Source of the DNA: Candidatus Zixiibacteriota bacterium
GTDB taxonomy: Bacteria > Zixibacteria > MSB-5A5 > WJJR01
Direction: 5' to 3'
DNA length: 64,000 nt
Assembly (NCBI GenBank): GCA_036397555.1
Contig: DASWIS010000001.1
Coordinates: 1-64,000, forward strand
The position numbers and the translations under genes are program-made. Positions 1-64,000 of this stretch are shown here, one piece after another. The notes under the pieces were generated by a model. That model was not told where the DNA came from. It worked only from the letters and a program-made list of their open reading frames with translations, and did no database searches. Every line of letters starts with the position of its first letter. Position 1 is the first letter of the stretch.

Positions 1-1
1 T

Positions 2-20
2 GGGGCGTGTTGAAAAACCC
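2..20. repeat. IS1182 terminal inverted repeat, left copy
   Basis: The sequence GGGGCGTGTTGAAAAACCC is the reverse complement of 1395-1413 except for one base (sixth position). It is the transposase binding and cleavage end on the transposase stop-codon side. Confidence 0.88.
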
Positions 21-49
21 GTTTGTCGTCAGTTGATCGGTGAAGGTTA

Positions 50-1360
50 TCAAGCGATGGCGATCCTGTAGTTGAGATCGACGGGGTTGGTGTCAGACCG
101 ATCCCACCATCGGAGTGCGGCGCGTGCGAGGATCATTTCGCACAAGCGAACGGCCGCCATCAGCCGCTTATAGTTGAGCACTGCCGCGATCAACAGACTC
201 TGCATCAGCATGTTGGACAGACCACGCCGCCAGGCGCGTCGCAGTCCGTGCCACTGCTTGGCTTCGGCGAAGATCCCTTCGATCACGTGGGACCGCGCTT
301 GATACAACGCGCGGAAGCTGTCGGTGCGGCTGTCCGCGCGCAACCGGATCAGCGCGGCGTGGTGAACACTCACCTTCAGTGTGCGGTGCGGCGCGGTGGT
401 GCAGCAGGATTTCAAGGGACACACGCGACAAACCGTGCGCAACGCCCGATACCGCCGCAGATGCGGGCGCTCCTTCACCGGACCGATACAACGCAACGTC
501 TGACCCGCCGGGCAGGTGAACTCGTCCCGCGACTCGTCGTAGGCAAAATCCTCTGTCGTGAAGTACTCGGTGCCGGTATGCGTGATCGGTTTCGGCGGCG
601 GACTGACCAAGCGGACGCCCCGTGCCTCCAGTGCCGCCCGATGGTGGCCGCTCGCATACGCCGCGTCCGCACACACAGCCTCCGGTGCCTGACCGATGTT
701 GGTCATGGCACGCTCGACGGCGTCGATGGCCCCGTCGTGCTCGTGACGTTCCGCCGACGTCACCGACACATCTACGATCACGCGCGCCTTCTGGTCCACC
801 ACCGTCTGCTGCTTGTACCCCGGCGCCGTGCGCTTCCCCGGAAACTTCCCATAACGTGCATCCGGGTCCGGACTGTCCGCCGTGCCGACTCGCTCACGGT
901 CCAAATCCGCCCGAATCGTCGTCGCATCCAGATGCAGTACCCGACCCTCGATCAGTCCTGTCTGACGGCATTGCGCGATGCTGTGCACGAACAACTCATT
1001 GAACAGCGCGTCCCCGAACCGATCCAACGCCCGCGACAGACTCGAATGATCCGGCAACGGCTCATCCACCCGGTACCCGATGAACCAGCGATACGCTAAG
1101 TTCACTTGTACCTCATTCATCAACTCTCGCACCGACCGAATCCCTTCCATCGCCTGAAGTATGAACAGGCGCATCACGACCTCCGGATCAATCGATGGAC
1201 GCCCGTTGTCTTGACAGTAGCGATCCCGCACCGCCGTGTGCACAAACGACAAATCCAGCACCCGGTCCAGCTTCCGCAGTCGATGCTCCGCCGGGATGAG
1301 GCTCTCCAGCGGCGGCAGCAGCGTCATCTCGTAGCCCAACTGCTTGCGTCTTGTTTGCAT
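50..1360 (-). CDS. IS1182-family transposase (DDE)
   Basis: Cut-and-paste transposase of about 436 residues. Numbered from an in-frame start 7 codons upstream (1381), the N-terminal DUF772-like region covers residues 20-125, and the RNase H-like core carries the DDE residues at D152 (LHLDATT), D239 (CADAAY) and E369 (IEGIFAEAK). A cysteine-rich patch typical of IS1182 lies at residues 290-327 (CPAGQ, CRVC, CCTT). The ATG at 1360 starting MQTRRKQ is preferred because family members start with this motif; the upstream start would add MRCEVVL. The reading frame is intact, so the enzyme may be active. It is the only gene of the element. Confidence 0.92.
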   Translation of the reverse strand: MQTRRKQLGYEMTLLPPLESLIPAEHRLRKLDRVLDLSFVHTAVRDRYCQDNGRPSIDPEVVMRLFILQAMEGIRSVRELMNEVQVNLAYRWFIGYRVDEPLPDHSSLSRALDRFGDALFNELFVHSIAQCRQTGLIEGRVLHLDATTIRADLDRERVGTADSPDPDARYGKFPGKRTAPGYKQQTVVDQKARVIVDVSVTSAERHEHDGAIDAVERAMTNIGQAPEAVCADAAYASGHHRAALEARGVRLVSPPPKPITHTGTEYFTTEDFAYDESRDEFTCPAGQTLRCIGPVKERPHLRRYRALRTVCRVCPLKSCCTTAPHRTLKVSVHHAALIRLRADSRTDSFRALYQARSHVIEGIFAEAKQWHGLRRAWRRGLSNMLMQSLLIAAVLNYKRLMAAVRLCEMILARAALRWWDRSDTNPVDLNYRIAIA

Positions 1361-1394
1361 GAGCACAACTTCACACCGCAAACTCTACCCGCAA

Positions 1395-1413
1395 GGGTTT
1401 TTCAACAGGCCCC
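1395..1413. repeat. IS1182 terminal inverted repeat, right copy
   Basis: GGGTTTTTCAACAGGCCCC pairs with 2-20 (18/19). It lies upstream of the transposase start and marks the junction with the disrupted host sequence. Confidence 0.88.
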
Positions 1414-1651
1414 TCTGCTGTGGGAATGCTTCAAATCGCGAGTCCTGCCATCCCACAGCAAGCTGTGGGCTACCAGTCTGCCCGGTGTTTTTCATGTTCC
1501 ATTGTTGGCTCCAGAGCGAGTCTTGCGGAGGGGGTGCCTCTGCACGGGAAACATTGGACCATCCGAAGCAAAGTCCGAGAAGGGTCAGGCAGACCACCTG
1601 TGTCCGTGTTTTGTACGGCTCATACACGCCTCCTTTGTGTGATGAAGCCAT
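1414..1651 (-). pseudogene. N-terminal fragment of a secreted subtilase-like protein, cut by the IS element
   Basis: An open frame of about 80 codons begins with a signal-peptide-like stretch (VVCLTLLGLCFGW, then SRAEA as a plausible cleavage site). Next comes DSLWSQQWNMKNTGQTG, which resembles the segment just after the signal peptide of many S8 peptidases (D-x-L-x-x-x-QW-x-x-x-NTGQ). After TGQTG the frame runs into a palindromic repeat (1452-1469) and then the IS right end, so no catalytic domain is present. A strong AAAGGAGG at about 1633-1640 sits before an ATG at 1623 that is in a different frame (12 codons, then stop). A frameshift near the start is therefore possible as well. Homology is inferred from a short motif only. 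Confidence 0.6.
1445..1480. repeat. Palindromic intergenic repeat (CCCACAGC-AA-GCTGTGGG core)
   Basis: A perfect 8-bp stem lies at 1452-1459/1462-1469 with a 2-base centre. On the minus strand the palindrome is preceded by GGTAG, the same lead-in seen before the degenerate palindrome near 35910. It interrupts the subtilase-like fragment just upstream of the IS end. Confidence 0.55.
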
Positions 1652-1657
1652 AAGGTT

Positions 1658-2545
1658 CTACTGTGTTCCGTCGGTGAGACGTGTCTGCTCACCGGTTTGC
1701 ACATCCAGGATCCATAGTCCCACCTCCTTTCCGGCAAGTATCGGATAGACGAGTTTTCTCCCGTCCGGTGAGAATGACATTTCGGAAGTCAGAAGTGGCG
1801 TGATCCCCCACGAGGAATCCGTCGAGCGGTCGAGCAGGACAAGATTGCCTATTTCGTCGATAATCACGTTTCTGTTATAGGCGACAAAGCGGTGATCGGG
1901 CGAAATGTGTGCTGTCCCCCCCCCATGTGACTCGCCACCAAGGAAGAGCGCCGATCCGATTGCCTCGGGACTGAAGACAATGAGCCGGTAGGGGCTCCGC
2001 ATTGCGTCGTAACCGATAAGGGAATCGCTCTCATCCGGGAACGCGGAAGTCCAAAGAACATGGGTGTCCTGCGTGCTCCACCTGCGCAGACTATCCCCTG
2101 ACAAAGTGACGGAATAAAGACCGCCAAGGCGGGCATCGTTGACACTGAAAAAGACAATGTTTCTTGCCTTGGAAAATGACGGGTGGGTGTGAGCCTCTCC
2201 TGAAGTCAATTGAACCAGAGAGTCCAAGTGTGAGGACAGCTTGAAAATCCCTGGGCTTGCCCCGAACAAGAGCCACGCGCCGTCAGGGGTCCAACTGAAG
2301 GCAAAGGGCGGAGGAAAATCGAGCGGGTGCTCACGGCGGACTTCGCCGGTGGCTGCGTCAAGAATGCTGACGAAGGAGCCTCGCTCATTTGAGTGATCTA
2401 TCCGCGTTATGGCACATGCGATCTCGCGGCCGTCTGGCGACCAGGCGGGGGTATACCAGATCTGTTTGATCACCACCGGCTGGGGATCGTTGGATTTCGA
2501 ACTGCAGGACGCCATCAACAGGATAACGAGGAATAACGTCCGCAT
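1658..2545 (-). CDS. Lipoprotein with WD40-like (PD40/TolB-type) beta-propeller
   Basis: The ATG at 2545 gives MRTLFLVILLMASCSSKS, a lipoprotein signal peptide with the lipid-attachment cysteine at residue 14 or so. An upstream in-frame start at 2707 would put 54 hydrophilic residues before the signal peptide and is disfavoured. The mature part contains repeated PD40 motifs (AWSPDGREIAC, SWTPDGAWLLF, ISPDHRFVAY, SFSPDGRKLVY), each a blade of a TolB-like propeller, with the predicted blades covering nearly all of the protein. Such proteins bind peptides or partners at the cell envelope; no catalytic motif is visible. It ends 7 bases before the start codon of the subtilase-like fragment on the same strand, so the two may once have been co-transcribed. 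Confidence 0.8.
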   Translation of the reverse strand: MRTLFLVILLMASCSSKSNDPQPVVIKQIWYTPAWSPDGREIACAITRIDHSNERGSFVSILDAATGEVRREHPLDFPPPFAFSWTPDGAWLLFGASPGIFKLSSHLDSLVQLTSGEAHTHPSFSKARNIVFFSVNDARLGGLYSVTLSGDSLRRWSTQDTHVLWTSAFPDESDSLIGYDAMRSPYRLIVFSPEAIGSALFLGGESHGGGTAHISPDHRFVAYNRNVIIDEIGNLVLLDRSTDSSWGITPLLTSEMSFSPDGRKLVYPILAGKEVGLWILDVQTGEQTRLTDGTQ

Positions 2546-2793
2546 CCATGCCCCCCGGCGTCCTGCGACCTCCGAAATCGTCGCCGTTCCGAATGCATGT
2601 CGCCGTGCATCCGGATCCCCGGACATCTGTTGCGGCATGATCTCGCGCATGGGCGCGCTCAATCCTTTGGTTGTGAGGAAGCTAGAGTCTGCCCTGTCCG
2701 TTGTCAACAGTAACCGGACGGGGGCCGTATTCGCGAAGCCGCGAAGCGATCGTCTCTTGCGGCATGGTCTCAGAAAAGTGGAGATGACAAATT

Positions 2794-2820
2794 GTGGTCA
2801 GCCCAAGGGCTCACCCGCAC
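2794..2820. repeat. Degenerate palindromic repeat (TCAGCCCAAGGGCT core)
   Basis: GTCAGCCCAAGGGCTCAC has the same core as the perfect palindrome at 3221-3238, with one mismatch in the arm. It lies between the DUF971 stop codon and the propeller lipoprotein. Confidence 0.5.
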
Positions 2821-2831
2821 ACGTTGGGGAG

Positions 2832-3143
2832 TCACGCCATTCGCGTCAACTGATATAGCCGCTCCCACGTGTAAATCCCTGTCTGGTGGCCGTCGCTCCA
2901 TTGGATTTGGATCGCGTAGCGTCCGACCGGGCTGATTGAGAGCGGGTGTACGTCTTTCGGAACTGCTTCTTCTCGCAGCCGTTTTCGTCCTGACATTTCA
3001 TCGATGCATTCGGCGCAGGGGCAGGCGAGCCGCAGCATTCGCGCCGGGAAGATCGTCTCGGCGCCGTTGTTCCAGATGACTTTGATGTCATGCTGGTTGG
3101 CGCGGGTGATCTCGATGGGACGCGGGGACTCTGCTTCGCTCAT
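2832..3143 (-). CDS. DUF971 family protein (gamma-butyrobetaine hydroxylase N-terminal-like)
   Basis: A compact protein of 103 residues from the ATG at 3143 (MSEAESP); a start at 3194 would add 17 poorly conserved residues. The family pattern is visible: an initial strand (PIEITRAN), a W-x-[ND]-G turn, the LRLACPCAECIDE segment with three clustered cysteines, VHPLSISPVGRYAIQIQWSDGH and a final GIYTWERLY. DUF971 proteins are commonly encoded beside or fused to Mrp-type ATPases, and here Mrp is the next gene upstream on the same strand. A role in Fe-S cluster handling is inferred from that linkage. The gap between the two genes is filled by palindromic repeats. Confidence 0.85.
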   Translation of the reverse strand: MSEAESPRPIEITRANQHDIKVIWNNGAETIFPARMLRLACPCAECIDEMSGRKRLREEAVPKDVHPLSISPVGRYAIQIQWSDGHQTGIYTWERLYQLTRMA

Positions 3144-3220
3144 GGAGTTCGTGCGGGTCAGCCCTCTGGCCGCAGGCCCTATTTGATTCGTCAAACGCGC
3201 TTCATCGCTACGCGATGATC

Positions 3221-3304
3221 GTCAGCCCAAGGGCTGACCGTCACGAAAATGCAAAAGCAGATGCTTCGCCCCTTCGTCCCGCGCCATGGGCGCGGGACGA
3301 AGGG
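3221..3304. repeat. Composite intergenic palindromic element (two stem-loops)
   Basis: The first palindrome is GTCAGCCC-AA-GGGCTGAC at 3221-3238. The second is a 16-bp perfect stem, 3270-3285 pairing with 3289-3304, around a 3-base loop, in the sequence context CTTCGTCCCGCGCC-ATG. The surrounding words (GCTTCGCC before, ACTCAGCATGACA after) look like a dispersed REP-type element rather than a terminator, since no T-tract follows on either strand. Confidence 0.6.
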
Positions 3305-3354
3305 ACTCAGCATGACATGTTGGACTTCCGGGGGATGCATGTTCGTGAGGGCCA

Positions 3355-4464
3355 CTAAAACGTGATCTTCACCGGCGGTTCGGCTTGTTCCTGCATGTTT
3401 TGGATGCTCACGCGCGCGGCCAGTTTTTCGGCGATACTCTTGAATGCCTTCGCAGCCGGTGAGTCGGGCTGCTCGGTCACAATCGGCCGCCCGGCATCCG
3501 ATGTCTCTCGCAGATTGGTTGCCAACGGGATGTCGCCCAAAAACGGCAGACCGAGCCGTTCGGCGGCGCGCACGGTGCCGCCGTTGCTGAAGATGTCCTC
3601 GCGGTGCCCACAGTGCGGGCAGATGAAGTGGCTCATGTTCTCGACCATGCCGAGGATCGGGCTTTTCAGTTGGCGGAACATAATGATCGCCTTCTCGGCG
3701 ACTCTCAATGCTACGTCTTGGGGGGTTGAGACCACCACCGCGCCAGTCAGCGAGATGCGCTGACACAAACTCAGATGGATGTCGCCGGTGCCCGGCGGCA
3801 GATCGACGATCAAGTAGTCGATCTCGCCCCATTCGACCCCGTTGATGAACTGATCGATCATCTTCGTCAGCATCGGGCCGCGCCAGACGACCGCTTGATC
3901 GGGCTTTAAGAAGAACCCCATCGAGATGACTTTGACTCCGTGCGCTGTCACCGGAATGATCCCCTTGGGTCCGGGGTGCGGTAATTCGCTAATCCCTAAA
4001 ATTGTCGGGATGCTGGGACCATACACGTCGGCATCCATCAGCCCGACCGAGGCCCCGGTTTGTGCCAGCGACACGGCGATGTTCGCCGATACGGTCGACT
4101 TGCCGACCCCGCCCTTACCCGATCCGATGGGGATGATGTTGCGCACGCCGGGAATCTGTCCGGAGGCCATGTGTCCCATCGGACGCACCTGTGCGACCAT
4201 CGTGACGTTTGCGGTCTCGACGCCGTCGATCCCCCGAATTGCCCGCTCCGCCTCGGCCTGCAGTTGGTCTTTGACCGGACAAGCGGGAGTGGTCAGCTCC
4301 AAGGTGACCTTGACAGCGCCGTCGCAGACGGCGACATCCTTGACGAATCCCAATGAGACGATGTCGCGATGCAGGTCGGGATCGACCACGACTTTGAGCG
4401 CATCTAAAACCTGTTCTTTCGATACCACGTACAATGCTCCCGTTAGAGGGTCCGTTCGGCCCAT
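3355..4464 (-). CDS. Mrp/NBP35 family ATP-binding protein (Fe-S cluster carrier, ApbC-like)
   Basis: A scaffold/carrier P-loop ATPase that delivers Fe-S clusters to apoproteins in the cytosol. Residues about 15-90 form an MIP18/DUF59 domain (VDPDLHRDIVSLGFV, TTPACP). A deviant Walker A follows at about 113-125 (GSGKGGVGKST, with the signature lysine at 116). Further on are DADVYGPSIP, the switch VDLPPGTGDIHLS and the cluster-binding CPHCGH near residue 280. Length (369) is normal for DUF59-Mrp proteins. The ATG at 4464 gives full length, but a GTG at 4428 with GGGAG upstream is an alternative start just before the DUF59 domain. DUF971 is the downstream partner. Confidence 0.92.
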   Translation of the reverse strand: MGRTDPLTGALYVVSKEQVLDALKVVVDPDLHRDIVSLGFVKDVAVCDGAVKVTLELTTPACPVKDQLQAEAERAIRGIDGVETANVTMVAQVRPMGHMASGQIPGVRNIIPIGSGKGGVGKSTVSANIAVSLAQTGASVGLMDADVYGPSIPTILGISELPHPGPKGIIPVTAHGVKVISMGFFLKPDQAVVWRGPMLTKMIDQFINGVEWGEIDYLIVDLPPGTGDIHLSLCQRISLTGAVVVSTPQDVALRVAEKAIIMFRQLKSPILGMVENMSHFICPHCGHREDIFSNGGTVRAAERLGLPFLGDIPLATNLRETSDAGRPIVTEQPDSPAAKAFKSIAEKLAARVSIQNMQEQAEPPVKITF

Positions 4465-4641
4465 TCGGTGGCACCCGACGGCCCATGGGGATACGCGCCA
4501 AACAGCGGATGTTTGGCCCTAAGCCGGGAAAAGTCAACCGATACGCACCTGGGGGTTTGCGAAATCGCTTGCCCGCAGGTCCAATCACCGGGTTTTTCCA
4601 CACGGATCACAACACGATCCGCAAATCGAAAGGGGACATTG

Positions 4642-5421
4642 ATGGAATTGGTGCAGGTGCTCTTACGCTGGGTGCATGTCATCTTCGGCGTGATCTGGCT
4701 GGGGACTGTCTACGCCCACGCGTTCGTCAACATGCAGGTCATGTCCAAGCTCAGCGGCGACTCGCTGAAAACTGTCGCGACGGAGATCGGGTCGCGTCTG
4801 ATGTGGTGGTCGCGCCTGGGAGCACTGTGGGGGTGGGTGACCGGGATTCTTCTCTATGGAATGGTCTTCCACATGGGCAAACAGGTGTATCAGCCGGAAT
4901 TCGGTTGGGGAGCGCTGGGCGGGATTTTGGCGATAGTGCCCTATGCCGGTGTCGTGGTCTATGAGCTGCTGGCGCGCAGCAACCTGGCAAAGAACGGCCG
5001 CCTCTTCGGGGCCAGTGGATTTGTCCTCGTCGCGTGTTATGTCGTCCTGATGGATCACCTTGCGCACTACAGCCATCGCTCCGTCAACATCCACATCGGG
5101 CTGCTCTTCGGCAATATCATGGCGTTCAATTTGCTCGTGCGTTCACGCGCGCTCATGAAAAGAATCGTCTCGGCGTTGACGGAGGGCGCAACGCCCGATC
5201 CGGCGCTGCTCGCCGAAGCGGGAATGCGCGTGCGGCACAATGTCTACCTGTCGGTGCCGCTGCTCTGGACGATGCTCAACCAGCACACGACGGCGCTGGC
5301 GGGCGGCAATTTCGGTCTGACGTCCCAGACCGCGTTTGTCGTGCCGCTGCTCGTGATTCTGATCGGCTGGCATATCGTGTTTCACTTTCTCCGTCGCGCA
5401 GGAAAGCTGCAAGCGTCGTGA
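4642..5421 (+). CDS. Integral membrane protein, urate hydroxylase PuuD N-terminal domain-like
   Basis: A protein of 259 residues with about seven predicted membrane segments. The ATG at 4642 follows AAAGGGGACATTG and is preferred over the frame-open start at 4468, whose extra 58 residues are compositionally unlike the rest. The first helix (LLRWVHVIFGVIWLGTVYAHAFVN) and the following WWSRLGALWGWVTGILLYG carry the histidine and tryptophan pattern of the PuuD/DUF989 membrane domain, and a second HLAHY-type helix follows. PuuD enzymes have an extra C-terminal cytochrome c domain; it is absent here, and so is any CxxCH. A urate-related activity is therefore uncertain. The gene is divergent from mrp. 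Confidence 0.65.
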   Translation: MELVQVLLRWVHVIFGVIWLGTVYAHAFVNMQVMSKLSGDSLKTVATEIGSRLMWWSRLGALWGWVTGILLYGMVFHMGKQVYQPEFGWGALGGILAIVPYAGVVVYELLARSNLAKNGRLFGASGFVLVACYVVLMDHLAHYSHRSVNIHIGLLFGNIMAFNLLVRSRALMKRIVSALTEGATPDPALLAEAGMRVRHNVYLSVPLLWTMLNQHTTALAGGNFGLTSQTAFVVPLLVILIGWHIVFHFLRRAGKLQAS

Positions 5422-5638
5422 GATTGCAGCGGCGCGCGTGTGTTGATCACGGCTTGCCTAAGAATCGCTCGATGCACAGAAGCGCCTCGATCGACGAGCA
5501 CCCGATGGAGATGGAATCGGCGCGGGCTCATCACGGTGAGTTTTGTGAACCCTGACGGATCAGGCACCGTCAGAGTCACCCAGCCGAACGGGACGCAGAA
5601 TGTATCCCGGCCGCGCTGCTAAGCCGTCCACACAGCAG

Positions 5639-5679
5639 AAGCCCCCGATCTTCAATTGCGGATCGGGGGCTTTGTTTTT
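5639..5679 (+). terminator. Rho-independent terminator
   Basis: The stem AAGCCCCCGATC/GATCGGGGGCTT (5639-5650 and 5661-5672) with a 10-base loop is followed by TTTGTTTTT. It would end transcription from the membrane-protein gene upstream, and it faces the convergent korB stop codon at 5698. Confidence 0.8.
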
Positions 5680-5697
5680 CGGGATTCGCGATTGTCG

Positions 5698-6750
5698 TCA
5701 GTTGCCGCCGCCGGAGCCGTTGCCGCCGACCGTCCAGCGCTGGCCGGAGTAGAGCAATTTGCGCAGCAGGTCACGGCTGCCGTGTTCCTTGGCATCTTGG
5801 ACTTGCGTCTCCAGCAGTTCGTCGTAGGTCGGTTCCTCGACGGCACGGAAGACACCGATCGGCGTGGGCAGTCCGATCTGTTCCATCCGACTCAATTGGA
5901 ATGCCCACATGGAATTCGGCGTATGTTCGTCGTGGAGGGGCAGGTCCGATTCCGGGACACCGTCGGGACCGGTCTTGACTGATTCCAGCGAGAACCCTGT
6001 GATCCGGATGGCTTTGTCGCGGTTGGCCCCATAGATCAGCGGCTTTCCCTGCTCTAAGACCACCACGTTGTCGCTGCGCCTGGATTTGTCGGAGACATCA
6101 TCCCAGGCGCCGTCGTTGAAGATGTTGCAGTTCTGCAGAATCTCGACAAACGCAATCCCTTTGTGCATCGCGGCGCGCTTGAGGATCTCCTGCAGATGCG
6201 CCGAGTCGACATCGATGGTACGCGCCACGAACGTTGCCTCGGCGGCGATGGCGAATGAAATCGGGTGAATCGGATTCTCGATCGATCCAAAAGGCGTCGA
6301 CTTGGTCATTTTGCCCCGTTCCGATGTCGGCGAGGTTTGCCCCTTGGTCAGTCCGTAGATCCGATTGTTGAAAAGCAGGACCTTTACATCAACATTGCGG
6401 CGCAGCAGATGCAGCATGTGGTTGCCGCCGATGGAGAGGCCGTCGCCGTCGCCAGTCGCCACCCAGACCGATAAATCGGGGCGCGCGCACTTGATGCCGG
6501 TGGCAACCGCAGTGCCGCGTCCGTGGATCGTGTGGAATCCGTAGGTGTTCATGTAATATGGAAAGCGACTGGAGCAGCCGATTCCCGAGACGAAAACGAG
6601 CTTCTCCCGGGGAATCCCCAATTCGGGGAGAACGCGTTGCATCTGTGCCAGGATGCTGTAGTCGCCGCAGCCGGGACACCAGCGGATCTCCTGATCGGAC
6701 ACGAAGTCCTGACGGGTCAACTTGGGGCCGGCGGTCGTTGTCGGTGTCAT
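5698..6750 (-). CDS. korB: 2-oxoacid:ferredoxin oxidoreductase, beta subunit (KorB-like)
   Basis: The TPP-binding subunit of an enzyme that reversibly decarboxylates a 2-oxoacid (most likely 2-oxoglutarate) to an acyl-CoA while reducing ferredoxin in the cytosol. The N-terminus has the WCPGCGDYSIL cysteine pair, then GIGCSSRFPYY and the TPP pyrophosphate loop GDGDGLSIGGNH followed by the NN pair of LLFNNRIYGLTKGQ. The SPTSERG segment and a length of 350 match KorB rather than the shorter PorB. It starts 3 bases after korA stops, so the two subunits are co-translated. A glycine/asparagine-rich C-terminus (GNGSGGGN) is unremarkable. Confidence 0.93.
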   Translation of the reverse strand: MTPTTTAGPKLTRQDFVSDQEIRWCPGCGDYSILAQMQRVLPELGIPREKLVFVSGIGCSSRFPYYMNTYGFHTIHGRGTAVATGIKCARPDLSVWVATGDGDGLSIGGNHMLHLLRRNVDVKVLLFNNRIYGLTKGQTSPTSERGKMTKSTPFGSIENPIHPISFAIAAEATFVARTIDVDSAHLQEILKRAAMHKGIAFVEILQNCNIFNDGAWDDVSDKSRRSDNVVVLEQGKPLIYGANRDKAIRITGFSLESVKTGPDGVPESDLPLHDEHTPNSMWAFQLSRMEQIGLPTPIGVFRAVEEPTYDELLETQVQDAKEHGSRDLLRKLLYSGQRWTVGGNGSGGGN

Positions 6751-6753
6751 GAT

Positions 6754-8613
6754 TTAGATGAGCTCCTCGATTTTGGACTGCACCTCTGCAATCTTAAACG
6801 GCTGGCCCTGCACTTTGTTCAGCCCGACAACCGGCAGACCGTACTCGCCGCGCAGCAGCATCCGCAGTTGCCCGAGATTCAATTCGGGAACGAGGACGGT
6901 TTCGAAGTCCTTCAGGATGCCTCCCAGATCATTGGGGAACGGCCACAGGTATCGCAAGTGCACGTAGGAGACTTTCTTCCCCTTGCGTCTCACATTTTCG
7001 ACGGCGGTGCGAATCGGCCCGTACGTCGAGCCCCAGCCCACAACCAACAGCGTCCCCGAAGGATCCCCGTCAACTTTTGTCGGCGGGTAGTCCATTGCCA
7101 CATGGCGGACCTTCTGCGCGCGCAGATAGACCATCGTCTCGTGGTTGACCGGGTCGTAGCTGACGTTCCCGGTCACATTCTCCTTCTCCAGTCCGCCGAT
7201 GCGATGCTCCAGCCCGGGAGTGCCGGGAATAACCCACGGGCGCGCCAGAGTGTCGGGGTCGCGCTCGTAGGGATGAAAGACTTTCGCCTCGACCTCGCGC
7301 CGAATCGAGAATTCGGGCAGCGTGTCGATATCGGGCAGCCGCCACGGTTCCGAGGAATTGGCCAAGAACCCGTCGGAGAGAATGATGACCGGGGTCATGA
7401 ATTTCGTTGCCAGCCGCACCGCCTCGATGGCGGTGGCGAAACAATCGGCCGCACTGCGCGGCGCCAGCACGACCACCGGGCACTCGCCGTTGCGCCCGAC
7501 CACCGCCTGCAACAGGTCGGTCTGTTCCGACTTGGTCGGCATGCCGGTCGAAGGGCCGGCGCGCTGGACATTGATGATGATCAGCGGCAGTTCCGCCATC
7601 ACGGCCAGACCGATGGCTTCACCTTTGAGCGCCATGCCGGGGCCGCTGGTACCGGTGGCGCCGATGTTCCCCGCGTAGGATGCGCCGATCGCGGCACAGA
7701 TCGCGGCGATCTCATCTTCGGCCTGGAAGGTCTTGACGCCGAAGTCGTTTTTGTGCGCGGCCAGTGTGTGCAACATGTCGCTGGCCGGTGTGATCGGATA
7801 GCTGGCATAAAACAGCGTCGTCTTCGAGAGATAGGTGGCCGCCAGCAGTCCGTAGGAAATCGCCTCGGTGCCGGAGATGTTGCGGTAATCGCCCGGAGGC
7901 AACGGGGCGCGACGCACCGTGTAGTGGCTGGTGAAGATCTCGGTCGTGTCGGCAAAGTTGTATCCGGCCCGGAGTGCGGTCAGGTTGGCAGTGGCTACAT
8001 CCGGCGTGTTTCCGAACTTCTCGTTGATCCATTGCACCGTCGGTTCCAACGGACGATCGTAGAGCCAATAGACCACGCCCAGGGCGAAGAAATTCTTCGA
8101 GCGGTTTTTCTCCTGGGCCGTCAACGGCACCTCTTCCAGCGCCCGGGTGTTGAGTGTGGACATCGGGATCTGGATGAGCCGATACGCCGCCAACGAACCG
8201 TCGTCCAGCGGGCTCTTCTCGTATCCCGCCTTTTTTAACCCCTGCGTGTTGAAGGAGTCGGAATTGACGATGATTGTGCCGCCCCGCCCCAGATCGCGCA
8301 GGTGCACCTTCAGCGCCGCCGGATTAAACACCACCAGGACATCGGGGGCATCGCCGGGCGTGTGAATCTCATGTTGCGAGAAACTGATCTGAAAGCTCGA
8401 CACGCCGGGAAGGGTTCCCGCCGGGGCGCGTATCTCGGCAGGGAAATCCGGAAAAGTGCCCAGATCATTGCCGGCGATCGCGGTCGCCAGCGTAAATTGG
8501 TTTCCCTGAACTTGGATGCCGTCCCCGGAGTCGCCCGCAAAACGAATCGTGACCCGTTCAAGGACTTCCGGTTCCAGTTTGGGGTGCTTTTTGTCTGCTG
8601 CTACAGTCGACAC
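6754..8613 (-). CDS. korA: 2-oxoacid:ferredoxin oxidoreductase, fused gamma-alpha subunit (KorA-like)
   Basis: The partner of KorB. Residues about 20-195 are the gamma domain (FAGDSGDGIQVQGNQF, FPAEIRAPAGTLPGVSSFQI). Residues about 230-619 are the alpha domain, with the YPITPAS substrate-loop motif, FQAEDEIAA and TGTSGPGMAL, then the alpha C-terminal transketolase-like part (VVGWGSTYG). The fusion of gamma and alpha and the absence of a delta ferredoxin subunit in the neighbourhood are typical of the two-subunit KorAB of FCB-group bacteria and Actinobacteria. It suggests an oxidative or reductive TCA-cycle role. Substrate specificity cannot be read directly from the sequence. Confidence 0.93.
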   Translation of the reverse strand: MSTVAADKKHPKLEPEVLERVTIRFAGDSGDGIQVQGNQFTLATAIAGNDLGTFPDFPAEIRAPAGTLPGVSSFQISFSQHEIHTPGDAPDVLVVFNPAALKVHLRDLGRGGTIIVNSDSFNTQGLKKAGYEKSPLDDGSLAAYRLIQIPMSTLNTRALEEVPLTAQEKNRSKNFFALGVVYWLYDRPLEPTVQWINEKFGNTPDVATANLTALRAGYNFADTTEIFTSHYTVRRAPLPPGDYRNISGTEAISYGLLAATYLSKTTLFYASYPITPASDMLHTLAAHKNDFGVKTFQAEDEIAAICAAIGASYAGNIGATGTSGPGMALKGEAIGLAVMAELPLIIINVQRAGPSTGMPTKSEQTDLLQAVVGRNGECPVVVLAPRSAADCFATAIEAVRLATKFMTPVIILSDGFLANSSEPWRLPDIDTLPEFSIRREVEAKVFHPYERDPDTLARPWVIPGTPGLEHRIGGLEKENVTGNVSYDPVNHETMVYLRAQKVRHVAMDYPPTKVDGDPSGTLLVVGWGSTYGPIRTAVENVRRKGKKVSYVHLRYLWPFPNDLGGILKDFETVLVPELNLGQLRMLLRGEYGLPVVGLNKVQGQPFKIAEVQSKIEELI

Positions 8614-8980
8614 GTGTCTATCCCTTTGGTTGATCGATTACGACGCATGTGAGTGGAATTTGGAATACGGCGCCGGCATGAGGGCGCGGACTCCCACTAT
8701 ACGAATTCCGGGGGTTTCTGGCAATGCGCGGAGGAATTTTCTGACAAAGCGGGATGGCAGCCCATGGGGTCGGGGACTGTCCGTACGAGCATGTCCCGTC
8801 TGCGGTCCCTCAGTATCCTCGGGGGGACTCTCCCCGCCTGATCTGTCAACGGCTCGTCTGAACATCAGCGAATCACCATCTTGCTACGCCGCGGCCCCTG
8901 AAAAGTTTGGTCGGCCGGGCCCGGATTCGTCTGTATATGGCTATCGGCAGAGCCAGACGACCGATCAGTCGTTTTCCCCG
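8614..8980. other. Gene-free stretch upstream of korA
   Basis: About 370 bases lie between the korA start and the terminator of the large dockerin protein gene. No open frame here has a ribosome-binding site or recognisable motif, and I see no RNA fold or repeat that I can name. The part nearest 8614 presumably carries the korAB promoter. Confidence 0.4.
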
Positions 8981-8982
8981 GC

Positions 8983-9012
8983 AAAAACAAACAGCCCCGG
9001 ACATCCCGGGGC
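8983..9012 (-). terminator. Rho-independent terminator of the dockerin protein gene
   Basis: On the minus strand the stem GCCCCGG/CCGGGGC (8994-9012) is followed by TGTTTGTTTTTGC. It lies about 40 bases beyond the stop codon of the large secreted protein. Confidence 0.8.
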
Positions 9013-9049
9013 CGTCGGTTATGGCACGAAGCTGTCTTTGTGCTCTATT

Positions 9050-12000
9050 CTATTCGGTGCACGGGGCGCAATAGGTCGTGAACGGGTTGGCGTTGCGGAA
9101 TGTGACATCGATGATGGCAACCACATCCAGCACGTTGGTCACATCGTCGCAGGTGACATCGGTCGTCGTACGCGGACATGCCGGCGCCGGGTCCGGGATC
9201 GCCGGCTCGTTGCGGAAGGCGATGCCCACCGCTTTGATGACATCGAGGACATTGGTGACCCCCTCGCACACAGGATCACCGTGACACTGGCAGGGGCAGG
9301 GGATGATGGTGATGACGCCTTTCGCGAAGGACACGTCAATCGGTTCTTCTGCGCCGCATTCAATCATCGCCAAATGGTTTCCCGGTACGACACAGGCGGT
9401 GTCGATCTCGAAGCTGCCAGCCATGCTGCTCACGTCGAATGTGAGCACGAACGATGGCGTTCCAGTCTCCGGCGTGCCGTCGGTACCGGCTGTCAGACAA
9501 GGATTTGTGGCGTTGACGCCGAACCACATCACGGAGCTCGGGCTGGAATAAAACTCCGCTCCTGGGCTGTCCGCTCCGGTTTCGTAGCTGCGGGAAACCG
9601 GGCCGCTGCAGGCCGGAAAGCCATCGGGGGAGTCGTAATACTGCAGGACTGAGAAGTCGGTCAGCCCGCTTGCCCCGACACGTCCCTGCACGTTTAATGA
9701 GAATGAGTTGGCGATGAACGAGCCGGCATTGACGCGTCGGAATTCCAGCGGCAGGACCAGACCGGTCAGATCGACGTCGTTGGTCACAAAGACGCCGATT
9801 TCGACATTCTGCTGACCTTCCTGCACAGTCCGGGACTCGACGACCACCCCGCCGGGCAGAGGTTCGCAGACATCCCCGGTAGCGTCACCGTCGGTATCCG
9901 TCTGGTCGGGATTATAAGCATCGGGGCAGTTATCGCAGGCGGTCCCGACCTGATCGCCGTCGGGGTCCTCCTGAGTGGCATTCGGGGTCCCTGGACAGTT
10001 GTCGCACACATCGCCCGCCCCGTCGCCGTCGCTGTCTTCCTGGCCGGGATTGTAGACCGTCAGGCAGTTATCGCTGATGTTGAGGACACCGTCGCCATCC
10101 CAATCTCCGGCCGGAGTACGTGCGGATAACCAGATGTCGAAACCTCCCATTCCTCCGGTGCGCTGTGATGAAAAGAACAAAGTATCGCCGGATGGGGACG
10201 TCGTCGGCTGCCAGTCGTACACCGAAGAATTCACCGCTGCCCCAAGGTTTTGAGGTGGTTGCCAGACACCGCCGATCTTGAATGATTCGAACAGATCATA
10301 GCTGCCGTATCCGTCGGATGTATTCAACCAGTCGATAATCATGTAGTTGGACGCAAACCCGACCACACCGCCGAAGTCGGTGGATGACGCAAGTTCGGGA
10401 ATGTGGACCAGCGCGCTCCAACTCGAACCTGTCCAGTTCGAATAGAAGACATTGGCCCATCCGGAACTGATCCCCGGACGCTCCGCGGCCGTGTAGTACT
10501 GCGCGCCATCCGGAGAAATCTCACCGGCAAATTCCCCTGCCGGCGTGTTGATCGGGCCGGGCATCAGAGTCGCCGGTGCCCACTCCATTCCAGTCCACTG
10601 AGACTGGTAAAGGTCAAATCCACCCGGGCCCCCGGAACGCTTCGAACGGAAGTAAATTGTCTGACCGTCGGGCGAGATCGACGCCTTTTGATCCTCTGCT
10701 GGGGAATTGACGTCGGGTCCCAGATTGACGGGGTCAGCCCAAATGTCACCGTCGCGGATCGACATCCAGAGATCGTAACCTCCCGAACCGCCCGGACGGT
10801 CGGATGCGAAGATCAACATTTGTCCATCGGCCGAGATGTCGCATTGTCCCTCGTGATACGCCGTGTTAATCGGCGCACCGACGTTGACCGCCGCTCCCCA
10901 CTCGGGCGAATTGTTCGGATTGGGATCACAGGCATCCCCTAATCCATCGCCGTCCGTATCACTTTGATCCGTATTCGCAATCAGCGGGCAATTGTCAACA
11001 TCGTCTGCGACGCCGTCACCATCCCAATCACCCAGCGTGTAAGGAAACGCACCGATGTCGTCGCGGGAACCGTCGGGATCGTTGTACGCCGGATCGGGAT
11101 CGCCGGTATTGATGCAGGGGGACAGCGGGTTTAACATGTAGTCCCACGCGTCAGGGTTCGTGTAGCCGGGGTCGGTCGAAATCGAATGCACGCCCGGACT
11201 GCTGCCGATACCGCTGTGGTTTGATGCGTGGTTGTGCCAGGCATCGTTGTAGTCCTGGACAAGCGTGGTCACGCCGGCCCCGACGTAAATCCCCGACCCG
11301 GGTGAACCGTAATTGCGCGTGACGATGTTGCTGACAATTTCCGCGTAGACCGCGTTGGTCAGATAAATCCCGCCGCCGTTGCGGGCATTGTTGGAATCCA
11401 GCGTATTGTTTCGAATGATGACGGTATCGACGTTCGAGGCATAGGCACCGCCGCCGTCACGCCCCGGTGTCCGGTTGTCGACAAACAGGTTGTTGATGAT
11501 GAGCGCCGACCGACCATCGTAAACATGAATTGCGGCGCCGCCGGTCGTGAAGAAACTGCCGCCGGTGTTGTCGATGAAGCGATTTCCGACGGCGACCATC
11601 TCGGCAAAATCGCTGATGAGCATTCCCGAGGCCCGCCCCGCCGAACGATTGCTGATAAACTCGTTGTCGTATGCCCAGATCGATCCGCCGCTTCGCACAT
11701 AAACGGCCGCTTCGCGGTTGTTGATGAGCCGACAGTCGCGAATCGTCACGCCCGATCCGACGCATTCGACCGCCTCGTTGTTGTGGATGTCCACGTCACG
11801 CAGAGTGAATCCGACAATCAAATTCCCGGTTCCGGATGACCCCGGGATGTTGATCAAATCCTGGGTGACGTCGGCGGCGTGAAGGATCGTGACGGCGCGT
11901 CCTGATTCCGAGATCAGCGCCAGTTGTTTCCCGGCGAAGTTGAGGTTGACGTAATAATCACCCGGCGCGACAAGAATGGTATCGCCGTTCGAGGCCGTCG

Positions 12001-12121
12001 TGATCGCCGCTTCGATCGTCGACTGCTCCAATGGCACGTGAATAACAGTTGCGCGAGATTCAGTTCTCGCCGCCAACAGCACAACAGCAAAACTGGCGAT
12101 GATCAATATCAATCGTTTCAT
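9050..12121 (-). CDS. Large secreted beta-helix / TSP3 / propeller / cohesin-like / dockerin protein
   Basis: About 1020 residues from the ATG at 12121 (preceded by GGGGAGA); the longer frame to 12187 would hide the signal peptide. Order of parts: signal peptide ([18 protein letters not shown]); right-handed parallel beta-helix (about residues 25-340, many NN-x-F and GGGIY turns); TSP3 calcium repeats ([27 protein letters not shown]); a PD40 propeller-like region ([34 protein letters not shown]); a second TSP3 block; a domain starting VVVESRTVQ with [16 protein letters not shown] that recurs twice in the 57298-60300 protein; and two C-terminal dockerin-type repeats ([35 protein letters not shown]). 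Probably exported and calcium-stabilised; no hydrolase motif was found. Confidence 0.85.
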
Positions 12122-12371
12122 GATCGTCTCCCCGCGTGTGCCTGTGAGCCCACGATGCCAAAGTAGTGAACGACCGTGCCTTGTCAATCTTGTTGGACCC
12201 GATCAGCAACGAATCCTACCGCTCGCCTGACCGATTATTCCACCCCCATGTCGGTCGGGTTTGATCTGCATTGAACGGTAATGGCTTGTGGCAGTAAAGG
12301 CGGCGATTTAGCTTTCCGGGCGGAGTGGACGTTTTGACAAGTTCAGTTTCAAGAATGCTTCCGGAGCACCG

Positions 12372-12818
12372 ATGACGCCCGAAACCCCGCATCGGATCGT
12401 CGACTGTCTGATCGATCCCTCGGCAACGATCATTTCTCCGGTCAATCTGTACGGCTGCACGATCGGCAAAGACTGTTTGGTGGGCCCGTTCACTGAGATC
12501 CAGCGTGGCGCGGTCATCGGCGACCGAACGCGTGTGCAATCGCACTGTTTTGTCTGCGAGTTGGTCACGATTGAAGAAGATTGCTTTATCTCCCACGGCG
12601 TCATGTTCACCAACGACCGCTTCCCGCCGTCTCCGCGTGAGAAATGGGAGCCGACATTGATCCGGCGTGGCGTCGTCTTAGGGAGCGGCGCCGTTTTGCT
12701 GCCGGTGACCGTCGGTGAAGGTGCGATGGTGGCAGCCGGAGCCGTTGTGACCAGGGATGTTCCGGCGCACGCGATTGTTGCAGGCAACCCGGCACACGTC
12801 GTGCGTATGCTGAAGTAG
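12372..12818 (+). CDS. Hexapeptide-repeat acyltransferase (left-handed beta-helix)
   Basis: A protein of 148 residues built almost entirely of [LIV]-G-x4 hexapeptide turns: [71 protein letters not shown]. The ending is the classic C-terminal motif of WbpD/WlbB-like N-acetyltransferases acting on UDP-amino-sugars with acetyl-CoA. The catalytic histidine is probably in [11 protein letters not shown]. It stands alone between divergent and convergent genes, so its nucleotide-sugar substrate is unknown. A role in lipopolysaccharide, capsule or glycoprotein sugar synthesis is inferred from the family. Confidence 0.85.
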
Positions 12819-12870
12819 CATGGGCGATGCGCAGCCCATTAACTCCTGAATCCGAGAGAAACCGAGTCGC

Positions 12871-13557
12871 TTAGTGGGACGGAGTGTTCCTGAGCGCGGC
12901 GACGAACTCGGCTTTGACGTCATGCAGCGCGATGGACGATCCCGTCAATTCCACCATTGAGGTCATCACTTCGGCCGGGAGGCCGCAGGGGTTGATCGCG
13001 CCGAAATAGCGCAGATCGGTCGTGACATTCAATGCCACGCCGTGATAGGAGATCCACTGGCGCACCGCGACTCCGATCGAGGCGATCTTGCGATCGCCGA
13101 CCCACACGCCGGTGTGCGCGGGATGATGTTGTCCCGCGATTCCCCAATGAGCCATCGTGTTGATCAGGACGTCTTCGAGCCAATGCAGGAATCGATGCAA
13201 ATCGCCCGTCAAGGCGCGGACATCGACAATCGGATAGGCGACCAATTGCCCCGGGCCGTGGTAGGTGACATCGCCGCCGCGTTCGACTGTGACATGCGAA
13301 ACCGACTCGCCGGGATCGACAGGAAAGGTCGGTTGCGCCGGCAGTGTGCCCCGAAATCCCCGTCCGTAGGTGTACACATGCGGATGCTCGACGAAGAAAA
13401 CCGAGTCAGGAATTGTTCCGTGCAGACGCTCGTCGAGTGCGCGCAGTTGGCGCGTATGGGATTCGTCGTAGGAGAGAGTGCCCCAGTCAGTGATGCGGGG
13501 GGCGAAGCGCCACTCGGGGCTCGCGACAGGTGTCCGGTGCACGGTTTGAGTACTCAT
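12871..13557 (-). CDS. lipB: Lipoyl(octanoyl) transferase LipB
   Basis: Transfers octanoate from acyl-carrier protein to the lipoyl lysine of E2 and GcvH proteins, the first step of lipoate synthesis. The diagnostic motifs are present: RGGDVTYHGPGQLVAYPI (residues 93-110), the catalytic lysine K157 in GDRKIASIG, and the acyl-thioester cysteine C191 in NPCGLP. Length (228) is typical. It is encoded just downstream of an E2 gene on the same strand, the natural acceptor of its product. No lipA is seen in the window. Confidence 0.95.
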   Translation of the reverse strand: MSTQTVHRTPVASPEWRFAPRITDWGTLSYDESHTRQLRALDERLHGTIPDSVFFVEHPHVYTYGRGFRGTLPAQPTFPVDPGESVSHVTVERGGDVTYHGPGQLVAYPIVDVRALTGDLHRFLHWLEDVLINTMAHWGIAGQHHPAHTGVWVGDRKIASIGVAVRQWISYHGVALNVTTDLRYFGAINPCGLPAEVMTSMVELTGSSIALHDVKAEFVAALRNTPSH

Positions 13558-13577
13558 AGACTATCACCGCAGATTCT

Positions 13578-13622
13578 TCATCCATCCCCCTATCCACATC
13601 GGCGGATGGGAGGGAAGGATGA
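13578..13622. repeat. Imperfect inverted repeat between lipB and the E2 gene
   Basis: CATCCATCCCC near 13579 and GGGAGGGAAGGATG near 13609 form a long imperfect hairpin. There is no T-tract. It may be a decayed intergenic repeat or an mRNA-stabilising structure. Confidence 0.35.
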
Positions 13623-13661
13623 CGAGTGACACACCATGAGACAACGTGACTGTCGGGTATC

Positions 13662-14978
13662 TTACCCGATCGTCAGCATCAGCTCCCAGGGATTCTCGAG
13701 GCGTTCGCAGATGCGTCGGACGAACTGCACTGCCGTGTGGCCGTCGACCAGACGGTGGTCGAACGAGAGCGTCACATACATCATGTCGCGGATGACGATC
13801 TGGTCGTCGCGCACGACCGGGCGTTTCTGTATCAAGTGCATCCCGAGAATCGCGACTTCGGGCTGGTTGATGACGGGCGTTGACGCGAGCGCCCCGTACA
13901 TTCCGGCATTGGTGAAGGTAAATGTCGAGCCGGAGACTTCTTCGGGTTTGAGCTTTTCGCGGCGGGCGCGATCGGAGAGTTCGGCGGCTTCACGCGCGAT
14001 TTGGGCGATTGATTTCTGATCGGCAAACTTGATGACCGGGACAATCAACCCAACGTCGCGTCCGACCGCCATGCCCAGGTGGTAATACTTGCGCAGGATA
14101 ATCTTGTCGCCCTGGATCGACGCGTTCAGCGTCGGAAACTCTTTCAACGCGGCAATCGCCGCCTTCATGAAGAAGGGGAGATAGGTGACATTGGCGCCGA
14201 CCTTCTGGCGCCACTCGTCTTTCTTTTCGTTACGGATGCGGACCAGCTCGGTCAAGTCGACCTCGTCCATGGTCATGACGTGCGGCGAAGTCTGCTTGCT
14301 TTTGACCATGTGCTCGGCGATCAGCTTGCGCACACCGGCCAAGGGCAAAGTCTCGGTTTTTTCCTCGCGCGAGCCCGAAGTGGTCATTGTGAACGCCGCG
14401 GACGGCACCACCGGTCGCTGCGGTTCGGGGGGACGTGGGAAGGTGCCTGCTCCGGGCGCGCTGGCCGGTTTGCGGTCGCGGATGTAATCGAGCACGTCCT
14501 GCTTGGAGACCCGTCCACCGGCGCCGGTCGACGGAATCTCAGCGAGGGTCAGGCCGTGTTCGCGCAATAGACGGCGCACGACCGGCGATGACTTTTTCAT
14601 GCCGTCATCCGACTCGGCCTCCGGCGTTGGTTTTGTCACCGTCGTCGTCGTCGACATGGTCGTCAGCGGCGATGTGCCGCCCGATGCCGATTTGGCGACG
14701 ACCCCCGACTTTCTGCCGCCGTTGCTGGGGAGTGATTCGCCCTTTTCCAGAATGATTCCGATCTCAGTGCCGACCGAGACGACCGTTCCTTCCGGCACCA
14801 GAATCTTGCCGAGCGTCCCTCCGGCAATCGCGGGCAGTTCGACATTGACCTTGTCGGTCATGATCTCGACCACCGTCTCGTCTTTGTCGATCGGGTCGCC
14901 TTCGGACTTCAGCCAGCGTCCGACAGTCCCTTCGACTACGCTCTCACCCATTTGCGGAACCACGATTGATTGCGGCAT
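13662..14978 (-). CDS. 2-oxoacid dehydrogenase E2 (dihydrolipoyl acyltransferase)
   Basis: The core of a pyruvate or branched-chain 2-oxoacid dehydrogenase complex. The lipoyl domain covers residues 1-80 with the attachment lysine K43 in MTDKVNVE. A Thr/Ser-rich linker follows. The E3/E1-binding domain is at about 130-167 (SPVVRRLLREHG, GAGGRVSKQDVLDYI), and the catalytic domain at about 205-438 ends with the active-site motif SFDHRLVDG (H408, D412). The single lipoyl domain and overall length resemble branched-chain/SucB-type E2 enzymes. The upstream gene on the strand is the E1 fusion, separated by 60 bases, and lipB follows. Confidence 0.93.
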   Translation of the reverse strand: MPQSIVVPQMGESVVEGTVGRWLKSEGDPIDKDETVVEIMTDKVNVELPAIAGGTLGKILVPEGTVVSVGTEIGIILEKGESLPSNGGRKSGVVAKSASGGTSPLTTMSTTTTVTKPTPEAESDDGMKKSSPVVRRLLREHGLTLAEIPSTGAGGRVSKQDVLDYIRDRKPASAPGAGTFPRPPEPQRPVVPSAAFTMTTSGSREEKTETLPLAGVRKLIAEHMVKSKQTSPHVMTMDEVDLTELVRIRNEKKDEWRQKVGANVTYLPFFMKAAIAALKEFPTLNASIQGDKIILRKYYHLGMAVGRDVGLIVPVIKFADQKSIAQIAREAAELSDRARREKLKPEEVSGSTFTFTNAGMYGALASTPVINQPEVAILGMHLIQKRPVVRDDQIVIRDMMYVTLSFDHRLVDGHTAVQFVRRICERLENPWELMLTIG

Positions 14979-15038
14979 CAGATTATCCCCTTGTCGTTCA
15001 CCAGACGGGGCCAGCCCCCGCGAGCGTGCCGTATCCTG

Positions 15039-17084
15039 TTAATACGCCGCCAGTTCGCGTGCCTTGGCGGCGATCTTGTCGGCATTGGGCATATAGTACG
15101 CCTCCATGGCCGGCGCAAACGGCATCGGCGGCACATCCAGACCGCAGAGGCGCATGACCGGCGCATCGAGATGGTCGAATGCTTCTTCCATGATCGTCGC
15201 GGCAATCTCCCCGGCCACGCCGCCGGTGTGCGGCGACTCGTGCACGACCAAAATCTTGCCGGTTTTGCGCGCGGACTCCAGCACCATTTCCTTATCCCAT
15301 GGGAGCAACGTCCGCAAGTCGATCACCTCAATGTCGATTCCTTCCTTAGCCAGTACCTCCGCCGTTTCCAGCGCACGATGCAGCATGAGCTGATAGGCGA
15401 CAATCGTCAACTGCGAACCGGGCCGCTTGATGTCGGCGCGTCCCAGAGGGAGCGTGTAATCGACGGTCGGGACCTCGCCCTTGATCCAGCGATAGAGGCG
15501 TTTGTGTTCCAGGAAGATGACCGGGTCCTCGCCCCTGATCGAGGCCTTCAGCAGCCCCTTGGCATCGTACGGGGTTGATGGCGCGACCACCACCAGCCCC
15601 GGTGTGCCGAAAAACCAATTCTCGTTGGTTTGTGAGTGATACAGTCCGCCGCCGACCTCGCCGCCGCAGCAGATGCGGATCACCATCGGACAGGTCCAGC
15701 CGCCGCCGGAACGATACCGCAGACGCGACGCCTGCTGGATGATCGGGTCAAAGCCGCAGGTCACAAAGTCTGAGAATTGGATTTCGGCAATCGGTCGCAT
15801 TCCGACTGCTGCCGCGCCGACCGCGCCGCCGGTGATAAACTCCTCGGAGATCGGGGTGTCGAGTACGCGGTAGACGCCGAACTCCTTTTGCAGTCCCTTG
15901 GTTGCTTTGAACACACCGCCGTACAAACCGACATCCTGGCCCATGATGAACACGCGTTCGTCACGCCGCATCTCCTCGGCCATCGTCTCGGTGATCGCCT
16001 CGATGAATGTGACTTGCTTCATCGGTCCCGACGGTTTCGGTGCCTCCGCCGAGGGAAAACTGACACGTGGTGAGAATGAATACACATCGTCGAGCGCTTC
16101 CTCGGCCTCCGGGTGCGGCGAGGCCTCGGCGGTGGCAATTGCCTCGTCAATCTCCGCTTCGATGGCCTTCAACATCCTCGCGCGTTCCGCGTCGGGCAGC
16201 ACACCGGAAGATTCCAGATACTCCTCGTAACGGGCCAGCGGGTCGCGCCTCTTCCATTCTTCGACCTCTTTTGCTGATCGATAGTCAGCGGGGTCGATTT
16301 CGGAATGGCCATACCAACGGTACGTGAGGCACTCGATCAGTGTCGGGCCGCCGCCGTCGCGCGCCTGTCTGACTGCCTGGCTGACGGTCTTATGCACCAA
16401 CAAAACGTCGTTGCCATCGATCGTGACGCCGGCGAAACCATAAGCTTTGGCTCGATCGGCAAAGTGCTCGACACCGCTTTGCAGCGACACCGGGACCGAC
16501 TCGGCCCACAGGTTGTTCTGGCAGACGTAGACAATCGGCAGGTCGTGCACACCGGCGAAGTTGAGGGCTTCGTGGAAACCGCCGCGCGAGGTGCCGCCCT
16601 CGCCGATGAACGACATCACAATATGCGGTTCCTGACGCATTTTGAGGGCCAGCGCCATGCCGGTGCCGACCACAACCTGCGCGCCCATCGTCGAAGCGGG
16701 AGTGAACAGCCCCAATTCGGGGGAGCCGTAGTGACACGGGTGCGACTTGCCTTTGTCCGGAGAGTCGGCGCGAGCAAAGACCTGTTTGAGAAAGACCGTC
16801 AGCGGCAGGCCCTTGGTGATGTATGCGCCCAATTCGCGGTGCGACGGCGCGATGATATCGTCTTTGGTCAGCCCATAGGCCGAGCCCACGCTCGCGGCCT
16901 CCTGGCCCACCGCAGAAAAATAGGTGCCGGGGAAGCGCCCCTGCTTGAACAGCTTACGGCAGCGTTCGTCGAAGGTCCGCGTCTTCAGCAGCCAGCGGTA
17001 TAGCTGCTTTTGGTCCTCGACTTGGACCGACTGGTCGATCTGATGCGGTTTTGATCTGGCTGCGGTGGCGGTGCCCATAAACAT
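15039..17084 (-). CDS. 2-oxoacid dehydrogenase E1, fused alpha-beta subunits
   Basis: A single polypeptide of 681 residues that joins the usual two E1 subunits. The alpha half (about 25-345) shows GQEAASVGSAYGL, SHRELGAYI and the TPP motif GEGGTSRGGFHEALNF ending in QNN, plus the RYGHSE-like YRWYGHSEIDP. The beta half starts near residue 363 (MKQVTFIEAITETMAEEM) and contains FIMGQDVGLYGGVFKAT, SEEFITGGAVGAA and a transketolase C-terminal part. It decarboxylates a 2-oxoacid and acylates the lipoyl group of the neighbouring E2. Fused E1 proteins are known in Bacteroidetes-related groups. No E3 (lpd) gene is nearby. An internal ATG at residue 3 is an alternative start. Confidence 0.93.
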   Translation of the reverse strand: MFMGTATAARSKPHQIDQSVQVEDQKQLYRWLLKTRTFDERCRKLFKQGRFPGTYFSAVGQEAASVGSAYGLTKDDIIAPSHRELGAYITKGLPLTVFLKQVFARADSPDKGKSHPCHYGSPELGLFTPASTMGAQVVVGTGMALALKMRQEPHIVMSFIGEGGTSRGGFHEALNFAGVHDLPIVYVCQNNLWAESVPVSLQSGVEHFADRAKAYGFAGVTIDGNDVLLVHKTVSQAVRQARDGGGPTLIECLTYRWYGHSEIDPADYRSAKEVEEWKRRDPLARYEEYLESSGVLPDAERARMLKAIEAEIDEAIATAEASPHPEAEEALDDVYSFSPRVSFPSAEAPKPSGPMKQVTFIEAITETMAEEMRRDERVFIMGQDVGLYGGVFKATKGLQKEFGVYRVLDTPISEEFITGGAVGAAAVGMRPIAEIQFSDFVTCGFDPIIQQASRLRYRSGGGWTCPMVIRICCGGEVGGGLYHSQTNENWFFGTPGLVVVAPSTPYDAKGLLKASIRGEDPVIFLEHKRLYRWIKGEVPTVDYTLPLGRADIKRPGSQLTIVAYQLMLHRALETAEVLAKEGIDIEVIDLRTLLPWDKEMVLESARKTGKILVVHESPHTGGVAGEIAATIMEEAFDHLDAPVMRLCGLDVPPMPFAPAMEAYYMPNADKIAAKARELAAY

Positions 17085-17250
17085 GATCCGAGGTCAACGA
17101 ATAGCGAATCAAGCAGATAACAGCGGTCCGGCAGACATGTCAAGACGTTCGCCGTCACCATACGTATACCTGATGACCGCGCGCGGTGTTCACGTTGCCT
17201 CCGGGCCGGTCAGACGTATCTTAGCTGGGGACTACAGCAAGGAGGCGGAC

Positions 17251-17688
17251 ATGCAGGAGACGATCGATAAGATCAAAGCCGAAATCGAGGACTTGGAGCG
17301 GCAGTTGGCGCGACCGTTCGGGGGTCTCTTCGACAAGAAACAGGAGGATCATCTCTACCATCGTTTGAAGAAGAAACGCAAAGAATTGGCACGTCTCGAA
17401 GGTGGGCCGGCCGTGGCAGTCTCCCAACCGGTGCCGGTTGCGGCCGCCCGACCGCGTCCGACACCGGCGGCGCCGATGGCCAAAGCTGCCGCACCCAAAC
17501 CGAAGAGTACGGCGACCAAAAAGACGGGCGCCCGGGGAAGCAAGGCGAGTATGACCAAGCGCACGAAAGCCGCCGCTCCCAAGAGCAAGTCATCGACTTC
17601 CAAAACAAAATCAACGCGTAAACCCGCAACAAAAGCGAAGTCGACAGCCAGATCGAAAGCCAAGAGCCCGGCGAAGCGCAAGAAGTAG
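17251..17688 (+). CDS. Histone H1-like lysine/alanine-rich protein with N-terminal coiled coil
   Basis: A protein of 145 residues from the ATG at 17251, chosen because GGAGG precedes it by 5 bases; the open frame extends upstream without a credible start. Residues 1-55 form an amphipathic, probably coiled-coil helix (IDKIKAEIEDLERQLA, HRLKKKRKELARLE). From about residue 65 on the chain is nearly all K, A, S, T, P and R (KKTGARGSKAS, KAKSPAKRKK), the composition of eukaryotic H1 tails and of bacterial HctA/AlgP-type proteins. DNA compaction is inferred from composition only. A terminator follows at 17732, and the gene is divergent from the E1 fusion. Confidence 0.8.
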   Translation: MQETIDKIKAEIEDLERQLARPFGGLFDKKQEDHLYHRLKKKRKELARLEGGPAVAVSQPVPVAAARPRPTPAAPMAKAAAPKPKSTATKKTGARGSKASMTKRTKAAAPKSKSSTSKTKSTRKPATKAKSTARSKAKSPAKRKK

Positions 17689-17731
17689 ACGGGTTGACTT
17701 GGGCAAATGCTCCGAATTAGTATTATGACGG

Positions 17732-17758
17732 GGCCCCGCTGGACGGGGCCTTTGTCTT
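17732..17758 (+). terminator. Rho-independent terminator
   Basis: The stem GGCCCCG-CTGGA-CGGGGCC (17732-17750) is followed by TTTGTCTT. It ends the H1-like gene just before the tRNA. Confidence 0.75.
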
Positions 17759-17771
17759 CTCCGGCTCAGAC

Positions 17772-17845
17772 TGGGGGATCGTCCAACGGCAGGACACGTG
17801 GCTCTGGACCACGGTATTGGGGTTCGAATCCCTATCCCCCAGCCA
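17772..17845 (+). tRNA. tRNA-Gln (anticodon CTG)
   Basis: A 74-nt cloverleaf: acceptor TGGGGGA pairs with TCCCCCA, followed by discriminator G and an encoded CCA. The anticodon stem CGTGG/CCACG encloses the loop CTCTGGA, so the anticodon is CTG. The T arm contains GGTTCGAATCC. It reads CAG codons. Confidence 0.95.
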
Positions 17846-17950
17846 ACGGCTCGGGCGATCACGGATTGCCCTCGCATGGCGGTCCGGGCCCAGACGCCCC
17901 CCACATAATGACATAGCACTTTCGGCGTCCGATTTCGTATGTAGGGTGTT

Positions 17951-18241
17951 GTGATCGTGTCCCGCACCAACATCCTTCGCTTTCTCGTTGCGCTTCTCGC
18001 CGTAGCGTCACTCACCGCTGTTGCTCTGCATGCGCACGGTGACGACAGCGGCCATCATCATGTCTGCTGGCTGTGCGTGCTCTTGGCGTCATCGGCGGCG
18101 CTGCCGATGACCGGCTGCGCCATACTGCTCTACTGGCGCGTTGTCGGTTTTTCATCTGATTCTGAAACGCTCGTTCTTGTCTCCGATTTATCCGATTCGT
18201 ATTCCTCTCGCGCTCCGCCCTTCGGTCGCGCTCAGCGTTAA
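17951..18241 (+). CDS. Small His-rich membrane protein, unknown function
   Basis: About 96 residues starting at GTG 17951 (a second GTG two codons later is possible). A first hydrophobic segment (FLVALLAVASLTAVALHAHG) is followed by a potential metal site, HGDDSGHHHVCWLC, and a second hydrophobic segment (LLASSAALPMTGCAILLYW). I do not recognise a family beyond a resemblance to DUF2946-type small envelope proteins. It precedes a His/acid-rich porin and zinc-type ABC transporter genes on the same strand, so a metal-sensing or metal-binding role is plausible. No Fur/Zur box could be identified with confidence upstream. Confidence 0.55.
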   Translation: MIVSRTNILRFLVALLAVASLTAVALHAHGDDSGHHHVCWLCVLLASSAALPMTGCAILLYWRVVGFSSDSETLVLVSDLSDSYSSRAPPFGRAQR

Positions 18242-18316
18242 CGCTGCGACCTGTTCCCCTCACGGGGATCACTGACATCCGACAACGTGCCCCATCGGAA
18301 TAGGGCGGAGGCTGAT

Positions 18317-19516
18317 ATGAATGGTCTATCGCGGACCGCTATCGGTCCGCTGCTGGTATTGATGACAGCTTCGCTGAACGCGTGGGGTCCATCTGCACAC
18401 GCGCAGACGACGCTGAATCCCGACATTTCGCTCATCGGCGATGTGCGCGCATCCGGTCACAATGACGGGGCCGCCGAGGATGCCGATCAGCTCAATCTCG
18501 ACCTGGAAGAGGCCGAACTGGCGGTGCAGGGATACTTGAATCCGTACGTCCGTGCCGATGTCTTTCTGGCGTGGCACGGCACCGGCGAATCGGAAATCGA
18601 AGAATTGTACGCGACTTTTCTGCGTGGGCTGCCTCTGGGATTGTCAGTGCGCGCCGGACAGTACCTTCTGGACTTCGGCAAGGTCAATCCGCTGCATCCA
18701 CATGCGTATTCGTTCATCAATCGTCCGCTCGCCCACGAGGAGTTCTTCGGCGAAGAGGGCCTGCGCGATGTCGGCGTGAGCGCATCGATCCCCATACCGA
18801 CCGGGAATGTCGCCACGACACTCTCGGCGGACATGTTGCGAGGAGACTTTCTGCAACCGCATGAACACGGCGATGAACATGCCGAGGAAGCGATGCGCGT
18901 GCGCTCATTACAGGAAGAGCATGAAGAGGACGAGCGTCCCAACGAACGTGCCTTCGCCGCGCGACTCAATTCGTTCGTCGCGTTGGATGAGTACACGTCG
19001 CTGTCGCTGGGTGTGACCGGGCTGACCGGGATCCCTCACGAAGACCAACGCCGCTGGGTTGGGGGCGCCGATGTCAAGCTGCGCTGGAAGCCGGATCGAT
19101 ACCGGTCGTTTACTGTCGTCGGCGAGTGGCTGGTCAACCGGCAGCCGGCGGAGGAGCATCACGACGAGGAAGAGATCGACACGCTCTCCGCACTGCGCGC
19201 GCAGCAATCGTCCTCGCTGCAAGAGGAAGAGGTATCAGGCGACATCACCAGTCATGGTCTCTTCGGCTACTTCGACTACCAGTTCCGGCAACGTTTCAAC
19301 GTCGGCGCGCAGGGAAGCTGGGCGCAGGCGCTGGAGAACAACGATGCAACCGGATGGGAACTGGGCATGTTCGCCGGGTTCGCACCGGCCGAAGAAACGA
19401 CGCTATTGCGCGCGCTGATCTCCTATGGCGAACCAATCGGTTCCGACGAGGCCATCTGGGCGGGAACATTGCAATTGATCTTCTCACTGGGACCGCACAA
19501 ACCGCACATTTTTTAG
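18317..19516 (+). CDS. Outer-membrane porin-like beta-barrel with His/Asp/Glu-rich loops
   Basis: About 399 residues from the ATG at 18317 (preceded by GGCGGAGG). The signal peptide ends in ASLNAWGPSAHAQ. Alternating amphipathic strands (LNLDLEEAELAVQGYLNPYVRADVF and similar) and a final strand ending in aromatic F (HKPHIF) indicate a beta-barrel. Two segments are rich in metal ligands: QPHEHGDEHAEEAM near residue 190 and PAEEHHDEEEID near 280. It is followed after 12 bases by a ZnuA-like binding protein. The arrangement suggests an outer-membrane channel for Zn2+ or a related cation feeding the periplasmic binding protein. Confidence 0.75.
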   Translation: MNGLSRTAIGPLLVLMTASLNAWGPSAHAQTTLNPDISLIGDVRASGHNDGAAEDADQLNLDLEEAELAVQGYLNPYVRADVFLAWHGTGESEIEELYATFLRGLPLGLSVRAGQYLLDFGKVNPLHPHAYSFINRPLAHEEFFGEEGLRDVGVSASIPIPTGNVATTLSADMLRGDFLQPHEHGDEHAEEAMRVRSLQEEHEEDERPNERAFAARLNSFVALDEYTSLSLGVTGLTGIPHEDQRRWVGGADVKLRWKPDRYRSFTVVGEWLVNRQPAEEHHDEEEIDTLSALRAQQSSSLQEEEVSGDITSHGLFGYFDYQFRQRFNVGAQGSWAQALENNDATGWELGMFAGFAPAEETTLLRALISYGEPIGSDEAIWAGTLQLIFSLGPHKPHIF

Positions 19517-19528
19517 CGAGGTGCTGAT

Positions 19529-20443
19529 ATGTTACCGATCAAGAAATGTTGGATTGTCACCGTGTTTGTCGCGTTGCTGATGGCTCTGCCATCGGCGGCC
19601 GCCGCCGACAAGCTGCGGGTGGTCGCGGCGACTGCCGACCTGGAGTATTTCGCACGGCAAATCGGCGGCGACCTTGTCGATGTCGATGTGATCGCGGCGG
19701 GGAATCGCGACCTGCACTATGTGGAAGTCCTGCCCAGCTATCTGCTGAAGCTGCGCAGGGCGGATGTGTACCTGAAGCTTGGCCTGGAATTGGATGTCTG
19801 GTCGCAGTCACTCATCGACGGTTCGCGCAATTCTGATCTCATCGTGACCGATTGCTCGGCGGGCATCAACGCGCTGGAAGTGCCGACCTTCAAGGCGGAC
19901 GCCCGCTACGGCGATCTGCACCGCTACGGCAACCCTCACTACTGGCTCTCGCCGGAGAACGTGCCGACCATCTGTGCCAACATCACCGATGCGTTGACGG
20001 CCGCGGATCCGCAGCATGCCGACGCATACGAATCCGGTCGGGACGGCTATCTTGCGCGCTTGAAATCGAAGATGAACGAATGGGACGCGGACAAGGGCGC
20101 GATGGGCAATGTCGAATTCATCGGCTATCACAACACGTGGCCGTACTTCTGCGAGTTCTTCGGGTGCCACACGGTTGCCTTCGTCGAAGAATACCCCGGC
20201 GTGACACCATCGCCGTCGCATCTGACCAAACTGCTGGAGCGCATCCGGCAGGAACAGATTCCGGCGGTGGCGTATGAGCCGTTTCACGACAAGCGCACGC
20301 CCGAGTGGCTGGCGGGCAAATCCGGATGCCGGACCGTCGTACTGACCGAATCCGTGGGCGGGCTGCCGGGCACCGAGACGTACGAAAAACTGATCGATAC
20401 CCTGGTCGCGCGACTGACTTCTGTCGCGCAGGTTGTTGAGTGA
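19529..20443 (+). CDS. Metal ABC transporter substrate-binding protein (ZnuA/TroA family)
   Basis: A periplasmic zinc/manganese-type binding protein of 304 residues with a cleavable signal peptide (LLMALPSAAAADK). Candidate metal ligands follow the TroA pattern: H63 in DLHYVEV (family form DPHxYEP), H137 in GNPHYWLSP, H201 in GYHNTWPYF and the acidic cluster around E250/D254 in YEPFHDK. It lacks the long His-rich loop of zinc-specific ZnuA proteins. Its stop codon overlaps the permease start by 4 bases. Confidence 0.88.
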   Translation: MLPIKKCWIVTVFVALLMALPSAAAADKLRVVAATADLEYFARQIGGDLVDVDVIAAGNRDLHYVEVLPSYLLKLRRADVYLKLGLELDVWSQSLIDGSRNSDLIVTDCSAGINALEVPTFKADARYGDLHRYGNPHYWLSPENVPTICANITDALTAADPQHADAYESGRDGYLARLKSKMNEWDADKGAMGNVEFIGYHNTWPYFCEFFGCHTVAFVEEYPGVTPSPSHLTKLLERIRQEQIPAVAYEPFHDKRTPEWLAGKSGCRTVVLTESVGGLPGTETYEKLIDTLVARLTSVAQVVE

Positions 20444-21276
20444 GTGCGGCGTTCGACATTCTTCTGTGGCCGACGCTGGCGTGTATTGTGCTGACCGGCA
20501 TCCATGTCTACTTCGGCCAGCATGTGATCCGACGCGGGATCATTTTCGTCGATCTCTCACTGGCGCAGGTCGCCGCGTTCGGCTCCACGATCGCGTTTCT
20601 GTTCGGATTGGACCTGCACTCCGGAACCGCCTACTGGTTCAGCCTGGCATTTGCGCTCCTGGGCGCGCTGATTTTCGCGCTGACGCGCCGTCGCAGCAAT
20701 GATGTCCCGCAGGAGGCGATCATCGGGATTGTCTACGCTGTAGCCACCGCCGCCTCCGTGCTCGCGGTCGCGCGCCAGCCCGAGGGCGCCGAACACATCA
20801 AGGCGCTTTTGGTCGGATCGGTGCTGACTGTCTCGCCGTTCGATGTGATCAAGACCGCTGTGATCTACGCCGTCATCGGCGCATTGCACTGGTCGTGGCG
20901 CAGGCCGTTGTGGCGGCTTACGACCGATCCCAATGGGGCGCGTCGCGACGGTCTGCCGATCCTGCTCTGGGATTTCCTGTTTTATGGAACGTTTGCGCTG
21001 GTGGTGACATCATCGGTGCAGATTGCCGGGGTTCTCCTGGTATTTTCGCTTTTGGTTGTTCCCGCGGTCGCTGCGGTGCTGGCATTGGGGGAGGGTCACG
21101 GTGGACGGCTGCTCTTTGGCTGGGTATTTGGCGTAATCGTGTGCATCGCCGGGATGGCCGTGTCGTTTCTCGCCGATTGGCCGCCGGGGGCGACGATCGT
21201 CACGCTGTTTGGCGTCGGATTGTTGTTGTCAGGAGTCGTCGGCAGGTTCAACCGGGGCCGCCGCTTCGAATTGTGA
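20440..21276 (+). CDS. Metal ABC transporter permease (ZnuB/ABC-3 family)
   Basis: Inner-membrane permease of 278 residues with eight or so hydrophobic segments. It starts at GTG 20440, overlapping the TGA of the binding protein, so the two are translationally coupled. The early GRGIIFVDLSLAQVAAFG segment (seen as RRGIIFVDLSLAQ) is the hallmark of ABC-3 permeases. No ATPase gene (znuC) precedes or follows: the next gene is on the opposite strand and unrelated. An ATPase must come from elsewhere if the transporter is functional. Confidence 0.88.
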   Translation: MSAAFDILLWPTLACIVLTGIHVYFGQHVIRRGIIFVDLSLAQVAAFGSTIAFLFGLDLHSGTAYWFSLAFALLGALIFALTRRRSNDVPQEAIIGIVYAVATAASVLAVARQPEGAEHIKALLVGSVLTVSPFDVIKTAVIYAVIGALHWSWRRPLWRLTTDPNGARRDGLPILLWDFLFYGTFALVVTSSVQIAGVLLVFSLLVVPAVAAVLALGEGHGGRLLFGWVFGVIVCIAGMAVSFLADWPPGATIVTLFGVGLLLSGVVGRFNRGRRFEL

Positions 21277-21312
21277 CCGGCATGTCCGGAGCGCAGGGTT
21301 CCTGACCTACTT

Positions 21313-21768
21313 TCAGTGCGTTTCGCGGACTGTGTCGTAGTCGTACGTCGTCACTTCGTAGCGGTTGCCCCAGGGATCGCAGAAGTAGACCGACCAGGAT
21401 TTACTGTGGTCGACGCGTGAAAGCCATGTCAGCTTTTCGCCGCGACGATCGCAGACGGGATTTGCCCGGATATGATCGAGGAATCGAAGGAAGTATTCGC
21501 CCGAGACACGGAACGCCACACGGCGATGTCCGGTCGACTCGTGCTGACCTTGCGGTTCACCGACAAAGAGTGCCAGCTTCGTCTGTCCGTCGGCGGTGCT
21601 GATCATCAGCGGCCCGCCGGGATCGTCCGCCCAGAACTCGTACTCTGCGACGATCCGCAACCCCAGCGTGCGCTCGTACCATGCGGCGGCGGCCCGCCGT
21701 TCGGGGACAAACAGCTCGACATGATCGATTTGCGAGACGCGGAACGGTTGCGACGATTGAGGTGTCAT
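21313..21768 (-). CDS. VOC (glyoxalase/bleomycin-resistance) family protein
   Basis: A protein of 151 residues with two beta-alpha-beta-beta-beta halves. The first begins IDHVELFVPERRAAAAWYERTLGLRI, and the second ends WSVYFCDPWGNRYEVTTY. Potential metal ligands are H16, the HRRVAFRV region and the final glutamate. The substrate is not readable. It overlaps by 4 bases the stop codon of the spondin_N lipoprotein gene and is expressed with it. Confidence 0.8.
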   Translation of the reverse strand: MTPQSSQPFRVSQIDHVELFVPERRAAAAWYERTLGLRIVAEYEFWADDPGGPLMISTADGQTKLALFVGEPQGQHESTGHRRVAFRVSGEYFLRFLDHIRANPVCDRRGEKLTWLSRVDHSKSWSVYFCDPWGNRYEVTTYDYDTVRETH

Positions 21769-22478
21769 CGTGACTCGTCTGTCATACGCGTGAAGGTGAA
21801 TGTCCCCATCGACGGCACGACGCCGGCGACAAGGAACGGCTCGATTTCGATTTGCCGGATCGGCACGAACGGGTCGCTCACTGCATTGGCGGCCTGATAG
21901 GTCTCGCCGTCGTCGGTTCCGGCGTCGTAGGCGTGCAGTTCGGCCACCCGCTCATCGACCCAATCGTCGCCGTCGAGCAGCGAGATGCCGCTGACGCCGA
22001 CGAACCAGTCGGGACTGGGGGCGACCATCGACGTGAGCGTCACCAACGGGAAGTCGCGGGAGATTTCGAAATCGAGCGAGACCATCCCCGGTGAATGGGC
22101 AATGCCTTCGCCGGAGAGCTTGTATTGCGCCGTTCCCAATGAGATGGCATCGACAATTTCGTTGGAGAACAGAATCTTCGCGCCGAGCTCGGCCATGTCC
22201 TTGATACCCAGCGATGCCAGCGAACCCTCTTGCCAGAAACGGACATCGCTGTTGTGCGTGGCGCCGATTAATCCCGACCAGTGGGCCGTGGCGGGGAAGT
22301 CCTGCGGATGGGTTTCGGCGCTCCAGGAGGCATCGAAGGTCACGCGATAGTGCGCGGTGTCCTCGACCATCGGCTCGGTGCTCTTCTTCTTGTCGTCGGG
22401 ACAGCCCAGCAGCACGAGCGTGCACAGCGCGAACGCTAGTGGAATGATCTTCGGAGTTTGTCTTGTTGACAGGCGCAT
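21765..22478 (-). CDS. Spondin_N domain lipoprotein
   Basis: A lipoprotein of 237 residues with the lipobox LVLLGC (cysteine 26) followed by a charged linker. The rest matches spondin_N: YRVTFDASWSAETHPQDFP, AHWSGLIGATH, FWQEGSLASLGIKDMAELG, then PSPDWFVGVSGISLLDG, AYDAGTDDGETY and a final PIRQIEI segment. Bacterial spondin_N proteins are extracytoplasmic and thought to bind ligands or calcium; the animal domain binds membranes and matrix partners. Here it is probably anchored to the outer membrane. It is followed in overlap by a VOC protein and preceded by a SnoaL-like gene. Confidence 0.88.
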   Translation of the reverse strand: MRLSTRQTPKIIPLAFALCTLVLLGCPDDKKKSTEPMVEDTAHYRVTFDASWSAETHPQDFPATAHWSGLIGATHNSDVRFWQEGSLASLGIKDMAELGAKILFSNEIVDAISLGTAQYKLSGEGIAHSPGMVSLDFEISRDFPLVTLTSMVAPSPDWFVGVSGISLLDGDDWVDERVAELHAYDAGTDDGETYQAANAVSDPFVPIRQIEIEPFLVAGVVPSMGTFTFTRMTDESR

Positions 22479-22526
22479 GCCTACGAAAACAACAATCCGC
22501 CTCGGCGGTTTCCGCGGAGTTGCGGC

Positions 22527-22871
22527 TTAGAAGAACGAATCGCTGTGTCCCCAGCTTTCGGCGATTTTGCCGCCCGCGATGCGATAAATGACGATGGACC
22601 GGATGGTGCGTGGCTTGCCGTCGCGGGTGCCGCCGGCGGTCGAGCGCACCACGACGCGGTCGCCCTCGCCGAAGATGTCGTCGGTGACAATGTGAAATCC
22701 CGCGTAGGCCGCATGGAGATCGCGCATCGTCTTGCGCAGACCCTCGATGTTTTTCCAGGCGGCGTGATCGACATAGTCGTCGACGAGAACTTCGTTCAAA
22801 CGGTCCCACTCGCCGCTGTTGAGGATGTCGTAGTAGCGGCGAACGAGGTCTTGATGGGAGACGGGGGTCAT
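22527..22871 (-). CDS. SnoaL-like (NTF2-fold) protein
   Basis: A protein of 114 residues with the cone-shaped NTF2-like pattern: LVRRYYDILNSGEWDRLNEVLVDDYVDHA, then MRDLHAAYAGFHIVTDDIF, GDRVVVRSTAGGT and the terminal YRIAGGKIAESWGHSD. This is the ester-cyclase/SnoaL-like branch. No substrate can be assigned. It is the first gene of a three-gene minus-strand group with the spondin_N and VOC genes. Confidence 0.82.
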   Translation of the reverse strand: MTPVSHQDLVRRYYDILNSGEWDRLNEVLVDDYVDHAAWKNIEGLRKTMRDLHAAYAGFHIVTDDIFGEGDRVVVRSTAGGTRDGKPRTIRSIVIYRIAGGKIAESWGHSDSFF

Positions 22872-22983
22872 CGCGATTGATTCCTTCGTACTCTACCCAA
22901 GAAAATCCCCTGTCGCCCTTGCGGCAAGCAGATCAAATTGCCCCGGCCGGTGCCGAAAGCAGGTACAGAGGCCGGTTAATACC

Positions 22984-24489
22984 ATGTCCAGGACCACCCC
23001 GTCGACCAACTGGATGCGCGAGCTCGCCGAGCATTTCCACAAGATGCGGCAGGCCAGGCCCGCTGACCGGTTGCTGATCCTTTTTGACATCGACGGCACC
23101 ATCCTCGACATGCGGCACACGATCCTGCATGTGCTTCAGGCATACGACGAGGCGCATCAGACCCGTCTCTTTGCCGGGCTGAAGTTGTCGGGCATCAAGG
23201 TCCACGAAAACCATGTCGAGCGTCTGCTCGATTCGGTCGGTGTGCCGCCGGGGCAGCAAGGGGCAGTGATGAAGTGGTTTCATGAACGCCGTTGGAGCCC
23301 CGAGGCGATCGCGGCGTCGCATCTGCCGTATCGCGGCGTGCTTGATGTCATCCGCTGGTTTCAGATTCAGCCCGATACGTCTGTCGGCTTAAACACCGGA
23401 CGTCCCGAATCAATCCGCGCCGACACGTTGCGCTCGCTGAATGCATTGGGCGAGGAGTTCGGCGTGCGGTTCGATGATGCGCTCTTGCACATGAACCCCC
23501 ACGACTGGGATGTCGAAGTCGCCGACGGCAAGGCCGCCGGGATCACACGTTTTCGCCGCGATGGGTACCGTGTCATCGCCTTTCTCGATAACGAGCCGGA
23601 GAATCTGCGCGCGGTCGGGCGAATCGATGATTCCGGCGAGATCATTCTGTTGCATGCCAACACGCTGTACGAGAGTAGACGATCACGGGTGCCCACCAGC
23701 TCGGCGGTCGGATCGAATTACGATCTGACCGAGTTGATCACTGAGGGCGATCTGCCGCCGCAGATTCAGTTGGTCTGGCATGGGGTCAACACCGAGGCGA
23801 ATCTGCGACAATTTCTCGGCTCAAACATTCAATGGGCCGAGCTGGATGCCCGGCGCGATCCGAAGACCGGGCATCTGATCACGCGTCACGACAGCTTTGC
23901 CGAACGAACGCGCACATCGCGCGAGAAGAACCCCTCGCTGGAACACATGCTGCAAAAGCTGCACAAGCACGGCCGCAGCGTGAAGTTCGATTTCAAGGAA
24001 GGCGGCGTCGTGATCGATCAGGTGTTGGACCTGATCGCGACTTGCGGATTCTCCGACGAGCAGTTGTGGTTCAACGGCAATGTTGAACGGCTCGGGCAGG
24101 TGGGGTTCCAACAGCTCGCACAGAAGCATCCGAAAGCGATCCTGCAATGCCCGGTCGACTATATGGCGGCGTTGGCCCTCGGTGTCCCGGCGAAAGCGCG
24201 TGAAACTCTCGAGTTGTACCGCTCATGGGGAATGAACCGCTTCTCAGTGAGTTGGCGCACAACACTGATGCGACCGCTGATCGCGCATCTTGGTGAGTGG
24301 GGATTTGCGGTCAACATCTACGATGTTCCGGATCTGGAATCATTCCTGCGCGCGGTGCTGCTGCTGCCGCGTTCAATCACCTCCGATTTCAATTTCCCCA
24401 AGTGGCACTACTACGGCCACGGCTCCGGAGAGAAGGACGAGACCATTGAATACGTCATGCGCCAGCAGCGCGGGGCGCCCAAGCGCTGA
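22984..24489 (+). CDS. HAD-superfamily hydrolase fused to a FAM151/menorin-like (GDPD-superfamily) domain
   Basis: Two domains in 501 residues. Residues about 28-245 are a HAD hydrolase: motif I FDIDGT (D35, D37), motif II LNTGRPES, and motif IV LDNEPENL. Residues about 260-495 resemble FAM151/menorin and GDPD TIM barrels: VWHGVNTEANL, AELDARRD, ITRHDSF and KFDFKEGG, followed by LWFNGNVE and SVSWRTT. The H, E/D, H and K/D positions match the phosphodiesterase active-site pattern. The combination suggests a bifunctional enzyme for a phosphorylated or phosphodiester substrate. The start at 22984 has no strong ribosome-binding site. Confidence 0.72.
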   Translation: MSRTTPSTNWMRELAEHFHKMRQARPADRLLILFDIDGTILDMRHTILHVLQAYDEAHQTRLFAGLKLSGIKVHENHVERLLDSVGVPPGQQGAVMKWFHERRWSPEAIAASHLPYRGVLDVIRWFQIQPDTSVGLNTGRPESIRADTLRSLNALGEEFGVRFDDALLHMNPHDWDVEVADGKAAGITRFRRDGYRVIAFLDNEPENLRAVGRIDDSGEIILLHANTLYESRRSRVPTSSAVGSNYDLTELITEGDLPPQIQLVWHGVNTEANLRQFLGSNIQWAELDARRDPKTGHLITRHDSFAERTRTSREKNPSLEHMLQKLHKHGRSVKFDFKEGGVVIDQVLDLIATCGFSDEQLWFNGNVERLGQVGFQQLAQKHPKAILQCPVDYMAALALGVPAKARETLELYRSWGMNRFSVSWRTTLMRPLIAHLGEWGFAVNIYDVPDLESFLRAVLLLPRSITSDFNFPKWHYYGHGSGEKDETIEYVMRQQRGAPKR

Positions 24490-24507
24490 GCCGGGATTGT
24501 CCACTCG

Positions 24508-26073
24508 TCACAATGAACATGGATCGCAAAACGCCACCAGTGGATCGACGCTGCGAAAGGCGACGTCGACAAACTTGATGACATCGAAGACGTTGGTCAG
24601 ATCGTCGCAAGTGGCATCGGTGCGCGCCTTCGGGCATTCCAGATCGAACGTCGGCGCTGCGCTGCGGAACGCCACATCGACCGCGGCGATGACATCGAAG
24701 ACATTTGTGATGGCATCGCACGAGGGATCTGCGTGGCAGGCGCAGAAGCACTCGCACGAATCCCCGATGCCATCGCCGTCTGAGTCCTCCTGTCCCGGGT
24801 TGAAGTGATTAGGACAGTTGTCGCACAAATCGCCCAGTCCGTCTGCGTCCGCGTCGGCCTGATCGGGATTGGCCGTCAATGGGCAATTGTCTGTGGCGGT
24901 CTGAGTGCCATCGCCATCGATGTCTGAGTCGATGTCGCGTGCGAACGGCCCGCCATAGGCGCCGATGTCGTCGGCGATTGTCCCGAGCGCGGGCCAGAGC
25001 GCCATGCCGGGATCGCCGGGGTCTTCCGGATCATTGAAGGCCGCATCGGGGTGCCCGGCATCGATGCAGGGTGAGTTGTCGGCCAGGTGGTAGTATGGTC
25101 CGATGAACACGGGATCGGCATCGATATTACCCGTGCCCGCATACCCGTCTTCGACATTGTTGTACTCGAAGGTTACGGTTCCGCCATTGACACGAATCTG
25201 TGCGAATGAAGGTGCCTGATTGCCGCGGATGATGTTGTTGCGCGCCGTGGTCGTCGACAGCCAACTATAAATGCCGCCGCCGGGCATCGTTGAGACATTG
25301 TCGAGAATTGCATTATTGTAGATGTAGACTGTATGGCTGCTGTACGACCAGATCCCGGAACCAGCGAATGATTCGCCGCCGGTGTTGCCGACAATGAGAT
25401 TGTTGCGGATGTCGGCGGCGCAGAAGTTCAACACGATCCCGGCGCCGTAGCGGCCCTGATTGTTGGCGATGATGTTGTTGCGGATTTTCGGGTCACCGTC
25501 ACCGGCGCGAATCCCGCCGCCGCCGGCGCTGACCAGTCCGGCGGTGACCAGAATTGCCTCGTTCTCGATGATGCGGTTGTATTGGATGACGGGCGAGCTC
25601 CCCTCGCAGAGTATCCCTCCCCCTTCACGGTAAGTTCCGAAACCGTGGGGATCGATCCAGATCGTGCCGTTGCCTCCGGTGATCGTGAACCCCTGCAGTA
25701 TGGTGAACTGGTTCTCACCGGAGACCATGCGCACGACGCTGCCGGTATCGGGATGTGTGGGCTGGTTGCCGTTGATGACCGTTGCGATGATGTGCGCCGG
25801 ATCGTTGTCGATCGCGTAACGGCTGGTAACCGTGATCTGTTGTCCTTTCAGATTGATGTTCTCATAATAAGTTCCAGGTTCGACCAGCACCGTGTCCAGG
25901 AGTTCGGCAATGTCGATCGCTGCCTGGATCGTGGGCTGATCGCCCGGGACGTTGATGATGCCGCCGACTCCCAGGACACGTTGGGGAGTGAACATGAGGA
26001 TCAGCACGATGATCCCGTTCTTGAGCGCGAATGCTTGCGCGCGAGGCGGACGTACCACGACCATGGACGTCAT
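24508..26073 (-). CDS. Secreted beta-helix / TSP3 / dockerin-type protein
   Basis: A protein of 521 residues. A hydrophobic N-terminal segment (NGIIVLILMFTPQRVLG) serves as the signal peptide. From VPGDQPTIQAAIDIAELLDTVLV on, about 320 residues form a right-handed beta-helix of the DUF1565/NosD-like kind (GGGILCEGSSPVIQYN, IRNNIIANN, GGGIYSW). Then come TSP3 calcium repeats (DIDGDGTQTATDNCP, DADADGLGDLCDNCP) and two dockerin-type repeats at the C-terminus (AITNVFDVIAAVDVAFRS, LTNVFDVIKFVDVAFRS). It has the same layout as the 9050-12121 protein without the propeller and cohesin-like parts. An ECF sigma/anti-sigma pair lies upstream on the same strand. Confidence 0.83.
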   Translation of the reverse strand: MTSMVVVRPPRAQAFALKNGIIVLILMFTPQRVLGVGGIINVPGDQPTIQAAIDIAELLDTVLVEPGTYYENINLKGQQITVTSRYAIDNDPAHIIATVINGNQPTHPDTGSVVRMVSGENQFTILQGFTITGGNGTIWIDPHGFGTYREGGGILCEGSSPVIQYNRIIENEAILVTAGLVSAGGGGIRAGDGDPKIRNNIIANNQGRYGAGIVLNFCAADIRNNLIVGNTGGESFAGSGIWSYSSHTVYIYNNAILDNVSTMPGGGIYSWLSTTTARNNIIRGNQAPSFAQIRVNGGTVTFEYNNVEDGYAGTGNIDADPVFIGPYYHLADNSPCIDAGHPDAAFNDPEDPGDPGMALWPALGTIADDIGAYGGPFARDIDSDIDGDGTQTATDNCPLTANPDQADADADGLGDLCDNCPNHFNPGQEDSDGDGIGDSCECFCACHADPSCDAITNVFDVIAAVDVAFRSAAPTFDLECPKARTDATCDDLTNVFDVIKFVDVAFRSVDPLVAFCDPCSL

Positions 26074-26212
26074 AGACAGACTCCTTTATGCGCTGCGGGC
26101 ACCGATTGGATTGCGATGAAGGGGGGATGGTGCCCTGACCGCAGCTTGGTCGCTTGGCTGGCGGGAATCCTTACAGGAAAACTTTGCTGCTCATCCGCGC
26201 ATGCGGCGGTTG

Positions 26213-26533
26213 TTATCGTCCCTCATTCCGTTCGCCAGAGTGCCGCAGTCGCCGCCGGATGCGATCACGCGCCTCCGGGGAAAGTCCGCGCAACTCGGTT
26301 TCCGGATCCAACTCCGGGTCCGCGGATTCACGCAACGCGTGTCGGATTGTCGTCAGGTGAGACTTGTAGTGAGTGCACCATCGGCAGATGGGCAGGTGCA
26401 GGCGGATCAAGAGGCGTTCACGCAAAGAGAGACGCCGGTCGAGCGAGTCGGAAATCGACCGCGATATCACCTCGCATGGCGGCTGAATGGCCGCCAGCCA
26501 CATGATGACGCGCTCTTTAATCGGTCCACTCAT
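26213..26533 (-). CDS. Anti-sigma factor with zinc finger (ZAS/zf-HC2 type)
   Basis: A cytoplasmic protein of 106 residues. The anti-sigma zinc-binding pattern is visible: C20 in PPCEVIS and the HxxxCxxC of HLPICRWC, with the helix LSLRERLLIRLH between. No transmembrane segment follows, so this is a soluble ZAS factor. Its ATG overlaps the sigma factor stop by 4 bases, which is typical for a sigma/anti-sigma pair. Zinc displacement or cysteine oxidation may be the signal, as in other ZAS proteins. Confidence 0.82.
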   Translation of the reverse strand: MSGPIKERVIMWLAAIQPPCEVISRSISDSLDRRLSLRERLLIRLHLPICRWCTHYKSHLTTIRHALRESADPELDPETELRGLSPEARDRIRRRLRHSGERNEGR

Positions 26534-27165
26534 CTGAATGTCCCTCCACGGTCAGACCGGCGGTGCCCCAGCCAGTGGATCTCCAGGCAATGCCGCACTT
26601 GGCGCCGGGCGCGATGCAACATCACCCAGAGATTGGTCGGCGTAATCTCCAATGTCTTACACAATTCAGCGGTGTCCATCTGTTCGATCTCGCGCAGAGC
26701 AAACACCGCGGCCAGCCGTTTCGGCAGTTTGGCCAGACAGCGGTCGAGGGCCTCCCAGAACCGGCGGTTCTCCATGAGCGTGTGCGGATCGCCCCAATCG
26801 ACCGGACCTGACCGTTGGTCCCAGTGGCCGACCCATCGGCCCTCGGTGGTAAAGCCATAAGTACCACGTTCCGTCGACTCGTCGACTGGCTCCGACGTTT
26901 CGGTCTGAAACGTTCGTCGCACATGATCGACGACTTTGTTTTTGAGGATGCCGGTCAGCCAAGTCCGAACCGACGATGCCCCCTGAAAGTGAGGCCACGC
27001 TCGCAGTGCCGCCAGGAGAGTCTCTTGCACAATATCCTCGGCGGCGCTGCGGTCGCGCACACGCAGATACGCCATCCGGTACAGATAATCACCGTGCTGG
27101 TCCAGCCAGGAGGACGGGTCGTCGGCACTGCCCATGGGTGTCGAATCCGTGTCGGACTGGCTCAC
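26530..27165 (-). CDS. ECF-family RNA polymerase sigma factor
   Basis: A protein of 211 residues with sigma region 2 (DYLYRMAYLRVRDRSAAEDIVQETLLAALRAW, SSVRTWLTGILKNKVVDHVRR) and region 4 (LAKLPKRLAAVFALREIEQM, then LEITPTNLWVMLHRARRQVR). An unusually long linker of about 50 residues rich in G, W and T separates the two. The gene is coupled to a ZAS anti-sigma factor. The pair lies upstream of a dockerin protein gene on the same strand, but whether it controls that gene cannot be told without a shared promoter motif. Confidence 0.9.
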   Translation of the reverse strand: MSQSDTDSTPMGSADDPSSWLDQHGDYLYRMAYLRVRDRSAAEDIVQETLLAALRAWPHFQGASSVRTWLTGILKNKVVDHVRRTFQTETSEPVDESTERGTYGFTTEGRWVGHWDQRSGPVDWGDPHTLMENRRFWEALDRCLAKLPKRLAAVFALREIEQMDTAELCKTLEITPTNLWVMLHRARRQVRHCLEIHWLGHRRSDRGGTFR

Positions 27166-27213
27166 GAAAGTTCCGCGCCGGGACGTACCGCGCGCTCAAC
27201 GTTTTGGATGATT

Positions 27214-27798
27214 TTATGCGCTGCTCGCCGCTTCCGTCCGCCGATCGGGGACCAGCCACATCACCACGACCGACACATAGATGGCATAGGAAATCCATTC
27301 GTGCGCAAATGCCAGCGGCAGCGCCGTGAGATACAGCGCAATGGAAATCTTCCCTTTCACATCATGGCCGATTGCCATCGCCAGTGGGGATTGGCTTCCG
27401 TGATGCGTGAGGATTATCTGTTGCAGAATGAAGTACGCAATCGCCGCCATCAGCAAGACCATGCCATACAGAACCGCAGGCCATGGACCGCCGCGGTTCT
27501 CGCCGATCCAGGCGGTCACAAACGGAAACAGCGACAGCCAGAAGAGCAGGTGTAGATTGGCCCACATGACTCCGCCGTGCGCGCGCTTCGCGACACGAAA
27601 CAAGTGGTGATGGTTGTTCCAGTAGGTGCCGAGCATGACAAAGCTGAGGATGTAGCTCAGAAGCACTGGCAGAAGAGGCATCAGCGCAGAAAGTTCCGCC
27701 GAGTGCGGCACCCTCAGCTCCAGCACCATGATGGTGATGATGATGGCGAGGACACCGTCGCTAAAGGCCTCAATGCGGGCGGTTTCGTTCTTTTCCAT
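27214..27798 (-). CDS. TMEM175-family potassium channel (DUF1211)
   Basis: A membrane protein of 194 residues with six predicted helices. The family signature RIEAFSDGVLAIIITIMVLEL opens the protein, followed by GTYWNNHHHLF in the third helix. Bacterial TMEM175 proteins form tetrameric K+ leak channels in the inner membrane. It stands close to the sigma factor gene (49 bases) on the same strand but is not obviously related in function. Confidence 0.9.
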   Translation of the reverse strand: MEKNETARIEAFSDGVLAIIITIMVLELRVPHSAELSALMPLLPVLLSYILSFVMLGTYWNNHHHLFRVAKRAHGGVMWANLHLLFWLSLFPFVTAWIGENRGGPWPAVLYGMVLLMAAIAYFILQQIILTHHGSQSPLAMAIGHDVKGKISIALYLTALPLAFAHEWISYAIYVSVVVMWLVPDRRTEAASSA

Positions 27799-27845
27799 TC
27801 GTCAATCCGGTCTCGATTCTCGCAACATCAGGCGCGGTCGTTTTT

Positions 27846-27880
27846 CCCCTCACCCCAACCCTCTCCAACGGGAGAGGGAG
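27846..27880. repeat. Dispersed intergenic repeat with CCCTCTCC-GGGAGAGGG hairpin
   Basis: CCCCTCACCCCAACCC is followed by CTCTCCAACGGGAGAGGG. This phrase resembles a short hairpin repeat seen between genes in many bacterial genomes. It separates the K+ channel gene from tRNA-Ser. Confidence 0.6.
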
Positions 27881-27934
27881 TCTGAGATGGTGTGAACCGA
27901 CCGTGCACAATTCGGGGTTCATTTCGCGTCCATG

Positions 27935-28018
27935 CGGAGGGGCGGGGATTCGAACCCCGAGGGGCTTGCGCCCGGCGGTTTTCAAGACCGCTGCCTTACC
28001 AGTTAGGTCTACCCCTCC
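27935..28018 (-). tRNA. tRNA-Ser (anticodon TGA)
   Basis: On the minus strand GGAGGGG (28018-28012) pairs with CCCCTCC near 27936. The anticodon stem GCGGT/ACCGC encloses CTTGAAA, giving TGA. A long class II variable arm (CGGGCGCAAGCCC) follows, then GGTTCGAATCC in the T arm. The discriminator is G; CCA is not encoded, unlike both tRNA-Gln genes in the window. Confidence 0.93.
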
Positions 28019-28133
28019 GATGCACGACCGATGCCATACACGGCGTCGGATCAAACCTGCCGACAAACGGCTCGGGCAAAATCTCGGTGCCCGGTCGCGA
28101 TGTCAATAGAGGGGGAAGGGGCTACAATCGAGC

Positions 28134-28895
28134 TCAACCACCCGAACCGCGCGGGCGGCGTACGTGGGAGCGTCCCGGAATCGGCGGAAACCACGGCTCG
28201 ATGGTCTGATCGAATGGGATAATCTGCCCGGTGATGACGTTGATGGGCGTCCAATCGGGCGTCGCCTCCGAGGCCCGGGCGAACCAGATCCACGGCTCGT
28301 AGTAGGTGGGTCGGGTCCGGACATCCACGATCCTCGTGCCGTCCGTCATCAGATTGTCCGCGAGCGCATGGGCGCGAATTTTCCCGGCGGCACGGATCGA
28401 AACCGCGATCATAAAGATCGCCAGCCCGACCTTTGCCGTCTGTACAGATGCCAGCTTGCGCCAATGGTGCATACCAAGCAGCAAGAGCCAGGCGCCATAG
28501 ATGTAGATGTCGTAAAGCGGCATGATGCCCCAGGCCCAGCGCGTCTCGGCAAACGGCCAGGCGAGATAGAGCCGATACGACATCAGGACATCCAGCAGCA
28601 GGTGCGATCCGATGACGATGAAGAAGACGCTCCACAGCTTCTTAAACGGCGTCGCGGCCGCCCCACCCCAACGTTTCGCGACCGCCGCCCAACCCAGTGC
28701 CAGCAGCGGCCACATGTACAGCGAATGCGTGACGCCGCGATGGATGTCGCCGAACCAGCGCGTCAAAAACTCCAGCCAATCGGGGCTTATCGACGCCAGC
28801 ACCCACCACCACCCGGCGCGTTGGGGGCGCTCCTCGGGCTTGAGCGCCAGTTGCCCGAAGAAAAACCCGGTCCCCGCATGGGTGATCCAGTCCAT
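28134..28895 (-). CDS. Membrane-bound metal-dependent hydrolase-like protein (DUF457/YdjM family)
   Basis: A protein of 253 residues with four or five hydrophobic segments. The family motifs DWITHAGTGFFFGQL, ISPDWLEFL, GDIHRGVTHSLYMW and GSHLLLDVLMSY contain the conserved His/Asp residues that are thought to bind a metal. The C-terminal 90 residues are soluble and end in an Arg/Gly tail (RRPRGSGG). The function of the family is poorly defined. Confidence 0.82.
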   Translation of the reverse strand: MDWITHAGTGFFFGQLALKPEERPQRAGWWWVLASISPDWLEFLTRWFGDIHRGVTHSLYMWPLLALGWAAVAKRWGGAAATPFKKLWSVFFIVIGSHLLLDVLMSYRLYLAWPFAETRWAWGIMPLYDIYIYGAWLLLLGMHHWRKLASVQTAKVGLAIFMIAVSIRAAGKIRAHALADNLMTDGTRIVDVRTRPTYYEPWIWFARASEATPDWTPINVITGQIIPFDQTIEPWFPPIPGRSHVRRPRGSGG

Positions 28896-29069
28896 ACCGA
28901 AGGATGTATACGCAATCGGACAGTTTTAGGCGTCGATTCTTTCGAGTGGCCGAATTGTTGCGACTTTGTCGACCACGGACTCTCTCGCGAGCGGTTTCCC
29001 GAATCCAGTGACGGGACGTGCCGGTCGTCGTACCATGACGGCGGGATTCGCAATGAACAGGAGGGCGAA

Positions 29070-29336
29070 ATGAAGCTCAACATCAAGGCGCTGACTTTGA
29101 CCTGCGCCGTGCTGTGGTCGGCGCTGGTGTTTTTGGTCGGGCTGGTCAATCTGGCTTTTCCAAGCTATGGCGAAGTGTTCCTGCGTGTGATGGAATCGTT
29201 GTACCCCGGCTATCACTACGGCAACGGTTTCGCCAGTGTCATGGTCGGGGCGCTCTATGCCCTGCTTGACGGAGCGATCGCCGGCGCGGTTCTTGGGTGG
29301 CTGTACAATCGGTTGGTTCCGACGACTCGCGGCTAA
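29070..29336 (+). CDS. Small two-helix membrane protein, DUF5676 type
   Basis: A protein of 88 residues starting at ATG 29070 after CAGGAGGGCGAA. It begins MKLNIKALTLTCAVLWSALVFLVGL, contains SLYPGYHYGNG and ends ALYALLDGAIAGAVLGWLYNRLV. This matches the small DUF5676 membrane family. The long frame open upstream of the ATG is not coding. The next gene follows after 15 bases. Confidence 0.82.
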   Translation: MKLNIKALTLTCAVLWSALVFLVGLVNLAFPSYGEVFLRVMESLYPGYHYGNGFASVMVGALYALLDGAIAGAVLGWLYNRLVPTTRG

Positions 29337-29351
29337 AAGGAGACCATTCAC

Positions 29352-30479
29352 TTGCGCATCCTGATTCTCGGCGCCGGAATGATGGCGCGCGGCGCAGTCT
29401 TCGATCTGCTGCGAAATCGTGCGGTTGAGTCGATAGCGGTCGCCGATTCGTCCACTGAGGCGCTCAGGCATCTTGTCTCCCGTTTCGATGACGACCGTGT
29501 CCGGCCGGTGTCATTCGATGCTCACAACCGTCAACGCGTCGATGAACTGATGCGCAATGCCGATGGCGCCTTCTGCGCCGTCCACTACGGCTTCAATGCC
29601 GCGTTCACCGATGCGGCCATCGCCGCGGGAACCCACATGGTCGACCTGGGCGGCAACAACGACATCGTTAATGCGCAACTGGCCCGCAACAACGACGCGC
29701 AGGCGACAAACATCACGATCATCCCGGACTGCGGCCTGGCGCCGGGCATGGCCAGCGTGCTGGTCGCCTGGGGATTGAGGCGATTCGCCTGGGCCGACTC
29801 GGTCAAGATCCGGGTCGGTGGACTGCCAGCCAACCCGAAGGAACCGTTTTCGTATGAACGGCTCTTTTCGGTCGAGGGGTTGATCAACGAGTATGTCGAG
29901 CCGCCGGTGATGCTGCGCGATGGCCGGATCGTCACCGGGGAGCCATTGGGCGATCTGGAGACATGCGAATTCGATCAACCGGTGGGATTACTCGAAGCAT
30001 TTAACACGTCGGGCGGAACGTCGACTCTCCCGCAGACCTATGGCCGTCGTCTTAAGAACCTCGACTACAAGACCCTGCGCTACCCCGGCCATGCGGGCGC
30101 GATGCGCTGGCTGATGCATCTGGGTTTGTTCTCGTCGGATTCGGTGACCATCGACGGGCATCCCGTCATCCCACGCCGACTGACGGCGCATCAGATCGCC
30201 GCGCGTGTTCCGATCGGCGAGCAGGACCGGACAGTGGTCCGAGTCGAGTTTTCCGGCGCGGGAAAGACGCACCGACTCGACATCATCGACGAATGCGACC
30301 CGTCCAACGGCCTGACATCGATGATGCGCATGACCGCATTCCCGGCGTCGATCATCCTGCAGATGATCTGCGACGGCCGCATCACGACGCGCGGCGTCGT
30401 CCCGCAGGAAACCGCAGTCGATCCCGATGCCTTTGTCGCGGAGCTGACTCAACGTGAGATTGATATTTGGGGTGTGTGA
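29352..30479 (+). CDS. Saccharopine dehydrogenase-family protein (lysine 6-dehydrogenase-like)
   Basis: A protein of 375 residues starting at TTG 29352, with AAAAGGAGACC upstream. The Rossmann fold begins MRILILGAGMMARGAVFDL. It continues with VSFDAHNRQRVDELM, DGAFCAVHYGFN, THMVDLGGNN and DCGLAPGMASVLVAW, all typical of saccharopine dehydrogenase/lysine 6-dehydrogenase. The C-terminal domain includes TLRYPGHAGAMRWL. A role in lysine or related amino-acid metabolism is likely; the exact substrate is uncertain. Confidence 0.87.
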   Translation: MRILILGAGMMARGAVFDLLRNRAVESIAVADSSTEALRHLVSRFDDDRVRPVSFDAHNRQRVDELMRNADGAFCAVHYGFNAAFTDAAIAAGTHMVDLGGNNDIVNAQLARNNDAQATNITIIPDCGLAPGMASVLVAWGLRRFAWADSVKIRVGGLPANPKEPFSYERLFSVEGLINEYVEPPVMLRDGRIVTGEPLGDLETCEFDQPVGLLEAFNTSGGTSTLPQTYGRRLKNLDYKTLRYPGHAGAMRWLMHLGLFSSDSVTIDGHPVIPRRLTAHQIAARVPIGEQDRTVVRVEFSGAGKTHRLDIIDECDPSNGLTSMMRMTAFPASIILQMICDGRITTRGVVPQETAVDPDAFVAELTQREIDIWGV

Positions 30480-30561
30480 GTTTGATACGATAGCGTGGGG
30501 AGTGGCATTGTGTGGCCGCAACTTGCGTCACAGAATCTGGCCGTACTGAAAGGGGCAAAGC

Positions 30562-30933
30562 ATGGAACTGGGCGCGTTTTCGATCAGCTTGGCTGTCAAA
30601 GATATCGAGGCTTCGAGAGGGTTCTACGAAAAGTTCGGGTTCACCGTATTCGCCGGAGATGCCTCGCAGAACTGGCTCATCCTGAAAAACGGCGATCATG
30701 TCATCGGGTTGTTCCAGGGGATGTTCGAAAAGAACATTCTCACCTTCAACCCCGGCTGGGACAGCAATGCTGAGAAGCTCGCCTCTTTCACCGATGTTCG
30801 CGAACTGCAGCGCCGGCTGGAAGCCAAAGGAGTGAAGTTACAGCAACGGGCGGACGACAGCACAACGGGGCCGGCCAGCTTCGTCGCCGTGGACCCTGAC
30901 GGAAACCCGGTCCTTGTCGATCAGCACGTGTGA
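30562..30933 (+). CDS. VOC family protein
   Basis: A protein of 123 residues with the glyoxalase fold: [24 protein letters not shown] at the N-terminus and [17 protein letters not shown] at the end. It starts at ATG 30562, after AAAGGGGCAAAGC. Unlike the paralogue at 21313 the first metal-ligand position is serine (FSISLAV), so metal binding may differ. It stands alone. Confidence 0.82.
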
Positions 30934-31089
30934 ATCCACGCGCCAGCGACCTGAGTCGCGGTGAGTTCCGGATACCATCGAATCACGCCGCGGTGCCGGC
31001 GCGACATCCAATGAAGATCCCTTGCGGAATCGGGATGTGCTCTATGGTCAGGGACGCTGCTTAGGCAATCCCTGAGCAAAAGCGGTCAG

Positions 31090-31115
31090 GACCACCGGCC
31101 CGGCGCCGGGCCCCG
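31090..31115. repeat. GC-rich palindrome downstream of the GNAT gene
   Basis: GGCCCGGCGCCGGGCC (31098-31113) is a perfect self-complementary sequence 3 bases from the GNAT stop codon. No T-tract follows, so it is only a possible 3' mRNA structure. Confidence 0.4.
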
Positions 31116-31117
31116 AG

Positions 31118-31693
31118 TTAAGAGCCGCACTTCCACTCGCTCGCGAGTATGCCGTACACCTCGCAGTCCATCGGTTTGCCCCATTTAATCATGTGCTGAC
31201 GATTGGTGCCTTCGTGCGTCATGCCCGCCTTTTGTAATACACGACCTGAGGCGGGATTGACGTGGTAATGTTCAGCAAAGATTCGGTTGAGACCCCGTGC
31301 GAAACCGAATGCGATTACGGCACGTGCAGCTTCGGTGGCATAACCGAATCCCCAATACGGCTCCCCAATCCAGAAACCAATCTCTGCACGCTTGTGTCTA
31401 CCGCACAGTGTCAGGCTGCATGCTCCGATCAATTCCCCGCTGCCACGCAGAGTCACCGCGAAAGTGACGCTCCTGCCCTCTCCATATTCCTTGTTGTGTG
31501 TTTCGATCCAGCGTTCGGCCTCCCCATCGGGATACGGATGTGGAATGAGCGCCGTAGTCGCAGCGACTGCGCGATTGCCTGCCAGCGCTTGAACACGCGG
31601 AGCGTCCTCTGGTATGAAACCTCGCAGAACGAGACGATCCGTTTTCAGGCTCGGGTATCGGACGACCGTGGCCATAGTTGATGAGAGTGGCAC
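31118..31693 (-). CDS. GNAT N-acetyltransferase, RimJ/RimL type
   Basis: An acetyl-CoA-dependent transferase of 191 residues. It shows LKTDRLVLRGFIPEDAPRV, FAVTLRGSGELIGACSL, EIGFWIGEPYWGFGYATEAARAVIAF (the acetyl-CoA loop) and NPASGRVLQKAGMTHEG. These mark the RimJ/RimL branch, which acetylates protein N-termini or small amines. An internal ATG at 31675 is an alternative start. Confidence 0.88.
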   Translation of the reverse strand: MPLSSTMATVVRYPSLKTDRLVLRGFIPEDAPRVQALAGNRAVAATTALIPHPYPDGEAERWIETHNKEYGEGRSVTFAVTLRGSGELIGACSLTLCGRHKRAEIGFWIGEPYWGFGYATEAARAVIAFGFARGLNRIFAEHYHVNPASGRVLQKAGMTHEGTNRQHMIKWGKPMDCEVYGILASEWKCGS

Positions 31694-31729
31694 AGTGCCC
31701 GGATTCGGGCCTTGCGATCAACTGCGGTA

Positions 31730-33595
31730 TTATTGCCCCACCCGCCGAAACAACCAATCCGCATTCCTCGCGGTGCGGTATTGACGGGCGAGCAGTTCGG
31801 CAGCGGCGCGTTCTTCGTCGGTGCGGCCGATTGCATGTGACTCGAGCGTGCGATAGACGGTCAAGACGTCATCGCCAAACGTGTGCATTATCGGTTCTTC
31901 AAAGAATCCTTCAGGCAACGAGAGTGAATCGGCCATGGGCCACAGCTCCGGTTGCCAGCCGGGAGCAAAACGCACGATCAATGTCTCCGCCACCACGCGC
32001 GGAAACTCCGCCGCGCCGGGATCGGGACGCGATGCCAGAGTGTCGTTGGCGGCCCATCCGGCAACGCTGGGGCGTAACTGAATCTGTCGCGGTCCGACCA
32101 ATGCCCAGCCGCGTATCGTCCCCTGCATGTAGGCGGCAATGGTGTTGGCATCGATGACATCGAGTGAATCAAGGAAGCCATCGACCGACGGTGTCGCAAT
32201 GCCCAGGATGACCGCGACGGCGGCCTTCAAATCCAACTCGCCATGCACCGGCAGTCGCCGCGCAAAGTGACCCCCCGCAATTGTGCGCGCGGTGAAATCC
32301 AGATCGCCATTGGAGCGCAGCGATCCATCGCAGTGCACTGTAAATCGGCTCTGCTGCGCTTCCAGCGCCGGGGTGCGTACCAACTCCCCGCCGAATTCGC
32401 CGAAGACCAGCGCCCAACGCGATTCGCAGCGGCGCGGCAAAGTTCCCAGTGGGTAGCGTGGATCCGACGGATCGGCCCACAATGTGTCGCCGCCGATGAT
32501 AGCCATGCCGATGACATGATCGAACCAGTCCTTCGGAAAGTCCGAGACGATCGGTTTGGGATTGCGGGCGCGGACCAGCGCCGGGTGCGCCTCCAATCCG
32601 AGATGGCGCATCATTGCCACCCACAAGTACACCATGTCCTTGCAGTCGCCGTAACGATTGACGAAGACATCGCGGGCTTTGTTGGGGCGCCAGCCGCCCA
32701 GCCCGACCTCGATGGCGACATAGCGCCATTGTTCGGATATCCACTCTTTCAACGCCGACGCCCGCGCGCGCTTCCCGACCAGATCGACGACATGCGCTTC
32801 GACCTGTTTCTTCTGTTTGTCGGTCAGCTCCAGTCGATCCGACGACAACTCCCAAAACCATCGACCCAATTCAGCCCATGATGCGGTGCCGCCGCGCACG
32901 CCCTCGACACGGAATCGCGCGGGCGCGATGTGCAACAAGGGCAATGCGCCGGTCGCATCGTCGGGATCGATCGCGCCGGCAGAGGGCGACCAGTCGGTCA
33001 ATGTCCAGACCGTCACATCGCGGCGCGCCGTACGATCGATGCTCTGCACGAGTGCCGGATCCATCACGCGATAGCGAATCTCCTCACCATGCGGAACGGC
33101 CACCGAATACGATGCGGTTCGCCGCGGCCAGCGGTCCCCTAAGACCCAGTCGGGAAAGAAAAACGGGTCGCTGATGCGCACGGTCCATCGTGCCTCGACG
33201 ATGTACGGCGGGCGCGGCGCCACCAGATCGACCGCGCGAACCACGTCGCCTGAAAACAGACGAAACTCCGAAAAGGGGGCGATGGCGCGGACACCGTCTT
33301 TGCCGACCGTAAAGAGGACCGTGCCCGTCGTGTCGAGCACGCGTCCCTCAAACTCCAGCAGTCGTTGAAAGAACGTGTCCCAAATGCGGATTCGTCCGAC
33401 GTCGGCGCCCGCCGAACGGTTCACGCGCATGATGCGGTGGGCGCTGACTTCCAGCCGGTCCCGGTGCGTCCAGTCAATGGTCCACTCATCGAGTTCATAG
33501 ACGGCAGCGGAATCGCCAAGCTGGGCCGATGCCGCAGACGCGAACAGGGGCAAGACCACGACGATGAAGAATCGGCAGATCAGGAACCGCATCAT
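31730..33595 (-). CDS. Secreted DUF3857/transglutaminase-like protein with intact catalytic triad
   Basis: A protein of 621 residues with a signal peptide (FFIVVVLPLFASAASA). The DUF3857 beta-domain spans about residues 40-220. The transglutaminase-like domain has the cysteine in NRYGDCKDM, the histidine in DWFDHVIGM and the aspartate in LWADPSD, so all three catalytic positions are present. A C-terminal beta-rich domain of about 200 residues completes the protein. Enzymes of this layout are common in Bacteroidetes-like bacteria, where substrates are unknown. It is a paralogue of the next gene upstream (33697-35646) on the same strand. Confidence 0.85.
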   Translation of the reverse strand: MMRFLICRFFIVVVLPLFASAASAQLGDSAAVYELDEWTIDWTHRDRLEVSAHRIMRVNRSAGADVGRIRIWDTFFQRLLEFEGRVLDTTGTVLFTVGKDGVRAIAPFSEFRLFSGDVVRAVDLVAPRPPYIVEARWTVRISDPFFFPDWVLGDRWPRRTASYSVAVPHGEEIRYRVMDPALVQSIDRTARRDVTVWTLTDWSPSAGAIDPDDATGALPLLHIAPARFRVEGVRGGTASWAELGRWFWELSSDRLELTDKQKKQVEAHVVDLVGKRARASALKEWISEQWRYVAIEVGLGGWRPNKARDVFVNRYGDCKDMVYLWVAMMRHLGLEAHPALVRARNPKPIVSDFPKDWFDHVIGMAIIGGDTLWADPSDPRYPLGTLPRRCESRWALVFGEFGGELVRTPALEAQQSRFTVHCDGSLRSNGDLDFTARTIAGGHFARRLPVHGELDLKAAVAVILGIATPSVDGFLDSLDVIDANTIAAYMQGTIRGWALVGPRQIQLRPSVAGWAANDTLASRPDPGAAEFPRVVAETLIVRFAPGWQPELWPMADSLSLPEGFFEEPIMHTFGDDVLTVYRTLESHAIGRTDEERAAAELLARQYRTARNADWLFRRVGQ

Positions 33596-33696
33596 CAGAA
33601 TGTACGCCCGTCCTGTGCGATTCGCGCACCGGAGAGATGACTGGGGGATCGAAGAAACGGGTGAATCGTATCGGTGATGGGGCGGCGGTCGTGTGC

Positions 33697-35646
33697 CTAT
33701 TCGGCCGATAAGACCATGATGCGATGCTGCGCGAGACTGACCGTGTTAAACATGCTGCGCAAGTCCGGGAACTGCCTGGCGCCGAAGTCACGCCGTTCGA
33801 CGCGCCAGAACCGCCGCGCGGTAATCGAGTCGCCATCGACGCCGATCGAGGAGCGGAAAACAAACCCATCGCCGATCAGATCGTGCGGCGGTGGTGGCGT
33901 GTTGAGACGAAAACCATCGGGGACATGCCAGACCATCCGGCATTCCTCAGTCCACGCCGATTCGAAGGAGATCGGGTAGTGCCGGGCTGATGTCATCAGC
34001 GGATTTTCGCCGAGTGCACGGATGGTGCCGGGGAAGATCGTCAATCGGTCCGCGTCGACCGTGGCGGCTCCCGTCCAGTCGAATTCGACCCGCATCAGGA
34101 TCGGTGCCCAGCCGTGCTTGCCGCTCCGAGTGATTTCAATCGCGGTCGGCGCGATGTCGGGCAGCCATTCACGGCGCAGGTATCCGACCGTGTCGTGGTC
34201 GGCGAGCGCGCACAGCAGTTCAAAGGCGGCTTGGCCGCCGAGCGTCAACTCGAGCGTCCCGTGCGCCGATCCGTCCGCCCGCAGAGTGACCGAGCCGTCG
34301 GCGATGCGGGAATTGTCGACCGGCGGGGCCGGAAGGTCGATTAAAACCTTTCGATGCGACGGGTACCCGATGACCACTCCGGCATCCACTTGATCATCGG
34401 GGGGGAGATATCCCAGCCAGGCATTGGGAACGTTGGTCTCACAGAAGATCTGCTCGCCGTCGTGTTCAATGCAGACAATGGCGTGGTCGAATTGTTCGAG
34501 ACGGTGGTCGCGCTGGTCGAACCGCAGGTGGCTGCGACGCGAGATCAATACCGGCCAGGCGTCGATGTCATGGTACCGCAATAGCGAGATAAACAGCAGG
34601 TTCTTCTCGAGCGCGTTGCCGCGACGGTCGGACAAGACGCGAGCGGCATCCCGCAGGCCGCCGTTGTAGACCGAGATGGCCGCACCGGAGACAGCGACCG
34701 AATCACGCACAAATTCGTAGATACGTTCGATCAACTCCCGGCTTGACAACAGGGGCGCGACCTTGTCCCAGCGGGGCCAATTGTGGTTGGGCTCCAGGAC
34801 GCGGCTGTACGCGCGCTTGACCTGATCGGCCAGATCATTCCAGGAGTCGACAAACTCCATCACCTTGGAGCCGTCGTTGAAGCGGACGACCTGGAAATCC
34901 AGCAGCGTTCGATGGTTGAGAATCGAGGCGACCAACGGTTCGGTGGTCAGCGGCGCGAGATCGATTGCATGCCAACGGAACTGCCGCACGGTCCCGCTGC
35001 CGTGGACAAGCGAAATAACCTCGCTGGTGTCGGGTCCGCGCACGAACTCGCTGTTGTTGACGACCGCCGTGTACTCAAAGCCCTCCGGCAACCTCACCGC
35101 CAATTCGGAGTACTCGGTCGGAACCACATCCTGAAAGGCCCATGGACGCAGGTAGTAAAAATTGCGCGAACTGAGTTCGTAGCGGTACTCGATCACGCAA
35201 CCGGGGGCGACCTCGGGAAAGGCGAAGACCAAGGCGCGCCAGTCTCCGGTTTCCTCGGTGATGAAGACGCGGCTGGCGACATCGACGACCCGGCCGTCCC
35301 GAGTCACCGTGTGGGCTTCGACCTTCTCGATTTTCTCGGATTTATGGTACGGAATCTTGATGTTGGCCAAAAATGACGCGTCGTGCCGGAAAATTTGAAC
35401 CCGCCGGTGCCGCTGGAACGTAAACTTTAGACCGGGGCCCACAGTTATCTGACCCCGATCGAAACTGACCGAGGCGCCCGCCGTCGGATCGTCGCCGAGG
35501 CGGGTGCGGCTGTACTCCGTGGGTGTCTGTTGTCCCCAAGGTGCGCGGCCCGCGTCCTGAGCAACAACGGGGACCGCCGTACCCAGCAGGAAGGCCGTTG
35601 CCCAAGCCCCAAGGGACAACGCCTTATGGCGTGTTGTCAACTGCAT
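33697..35646 (-). CDS. DUF3857/transglutaminase-like protein without the catalytic cysteine
   Basis: A protein of about 649 residues from the ATG at 35646, which begins a signal peptide (LGAWATAFLLGTAVPVVAQ); a start at 35685 would add 13 residues. DUF3857 occupies about residues 60-250. In the transglutaminase-like domain, the segment corresponding to GDCKD reads RRGNALEKN, so cysteine is replaced by alanine. The histidine survives (EQFDHAIVC), but the aspartate position reads FCETN. It is therefore probably a binding or structural pseudoenzyme that works with the active paralogue downstream. Confidence 0.83.
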   Translation of the reverse strand: MQLTTRHKALSLGAWATAFLLGTAVPVVAQDAGRAPWGQQTPTEYSRTRLGDDPTAGASVSFDRGQITVGPGLKFTFQRHRRVQIFRHDASFLANIKIPYHKSEKIEKVEAHTVTRDGRVVDVASRVFITEETGDWRALVFAFPEVAPGCVIEYRYELSSRNFYYLRPWAFQDVVPTEYSELAVRLPEGFEYTAVVNNSEFVRGPDTSEVISLVHGSGTVRQFRWHAIDLAPLTTEPLVASILNHRTLLDFQVVRFNDGSKVMEFVDSWNDLADQVKRAYSRVLEPNHNWPRWDKVAPLLSSRELIERIYEFVRDSVAVSGAAISVYNGGLRDAARVLSDRRGNALEKNLLFISLLRYHDIDAWPVLISRRSHLRFDQRDHRLEQFDHAIVCIEHDGEQIFCETNVPNAWLGYLPPDDQVDAGVVIGYPSHRKVLIDLPAPPVDNSRIADGSVTLRADGSAHGTLELTLGGQAAFELLCALADHDTVGYLRREWLPDIAPTAIEITRSGKHGWAPILMRVEFDWTGAATVDADRLTIFPGTIRALGENPLMTSARHYPISFESAWTEECRMVWHVPDGFRLNTPPPPHDLIGDGFVFRSSIGVDGDSITARRFWRVERRDFGARQFPDLRSMFNTVSLAQHRIMVLSAE

Positions 35647-36015
35647 GGCCTGACTGAACCACCATGCCCGGGCCACGCATGGCACGCGAGAGCCCGATCT
35701 TCACCTTATCGTTTGCGGCAGGAAGTGGGGCATCCCACCGCCGGAGAGCGCTGCGGGGCGCCTGTAAGCGTCCAGCATAAAGATAAAGTGAGGTCTTCGG
35801 GGGTCACAAGCGGAATTTGGGGGGTGTTAAGGGGCGGATCGGACATTTCTCAGCCCTGGACTTACCCTGAGCTTGCTATTTCCCTTGAGTTGGCGGCGTG
35901 TGATATCCGGTAGGGCGGGTTTAATCCGCAGGGTTTGCGCAAATCGGAGTGTTCGTCGGGGTGTGGTGGCGTGTCGGCGGGGCATGCCCGCCCTGAGTTG
36001 GTTCGCTTGACCGAT
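35647..36015. other. Gene-free stretch with decayed palindromic repeats
   Basis: About 370 bases upstream of the pseudo-transglutaminase gene. The stretch 35908-36000 holds GGTAGGGCGGGTTTAATCCGC and GGCGGGGCATGCCCGCC (35976-35992), both inverted-repeat-like and similar to palindromes elsewhere in the window. A reading frame starting at 36213 runs through the region but is not credible. The promoter of the transglutaminase pair should lie near 35660-35800. Confidence 0.45.
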
Positions 36016-36053
36016 CACAAACAAAACCCCCCCGCGTCCATCGACGCGGGGGT
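36016..36053 (-). terminator. Rho-independent terminator of the Lys-rich small gene
   Basis: On the minus strand ACCCCCGCGTC and GACGCGGGGGG form a 10-bp stem around GATG (about 36026-36053), followed by TTTTGTTTG. The plus strand also has a short T-run after the stem, so it may work in both directions. Confidence 0.8.
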
Positions 36054-36086
36054 TCTGTTTTTGCGGACTGCGAACCATCGTCGCGA

Positions 36087-36206
36087 TTAGCCGCCGATCT
36101 TCTTGACCGTGCGGGCCTTTGCGCTCTGCGTGGTCTTGCTTGGTGCGACCGGTTTGGTCTTCGGCTTGCCGGTCGGACGCTTGGTCGTGGTCTTCTTTGC
36201 TTTCAT
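36087..36206 (-). CDS. Very small Lys/Thr-rich basic protein (39 residues)
   Basis: Starting at ATG 36206, it is composed almost wholly of K, T, P, A and S (MKAKKTTTKRPTGKPK, ending ARTVKKIGG). GGAGG lies 10 bases upstream and a strong terminator follows about 35 bases beyond the stop codon, which supports a real transcription unit. An overlapping frame starting closer to the GGAGG (ATG 36213) encodes a 128-residue chain that runs through the terminator and is not credible. It may bind nucleic acid, like the H1-type protein at 17251. No family is recognised. Confidence 0.55.
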   Translation of the reverse strand: MKAKKTTTKRPTGKPKTKPVAPSKTTQSAKARTVKKIGG

Positions 36207-36435
36207 CGGGCATTCACCTCCCCATCCAGGAAGCGTGGTTGGCACACAATGTCCGTGTGTGCGCGGTTCGTCTACGCTCACCGCGAGCGGAGTTGATCGA
36301 GCTTGATACGCAGATGTGTCAGTTTTCGATACGGAAATCGTGCGCCGCAGCTGCGGATCGAGAATGATTTCGGCTCCTGCAACCAGTCTGTCGATCTGAT
36401 GTCGGATCAAACGACTCACGTGAACGTACTCTAAC

Positions 36436-36471
36436 GACAAAAATCCCCGCGCCATTGCTGGCGCGGGGATT
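36436..36471 (-). terminator. Rho-independent terminator of groESL
   Basis: AATCCCCGCGCC and GGCGCGGGGATT (36442-36471) form a 12-bp stem; on the minus strand ATTTTTGTCG follows. It lies 27 bases past the groEL stop codon. Confidence 0.88.
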
Positions 36472-36497
36472 GTCTTCGATATGGCTTTCCGGTCGGC

Positions 36498-38144
<1,647 letters not shown>

Positions 38145-38195
38145 GAATCATCCTCCTGTATGGTGACGGCGCTTGGCGCCGATACGTTGCGACTG

Positions 38196-38492
38196 TCAGT
38201 TGACGACCGCGAGAATGTCCGACTCGCGCATGATCAAAAACTCATCGTGGTTGATCGTGACTTCCGTGCCGGAGTACTTTCCGTACAGCACGCGGTCGCC
38301 CTTTTTGACTTCCAACGGGATGAGCGTGCCCTCTTCGGTCTTGCGGCCGGTGCCGATTTCGATGACTTCGCCTTCCTGCGGCTTCTCTTTGGCGGTGTCG
38401 GGGATGATGATCCCGCCCTTCTTGACTTCCTGCTCGGTCTCCAGCGGGCGGATGACCACGCGGTCGGCCAGCGGTTTGACATTGATTGCCAT
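38196..38492 (-). CDS. groES: Co-chaperonin GroES (Hsp10)
   Basis: The seven-fold lid of the GroEL cavity, 98 residues from ATG 38492 (preceded by AGGAGGACGC). The motifs [30 protein letters not shown], the mobile loop and [13 protein letters not shown] with final ILAVVN are standard. A longer frame to 38564 is not used. groEL follows after 51 bases. Confidence 0.97.
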
Positions 38493-38590
38493 GTTGCGTC
38501 CTCCTGTGGTCTCGTCGTGAGACCGTGTTAGAACTGTGGGTGCGTCTGTTGTGCCCGCAGCCATTTGCGAAAATGTCAGACGGGCGCACT

Positions 38591-38617
38591 ATTAGCACTC
38601 ACCTCAAGTGAGTGCTA
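38591..38617. promoter_or_regulatory. CIRCE element (HrcA operator) of groESL
   Basis: TTAGCACTC at 38591-38599 and GAGTGCTAA at 38609-38617 with a 9-base spacer match the consensus perfectly. It lies in the leader upstream of groES, so the operon should be repressed by HrcA and induced by heat. hrcA itself is not in the window. Confidence 0.95.
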
Positions 38618-38629
38618 ATAGGTTTGCTC

Positions 38630-38660
38630 CATTATACGCGAATCAATGGTAAAGATGCAA
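38630..38660 (-). promoter_or_regulatory. Sigma-70-type promoter of groESL
   Basis: Reading the minus strand, a perfect TATAAT (38635-38630) stands 18 to 19 bases downstream of TTGCAT. The CIRCE begins about 12 bases beyond the -10 hexamer, so HrcA would block initiation. Confidence 0.7.
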
Positions 38661-38683
38661 ATTCTTTTGCAGTGCAAACGATA

Positions 38684-38705
38684 TGGGGGCCAGCCCCAGC
38701 CCGCT
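38684..38705. repeat. Short GGGGCCAGCCCC-type inverted repeat
   Basis: GGGGGCCAGCCCCAGCCC lies between the groES promoter and coaX. Nearly the same word (GGGGCCAGCCCCCGCG) occurs at about 15006-15021 between the E1 and E2 genes. The arms GGGGC/GCCCC could fold into a small hairpin. Confidence 0.4.
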
Positions 38706-38741
38706 GCGGCCTATCTCATGGTCAGATATAGCGTTGTGCGA

Positions 38742-39518
38742 TCAGCCCATCGAGTTGCGAAGAATGTGCCGCAGCCCCTTGAGGGTCAAAACAGGATCGA
38801 CCGATTCAATGGCCATCGATCCGGCGGCGATGGTCTCGGCCAATCCCCCAGTGGCGATGACTTTTGGTTTGCCCCCTAATTGGGCCATGATCCGTCGCAC
38901 GATCTCATCGACCGAGCCGATCGCTCCAAAGAAGAGACCCGAGCGGAGCGCTTCCTCAGTCGTGGTCCCGATCACCGACGGGGGCTCCGCGATCGACACC
39001 TTGAATAGCTGCGCCGCTTTCTGGGCGAGCAGGTTTCCCGAGGTCTCGATCCCCGGAGCGATTGATCCTCCGATATAAGCGCCATCCGTTGAAATGACAT
39101 CGAAGGTCGTGGCGGTGCCGAAGTCGACCACGATTCCCGCCTGCCCGTGCTCGACCCAAAACCCCTCGGCGTTAGCGATGCGGTCGGCCCCGATCTGCTC
39201 GGGACGGGGGACATCGAGACGGATCGTCAGCTTGGAGTGATGCGACACCATAATCGGCCTGCGCCCGCACAGCCGTGTCACCGCCTCTTCGATCAACGGT
39301 GTCATCATCGGCACGACCGATCCGACCACGCTGCCGGTGATCGTGTCGGGTTTGATCCCCGCATCGGCGAAAACCTGTTTGAACAGCAGCGCCGCTTCAT
39401 CGAAGGTGCGTGTATGAGTCGACGCGAGACGAAACGAATAGACAAGCTCTTCGCCGGCGAAGAGACCCAAGTGGGTCGTCGTGTTGCCGACATCAATGGC
39501 GAGGGTGTGGGGCATCAT
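38742..39518 (-). CDS. coaX: Type III pantothenate kinase CoaX
   Basis: Phosphorylates pantothenate in the first step of coenzyme A synthesis. It has 258 residues and the ASKHA fold: PHTLAIDVGNTTTHLGLF (phosphate 1), RIANAEGF with the GADR motif just before, VVDFGTATTFDVI (phosphate 2) and the GGSIAPGIETS loop. Type III enzymes need a monovalent cation and are not inhibited by CoA. It is often linked to birA, and birA is present here three genes away on the same strand. Confidence 0.95.
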   Translation of the reverse strand: MMPHTLAIDVGNTTTHLGLFAGEELVYSFRLASTHTRTFDEAALLFKQVFADAGIKPDTITGSVVGSVVPMMTPLIEEAVTRLCGRRPIMVSHHSKLTIRLDVPRPEQIGADRIANAEGFWVEHGQAGIVVDFGTATTFDVISTDGAYIGGSIAPGIETSGNLLAQKAAQLFKVSIAEPPSVIGTTTEEALRSGLFFGAIGSVDEIVRRIMAQLGGKPKVIATGGLAETIAAGSMAIESVDPVLTLKGLRHILRNSMG

Positions 39519-39560
39519 CGGGGAGTCCAGTCCCGCGAATTGCTAAACGCCTTGCGCGGA

Positions 39561-39588
39561 TTGACTTAACCAAATGACAGGTTATATT
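39561..39588 (+). promoter_or_regulatory. Candidate sigma-70 promoter for the DUF5678/retropepsin pair
   Basis: TTGACT (39561-39566) and TATATT (39583-39588) are spaced by 16 bases, about 70 bases before the ATG of the first gene. The region is clearly more AT-rich than its surroundings. Confidence 0.45.
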
Positions 39589-39656
39589 TCAAGTGGAACC
39601 TGCTTTCATGTCGCCGATAGTAGAATAGAGCCGTATAGAGGTTTGGACTGATTCCT

Positions 39657-39908
39657 ATGGGTGAATTGCAAAAAGAACTCGAATACTTCGAATCTAAGAA
39701 GCTCGAGTTGCTCGAGCACTTTGAGCACAAGTACGTGCTGATCAAGAACACACGAATGCACGGCGCGTTTGATTCATTTCAGGCCGCCTATGAGCGCGGC
39801 ATTGAGTTGTTTGGGAATGTTCCCATGCTCATCAAACGTGTAGAGCGCGACGAATCCGTATTGACATTCCCTGCCCTCACATTGGGTGTTCTTCGTGCCA
39901 ACGTTTGA
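39657..39908 (+). CDS. DUF5678-like small protein
   Basis: A protein of 83 residues. After a charged helix (LQKELEYFESKKLELLEHF) comes the DUF5678 core: HKYVLIKNTRMHGAFDSFQAAYERGIELFGNVPMLIKRV. The function of DUF5678 is unknown; it is often encoded upstream of a retropepsin-like protein. Its stop lies 23 bases inside the next gene, so the two are translationally coupled. Codon use is less GC-rich than in neighbouring genes, which suggests recent acquisition. Confidence 0.78.
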   Translation: MGELQKELEYFESKKLELLEHFEHKYVLIKNTRMHGAFDSFQAAYERGIELFGNVPMLIKRVERDESVLTFPALTLGVLRANV

Positions 39909-40371
39909 CAAGTCATTTGGGTTCGACGGGGCAAAGGGGAGAGTGTCCTGGTCTGATGGAATGAGCATCCTCGGGCCGCTGTTGAACGTAGAGATCGGTA
40001 TACCTCCGCAAGTAGCGAATGCTCTCACTAAACAGGGGGCACCTCTGCCTCAATCCGTTGTCGGAACTGCACTCTTGGATACAGGTGCCGCAGGTTGCGT
40101 AATTGATGAGGATGCCGCGCAAAAGCTAGCCCTTCAACCTGTAGGAGCTATTCGCGTCGCTGGCGTCGGCGCCCCCGAGATCCGTCCTTCTTATGCAGTC
40201 CGCTTGTATTTCCCCGAACTGATGAATAATTGGTTTGAGCCCGAGGTTGTCACTTCATCAGATCATCTCTTGGGCAAACAGGGAATCTTGGCGTTGATCG
40301 GCCGAGATTTTCTCAGACACACAGTGCTCGTCTACAATGGAAAGCTGGGCACGATCACACTTGCTTGGTAG
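39886..40371 (+). CDS. Retropepsin-like aspartic protease
   Basis: A protein of 161 residues starting at GTG 39886 (or GTG 39895). The catalytic loop is TALLDTGAAGCVIDEDAA (D-T-G), and the second half has GILALIGRDFLRHTVLVYNG, the conserved G-R-D-[FI]-L strand of single-domain bacterial retropepsins. Such proteins act as dimers; targets are unknown. It is cytoplasmic, since no signal peptide is present, and is coupled to the DUF5678 protein, a possible partner or substrate. Confidence 0.83.
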   Translation: MFFVPTFDKSFGFDGAKGRVSWSDGMSILGPLLNVEIGIPPQVANALTKQGAPLPQSVVGTALLDTGAAGCVIDEDAAQKLALQPVGAIRVAGVGAPEIRPSYAVRLYFPELMNNWFEPEVVTSSDHLLGKQGILALIGRDFLRHTVLVYNGKLGTITLAW

Positions 40372-40395
40372 TGTACTACTCTTTGATCGCTGATT

Positions 40396-41124
40396 TCACT
40401 TCAGCAGGAAGAATAACCCCAACACAATAAGCAGTCCATCCACCAGCGTGAGGAAGACGCGCGGGGTTGTGCGCTTCAGGATGCGGTGGCCGATCCAGGT
40501 GCCGAATATCATCAGCACCGCGATCGCTGCACCCAGGGGCAGCATGGATTGGTGCAGCAGGCCTAATCCGCCGTAACTGAGCGTCTTGGCTATATGCATG
40601 GCAAAAGCGCCGAAGGCGATGGTAGCGACAAACGCCTCCTTGGTTAGTCCTGTTGCCAGAAAAAACGGCACCGCCGCCGGGCCGATGGCCCCCCAGATCG
40701 CCGAAAAGAAGCCGACAATCGCGCCCAGCGGGATGAAGATCCAATGCTGTGACGGTCGCACCTGCATCTGCTCGAAGCGCCGCAGAAAAACTGAGGCAAT
40801 GAGGAAAACGCCGATACTGCGTGTGAGCAATCCTGTCGGTAGACGAACAAAGATGAGCGCGCCCAGGATCGCTCCGGGTATGGCGCCGAGGCAATACTTG
40901 AAGGTCAGCGGCCACTTGACGTGTTTGAACAGCAGCAGCACGCGCGAGAGATTTGAGAAGATCAGTCCCAGCGTGATGAGCGGCACCGCCGTGCGCGGCC
41001 CGACGATGGCAACCACGATTGGCAGATAGAGAATCCCGCCGCCGAAACCGCAGATCGCCGAAATGATCCCGGCGACACAGGCGCCGGACAGAAGCAAGGG
41101 CAGCTCAAACGCCGAGACATCCAT
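40396..41124 (-). CDS. Sulfite exporter TauE/SafE family membrane protein
   Basis: An inner-membrane protein of 242 residues with eight hydrophobic segments. Family features include LLSGACVAGIISAICGFGGGILYLPIVVAI and the internal repeat GAIVGFFSAIWGAIGPAAVPFFL. TauE/SafE proteins are thought to move sulfur-containing anions such as sulfite or sulfoacetate. The start ATG overlaps the TGA of birA by one base, so it is the last gene of the lptB-birA operon. Substrate is unknown. Confidence 0.88.
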   Translation of the reverse strand: MDVSAFELPLLLSGACVAGIISAICGFGGGILYLPIVVAIVGPRTAVPLITLGLIFSNLSRVLLLFKHVKWPLTFKYCLGAIPGAILGALIFVRLPTGLLTRSIGVFLIASVFLRRFEQMQVRPSQHWIFIPLGAIVGFFSAIWGAIGPAAVPFFLATGLTKEAFVATIAFGAFAMHIAKTLSYGGLGLLHQSMLPLGAAIAVLMIFGTWIGHRILKRTTPRVFLTLVDGLLIVLGLFFLLK

Positions 41125-42137
41125 CAGGTTCGGAGCGTCGCTTCGCCGGAGAAGACAACAGTGTCCTGCTGACCGTTCCGCACGATCAACGCGCCATTGT
41201 CATCAAGATCGACCGCCGTGCCCGTGATCGTGTGATGGCCCTGTTTGATAGCCACTTCTTGACCCAAGAGGACAGAGCGGCGTTTGTATTCGGCGAGGAA
41301 CGGTGTGATGCCATCCGAGCGAAATCGTATATACAGCGCGTCAAAGTGTTCCAAAAAGGCGCGGTAGAGTGCCATGCGGTCGACCGGCCTGCCCTGCGCC
41401 ATGGCCAGCGAGATGGCCCGAGCACGGAACTCGTCGGGAAAGTCTTCGGCCGTGTGCGACACGTTGATGCCGGTCCCGCAGACCGCATATTCGACCAGAT
41501 CGTTTTCCGTCGAAGGTTTTCTCTTGAGGGCGGACACTTCAGTCAGCACACCAAGAACCTTCTTCCCGTCGATCAGTCCGTCATTGGGCCACTTCAGTCC
41601 CACCGTGAGGTTCAATTCCTGCTCGACGGTTTGGGCGAATGCCAATGCCGCCAGCAGCGAGAGCCCCGACGCGCGCTGCAATAGTCCCGACGGGCGCAGG
41701 ATTATCGACGACCAGATGCCCAATCCGGAGGCGGAAAACCATTGGCGCCCCAGGCGTCCCTTGCCGCCGGTCTGTTCTTCGGCGACGACAATCGTTCCTT
41801 CGGGCGCTCCGCTGTCGGCCAGTTCGACGGCGCGGGTGTTGGTCGAACGGACCTTCGCATAACAGTGCAGTCCTTTGGCGAAGATTTTCGTCCGCAAACC
41901 GGCGAGAATCTCTGTGTCGATCATGCGGTCGGGACGCGCAATCAGTCGCAGTGCGCCATCGGCATCGGGGGCAATGACGTAGCCGTGCCCGGCGAGTTCG
42001 TGCAATGCGGCGGACAGGACGTCCGCATCGGCGCCGAGAATCTCCACGAGCTGCAGCGTGGTCAGCGGCCGTGCGTGCAGTGATTCGATAACGCCGATTT
42101 GCAAACGTGCCGTCGGCGCGATCTCCGAATTGTTCAA
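41124..42137 (-). CDS. birA: Biotin--[acetyl-CoA-carboxylase] ligase BirA, with N-terminal HTH
   Basis: Attaches biotin to carboxylase carrier proteins. The TTG at 42137 (TTGA overlap with nadC, GGGGACG upstream) starts a protein of 337 residues; the longer frame reads through nadC in another phase. Residues about 8-75 form a winged helix (LHARPLTTLQLVEILG, LSAALHELAGHGYVI). The ligase domain has the ST-N motif KVRSTNTRAVEL, the ATP/biotin loop GGKGRLGRQWFS and LKWPNDGLIDGKKVLGVL. The final SH3-like domain ends in VFSGEATLRT. The HTH suggests that it also represses biotin genes. Confidence 0.93.
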   Translation of the reverse strand: MNNSEIAPTARLQIGVIESLHARPLTTLQLVEILGADADVLSAALHELAGHGYVIAPDADGALRLIARPDRMIDTEILAGLRTKIFAKGLHCYAKVRSTNTRAVELADSGAPEGTIVVAEEQTGGKGRLGRQWFSASGLGIWSSIILRPSGLLQRASGLSLLAALAFAQTVEQELNLTVGLKWPNDGLIDGKKVLGVLTEVSALKRKPSTENDLVEYAVCGTGINVSHTAEDFPDEFRARAISLAMAQGRPVDRMALYRAFLEHFDALYIRFRSDGITPFLAEYKRRSVLLGQEVAIKQGHHTITGTAVDLDDNGALIVRNGQQDTVVFSGEATLRT

Positions 42138-43048
42138 GCCGAACGTCCCCTTTTGAGGGCGATCCACTCCAGCGAAAAGTCGACTGCGGGCGCGGAGTGG
42201 GTGATCGCGCCGACCGAAATGAAATCGACCCCGGTACGGGCCATTCGGTCGATGTTGCGTGCGGTGATGTTGCCCGATGCTTCGATGCGGACGCGCGCCT
42301 TGTGGGCTGCCTCGAAGCCACGGATCAGTCTGACCGCCTGTCGGAGGCGCTCCGGCGTGAAGTTGTCCAGCAAGAGCCAATCGACACCCGCGAGCAGAGC
42401 GATGTCGAGCTGAGCGTGTGAAGTGATCTCACAGATGACGATGCGACGGCTCTTTGCGGAGAGCACGCGCCGAATCGCTTCGGCCAATCCGCCCGCCGCC
42501 GCGATGTGGTTGTCCTTGATCATCACCGCGTCGTAGAGTCCGAGCCGGTGATTCAGCGCGCCGCCCGACCTTGCGGCGTGCTTTTCCAACAAGCGCCATC
42601 CCGGCGTCGTTTTGCGCGTGTCCAACAGGCGGGCGGTGTTGCGGGGAATCTTCGCCGCCAGCGCATGCGTCGCGGTGGCGATCCCGGACAGATGAGAGAG
42701 AAAATTGAGCGCGGTGCGTTCCCCCGTCAGAATCGCGGTGCTCGGCCCGGCCAAAGTTGCGACCGATTCTCCTCGGCGAAACCGTTCACCGTCGCGCCTG
42801 CGCCAGTTGACTGTCACGTGTCGATCGAGTTGTCGAAAAACCTCGGCGACCGCATCGCAGCCGTCGAGCACGCCCGCTCGCCGGGCGATAATCCTGGCGC
42901 CTCCCGTTTCGCGACCGAAAGCGAGGGCGGCCGTTGTTAGATCGCCCGGTCCGACATCTTCAGCCAGTGCCAATCGCACCAGCGTCCGCGTCTGTCGCCG
43001 GTACGCCTGGCGCGAGACGGAAAACAGGTGTCGATCGAGCGTTCGCAT
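42134..43048 (-). CDS. nadC: Nicotinate-nucleotide pyrophosphorylase (quinolinate phosphoribosyltransferase) NadC
   Basis: Converts quinolinate and PRPP to nicotinate mononucleotide in NAD synthesis. The ATG at 43048 overlaps the tsaD stop by one base and gives 304 residues. Motifs: LAEDVGPGDLTTAAL, LTGERTALNFLSHLSGIATAT, LLDTRKTTPGWRLLEKHAARSGGALNHR, MIKDNHI and the C-terminal DFISVGAITHSAPAVDFSL. nadA and nadB are not in the window. Confidence 0.96.
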   Translation of the reverse strand: MRTLDRHLFSVSRQAYRRQTRTLVRLALAEDVGPGDLTTAALAFGRETGGARIIARRAGVLDGCDAVAEVFRQLDRHVTVNWRRRDGERFRRGESVATLAGPSTAILTGERTALNFLSHLSGIATATHALAAKIPRNTARLLDTRKTTPGWRLLEKHAARSGGALNHRLGLYDAVMIKDNHIAAAGGLAEAIRRVLSAKSRRIVICEITSHAQLDIALLAGVDWLLLDNFTPERLRQAVRLIRGFEAAHKARVRIEASGNITARNIDRMARTGVDFISVGAITHSAPAVDFSLEWIALKRGRSA

Positions 43049-44091
43049 CACATGTCCTCGGCCAGCGGCAATGGCTCTCCGAGTTCCCATCCCGGCACGG
43101 CATCGACACGTTCCGGTGGAATCGGGGCATCGTTGAGGCGATACCGCCCGACGGCGGCAATCATGGCGGCATTATCGGCGCACAACTCGGGCGCGGGGAT
43201 GACGGCATTGCGGCCTGTTTGATCGGCCCATCGTTGCACGATACGTCGCAAACGTCGATTGCGCGCGACACCCCCGGCCAGCCCGACCGTCTGAATGTTC
43301 AGATCGTCTGCCGCGCGCGACAGATTGTCAGACAGCGCGCCGACTACCGCGGCCTCGAACGAAGCGATCCAATCCGTACGGTCGACGGGAGGAAGCCGCC
43401 CTTCCGATCGAGCAGCCCAATCCAGTGCGGCGGCGGTTTTCACCCCCGAAAAAGAGAAGTTATACTCCGGGTCATCGAATCGCGCACGGGGAAACCGGAC
43501 GGCGACGGGATTGCCATCGTACCCTTCGCGGTCCAACAGCGGGCCGGCGGGGTAGTCGTATCCCAGAAGTTTGCCGACTTTGTCGAGGGCTTCACCGGCG
43601 GCGTCATCGACTGTACGGCCGATGCACTGAAACTGCCCTGGTGCGTGAACCGTGACGAGCATCGTATGCCCGCCGGAGGCAATGAGAACAAGATGCGGAC
43701 AGACGATGTCCGCCTGGGTCATTGCGGGCGTATGCGCGTGACCTTCGAGATGATTGACCGCCATGAGCGGGATAGCGCGTACGCGCGCCGCCGCACGCGC
43801 GAACGCAACGCCCACCAACAAACACCCCACCAAACCCGGCCCGGCGGTGACGGCGATACCGGCCAGATCGTCCCAGTTTCGCCCCGATTCCTTCAGCGCG
43901 CGCGCGACCACCCCCGGCAGACGGCCCGCGTGCTCGCGCGCCGCCAATTCGGGCACGACACCGCCGTACGCGGCGTGGAGCGTCTGCGAGTAGATGACGT
44001 TGGATTCGGTCGCCCCGTCGGGTCCGATCACCGCGGCGGCGGTCTCATCGCAGGATGTTTCAATTCCGAGGACTGGTCCCGGTGGCGCCAT
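43048..44091 (-). CDS. tsaD: tRNA N6-adenosine threonylcarbamoyltransferase TsaD
   Basis: Catalytic subunit of t6A37 tRNA modification. From ATG 44091 it has 347 residues; the longer frame adds 37 residues that overlap the YbbR-like gene. Motifs: VLGIETSCDETAAAVIG, the metal site NHLEGHAHTPAM (H-x3-H), IASGGHTMLV and a C-terminal PELCADNAAMIAAVGRY with the conserved aspartate. The neighbours on both sides overlap it (31 bases with the YbbR-like gene, one base with nadC). Confidence 0.96.
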   Translation of the reverse strand: MAPPGPVLGIETSCDETAAAVIGPDGATESNVIYSQTLHAAYGGVVPELAAREHAGRLPGVVARALKESGRNWDDLAGIAVTAGPGLVGCLLVGVAFARAAARVRAIPLMAVNHLEGHAHTPAMTQADIVCPHLVLIASGGHTMLVTVHAPGQFQCIGRTVDDAAGEALDKVGKLLGYDYPAGPLLDREGYDGNPVAVRFPRARFDDPEYNFSFSGVKTAAALDWAARSEGRLPPVDRTDWIASFEAAVVGALSDNLSRAADDLNIQTVGLAGGVARNRRLRRIVQRWADQTGRNAVIPAPELCADNAAMIAAVGRYRLNDAPIPPERVDAVPGWELGEPLPLAEDM

Positions 44092-45025
44092 GACGTTGCA
44101 CGGTAACGGAATCGGGCGTGACTTCCAAGACCTCGAAGGGCGCGGAAACATTGACCCATAGCGCCCCGCGTGTCCCGCTGGTATCGCCGCGTCCGGCGGC
44201 ATAGAAGACCCGCACCGAATCGGCGCGCAGTTGCGACATGTACGAATCGGGGCCGCCGATCGAGACGGCGACCCATGCGGGAGTTACGCTCAGTGCCGTA
44301 TCACGAACCCCGACAACCGCGACCGGGAGCGAGTCGAACTGCCGCATGACAAATGGCTCGATGCGCCGTGTCGCCTCCACCGAGTCGGGCTCGACGGTCA
44401 CATTGTACACCGGGAGCGGAGCAACCGCGATGCGTTCATCGATATTGCGAACCCAGACCGCGCTGCCGATCACCGTGAGAGCGACCGAGTCGATCTGCGC
44501 CAGTTGCGACCGTGGCCCGTGCAGGCGCACGGTGTCGGGGGTCAATGTCAGCGGGCCGACCGGGATGAACTGTTCGGCGGCGGCGAAACGCTCTGTCGTG
44601 TAGACACCGACGGTCTTGCTGCCGACCGAGTCGATCAGCAACGCCCATTCGCCGCGCTGGAGGATGTCGACGACCTCGATGTCTTCGATGCCGAACCGCG
44701 GCATGCCTTCGTGCCCCAGCGTGATCGGGTACTCGCCGACCGTCGCCTCAGACATCGAAATCGGCCACGTGCGGTCGCCGCGCCACCAGAGGGCGAACAG
44801 ACGCTTGCCGTTGCCGCGAACCCGTGCGCCGATGGTCGAGGGCGGGGGCTGCGCGATCGCCAGCGACTCGGGCATCTCGACGTAGTCGAGACGGAAATCG
44901 AGCGTGATTTCGTAATCGCGATTGGTGACCGCATGAAACCAGAGCAAAAGCGCCAGTACGACGGCGACAATCTTCAGGCCGAGATTGCGGAGCGCGGTAC
45001 TGGGCTGGTTGAGTGCCTTTGCCAT
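44060..45025 (-). CDS. YbbR-like domain protein (CdaR family)
   Basis: A protein of 321 residues with one N-terminal membrane anchor (LGLKIVAVVLALLLWFHAV) and several extracytoplasmic YbbR repeats, e.g. DFRLDYVEMPESLAIAQPPPSTIGARVRG and similar segments containing P-x-x-V-x-[LV]-x-G-P. In Gram-positive bacteria YbbR proteins (CdaR) regulate the diadenylate cyclase CdaA; no cdaA is in this window. It follows lptB after 5 bases and overlaps tsaD. Confidence 0.83.
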   Translation of the reverse strand: MAKALNQPSTALRNLGLKIVAVVLALLLWFHAVTNRDYEITLDFRLDYVEMPESLAIAQPPPSTIGARVRGNGKRLFALWWRGDRTWPISMSEATVGEYPITLGHEGMPRFGIEDIEVVDILQRGEWALLIDSVGSKTVGVYTTERFAAAEQFIPVGPLTLTPDTVRLHGPRSQLAQIDSVALTVIGSAVWVRNIDERIAVAPLPVYNVTVEPDSVEATRRIEPFVMRQFDSLPVAVVGVRDTALSVTPAWVAVSIGGPDSYMSQLRADSVRVFYAAGRGDTSGTRGALWVNVSAPFEVLEVTPDSVTVQRHGATGTSPRN

Positions 45026-45030
45026 GGCGG

Positions 45031-45792
45031 TCAGTCGAGGCGAAACTTCTCGCCCAGGTAGATCTTCCGCGCCTCCGGATCATCGGCCAGGAACTGGGCG
45101 GTGCCCTCCTTGAGGATTTCGCCGTCGCACATGATGTACGCGCGGTCGGTGATCGCCAGCGTCTCGCGCACATTGTGGTCGGTAATCAGGATTCCCAGCC
45201 CCTTTTCGCGGAGGCGGGCCACGATGCTCTGGATGTCCTCGACGGCGATCGGGTCGATACCGGCGAACGGCTCATCCAGCAACATGAAGCGGGGTCGCAG
45301 GGCCAATGCGCGCGCAATCTCGACGCGCCGCCGTTCTCCTCCGGAGAGTTGATACCCCTGGGAACGCGCGACCGCCGCGATGTTCAACTCTTCGAGCAAT
45401 TCCTCCTGGCGCTGTTTGCGTTCGCTGCGCGACAGGCGCTGCGTTTCCAGCACAACGCGGATGTTGTCGGCGACACTCATCTTGCGAAAGACCGACGGCT
45501 CCTGCGGCAAATACCCGATTCCGAGCCGCGCGCGCTTGTACATCGGCAGCCGCGTAATCGTCCGTGTGCCGAGGCAGACCTCTCCCGATTCGGGTTTGAT
45601 GAAGCCGATGGTCATGTAGAAGGTCGTCGTCTTGCCGGCGCCATTGGGACCCAGCAGTCCGACCACCTCGCCGGTGCGAATCGTGACGGAGACGCCGTTG
45701 ACCACGCGCCGCCTGCGATACGACTTCATCAGATCGACCGCACTCAACTCAATCGCGGGCTGACCGCGACCGTGATCAATGGCTTCGCTCAC
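45031..45792 (-). CDS. lptB: LPS export ABC transporter ATPase LptB
   Basis: Powers extraction of lipopolysaccharide from the inner membrane. The GTG at 45792 (VSEAID) gives 253 residues, close to the family; the ATG at 45834 adds a basic 14-residue leader. Walker [15 protein letters not shown]-loop [14 protein letters not shown], signature [17 protein letters not shown], Walker [14 protein letters not shown] and H-loop TDHNVRETL are all present, and the Q-loop/HNVRETL forms are specific to LptB. It begins the coupled run lptB, ybbR-like, tsaD, nadC, birA, tauE. lptA and lptC are not visible upstream. Confidence 0.95.
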
Positions 45793-45861
45793 ACGATCAA
45801 AATGGCGCCGCCGCCGCATCGGAGCAAGCGGCAAGCGCAGTCGGCGGTTGTTGCCGCTGAA

Positions 45862-46908
45862 TCAGGCGACACCGTCGGTGACCGGCTCGCCGGAGAGAAT
45901 GATGTCGGGTTCGGGTTCCTGCGACCGGAACCGGTCCAGTGACGAGGCGCGCCGGACGCATGCAATGGTGCAGCCGAGCTCGCACCCCTTGCGCTGGCGT
46001 GAGAAAACACGGGCGTGTTCGCGCGTAAAGGAGAGCAGCGGAATACCGGGCTCGCCGCGCCGCTGGCTGCAGAACGAGACTTTGCCGAATTCGTCGATGT
46101 ACAGGTATCGCGCACCGGCGCGGCACTTCCAGTCGCTCTGGCCGGTACTGATCATCTCGTGCTCCCAGCCCTCGCCGAAGCTGTGCAATGGCGAGCGGCG
46201 ACGGTATCCGTTGAGCTCGGTGTACAACTCCTCCAGGTCGCTTTGTTCCAACAGTCCGCGATCGAGCATGCCGTCGTGGCCGTGCAGGAGGCCGACGGTC
46301 ATGAAGAACCCCAGTTCGCGCACCTCGCGCGCCAACAGCCGGGTCTCGGTGGCCGGACAGGAACCGAGCACAGCATTGATGTTCACGTCAAACCTGGCAT
46401 ACTGCTTCAGCAGCGGCAGCCGCTTGCGCAGCACCGTCATCGACTTTTGGGAGGTGTCGTTGGGGGCGAGATTGTCGACGGAGATCTGCAGGAGTTTGAG
46501 CCCGGCGTCGTTGAGCCGTTCGATCCACTCCTGCGTTAAGAGAAAGCCATTGGAAATCGACGTACAGACCATGTCCCGCGCGACCACATGCCGGATGACA
46601 GTGTCCAATTCCGGATGTAGCAACGTTTCGCCGCCGGTGAGGGTGATGACCGTCGTGCCCAGGTCGGCCAGGTGATCGATGTATCGCGTGAGCGTTTCGG
46701 TCGAGACCGGGGCGGAGTGTTCGTCGTACTCGTTGCAGTAACCGCAACTGAGGTTGCAGCGGCGCGTCACCACCACCTGTGCCAAGACCGGGACATACGG
46801 GTTGACGAGCGCACGCAGGCCCCGCCCGACCATGCGGGGGCTGAATGTCTGGTGTCCGAGGAGGGGCATGGGTCTGGGCAAACTGCTGGGAACTGGTGCC
46901 TTGGGCAT
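45862..46908 (-). CDS. Radical SAM protein with SPASM-like C-terminal cysteines
   Basis: About 348 residues from ATG 46908; a TTG at 46935 would add 9. The cluster motif is RRCNLSCGYCNEYDE (CxxxCxxC), followed by TLTGGETLLHPELD (the GGE SAM motif) and SISNGFLLT. The C-terminal region has further cysteines in WKCRAGARYLYIDEFGKVSFC and KGCELGCTIAC, probably binding an auxiliary Fe-S cluster as in SPASM/twitch domains. The substrate is unknown; related proteins modify peptides or lipids. It lies upstream of lptB (70 bases) and downstream of rplY. Confidence 0.87.
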   Translation of the reverse strand: MPKAPVPSSLPRPMPLLGHQTFSPRMVGRGLRALVNPYVPVLAQVVVTRRCNLSCGYCNEYDEHSAPVSTETLTRYIDHLADLGTTVITLTGGETLLHPELDTVIRHVVARDMVCTSISNGFLLTQEWIERLNDAGLKLLQISVDNLAPNDTSQKSMTVLRKRLPLLKQYARFDVNINAVLGSCPATETRLLAREVRELGFFMTVGLLHGHDGMLDRGLLEQSDLEELYTELNGYRRRSPLHSFGEGWEHEMISTGQSDWKCRAGARYLYIDEFGKVSFCSQRRGEPGIPLLSFTREHARVFSRQRKGCELGCTIACVRRASSLDRFRSQEPEPDIILSGEPVTDGVA

Positions 46909-46956
46909 TAAAGTGCCGAACGGGCGACTGGTCAAGCGAAGGAGTTGTGCTTGTCA

Positions 46957-46991
46957 CAAACAAAAACGGGACACACCGCAGTATGTCCCGT
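46957..46991 (-). terminator. Rho-independent terminator of rplY
   Basis: ACGGGACA and TGTCCCGT (46966-46973 and 46984-46991) enclose a 10-base loop; on the minus strand TTTTTGTTTG follows. It lies about 40 bases past the rplY stop codon. Confidence 0.85.
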
Positions 46992-47029
46992 GGCATTTTC
47001 TTGTCCCGGAGAAATCAAAGTCCGGAGTC

Positions 47030-47749
47030 CTACTTCTCTTTCTTTTCTTTCTTCTCTTTCTCCTTCTTGCCCTCGGGCTCTTCTTCTTCGCCCTCTTCCA
47101 TCTTGCGCTCGGTCAGGACTTCGGGAGCGCCGGCAGCCGATTCGGCGGCGGTCGCGGCGGCCGCTTCTTCCGGCGTCGTCTCCTTGACGACGGTCGGCGG
47201 CACGACTGAGGCCACTGTCCGCTCCTGCGGGGTGACGATCGTGACGCGCTCGGCTTTCAGGTCGCTGACGTGCATCGCCTCGTGAATGTTCAATGCCGAG
47301 ACATCGACATCGAAGAAGTCGGGGATATCGACCGGCAGCGCTTCGACTTCAACATCGCGAAGCGCGTGCTGCAAAATTCCGCCGAAGTTCTTGACGCCGT
47401 CGGGAACACCGATCAAGTGCACCGGCACCGTCACGCGGAGGCGTTTGTCCGCGTGGATGTGCTGCAAATCGATGTGCAGGATGTCTTCGGTGATGGGATC
47501 ATGCTGTACCTCTTTGATCAGGGCCAGTTCGGCGCCGTCGCCACCTTCGACTGTCAGATCGACGAGCGAATGTTCCGATGAGGCCTTCTTCAAAAGCAGG
47601 GTAATCTCCCGCGCGGGTATGGTGAGCGTCATCGGATCGGTTTTCTCGCCGTAGAGGATGCCGGGTACCGATCCCGTCGCGCGCAGCTTGCGCGCGCCTC
47701 CTTTACCGGAGGCGGTGCGGGGACGCGCTGATAACGGTAGTGTCTTCAT
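47030..47749 (-). CDS. rplY: Ribosomal protein bL25 (CTC form)
   Basis: Binds 5S rRNA. The N-terminal L25 domain (SARPRTASGKGGARKLRATGSVPGILYG) and the C-terminal TL5/CTC domain (VPVHLIGVPDGVKNFGGILQHALRDVEVEALP) are standard. After about residue 185 comes a low-complexity tail rich in A and E that ends in a charged Glu/Lys run, longer than usual. The gene follows prs, as in many bacteria, but the customary pth does not follow. Confidence 0.95.
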   Translation of the reverse strand: MKTLPLSARPRTASGKGGARKLRATGSVPGILYGEKTDPMTLTIPAREITLLLKKASSEHSLVDLTVEGGDGAELALIKEVQHDPITEDILHIDLQHIHADKRLRVTVPVHLIGVPDGVKNFGGILQHALRDVEVEALPVDIPDFFDVDVSALNIHEAMHVSDLKAERVTIVTPQERTVASVVPPTVVKETTPEEAAAATAAESAAGAPEVLTERKMEEGEEEEPEGKKEKEKKEKKEK

Positions 47750-47773
47750 GTGAATGGGCTCCTGAGTTGGACC

Positions 47774-48829
47774 TTACGACCGTGCTCGGGTCGGGGTGTG
47801 TGTTGGTACGGATGACCGCCGGGTTTGCGTTGGCGGGATTTCTTCGCGTTCTCTCTGTTCATCCCGGTCCGACGCCCCATTGGGTTCCGGGGGGAACAAC
47901 TGCGAGACCGACTTTTCCTCTGTGATTCGGCCGATGGCCTCAGCGAACAACGCGGCCGTCGAGACGACATCGATGCTCGGGGGCAATTTCCGCGCGCTCG
48001 TGTCGATCGTATCCGCCACAACCAGCCGCTCAATCGGCGACTCCGCGATCCGCGTCAGTGCCGGACCCGACAACACCGGATGAGTGCAGCAGGCATAGAC
48101 GTGCTGGACCCCATGCGCCTTCACCGCCCGGGCGCCCTCCGTCAGTGTCCCGGCGGTGTCGACCATGTCGTCACGCAGAATCACCGACTTGCCCTCGATC
48201 TGCCCGATGATGTGCAGGACTTCGGCACGATTGGGCTCCGGACGCCGTTTGTCGATAATGGCCAGACCGCAGGAGAGCGTCTTGGCAAAGGCACGGGCCA
48301 TCTTGATCGACCCGACATCGGGTGAAACCACGACCGGGTCCTTGATCCCCAGCTTGAGAAAGTAGTCGTTGAACACGATCGCCGAGTAGAGGTGGTCCGA
48401 CGGTATGTCGAAAAACCCCTGAATCTGCGACGCGTGCAGGTCCATTGTCAGCACGCGGTCGGCGCCAGCGGCGGTGATCAGATTGGCGACCAGCTTGGCG
48501 GTGATCGACACGCGGGGCTGGTCTTTGCGGTCGGCGCGCGCGTAGCCGTAGTACGGGATGACCGCCGTGATCCGGCGAGCCGAGGCGCGCCGCGCCGCCT
48601 CGATGAGCATCAACAATTCCATCAGGTTTTCGGCAGGCGCATTCGTCGATTGGACGATGAACAGGTCGGAGCCGCGCACATTCTCATCGATCTGCACGAA
48701 AACCTCGCCGTCGGAGAAACGCGTCACGGTGCACTTGGTCAGGGGCCGTTCCAAGTGCACAGCGATCTTCTGCGCCAACGGACGGTTTGAATTGCCCGTG
48801 ATGATTTTCAACTCCAGTGGCATGCGCAA
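47774..48829 (-). CDS. prs: Ribose-phosphate pyrophosphokinase Prs
   Basis: Makes PRPP from ribose 5-phosphate and ATP for nucleotide, NAD and His/Trp synthesis. Motifs: KIITGNSNRPLAQKIA, FSDGEVFVQIDENVRG, IPYYGYARADRKDQPRVSITAKLVA, LHASQIQGFFDIPSDHLY and the PRPP loop RDDMVDTAGTL. After the usual SVSQLF end the chain continues for about 40 residues rich in R, E, P and T, an extension absent from most Prs proteins. It precedes rplY by 24 bases on the same strand. Confidence 0.97.
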   Translation of the reverse strand: MRMPLELKIITGNSNRPLAQKIAVHLERPLTKCTVTRFSDGEVFVQIDENVRGSDLFIVQSTNAPAENLMELLMLIEAARRASARRITAVIPYYGYARADRKDQPRVSITAKLVANLITAAGADRVLTMDLHASQIQGFFDIPSDHLYSAIVFNDYFLKLGIKDPVVVSPDVGSIKMARAFAKTLSCGLAIIDKRRPEPNRAEVLHIIGQIEGKSVILRDDMVDTAGTLTEGARAVKAHGVQHVYACCTHPVLSGPALTRIAESPIERLVVADTIDTSARKLPPSIDVVSTAALFAEAIGRITEEKSVSQLFPPEPNGASDRDEQREREEIPPTQTRRSSVPTHTPTRARS

Positions 48830-48867
48830 AGCTGACGGACCTCTATGGCAGAATTACAGTTACCGGT

Positions 48868-48943
48868 TGGCTGGGGCGCCAGGATTCGAACCTGGGAATG
48901 CGGGCTCCAAAGGCCCGTGTCTTAGCCGCTTGACGACGCCCCA
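48868..48943 (-). tRNA. tRNA-Gln (anticodon TTG)
   Basis: On the minus strand the 76-nt gene starts TGGGGCG and ends CGCCCCAGCCA with encoded CCA. The anticodon stem CGGGC/GCCCG encloses CTTTGGA, giving TTG. It lies in the short gap between spoVG and prs and may be co-transcribed with them. Confidence 0.95.
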
Positions 48944-48994
48944 GAAATACTTCTCAGGCGCCCTGGTACTGGTGGCGGGCCCGGCCGACTATGC

Positions 48995-49321
48995 CTAATC
49001 GTCGCCGGACGCCGAGTCTGGCTTCTCCTTTGAATCGGCCGTAGCCGCGCTGCGCGGCGAACCGGCCGACTTCAATTCGTCCTCGTAGGCGGACAACACC
49101 GCTTTCTCAAGCTTCTCGCGCATCTTATTGTTGATCGGGTGGGCGATGTCTTGATGCGTCCCGTCCGAACGTTTCCGCGAGGGCATGGACACAAAGTACC
49201 CGTTGGTGCCGTTGATGACCTTCAATCCGCGGATGACAAACTCCTCATCGAATGTAACGTTGGCGAACGCCTTGAGTTTGTCCTCGTTGCGCAGCGTGAT
49301 GCGGACTTCGGTGATTTCCAC
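48995..49321 (-). CDS. spoVG: SpoVG family regulator
   Basis: A protein of 108 residues with the SpoVG core MEITEVRITLRNEDKLKAFANVTFDEEFVIRGLKVI, NGYFVSMPSRKR and DIAHPINNKMREKLEKAVL. A disordered Ser/Asp/Lys tail of 25 residues follows. SpoVG binds nucleic acid and acts in division and envelope gene control in Firmicutes; its role elsewhere is less clear. It follows ispE and precedes prs, a conserved context in which glmU is missing here. Confidence 0.95.
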   Translation of the reverse strand: MEITEVRITLRNEDKLKAFANVTFDEEFVIRGLKVINGTNGYFVSMPSRKRSDGTHQDIAHPINNKMREKLEKAVLSAYEDELKSAGSPRSAATADSKEKPDSASGDD

Positions 49322-49354
49322 GGGCCGCTCCTTGTTGCCTCGTTCGGCCCATCG

Positions 49355-50263
49355 TCACCCGATGATCAACGCGGAACGGGTCGCGACAGGCCGGGCCACG
49401 ATCATTCTATCACCCGGTGACAGCCCCATCCCGATTGTTTCGGGATCGGGCGCAAAGTCGAAGATTCCAACGACCGTCGGCCCGCTGCCCGACACCAGCA
49501 CACAACGCGCCCCCGCATGCGAAAGCTGGGAGCGCCAGCGCTGTACCACTGGGGCCCGGCCGATCACCACCTGCTCCAAGTCGTTGTGGAGACCACCGAT
49601 GGCGGCGATGAAGCCGTTGCCTGCCAGCCTGGGGAGAGTATCGGTAAAGGGCCGATCACCTGTCAAGCGCAAAGCCCCGTAGACCTCGGCGGCCGACAGC
49701 CGCATCGAAGGGCAAACCAGCAGCGCCCACCAGTCGGTCGAGCACTCAACAGGTTCCAAGATTTCACCGCGCCCCCGTCCGCGGGCACACGGCGGTCCCA
49801 GAAAGAAGGGGACATCCGACCCCAATTGCGCTGCCCAGTTTGATAGCGTCCGAGCGGTTTCATTAAGTCCCAGCAGCCGGTTGCATGCCGCCAGCGTCGC
49901 GGCCGCGTCGGCCGACCCGCCCCCCAGCCCGGCGGCGATCGGGATGCGCTTGATCAAGCCGATGCGCAGGTGCGCGGTCAGGCCGCGCTCACGTTCGACA
50001 AGGCGCACCGCGCGGACGATCAGATTCGAATCGTCGCCGGTCAGATCGTGCGTGGGGAAGTCGGGGTCATCAGTCCGCCAACTCAGGGCAATCCCGCCCG
50101 AATCGGTCCCTTCAAATTCGAGATCGTCGTAACAATCAATCGCCACGAAGACCGTGTCGATCTCGTGGTAACCGTCGCTGCGTTTGCCAAGCACGCGCAG
50201 TCCCAGGTTGATTTTGGCGGGTGCACGGACATGGCAAGTTCGGGCGGGTTGATCAGATGCCAA
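49355..50263 (-). CDS. ispE: 4-diphosphocytidyl-2-C-methyl-D-erythritol kinase IspE
   Basis: The GHMP kinase of the non-mevalonate isoprenoid pathway. The core starts at RAPAKINLGLRVLGKRSDGYHEIDTVF and contains the ATP loop IPIAAGLGGGSADAAATL and SDVPFFL. The C-terminal SGSGPTVVGIF is also present. The open frame reaches 50356, but its first residues overlap the Wzi-like gene in another phase; TTG 50263 or GTG 50230 are the likely starts. The product has about 290-302 residues, as is usual. Confidence 0.93.
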   Translation of the reverse strand: MASDQPARTCHVRAPAKINLGLRVLGKRSDGYHEIDTVFVAIDCYDDLEFEGTDSGGIALSWRTDDPDFPTHDLTGDDSNLIVRAVRLVERERGLTAHLRIGLIKRIPIAAGLGGGSADAAATLAACNRLLGLNETARTLSNWAAQLGSDVPFFLGPPCARGRGRGEILEPVECSTDWWALLVCPSMRLSAAEVYGALRLTGDRPFTDTLPRLAGNGFIAAIGGLHNDLEQVVIGRAPVVQRWRSQLSHAGARCVLVSGSGPTVVGIFDFAPDPETIGMGLSPGDRMIVARPVATRSALIIG

Positions 50264-51809
50264 GGGTCGCCCACCAGAGCGAGGCCAGCTTAAAGTGGAC
50301 AAAGGGCCCACTGCGGCCTCTGCCCGCCATATTGCCGACATTGTCCACGGTTTCATACCCTGCCAGCAAATCGACGATGATATGCGCGCCCTGCTGTGCG
50401 TGAACTCCCAATCCGCAACTGAGCGTGCGTTCGACGGTGCCCGACGGAAAGGGCACGTCTAAGGGGACGCCGGATTGCTGGGGCGTCGTCAGGCGGTCGG
50501 CTCCACGGCGCACGTATTCGAACATCCCGACGAAGTCAAAGAGGCCGGACTGGTGCCACCGCGGTCGGATGCTGATCCGGTCGGCATCGGTTCCGAGATT
50601 CGAACCGATGCCGATGGCATTGCCGTCGAAGTCATAGTAGTGCAGATAGCGGTTCCACGGACGATTCTGCCCGTAGACAAACGTATTGATCCGCTGATAC
50701 TCGGCGTTGATCAGCAGGCGGTTGTCGCACGGACGCGGCCACCAGGCCACGCCGGTCAACACGCCGAATTGATGCGGTTCCGTGACAAAGTCGATCTGAA
50801 AGTCGTCGATCATCCACTCGCCGTACAGTTCCAGGCCGGACATCGCCCGCCATGAGACCTCGATATTCCATAGTGGATTGTCGTCCTGACCCTGGTTGAG
50901 CTGCTCCCAATAGTACGGGAGCAGGGGATTGAGATAGTACCAATCCCAGTGACGGCCCGGCCCGCCGAATACGATCACTTCCGAGAGGGCGAGTTCCAGT
51001 CGCGTGTGCGGGCGCCAATTGACGCGATGTGCGGACAGGTATCGATTGACCGGACCCTCCTCATTGGTCGTCATGCCATCCAACCGCGTCGTATGGAATG
51101 CATAACTCCAGCGCCCGCCATGATAAACGACCCGCAGTCCATCAAACGGCGGCGAATGATCGGACATGAGCATCGCATCGCGGGGCGAGCGCCCCCAACG
51201 CCAGGATTCGCGTCCAAAAGAGATCGCCAAGCGCCCGAAACGCGCACTGATCACTGCCTGATCGACGATCCATGCCGTAAATTTGTTTCTCCAGTATTGG
51301 CCGCCGAATAGGGTGCCGAAGCGCCCATCCGAATCCACCCGCAGCCGGGTCCGCGCTGCCAGATGCTTCGTATCAGTGAATGCGGCCGTCACATCGAACC
51401 CGACCCGGTTTTTACCATACCCATCCTCGGTGTGGTCGGCGCGCGCTGTAGGACCGGCCCCCAGCCGCACACGTTGGGGAGATTGGATTTCCTCGTGCTC
51501 CGCGGCAGCCAGTTCTTCATGAAATTCATCTTGGAGGCGATTCCAAAGGATCGCCTCTCCCGGCGTCAATACCTCCGCGCCATCCGGTAGTTCGGCAATC
51601 GCCTCGGCAACGTCCCCGCGTGTGTACGGTCTGGTGTGCAGCAGCAACTCCCCAAAGTGTCCCAAGGTCGACAACTCGAAGACCGCATCATAAACCCAGG
51701 AATCCAGCGGTATGTCTTCCAGGCGATTACCCCCGGAATGGGCCACCGCAGGCATCCACACGACGATCGTCCAGACCAGCCAGGACGCACGGATTCTGGG
51801 CCTCTGCAT
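50253..51809 (-). CDS. Wzi-like capsule-assembly outer-membrane protein
   Basis: A beta-barrel protein of about 518 residues from ATG 51809, after which a signal peptide (ASWLVWTIVVWMPAVAHSGG) follows; the frame to 51884 adds 25 unlikely residues. The N-terminal helical part (DIPLDSWVYDAVFELSTLGHFGELL, TRPYTRGDVAEAIAEL) is typical of the Wzi/PF14052 family, which anchors capsular polysaccharide. The rest alternates amphipathic strands and contains WGRSPRDAMLMSD and PLLPYYWEQLNQGQDDN, also characteristic. No capsule genes are nearby. Confidence 0.83.
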   Translation of the reverse strand: MQRPRIRASWLVWTIVVWMPAVAHSGGNRLEDIPLDSWVYDAVFELSTLGHFGELLLHTRPYTRGDVAEAIAELPDGAEVLTPGEAILWNRLQDEFHEELAAAEHEEIQSPQRVRLGAGPTARADHTEDGYGKNRVGFDVTAAFTDTKHLAARTRLRVDSDGRFGTLFGGQYWRNKFTAWIVDQAVISARFGRLAISFGRESWRWGRSPRDAMLMSDHSPPFDGLRVVYHGGRWSYAFHTTRLDGMTTNEEGPVNRYLSAHRVNWRPHTRLELALSEVIVFGGPGRHWDWYYLNPLLPYYWEQLNQGQDDNPLWNIEVSWRAMSGLELYGEWMIDDFQIDFVTEPHQFGVLTGVAWWPRPCDNRLLINAEYQRINTFVYGQNRPWNRYLHYYDFDGNAIGIGSNLGTDADRISIRPRWHQSGLFDFVGMFEYVRRGADRLTTPQQSGVPLDVPFPSGTVERTLSCGLGVHAQQGAHIIVDLLAGYETVDNVGNMAGRGRSGPFVHFKLASLWWATLGI

Positions 51810-51974
51810 GACGCGCAGAGTAGATGTCCCAAACTGCAGGGTCAACGTCAATCCGATTGTGCCTTCGGGTCGGCGGCCGGTCATCTAATCGATTGTCAGA
51901 GAACGTCTTGACTGCGGCAGTGTCTCTGCAGAGCCGGGCCGGGATGCCGATACATATAGATGCAGGGCGAACTC

Positions 51975-53813
51975 ATGGTCGAACACAACTACATCGACTT
52001 CGGGGACAAGGGGGCGGCCGCCGGCAGCGGCGGCGGGCTGCACAACATCGCCGGCGATGTCCTGGCATCGTTGCGCGAATTCTGCACGACGTGGACACGC
52101 GCCGTGCGCACGATTTGTCTGTACCCGCCGACGAATCCGCTTCCCGACGAATTCCGCGAGAAGTTTCACGACGCGCTCACGCGCCATCTCGACGAACAGG
52201 GATCATTCACGCTTACGACCTTTGACGGCGGTTTTGCCTACGAGGGTGAGACGGTGTTGGAGGAGAATGCCGGTGAGGAGAGTCTCTCCTTTCTTTTCTT
52301 CCGTGACGGCGTACGGGAGATCACCTTTGCCACCGGCGTGTCGCGCGAGGAGACCGACCGTTTCCTCGACGTGCTGGCCAGCGCGTTTGCGGCGGGTTCG
52401 GTGTCCGTCGACATGGCGAACGAACTGTGGGAGGCCGGTCTGCCGCACATCAAGCACCGCACGGTCGACCGCATCGTCGAAGGGGCATACATCGAAGCGG
52501 CCGATTCACCGACGCTGGAAAACATCCATCGTCGCTTTGTCGATGCCAGCGGCACCGGCGGCGGTGAAACGGCCGATGGCGAGCCCGGCGGCGGGGGGGA
52601 TGGCGAAGAGGAAGTCGACGAAGGACCATACCAGGGAGTCCAAAGGCAGCGCTTCCAGCACATCGTGCAGGTGTTCGGCGATGTCACCGCGTTAACCGCC
52701 GAAGAAAAGTCGCGCGTCGCGATCCTGGCACGGGAGCTCAGGGAGTCTGCTCCGGAAAAGCTGGGTCTGGACGTTCTCCTGGAAATTCTGCGGGCGGCCG
52801 AGGACACGCGCGTGGCCGAGGAGACGGTCGCCGTGCTGGAAAGACAGGTCGAACGCTGCGTCGAGAACGCGCGCTGGGATTTGGTGCACGAGATCATCGA
52901 TGCGCTGCGTACGCTGGAACCGGAGACCGACTCGCATCTGCAGCGACGCATTCGCGAGGCGATCTCCCGGATCTGCCGTCGCGATCACTTCGAGCGGCTG
53001 GCCTCGTTTCTCAATGCCAATCCGCAGACCGATCTGGAGGCGATACGCGCGTTGCTGCCGTTGTACGGGTCGCCGGCGATCATGCCGATCACGGCGATGC
53101 TGGGCACGCTCGAAGGACGTCCCGCGCGCATGATGGTGTGCGAGTTCCTGAGTAAACAGGGTCGTGATACGATCGATCTGGTCGGCGGATTCATCTACGA
53201 CAAGCGCTGGTTCGTCGTGCGCAACGTGGCGATGATCCTCGGTGAGATCGGACATGAGCGCGCGTTGACGTTCCTGCGGCGATCGGCCTCCCATGCGGAC
53301 GCGCGCGTGCGGCTCGAGACCCTGCGCGCGGCAGCAAAGATCGGCGGCAGCAATGCCAATGTGCTGGTCCGTGAGTTTCTCAAAGACGGCGAAGTCGATC
53401 TGCGCAAGCGCGCGCTGCGTGTTCTGGGGCAAACAGGGGATCCGGCCGTGCGCGATGAGATCCGAGCGCTGGTGGCCGATGATGACTCGATGCCCGACAA
53501 GGACCCGCAGGAGTTGCGCGAGATGTTCGTCGCGCATGTGCGTCTCGGCGGGGAACGCGCCGTCTCCGATCTGGTCGATGTGATCGGGAAGAACCGGCTC
53601 TTCGGACGCTCCCGCTGGCAGGCGGTGCGCGTCGCGGCCACACACTCGCTGGCCGATGCGACCGTCTCGCGGGCACGCGAAAAGCTCGAGGAGCTTAGCC
53701 ACGACCGCAACGAAGCGGTCGCCGCCGCCGCGCGGGCGGCGCTGCAACATTTACGCGCGCCGCAGGCGCATCCCGGCACGCACGACGATGTGTTGGAGGA
53801 TTTCGAGGAATGA
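51975..53813 (+). CDS. HEAT-repeat protein with N-terminal domain shared with the adjacent HD-GYP protein
   Basis: 612 residues from ATG 51975 (AGGG upstream; an ATG at 51960 adds five). Residues 35-140 contain FCTTWTRAVRTICLYPPTNP, GSFTLTTFDGGFAYEGETV and GVSREETDRFLDVLA, which align with residues 25-122 of the next gene. A Gly/Glu-rich linker lies near 185-215. From about 225 on, the protein is helical with degenerate HEAT repeats, clearest at 370-600 (DKRWFVVRNVAMILGEIGHE, DARVRLETLRAAAKIGG, LRKRALRVLGQTGD). It has no signal peptide, so it is cytoplasmic. A scaffold or regulator that works with the HD-GYP enzyme is likely. The two genes overlap by 4 bases. Confidence 0.85.
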   Translation: MVEHNYIDFGDKGAAAGSGGGLHNIAGDVLASLREFCTTWTRAVRTICLYPPTNPLPDEFREKFHDALTRHLDEQGSFTLTTFDGGFAYEGETVLEENAGEESLSFLFFRDGVREITFATGVSREETDRFLDVLASAFAAGSVSVDMANELWEAGLPHIKHRTVDRIVEGAYIEAADSPTLENIHRRFVDASGTGGGETADGEPGGGGDGEEEVDEGPYQGVQRQRFQHIVQVFGDVTALTAEEKSRVAILARELRESAPEKLGLDVLLEILRAAEDTRVAEETVAVLERQVERCVENARWDLVHEIIDALRTLEPETDSHLQRRIREAISRICRRDHFERLASFLNANPQTDLEAIRALLPLYGSPAIMPITAMLGTLEGRPARMMVCEFLSKQGRDTIDLVGGFIYDKRWFVVRNVAMILGEIGHERALTFLRRSASHADARVRLETLRAAAKIGGSNANVLVREFLKDGEVDLRKRALRVLGQTGDPAVRDEIRALVADDDSMPDKDPQELREMFVAHVRLGGERAVSDLVDVIGKNRLFGRSRWQAVRVAATHSLADATVSRAREKLEELSHDRNEAVAAAARAALQHLRAPQAHPGTHDDVLEDFEE

Positions 53814-55318
53814 ATGAACGGACCGCCGCACGGGGGATGAGCGCCGAAGAACGGGCCGTCCGTCTCTCCGCACTCAAGGCATTCTTCGCCACCTGGCGCG
53901 CGGCCGCCGTCTATGATGAAAACAACCATGCCTACCAGTCGCGACGGGGTGAATTGATCCAGGCGCTGGAGGCGACCTTCAACCTGGGCGGCTCGTTCGC
54001 CATTCAGTATCAGGACGACTACATATTCGTCAACGGCGAACGCATCAACTACGACCGCGACTTCGGATTCGGACGCTCACTCGCGACGCGCTTCGCCGAG
54101 CTGGGGTTGGGCGGCATTACCATCAACCCTGACGCCTCGACGGACCAGGTCGACCGCGCGCTCTTTGCGTTGGCGCAGGCCGACCGCCGCGTCGCCGTAC
54201 CGTATGACGCGCTCACGGCAATGTGGGAGACGTTGGGAATCAGCGGCATCACGCTGGCTCCGCTGGCGGCCCACACCGCGTCGCGTCAGACCGATGCGGG
54301 GGAACAATCCGCAACCAACGCGCGCGTCAAACGGAAACGCCGCGCGCGGGCGCTCTTTGTGCGTTCCGAACGGATCGTCCGTGACTGCTGGGAACGCGTC
54401 CGCGACAACCGCTCGTTCGAGGGATCGTCGGTCGAGCGCGTTGTCCACCAACTGATCGACGAGGTGGCGCACGACGAGGACATGCTCCTGGAGTTTTCGA
54501 CGCTGAAGGACTTCGATGAGTACACGTTCTTCCATTCGGTGAATGTGGCGATCTACTCGATCGCTGTCGGGATGCGCCTGGGGCTCGACCGGACGGCGCT
54601 GGCCGATCTGGGAATCGCCGCGCTCCTGCACGACATCGGCAAAGTCAAACTGCCGCGCGATCTGATCAGTAAGCCGTCGGAGTTCGATGACGACGACTGG
54701 CTGCAAATGCAGCGGCATCCGATCTTCGGGGCGATGACCATTGCCGCGATGCGTGTCCTCGATGGACAGAGCGGCGCGGCGATCGCCGTCGCATTTGAGC
54801 ACCACCTGAAGATGGATCTCAGCGGCTACCCGAAATTGACACACCCGCGACCGCTGCATCTGTTCTCGCGCATCGTGACCGTCTGCGACAGCTTCGATGC
54901 CATGACATCGGGACGCGTTTACCAACGAGACCGCATTCAGCCCGATGAGGCCATGCGACGCCTGTTGTACCGAGCCAAAGAGTGGTACGATCCGCTCGTC
55001 ATGAAGGCCTTCGTCAGCGTCGTCGGCGTGTTCCCGGTCGGGAGTCTGGTGCGGCTCTCCGATAACTCGGTGGCTGTCGTCGTTCGCAACGACGGGGTCG
55101 ATCTGTATTGCCCCGAAGTGATGGTGGTCCGGGATGCCGAACGGCAGCCGTGCAGACGCGAGCTCAAGCTGCACATCGATGCGGCCGATTCGTCATCCGA
55201 CCGGCTGCACATCATGACCGTGCTGGATCCACACGATGAGGGCATCGACGTGCACGAGTACATTGCCGGCGACGAGACGCCGCTGTTGCCCGAAGACGTC
55301 ACCACGACCGTCCCGTGA
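53810..55318 (+). CDS. HD-GYP domain phosphodiesterase-like protein
   Basis: A protein of 502 residues. Residues 20-125 form the domain shared with the HEAT protein (FFATWRAAAVYDENNHAYQ, GSFAIQYQDDYIFVNGERI, DQVDRALFALA). The HD-GYP domain spans about 215-400: HSVNVAIYSIAVGMRLGLD, ALLHDIGKVKLP (HD), QRHPIFGA and FEHHLKMDLSGYP (HH and GYP; the usual DG between is DLS). A C-terminal beta-domain follows (VGSLVRLSDNSVAVVVRNDG). The metal ligands H, HD, H, HH and D appear present, so c-di-GMP or cGAMP hydrolysis is possible. No receiver domain precedes it; the shared N-terminal domain is the probable sensor. Confidence 0.9.
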   Translation: MNERTAARGMSAEERAVRLSALKAFFATWRAAAVYDENNHAYQSRRGELIQALEATFNLGGSFAIQYQDDYIFVNGERINYDRDFGFGRSLATRFAELGLGGITINPDASTDQVDRALFALAQADRRVAVPYDALTAMWETLGISGITLAPLAAHTASRQTDAGEQSATNARVKRKRRARALFVRSERIVRDCWERVRDNRSFEGSSVERVVHQLIDEVAHDEDMLLEFSTLKDFDEYTFFHSVNVAIYSIAVGMRLGLDRTALADLGIAALLHDIGKVKLPRDLISKPSEFDDDDWLQMQRHPIFGAMTIAAMRVLDGQSGAAIAVAFEHHLKMDLSGYPKLTHPRPLHLFSRIVTVCDSFDAMTSGRVYQRDRIQPDEAMRRLLYRAKEWYDPLVMKAFVSVVGVFPVGSLVRLSDNSVAVVVRNDGVDLYCPEVMVVRDAERQPCRRELKLHIDAADSSSDRLHIMTVLDPHDEGIDVHEYIAGDETPLLPEDVTTTVP

Positions 55319-55338
55319 CCGGACCGGGTGCTTTTCGA

Positions 55339-57141
55339 TCAGTCCGACACCTTCAGGACGGCCAGAAACGCCTCCGGGGGCACATCGACGTTGCCGACGC
55401 GTTTCATGCGTTTCTTTCCGGCCTTTTGTTTTTCCAACAGCTTGCGTTTGCGCGTGACATCGCCCCCGTAGAGTTTGGCGATGACATCCTTGCGCAGCGG
55501 CTTGATCGACTCGCGGGCAATCGGTTTTCCCGCGCCGAGCGCCGCCTGGATGACCACCTCGAACTGCTGGCGCGGGATCAGTTCCTTGAGCGTTTCGCAC
55601 AGTTTGCGCCCCAGCCGATACGCGTTGTCCCGGTGCACGACCGTTGAGAGCGCATCGACCGCCTTGCCCGCCAGGCGAATCTCCAGTTTTTCCAACGGAC
55701 GGACACGGTACTCCAGAGGATCATAGTCCAGCGAACCGTAACCGCGCGTGATCGACTTGAGCCGGTCGTAGAAATCGAAGAGAATCTCCGCCAACGGCAG
55801 ATCGAATATCAGACGCGCCCGCTCGCCGGTGATGTATTCGGTCGTCTGGTACTCGCCGCGCTTGCCGTTGGCCAGAGTCATCACAGATCCCAGCGCATCC
55901 GCCGGACAGATGATGTGCGCGCGCACATATGGTTCGGCGATCGATTCGTACTCGCCCCGGGGCGGAACAGCGGCGGGATTGTCCACGGTCCTCACGGTAC
56001 CGTCGTTCATGGTCACATGGTATTCGACATTCGGCACCGTCGCGACGATTGCCTGCCCGAATTCACGGGCGAGACGTTCGCGCACAATCTCCAGGTGCAG
56101 CAGCCCCAGAAAGCCGCAGCGGAATCCGAAGCCCAGGGCCAGCGAGCGCTCCGGAACGAACGTCAGCGACGAGTCATTGAGCCGCAGTTTCTCCAGCGCC
56201 GTGCGCAGATCGCCGTAACGGTCCACATCGGCGGGAAACAGGCCCGAGAAGACCATCGGCTTGATCGCGCGAAAGCCGGGCAGCCGCTCCGACGCGGGAT
56301 TCTCGACCGTGGTGATTGTGTCGCCGACGCGCGCCTCGTGGATGTCCTTCATGTGCGCCGTACAGTAGCCGACTTCCCCGGCCGCGATGCGTCCGGTCGG
56401 CACATACGCCAACTGCAAAATCCCGACAGCTTCGATTTCGTATTCGCCCTTGTGCGCGAAGAAGCGGATGCGATCGTCCTTCTTGAGTTCGCCATCGACG
56501 ATGCGCACATACGCGATCGCGCCATGGTAGGTGTCGTAAGTCGAGTCGAAGACCAACGCGCGCAGCGGCGCTTCGGGGTTGCCGCGCGGCGACGGGAATC
56601 TCTGGACAATCGCCTCCAACAGCTCTTCGACATTTGTCCCGGCTTTGGCCGACAGCCGGATGACTTCGCCGGGTTCGCAGGAGAGCAGATCGGCCAGCTC
56701 GGCACCGTGACGCGCGGCATCGGCCGCCGGCAGATCGATCTTGTTGAGCACCGGGATGATCGTGAGACCCGCTTCGATGGCGAGATAGGCGTTGGCGACC
56801 GTCTGCGCCTGAATGCCCTGCGCGGCATCGACCACCAACACGGCTCCCTCGCAGGCCGAGAGGGCGCGCGAGACTTCGTAGTTGAAATCGACATGCCCCG
56901 GCGTGTCGATCAGGTTTAAGACGTGCTCTTGTCCGCCGCGTGCTGTGTACCGCATGCGGATCGCGTGCGACTTGATCGTAATGCCGCGTTCACGTTCCAG
57001 GTCCATGCTGTCGAGCACCTGTTCGCGCATGCGACGCTGCTCGATCGTTCCGGTCATTTCCAGCAGACGGTCAGCCAGCGTCGATTTGCCGTGATCGATG
57101 TGCGCGATGATGGAGAAGTTGCGGATGAACTGCTGGTCCAT
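55339..57141 (-). CDS. lepA: Elongation factor 4 (LepA)
   Basis: A ribosome-bound GTPase that back-translocates or helps 30S biogenesis. From MDQQFIRNFSIIAHIDHGKSTLADRLL it is 600 residues, the family length; an ATG at 57159 adds six. G motifs: AHIDHGKST (G1), DTPGHVDF (G3), NKIDLPAAD (G4) and SAKAG (G5). The LepA-specific C-terminal domain ends KAGKKRMKRVGNVDVPPEAF. The preceding gene on the strand is unrelated. Confidence 0.97.
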   Translation of the reverse strand: MDQQFIRNFSIIAHIDHGKSTLADRLLEMTGTIEQRRMREQVLDSMDLERERGITIKSHAIRMRYTARGGQEHVLNLIDTPGHVDFNYEVSRALSACEGAVLVVDAAQGIQAQTVANAYLAIEAGLTIIPVLNKIDLPAADAARHGAELADLLSCEPGEVIRLSAKAGTNVEELLEAIVQRFPSPRGNPEAPLRALVFDSTYDTYHGAIAYVRIVDGELKKDDRIRFFAHKGEYEIEAVGILQLAYVPTGRIAAGEVGYCTAHMKDIHEARVGDTITTVENPASERLPGFRAIKPMVFSGLFPADVDRYGDLRTALEKLRLNDSSLTFVPERSLALGFGFRCGFLGLLHLEIVRERLAREFGQAIVATVPNVEYHVTMNDGTVRTVDNPAAVPPRGEYESIAEPYVRAHIICPADALGSVMTLANGKRGEYQTTEYITGERARLIFDLPLAEILFDFYDRLKSITRGYGSLDYDPLEYRVRPLEKLEIRLAGKAVDALSTVVHRDNAYRLGRKLCETLKELIPRQQFEVVIQAALGAGKPIARESIKPLRKDVIAKLYGGDVTRKRKLLEKQKAGKKRMKRVGNVDVPPEAFLAVLKVSD

Positions 57142-57246
57142 AGAGTATGCCGTTTCCAACGGCCGCTGCCGCGACCGGCGGCCAATGGTACGGTTTTATC
57201 GGGGTTTCGACAAGCCGTGCCCGGAGACGACGACGTGCATGAGCAT

Positions 57247-57273
57247 ACACCGGGCCGTCGGGCGGCCCGGTGT
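57247..57273. other. Strong hairpin between the dockerin protein gene and lepA
   Basis: ACACCGGGCCG and CGGCCCGGTGT (57247-57257, 57263-57273) form an 11-bp perfect stem with a 5-base loop. It lies 25 bases past the stop codon of the dockerin protein. There is no T-tract on either strand, so it is either a Rho-dependent 3' end or an intergenic repeat. Confidence 0.5.
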
Positions 57274-57297
57274 CGTGCCACGACAATGCGCATGCGT

Positions 57298-60200
57298 CTA
57301 CTGGTTGATCGCCGGTCCGCCGTCGCAGTCGGGCGGCTGAAGCCCCGCGCGGAAGACGTAGTCGATCAGACGCACGACGTCGAAAACGTTGGTGAAGGTG
57401 TCGCAGTTGATGTCGGCGTGTTCCACGGGTTCAGGCGGCGCTTCCGCGCGGAAGATATATCCGATCAAACACACGATGTCGAACACATCGACACTGCAGT
57501 TGGGCGTCCGGTTGGGTCCCCCGCACAAGTCGCCCTCAAAGTAGTCCTGTTTGACGGTGCAGGAGATCGGACGGGCCGACTGCCCCGCCTTGATGTAATA
57601 AATCGTGAGCGTTCCCGACGATCCGACCGGAGTCAGATCCGACGTGCAGATGCGAATGAGCGAGACCAAGCCGACCCCGAATGTGTCGATCACCGTGTCT
57701 TTAGGCGGTTCGTATGTCCAACCCAGCGCCAGCAGAAGCGGATCGGACCAGCGGGTCACAATTTCGTCGGCGTCGACCAAGTCACGGATATAAAACACAA
57801 AGCAGGTCGCTGCCGGTGGGCACTGCCGCGTGATCACAGCACAAGTCGCGGCGACATTGAAGGAATCGCAGCAATCGGTGTAGAGTCTGGCTTCCAGACA
57901 CATGTCGCGGTAATTGGGAACGATTAGGGTCACGCTGGAGTCTTCGATCACGCCGCCGGGCAGCAGCGTCTGTCCCAACGTGATCACGTCGATGCGTTCC
58001 CAAGTCGGTGTGGCACTGGCAACGCTTTGCCACAGCACCACCGAGTCGACGTTGCAGGCGTCCCCAGCGGGGTTGTTCTGAACCAACCAGCGGACGGTGA
58101 CCGTGTCGTCCGGCTCGAATCCGCCCTCGGGATCGAAGCCGAGCTTTTGTGTCAGGTATTCGCACGGTCCGGATGGGAAGCAGTGATCGCAGCAGTGCGC
58201 GACATGGCGCTGGGAGTCCAGATCGTCAACTTCGCCATCGGCGTTCAAGTCGCGGCAATCGCCCAGCGCGTCATCGTGATCGTCGGGCGTGACGCAATTG
58301 TCGCCGTCAACATCGGTCGAGCGCACCGGCACCGTCGTCGAGAATCCACAACCCGTGGTGATCGTCACGTCACAGTCGGGGCAGTCGCCGCCCGCCGCGA
58401 TGGAGAACATGACCTCGCCGTCGGCATCGCTGGCGACTTCGGCGGGCACGATCGGCCACGAGGGATAGAGCCCGGGCTGCGGCACAAACTCGCTGCCGAC
58501 ACAATCAGAAAAATCCAGTGTGACATCGCTGTAGCCGACCATCGGCATGTTGGATTGGTCTTTGAGATGGACGCTGAAGACTACATCGCCCTTGGGGCAG
58601 GCCAGCAGGTAGGGGTCGGTTGTTGTCGCGGTCGCGCAACCGGGTGGCACGCCGATGGTGATGATCCCCTTGGTGAACTCGGGCAAATGGCACGTGCGCG
58701 TACCGCACTCGATGAACACGAGATGGTTCGCGGGTGTCACGCAGGCGGTATCAATCTCAAATTGGCCGTTCGTCGCTGTAACATCGAAAGTGAGCAGGAC
58801 CGATGGAGTACCCGAGCCCGGTGAACCATCCGTCCCAGACGCCATGCACGTTGCGCTTGCTCCATATGCCAGGTATGAGACCGCATCAGGGCTTGAACCC
58901 AGGTTCGCCGCAGCGGTCGAGACGGCCCACGATTGCGACACGGGACCGCTGCAGTCATTGGACGCGCTCGGGGTGGTAAAGTACCGACCCGCTCCACTGC
59001 CCAGACCCGCCGCTGCCAGCCGTCCCTGCACGGTCAGACTGAAATTGCCGGCAATGAATGCACCGGGCTGAATCGAGCGCAGCTCCAGCGGCACGACAAT
59101 GGCCTCGATACCCACGCTGTTTGTCACGTAGCCGCCGACCGTCACGGCAGCGGCTCCCGTCGCAACTGTCTTCGACTCGATGACCAGACTATTGCCGACC
59201 GAGGGACTACCGGGTTCACATACAGGAGGTATCGTGCCATCGCAGGGCTGACAGGGAGGTGCGCCATTCAAGAAAACTCGCTCGGTCACTAGATCGACAT
59301 CAATGGCATTGACCACGCCATCGCAATTGAAATCCTCGCGTGCAACCGGGCAGTCGGGGTCGAATGTCGGAGTTCCGCCTCCGAAAGCCACATCGATGAC
59401 CAAGGCGAGATCAGAAGTTGTAATTCCACCCGAGCCGTCCGGGTTTCCGGGGAACGGGCAGGAGCAGTCGAGGACGGTGATGACGCCCTTGGTGAATTCG
59501 GGGGGATGGCAGATGTGAGAGTTGTCGACGAAGACGAGGAAATTGTCCGGCGTGACACAGCACGTGTCGATCTCGAATTGTCCGCTGGCGGCAGAAACAT
59601 CGAAAGTCAATTGAAAGGATGGTGTTCCCGCTCCGGGCGTTCCATCGGTCCCCGGTGAGAGGAAGTTCTGTTCTCCAACTCCGGCATAAAAGACCGCGTC
59701 TGGAGACACGCCGAGGTTGGCGGGACTCGTGGACTCAGACCATGTTTGTGACACCGGCCCGCTGCAAGTCTGAGCCGACGGAATATCGAAGAAACGAATA
59801 ACTTGATAATCGGGAGGAAACAGCCCGGCGATACGTCCCTGCGGCTGGAAATTCACATTGTCAGAAACGAACGCCCCACCGGTCACCGTGCGCAGTTCCA
59901 ACGGTAGCACGACAGCTTCGACTGTCACACTATTGGTTAGATATATGCCGACAGTAACCCCAGTTGCGCCGAGGGTCACGGACTTCGATTCGATGACGAC
60001 ACTGTTGCCGGGGGACGGTCCGCCCATGGGGCAATCCTCCGGAACAAATGAGCCGGATCGATCCGGCAGAATCATTCCGGTCACATCCGGATTCTGTGTG
60101 ACCGGTTCAGGAGAGCCGCGATCAAGGTCTGTGGCGGGATTCTCGGCGGTCACGACGCCATTGTTACCCGATCTGATGTCCGTCGTCAGCATCCCGGAAT

Positions 60201-60300
60201 CCGTTGTGCCGGGCTGAGATGTCTCCGATCCATGCAGATGCGACGTGGCGCACGCAATCGCCGTTCCAACGATGATGACGCGACGCATGTTTCTCGCCAT
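57298..60300 (-). CDS. Secreted protein with two cohesin-like domains and dockerin-type repeats
   Basis: 1000 residues from ATG 60300 (GGAGGGAGAAG upstream), with a short signal peptide (RRVIIVGTAIACATSHLHG). Residues about 100-280 and 370-545 are internal duplicates starting VVIESKSV/LVIESKTV and ending in [26 protein letters not shown] plus EFTKGVITV/EFTKGIITI. The same domain occurs once in the 9050-12121 protein. Between the copies is a dockerin-type segment (CDGVVNAIDVDLV). Later come a calcium-type segment (DVDGDNCVTPDDHDDA, DLNADGEVDDLD), an extended beta-rich region with many cysteines, and two dockerin-type repeats at the end (NCSVDVFDIVCLIGYIFR, TNVFDVVRLIDYVFRAG). No enzymatic domain is recognisable. 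Confidence 0.82.
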   Translation of the reverse strand: MARNMRRVIIVGTAIACATSHLHGSETSQPGTTDSGMLTTDIRSGNNGVVTAENPATDLDRGSPEPVTQNPDVTGMILPDRSGSFVPEDCPMGGPSPGNSVVIESKSVTLGATGVTVGIYLTNSVTVEAVVLPLELRTVTGGAFVSDNVNFQPQGRIAGLFPPDYQVIRFFDIPSAQTCSGPVSQTWSESTSPANLGVSPDAVFYAGVGEQNFLSPGTDGTPGAGTPSFQLTFDVSAASGQFEIDTCCVTPDNFLVFVDNSHICHPPEFTKGVITVLDCSCPFPGNPDGSGGITTSDLALVIDVAFGGGTPTFDPDCPVAREDFNCDGVVNAIDVDLVTERVFLNGAPPCQPCDGTIPPVCEPGSPSVGNSLVIESKTVATGAAAVTVGGYVTNSVGIEAIVVPLELRSIQPGAFIAGNFSLTVQGRLAAAGLGSGAGRYFTTPSASNDCSGPVSQSWAVSTAAANLGSSPDAVSYLAYGASATCMASGTDGSPGSGTPSVLLTFDVTATNGQFEIDTACVTPANHLVFIECGTRTCHLPEFTKGIITIGVPPGCATATTTDPYLLACPKGDVVFSVHLKDQSNMPMVGYSDVTLDFSDCVGSEFVPQPGLYPSWPIVPAEVASDADGEVMFSIAAGGDCPDCDVTITTGCGFSTTVPVRSTDVDGDNCVTPDDHDDALGDCRDLNADGEVDDLDSQRHVAHCCDHCFPSGPCEYLTQKLGFDPEGGFEPDDTVTVRWLVQNNPAGDACNVDSVVLWQSVASATPTWERIDVITLGQTLLPGGVIEDSSVTLIVPNYRDMCLEARLYTDCCDSFNVAATCAVITRQCPPAATCFVFYIRDLVDADEIVTRWSDPLLLALGWTYEPPKDTVIDTFGVGLVSLIRICTSDLTPVGSSGTLTIYYIKAGQSARPISCTVKQDYFEGDLCGGPNRTPNCSVDVFDIVCLIGYIFRAEAPPEPVEHADINCDTFTNVFDVVRLIDYVFRAGLQPPDCDGGPAINQ

Positions 60301-60453
60301 CTTCTCCCTCCTCTGTCAATAGCCCTGCCTGAGTGCCGCCGGACGTATCGGCGACACCTGTGAGTTTGTGAGGCGCTCAAGCGAAGTCGGGTGTACTGAC
60401 GGAAAGCTTACTGCAGAAAGTATGTGCGATTCGATGGGATTGAAGTCAAGCGG

Positions 60454-61461
60454 TTAATGATCGGCTCTGGATTGGGCCGATCGCATCAGTTGAGTGAGCG
60501 CAATGAAGTCCTCCGGCAACGAGGCGGTCCATTCCATCGCCGTCGCTGTACCCGGGTGGATCAGCGCGAGTGCCCGGGCATGCAGTGCCGGACGATCGAT
60601 CGCCTCCAGCATCCTACGTCCGAGCAGGCGTCTGTGCGGATCGATGCCGCGCAGATGCTGCGCACCGCCGCCGTAGTCGGTGTCGCCGACGAGAGGGTGC
60701 CCCGCCTGCGACAAATGCACACGGATCTGGTGGGTGCGCCCCGTCTGCAGTTTCACTTCGACTAAATCGGCCAGCTCGTATCGCTCCAAAACACGCACAT
60801 GGGATTTCGCCTCACGTCCCTTGGCAGTCACCGCCATTTTCTTCCGGTCCGACCGGGAACGGCCGATGGGGGCGTCGATCTCGATCGCGCTTTTGCGCAG
60901 ATGTCCCCAACAGACCGCCCAATAGATGCGCGTGAGCGTCCGACTCCGCAATTGTTCGGCCAGCAGGTGATGTGCGCGTTCATTGCGCGCGACGACCATC
61001 AGTCCCGAAGTGCCTTTGTCCAACCGATGGACAATCCCCGGGCGCATTCCCCGATCGCCCGCCACGGGAGTCAGCGTCCCATGTCCGAGCAGTGCATTGA
61101 CCAGAGTTCCGGTACGGTGGCCGACCGCCGGATGCACGACCATGCCCGCGGGTTTATTGACGACGATGATGTCGTCATCTTCATACACGATGTCGAGCGC
61201 GATCTGTTCGGGCTGGGGCGGCACATCGTCGGCATCGGCTCGCATCAGCGTGACGGCAACGCGGTCCCCGTCATGCAGGCGACTGTTGGATTTCACCGCG
61301 ACTCCGTTGATCAGGAGCGCACCGGCGAGGGCCGCGCGTTGAATCTGCGCGCGCGAGCAATCTGTCAGTCGCCCGGCCAGAAACTTATCGACCCGCTCGC
61401 CTTCGTCTGCAGGGTCGGCGTCGAATGCAAATGAGTTATGGTCCGTCTGCAGCGGTGTCAC
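60454..61461 (-). CDS. RluD-family 23S rRNA pseudouridine synthase
   Basis: A protein of 335 residues from GTG 61461, which overlaps the end of lspA; the frame to 61557 adds 32 residues in the wrong phase of lspA. An S4 RNA-binding domain opens the chain (ERVDKFLAGRLTDCSRAQIQRAALAGALLING), followed by the synthase domain: VNKPAGMVVHPAVGH, the catalytic aspartate in HRLDKGTSGLMVVA, LQTGRTHQIRVHL and HPLVGDTDYGG. It isomerises uridines in helix 69 of 23S rRNA or close homologous sites. It is the last gene of the ileS-dksA-lspA-rluD run. Confidence 0.92.
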   Translation of the reverse strand: MTPLQTDHNSFAFDADPADEGERVDKFLAGRLTDCSRAQIQRAALAGALLINGVAVKSNSRLHDGDRVAVTLMRADADDVPPQPEQIALDIVYEDDDIIVVNKPAGMVVHPAVGHRTGTLVNALLGHGTLTPVAGDRGMRPGIVHRLDKGTSGLMVVARNERAHHLLAEQLRSRTLTRIYWAVCWGHLRKSAIEIDAPIGRSRSDRKKMAVTAKGREAKSHVRVLERYELADLVEVKLQTGRTHQIRVHLSQAGHPLVGDTDYGGGAQHLRGIDPHRRLLGRRMLEAIDRPALHARALALIHPGTATAMEWTASLPEDFIALTQLMRSAQSRADH

Positions 61462-62158
61462 TGACGGAATCCATTGTGGGTGACGGAGAGGAGGTCGGCG
61501 TGTCCCGCGCGGCCAATGCTTCGCGTCGTTTGCGCGACAGGCAGACAATCGGATCATACCAAAGAGTCAGCAGCAACAGCACGATGCCGACGCTCACCGC
61601 CGAGTCGGCGACGTTAAACGTGGGCCAGCGGTCCATCGGATAGCCGGGATGATGGATGAAGCCGAAATCGAAGGCGGGAATGGTCAGATCGACAAACTCA
61701 ACGTCGACAAAGTCGGTGACCTCGCCATGGATCGCGCGATCGGCGAGATTGCCCAACGCGCCGCCGAGAATGAGCGCCAGTGCCCAGATCGACAGGCGGC
61801 GCGTGTATCCGGCGCGCGCAATCTGCCGGATGATCCAAATGCTCACCAGAATCGCCGCGGCATAGTAGATGCCGACATGGCCCCAACGCAGACCGAATGC
61901 GCCGCCCGGATTGCGGACCGAAGTGATGCGCAGCCAGTTGCCGAAGACTCCGACCGAGTCCCCCGGCTCCATGGCCACCCGGATGATCCACTTGGTCAGT
62001 TGATCGGCTGTCAGGATGCACGCCGACAAAAGCCACAGCATCCCCGCTGCGTGCCGGGGGATCGGAATTTCCGATGCTGATGGGGAAGTTCGCGAGTGAA
62101 TGGGGTCGGACAGGATGCGTTCGGACCCCTCCGGCGGGGCCGGGATTGTCCCGCTCAT
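61436..62158 (-). CDS. lspA: Lipoprotein signal peptidase LspA (signal peptidase II)
   Basis: Cleaves prolipoproteins at the conserved cysteine. The ATG at 62158 gives 240 residues; the open frame continues upstream through the dksA-like gene in another phase. Four membrane helices are visible, with DQLTKWIIR, the N-x-GGAFG motif (RNPGGAFGLRWG), and the two catalytic aspartates in GGALGNLADR and FNVADSAVSVG. Both termini are extended: about 40 hydrophilic residues precede the first helix and 35 follow the last. Many lipoproteins in the window would be its substrates. Confidence 0.95.
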   Translation of the reverse strand: MSGTIPAPPEGSERILSDPIHSRTSPSASEIPIPRHAAGMLWLLSACILTADQLTKWIIRVAMEPGDSVGVFGNWLRITSVRNPGGAFGLRWGHVGIYYAAAILVSIWIIRQIARAGYTRRLSIWALALILGGALGNLADRAIHGEVTDFVDVEFVDLTIPAFDFGFIHHPGYPMDRWPTFNVADSAVSVGIVLLLLTLWYDPIVCLSRKRREALAARDTPTSSPSPTMDSVSDTAADGP

Positions 62159-62195
62159 CGGCGTGAAACCATCGCTGTGCACATCCGCTTGGGCA

Positions 62196-62579
62196 TTATC
62201 GTCCGGCCTGTTTCTGTTCTTCTTTTTCCTTGCAGGCGATGCAAAAGCGGGCGTGCGGAACTGCTTCCAATCGCGCGTGGGAGATTTCCTTGCCGCAGAT
62301 TTCACAGTTTCCATACGTGCCATCGGCAATGCGACGCAAGGCCTGATCGAGATGGTAGAGAAAGCGTCCCGATTTCGAGGCGAGATAGAAGGACTTCTCG
62401 CGTTCGTTGGCATCGGTGCCCAGGTCGGCCATGTGGTACGCGTGCGTCGACAGATCGCCGGCCGCTTCGGTCTGAGTCGAATTGGCGGTCGATTCCCGCA
62501 GGTGGCCGATATCGGCCATGAGTCCCGCCCGACGCTCCAGCAGTAGCTTCTCAAACTTGTCGAGGTCCTTCTTGTTCAA
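62196..62579 (-). CDS. DksA/TraR-family zinc-finger protein
   Basis: A protein of 127 residues with a coiled-coil N-terminus (NKKDLDKFEKLLLERRAGLM), a middle segment STHAYHMADLGTDANEREK and the zinc finger CEICGKEISHARLEAVPHARFCIAC (CxxC-x17-CxxC). Such proteins bind the RNA polymerase secondary channel and modulate transcription with ppGpp. The acidic pair at the coiled-coil tip is not clearly DksA-like, so it may be a YocK/DksA-related variant. It lies between ileS and lspA, a common order in delta-proteobacteria and FCB bacteria. Confidence 0.9.
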   Translation of the reverse strand: MNKKDLDKFEKLLLERRAGLMADIGHLRESTANSTQTEAAGDLSTHAYHMADLGTDANEREKSFYLASKSGRFLYHLDQALRRIADGTYGNCEICGKEISHARLEAVPHARFCIACKEKEEQKQAGR

Positions 62580-62614
62580 TGCATGCTCCTTGTGTCGCCA
62601 CCGCCCTTCGGGGG

Positions 62615-64000
62615 TCAGTCGGCGCGGACAATGGTAATAGCTGCCGGCTGGCCGTTCAAGTCTACTTGGTGGGCATCGCCGTTGTCAGCGGCTCCCTCAG
62701 CCAGCGTCAATTCAACCGCCAATGTCTCGCTTTTGATCCTGTCTTTGTGCGCGGTGATGCCGGCCAGGGCCGCGGGGGTTGTCCGCACGGTCAGCCGGAT
62801 CCGGTCGGTCACTTCCAGTCCTATCGCCTTGCGCGTGTTTTGCACGCGGTTGATCAGCTCGCGCGCGTACCCTTCGGCGGTGAGGTCGTCGGTCAGGCGG
62901 GTGTCGATCCCGACGATGAGCGATCCGTCCGCCTCGCAATGGTATCCATCGGCAGCGGCGACCCCGATGATCAGGTCTGCGCCTCCCAGCGAGATCGGGG
63001 CGCCTTCGACCGTCACAGTTCCCTTCTGCCGACGGCGAAACTCGTTGATGTCGTGATCGGTCCAGGCCGACAGCGCCTGCTGCAGTGCCTTCATGCGCGG
63101 GCCGATTTTCTTGCCCAGCGCCGGAAAGTTGGGCTTGATCGTCAATCGCCCGAGAGTTCCCAAGGCGTCGCGCAGCGCGACTTTTTTGACATTCAATTCG
63201 GTGGCGATCAGGGCGCGCATCGGCTCGACATCGGCGCCCGACCAGTCCGTCGGCATCACGACCACCGCCTCGGCCAGCGGCTGACGTGTCTTCAGCCGCG
63301 CCAGCGTGCGCGCCGTGCGCCCCAAACCGACAATCCGCTGCGCCGCTCCCATGCGTTTCTCAAGCGACAGATCGATGGCCGACCGTTCGGATTTCGGAAA
63401 ATCGGTCAGATGCACCGAGCGCGGCCAAACGCCGCTGCCGTTTTCCCCTACCAGCCTTCGATAGGAATACTCCGCGTAGAATGGCGCCGCCGGTGCGGCC
63501 ATTTGCGCGATGGCCAGCAGCGTGCGCGCCAGTGATGCAAAGGCACCGAGCTTGTCATCTCCGGTGCCCGACATCCAGAAGCGGCGTCGATTCAGTCGCA
63601 CATACCAGTTGGACATGTCATCGACCAGGAAATCGGCAATGCCGCGGACCGCGCGCGTGATGTCGAACCCCTCGTAGGCCTGATCGACGGCCGCGATCAC
63701 GCTGGCCGTGCGCGATACCAGCCACCGGTCGAATTCGTTCGACGACGCCGGACGTCTCAGAATCTCCGGGGTGTCGATCCGATCGATCCCGGCATACAGC
63801 TCATAAAACGACAGCGTATTGTTCCAGGTGTCGAAGAAGCGGTTGCGCACCTCGGTGACGGCGGCGGGATCGAAACGGGTCGGCAGCCACGGCGCCGAAA
63901 CCGACAATGTGTACCAGCGCAGAGGATCGACGCCGTCACTGTTGATCACATCCCAGGGATCGACGGCATTGCCACGGCTCTTGGACATCTTCTGGCCGCT
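62615..64000 (-). CDS. ileS: Isoleucyl-tRNA synthetase IleS, C-terminal part (truncated by the window)
   Basis: The frame is open to the window edge, so the N-terminal half lies outside. The visible part starts SGQKMSKSRGNAVDPWDVI, which holds the KMSKS signature of the class I catalytic site. It continues with the anticodon-binding domain (NRFFDTWNNTLSFYELYAG, DRWLVSRTASVIAAVDQAYEGFD, MSNWYVRLNRRRFWMSG) and a C-terminal extension (VEGAPISLGGADLIIGVAA). The long C-terminal domain with no Cys-rich zinc finger is typical of the IleS2/eukaryote-like class. It is the first gene of the ileS-dksA-lspA-rluD run. Confidence 0.96.
   Translation of the reverse strand, partial: SGQKMSKSRGNAVDPWDVINSDGVDPLRWYTLSVSAPWLPTRFDPAAVTEVRNRFFDTWNNTLSFYELYAGIDRIDTPEILRRPASSNEFDRWLVSRTASVIAAVDQAYEGFDITRAVRGIADFLVDDMSNWYVRLNRRRFWMSGTGDDKLGAFASLARTLLAIAQMAAPAAPFYAEYSYRRLVGENGSGVWPRSVHLTDFPKSERSAIDLSLEKRMGAAQRIVGLGRTARTLARLKTRQPLAEAVVVMPTDWSGADVEPMRALIATELNVKKVALRDALGTLGRLTIKPNFPALGKKIGPRMKALQQALSAWTDHDINEFRRRQKGTVTVEGAPISLGGADLIIGVAAADGYHCEADGSLIVGIDTRLTDDLTAEGYARELINRVQNTRKAIGLEVTDRIRLTVRTTPAALAGITAHKDRIKSETLAVELTLAEGAADNGDAHQVDLNGQPAAITIVRAD

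Follow-up and report, generated by a model that had tools for sequence, protein, structure and literature searches.

HD-GYP enzymes are often dimers, and the usual description is of a single protein that carries its sensor on the same chain. Closest to the locus described here are the HD-GYP phosphodiesterases PmGH (4mcw/4mdz) and V-cGAP3 (5z7c), the Tyr/Phe subfamily of HD-GYP proteins and, for the adjoining gene, the bacterial PBS-lyase/HEAT_2 repeat proteins. In the open-access literature, as represented by titles and abstracts and with subscription journals outside it, no paper on a HEAT/HD-GYP or HEAT/c-di-GMP pair was found. The 64,000-nucleotide stretch of a Candidatus Zixiibacteriota genome analyzed here (hereafter the window) carries a HEAT-repeat gene and an HD-GYP gene which, with a probability of roughly 55%, encode one two-subunit c-di-GMP phosphodiesterase signaling unit. 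The HD-GYP protein shares with the known phosphodiesterases the HD-GYP domain, the metal ligands except Glu185, and Arg314, but no Pfam match makes its input domain a GAF, REC or PAS domain, and its gene has a HEAT-repeat neighbor encoding the same N-terminal domain (hereafter N-domain). The HEAT protein resembles PBS-lyase/HEAT_2 proteins in its C-terminal array, which matches PF13646 and PF03130, but differs from them in carrying the N-domain and in its coupling to a phosphodiesterase; NblB, its best NCBIfam match, scores 39 bits, far under the cut-off of 300.

The first-pass annotation placed both genes correctly and regarded them as coupled, which agrees with their adjacency in relatives and with a 4-nt overlap of the HEAT stop and the HD-GYP start, as ATGA (see the table). 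A second ATG lies upstream of the HEAT gene at 51960, and the Met at 51975 is kept in 88% of relatives. The HEAT array matches PF13646 (HEAT_2) in five stretches (E=3e-20, 72.7 bits vs a cut-off of 27.7), and tandem repeats above the curated cut-off are likewise found in 41/41 members. In the C-terminal extension of the HD-GYP protein the conserved columns are P409, G411, L416, P435 and V437. Two divergent neighbors were also seen in the window, namely a Wzi-like capsule-assembly protein upstream of the pair (50256-51884) and, downstream of LepA, a 1000-aa dockerin-type secreted protein, judged by eye (57298-60300).

Table. Positions of the paired genes and their domains in the window.
Feature	Position	Strand	Description and basis
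HEAT-repeat protein gene	51975..53813	+	Open reading frame; 612 aa, N-domain + linker + HEAT array
N-domain, HEAT copy	52032..52514	+	Residues ~20-180, core ~25-165; profile-profile homology, AlphaFold2 model
HEAT-repeat array	52692..53774	+	Residues ~240-600; PF13646/PF03130 matches; conserved in all members
HD-GYP protein gene	53810..55318	+	Open reading frame; 502 aa; HD_5 E=6e-20
N-domain, HD-GYP copy	53843..54265	+	Residues ~12-152; profile-profile homology, HEAT-N profile match, AlphaFold2 model
HD-GYP catalytic domain	54515..55030	+	Ligands unchanged in all or almost all of 114 members; mapped to PmGH
HD-GYP protein C-terminal extension, conserved	55031..55315	+	YP-x-G-x-L ... P-x-V

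The shared N-domain, about 140 residues long, had been proposed from the window alone, and BLASTP, HHalign and a profile search of the genome all bear this out. When the whole proteins are compared by BLASTP, only their N-termini align (28% over 126 aa, E=1e-5). HHalign of 41 HEAT-type (HEAT-N) against 39 HD-GYP-type (HD-N) sequences gives a probability of 98.5% (E=1.9e-14, 138 columns), and with about 105 HEAT-N and 113 HD-N sequences from several phyla this rises to 99.2% (E=7.1e-20, 132 columns); the two N-termini thus match significantly in a profile comparison of the kind that the first-pass annotation had proposed as a check. In control alignments of the N-domains of the smaller set with the C-terminal part of the partner the probabilities were 0.03% and 1.3%. 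Searched against the whole 2.6-Mb genome, the HEAT-N profile hits two places only, the HEAT protein (1e-50) and the HD-GYP protein (1.2e-12). A chance resemblance is excluded by the profile comparison with its negative controls, and on these alignments the N-termini are homologous beyond chance, with an identity of about 20% in the profile comparison. The motifs by which the resemblance was initially described are in register with the exception of TW-x-x-AV, which is off by 4 residues; in the profile alignment, VRTICLYPPTN of the HEAT protein lines up with WRAAAVYDENN of the HD-GYP protein. The GSF motif is local to the window pair, as against the best-conserved anchors of the family, which are K-x2-K-x4-Y-P-x2-N-P where the first helix ends, a Gly in the middle of the domain, a helix with E-x3-F and, on the HEAT side, a Trp.

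AlphaFold2 models of the two N-domains, built from alignments of 79 and 94 members, were compared by their order of helices and strands. The HEAT-N model (pLDDT 89, pTM 0.83) reads HHEEEHEHHE and the HD-N model (pLDDT 96, pTM 0.90) HHEEHEHHE, each consisting of two long helices, a two- or three-stranded meander, a helix, a strand, two helices and a strand. Both copies hence combine a significant profile match with the same element order, and the N-domain is an alpha/beta domain as modeled. It was said to belong to no named family, and this holds in Pfam and NCBIfam, which have no model covering it, whether in the window proteins or in the N-domains of 75 relatives; TIGR02675 (tape measure), KwaB and a daptide MTase each gave an isolated low-scoring match to one member. 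As to known folds, neither model had a Foldseek match in the PDB with E under 0.4, and a viral structure search gave nothing significant. A PDB cytochrome fusion (9l08) was considered as a relative, but its profile match (2e-5) contained no single passing stretch and looked spurious.

GAF domains, which, like the N-domain, head signaling proteins, are frequent among the weak PDB matches of both models. The TM-scores of these matches are about 0.2-0.3, with a TM (query) of at most 0.31 among the matches listed, and neither Pfam GAF nor PAS occurs in any of the 75 N-domains. With such scores, no match below E=0.4 and no Pfam GAF, the N-domain is not assigned to GAF. The enrichment, although it comes from non-significant matches, is what would be expected of the main rival to the two-subunit reading, in which the N-domain is a ligand-binding or homodimerizing input domain, each protein uses its own copy separately, and the two genes are co-transcribed through the same cue while their products make no contact. 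The frequent dimerization of HD-GYP proteins fits this as well. We consider this rival somewhat unlikely, on grounds that come from the distribution of the N-domain described below.

The HD-GYP protein itself has an intact active site. Its best sequence matches among solved phosphodiesterases are PmGH (4mcw, E=2e-21) and 5z7c, and its catalytic domain contains D236, Y238, H242, H274-D275, K278, H303, H331-H332, G339-Y340-P341, D360 and R369. Across 114 relatives H242, D275, H303, H331, H332 and D360 are invariant, H274 is present in 113, and G339-Y340-P341 in 114/114. In PmGH numbering the equivalents kept throughout the 114 relatives are H189, H221 (in 113 of them), D222, H250, H276, H277, D305, D183, K225, G284-Y285-P286 and R314. 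PmGH differs at Glu185, whose position is Tyr238 in 114/114, in place of the carboxylate ligand of the E/D-T-G (trimetal) subfamily. The protein therefore falls in the Tyr/Phe subfamily, which has a Y-T-Y cluster and makes up roughly half of HD-GYP proteins (PMC4159591), and is still an HD-GYP protein; it probably has a bimetal site. From the conserved residues, it is predicted to be a phosphodiesterase, likely active on c-di-GMP or a close relative.

A substrate other than c-di-GMP, e.g., cGAMP or a modified nucleotide, would be compatible with the two-subunit reading, and V-cGAP3, one of the top two matches by sequence in the PDB, is a 3'3'-cGAMP phosphodiesterase. The universal replacement of the Glu185 metal ligand by Tyr could be taken in the same direction, but such a residue is the norm in the large Tyr/Phe subfamily. 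Moreover, Arg314, which contacts guanine in PmGH, is invariant in the 114 members, and GGDEF genes are present in 29/29 genomes tested, the window genome having two GGDEF proteins with intact GG[DE]EF. Another substrate therefore appears improbable.

How constant is the pairing? Among 58 genomes, comprising that of the window and relatives no more distant than its class (those matched to named records being Candidatus Zixiibacteriota), 46 have a full-length HD-GYP gene, and all 46 also have a HEAT match, which in G026 and G037 lies on a different contig from the HD-GYP gene, at contig ends. Both genes are missing in nine genomes, and a HEAT gene occurs alone in three, each time no more than about 400 bases from where the contig ends; where missing, the two are mostly absent together. 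In 41/41 related loci examined the two reading frames are direct neighbors with a common orientation, most commonly with the 4-nt overlap. Distances between HEAT proteins correlate with those between HD-GYP proteins at 0.71-0.83, as expected for any co-inherited genes. The neighbors are LepA, IspE-like and Wzi-like genes in the window genome and other housekeeping genes in other Zixibacteria.

More widely, GTDB species genomes searched with the HD family yielded 80 loci, the nearest of at least 585 matches and as such not an unbiased census, with a HEAT partner adjacent in nearly all. Their records, MAGs included, label them as Zixibacteria, Gemmatimonadota, Nitrospirota, Deltaproteobacteria/Desulfobacterota, Elusimicrobia, Eisenbacteria, Calditrichota, Aerophobetes and two actinobacterial MAGs. 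Wherever the upstream sequence reaches far enough, the HEAT partner is there, intact or, in L113 and L160, fragmented; the contig ends before the HEAT position in L118, L127, L161, L162 and L179. Pairing specific to one species is thereby dismissed, and the pairing that the first-pass annotation suggested looking for in other FCB genomes extends far beyond that group. Most of the relatives sampled among Nitrospirota, Gemmatimonadota and Zixibacteria have the pair, which is kept together in at least four sampled phyla while its neighbors change. No other constant neighbor was seen among the 80 loci, and a larger conserved operon was rejected, since the neighbors differ by lineage.

Individual loci show some variation. 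In Candidatus Manganitrophus (L160:4279-6004) the HEAT partner is split into three reading frames beside an intact HD-GYP gene, reflecting either a pseudogene or a sequencing frameshift. In Gemmatimonadota the pair lies inside the tryptophan operon, as trpC-trpB-HEAT-HD-trpA (L134:2226-8158, L150, L154, L155, L157), and in L134 Pfam bears this arrangement out. A T2SSE ATPase with a receiver domain stands beside the pair in L113.

The N-domain could also be the fossil of an old tandem duplication, the pair being kept by operon structure while the proteins now serve different pathways. The low identity of the two N-domains and the greater variability of the HD copy compared with the rest of the HD-GYP protein would suit such a history. 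It is nevertheless highly improbable, as the pair is conserved while its surroundings are not, the two genes are missing jointly, and HEAT plus HD-GYP is also the composition of a second set of pairs. This second set emerges from a census with a combined N-domain profile, in genome sets whose phylum was drawn from a named member, which matched 42/61 Gemmatimonadota, 41/51 Nitrospirota and 22/49 Desulfobacterota genomes. Copies per genome are mostly two or four, and even in number in 35/41 positive Nitrospirota. Genomes with at least four often carry a further, divergent pair, whose proteins are about 710 and 400 aa long; where scanned, the shorter is HD-GYP and the longer mostly HEAT (one has no Pfam match).

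In 38 named genomes, 106 of 132 N-domain copies have a neighboring copy no more than 2.6 kb away on their own strand, 10 of the 106 within one long protein. Independent sensors would not need 80% of copies to adjoin another, nor HEAT and HD copies that form separate lineages kept side by side. This separation is seen in a FastTree of 120 N-domains that includes both pair types, where 54/54 HEAT-type copies fall on one side and 50/51 HD-type copies on the other, with a weak local support of 0.56 for the split. As the two types separate on the tree, the duplication is probably old, and the simplest reading is one old N-domain duplication followed by inheritance as a pair.

Other N-domain proteins have further architectures. 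Deltaproteobacterial proteins of about 1430 aa have the order GGDEF (AGDEF motif)-AAA_16-N-N-HEAT (L227:2049-11175, L228:3186-12064, L235:1585-5796), with two tandem copies in L227 and in L228. A 1115-aa protein (L236:1609-4956) joins the N-domain to HEAT repeats, a cyclic-nucleotide-binding (cNMP) domain and PilZ. PAS-histidine kinases of Elusimicrobia and another MAG also begin with the N-domain (L113:10253-12118, L232:1861-3735, L240:2325-4232). A full HEAT/HD-GYP fusion was not seen among the architectures examined.

The N-domain thus also occurs on partnerless proteins, histidine kinases and solo HEAT proteins, and is therefore not solely a HEAT:HD-GYP adaptor. These proteins carry it where a sensory domain would stand, in keeping with separate use of each copy, but the two copies within one chain of the GGDEF-AAA proteins run against that use and are circumstantial support for contact between N-domains. 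From the pairing, the parallel lineages and the chains holding two copies, we infer that the two N-domains of the pair, which the first-pass annotation took as possible heterodimer partners, touch one another or have a common binding target.

In the two-subunit reading, the HEAT protein would be a protein-binding scaffold that regulates or localizes the HD-GYP enzyme, probably via the shared domain, so that a partner bound by the HEAT array could control cyclic-dinucleotide turnover. The link to c-di-GMP is strengthened by the intact HD-GYP site together with fusions of the N-domain to GGDEF, PilZ and histidine-kinase domains. The case for the module is made up of homology, helix and strand order, synteny, co-absence, mostly even copy numbers, the second set of HEAT and HD-GYP pairs, the separation of HEAT-type and HD-type copies on the tree and the catalytic residues of the HD-GYP protein. 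The new signaling module proposed in the first-pass annotation is well supported by genomics, through the shared domain, the coupled genes and the pairing across phyla. A broader proposal is more tentative, with slightly less than an even chance: HEAT-type and HD-GYP-type copies would have been inherited as neighbors from a time earlier than the divergence of several phyla and would make up a dedicated heteromeric c-di-GMP phosphodiesterase with HEAT as its regulatory subunit, and the N-domain family would also wire HEAT scaffolds to GGDEF and PilZ proteins, as a c-di-GMP adaptor system.

If this is correct, a c-di-GMP adaptor system has been overlooked because it occurs in poorly cultured phyla. 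A conserved partner with a homologous domain would mean two-subunit control of cyclic-dinucleotide turnover, and would give a domain missing from current libraries its first testable function.
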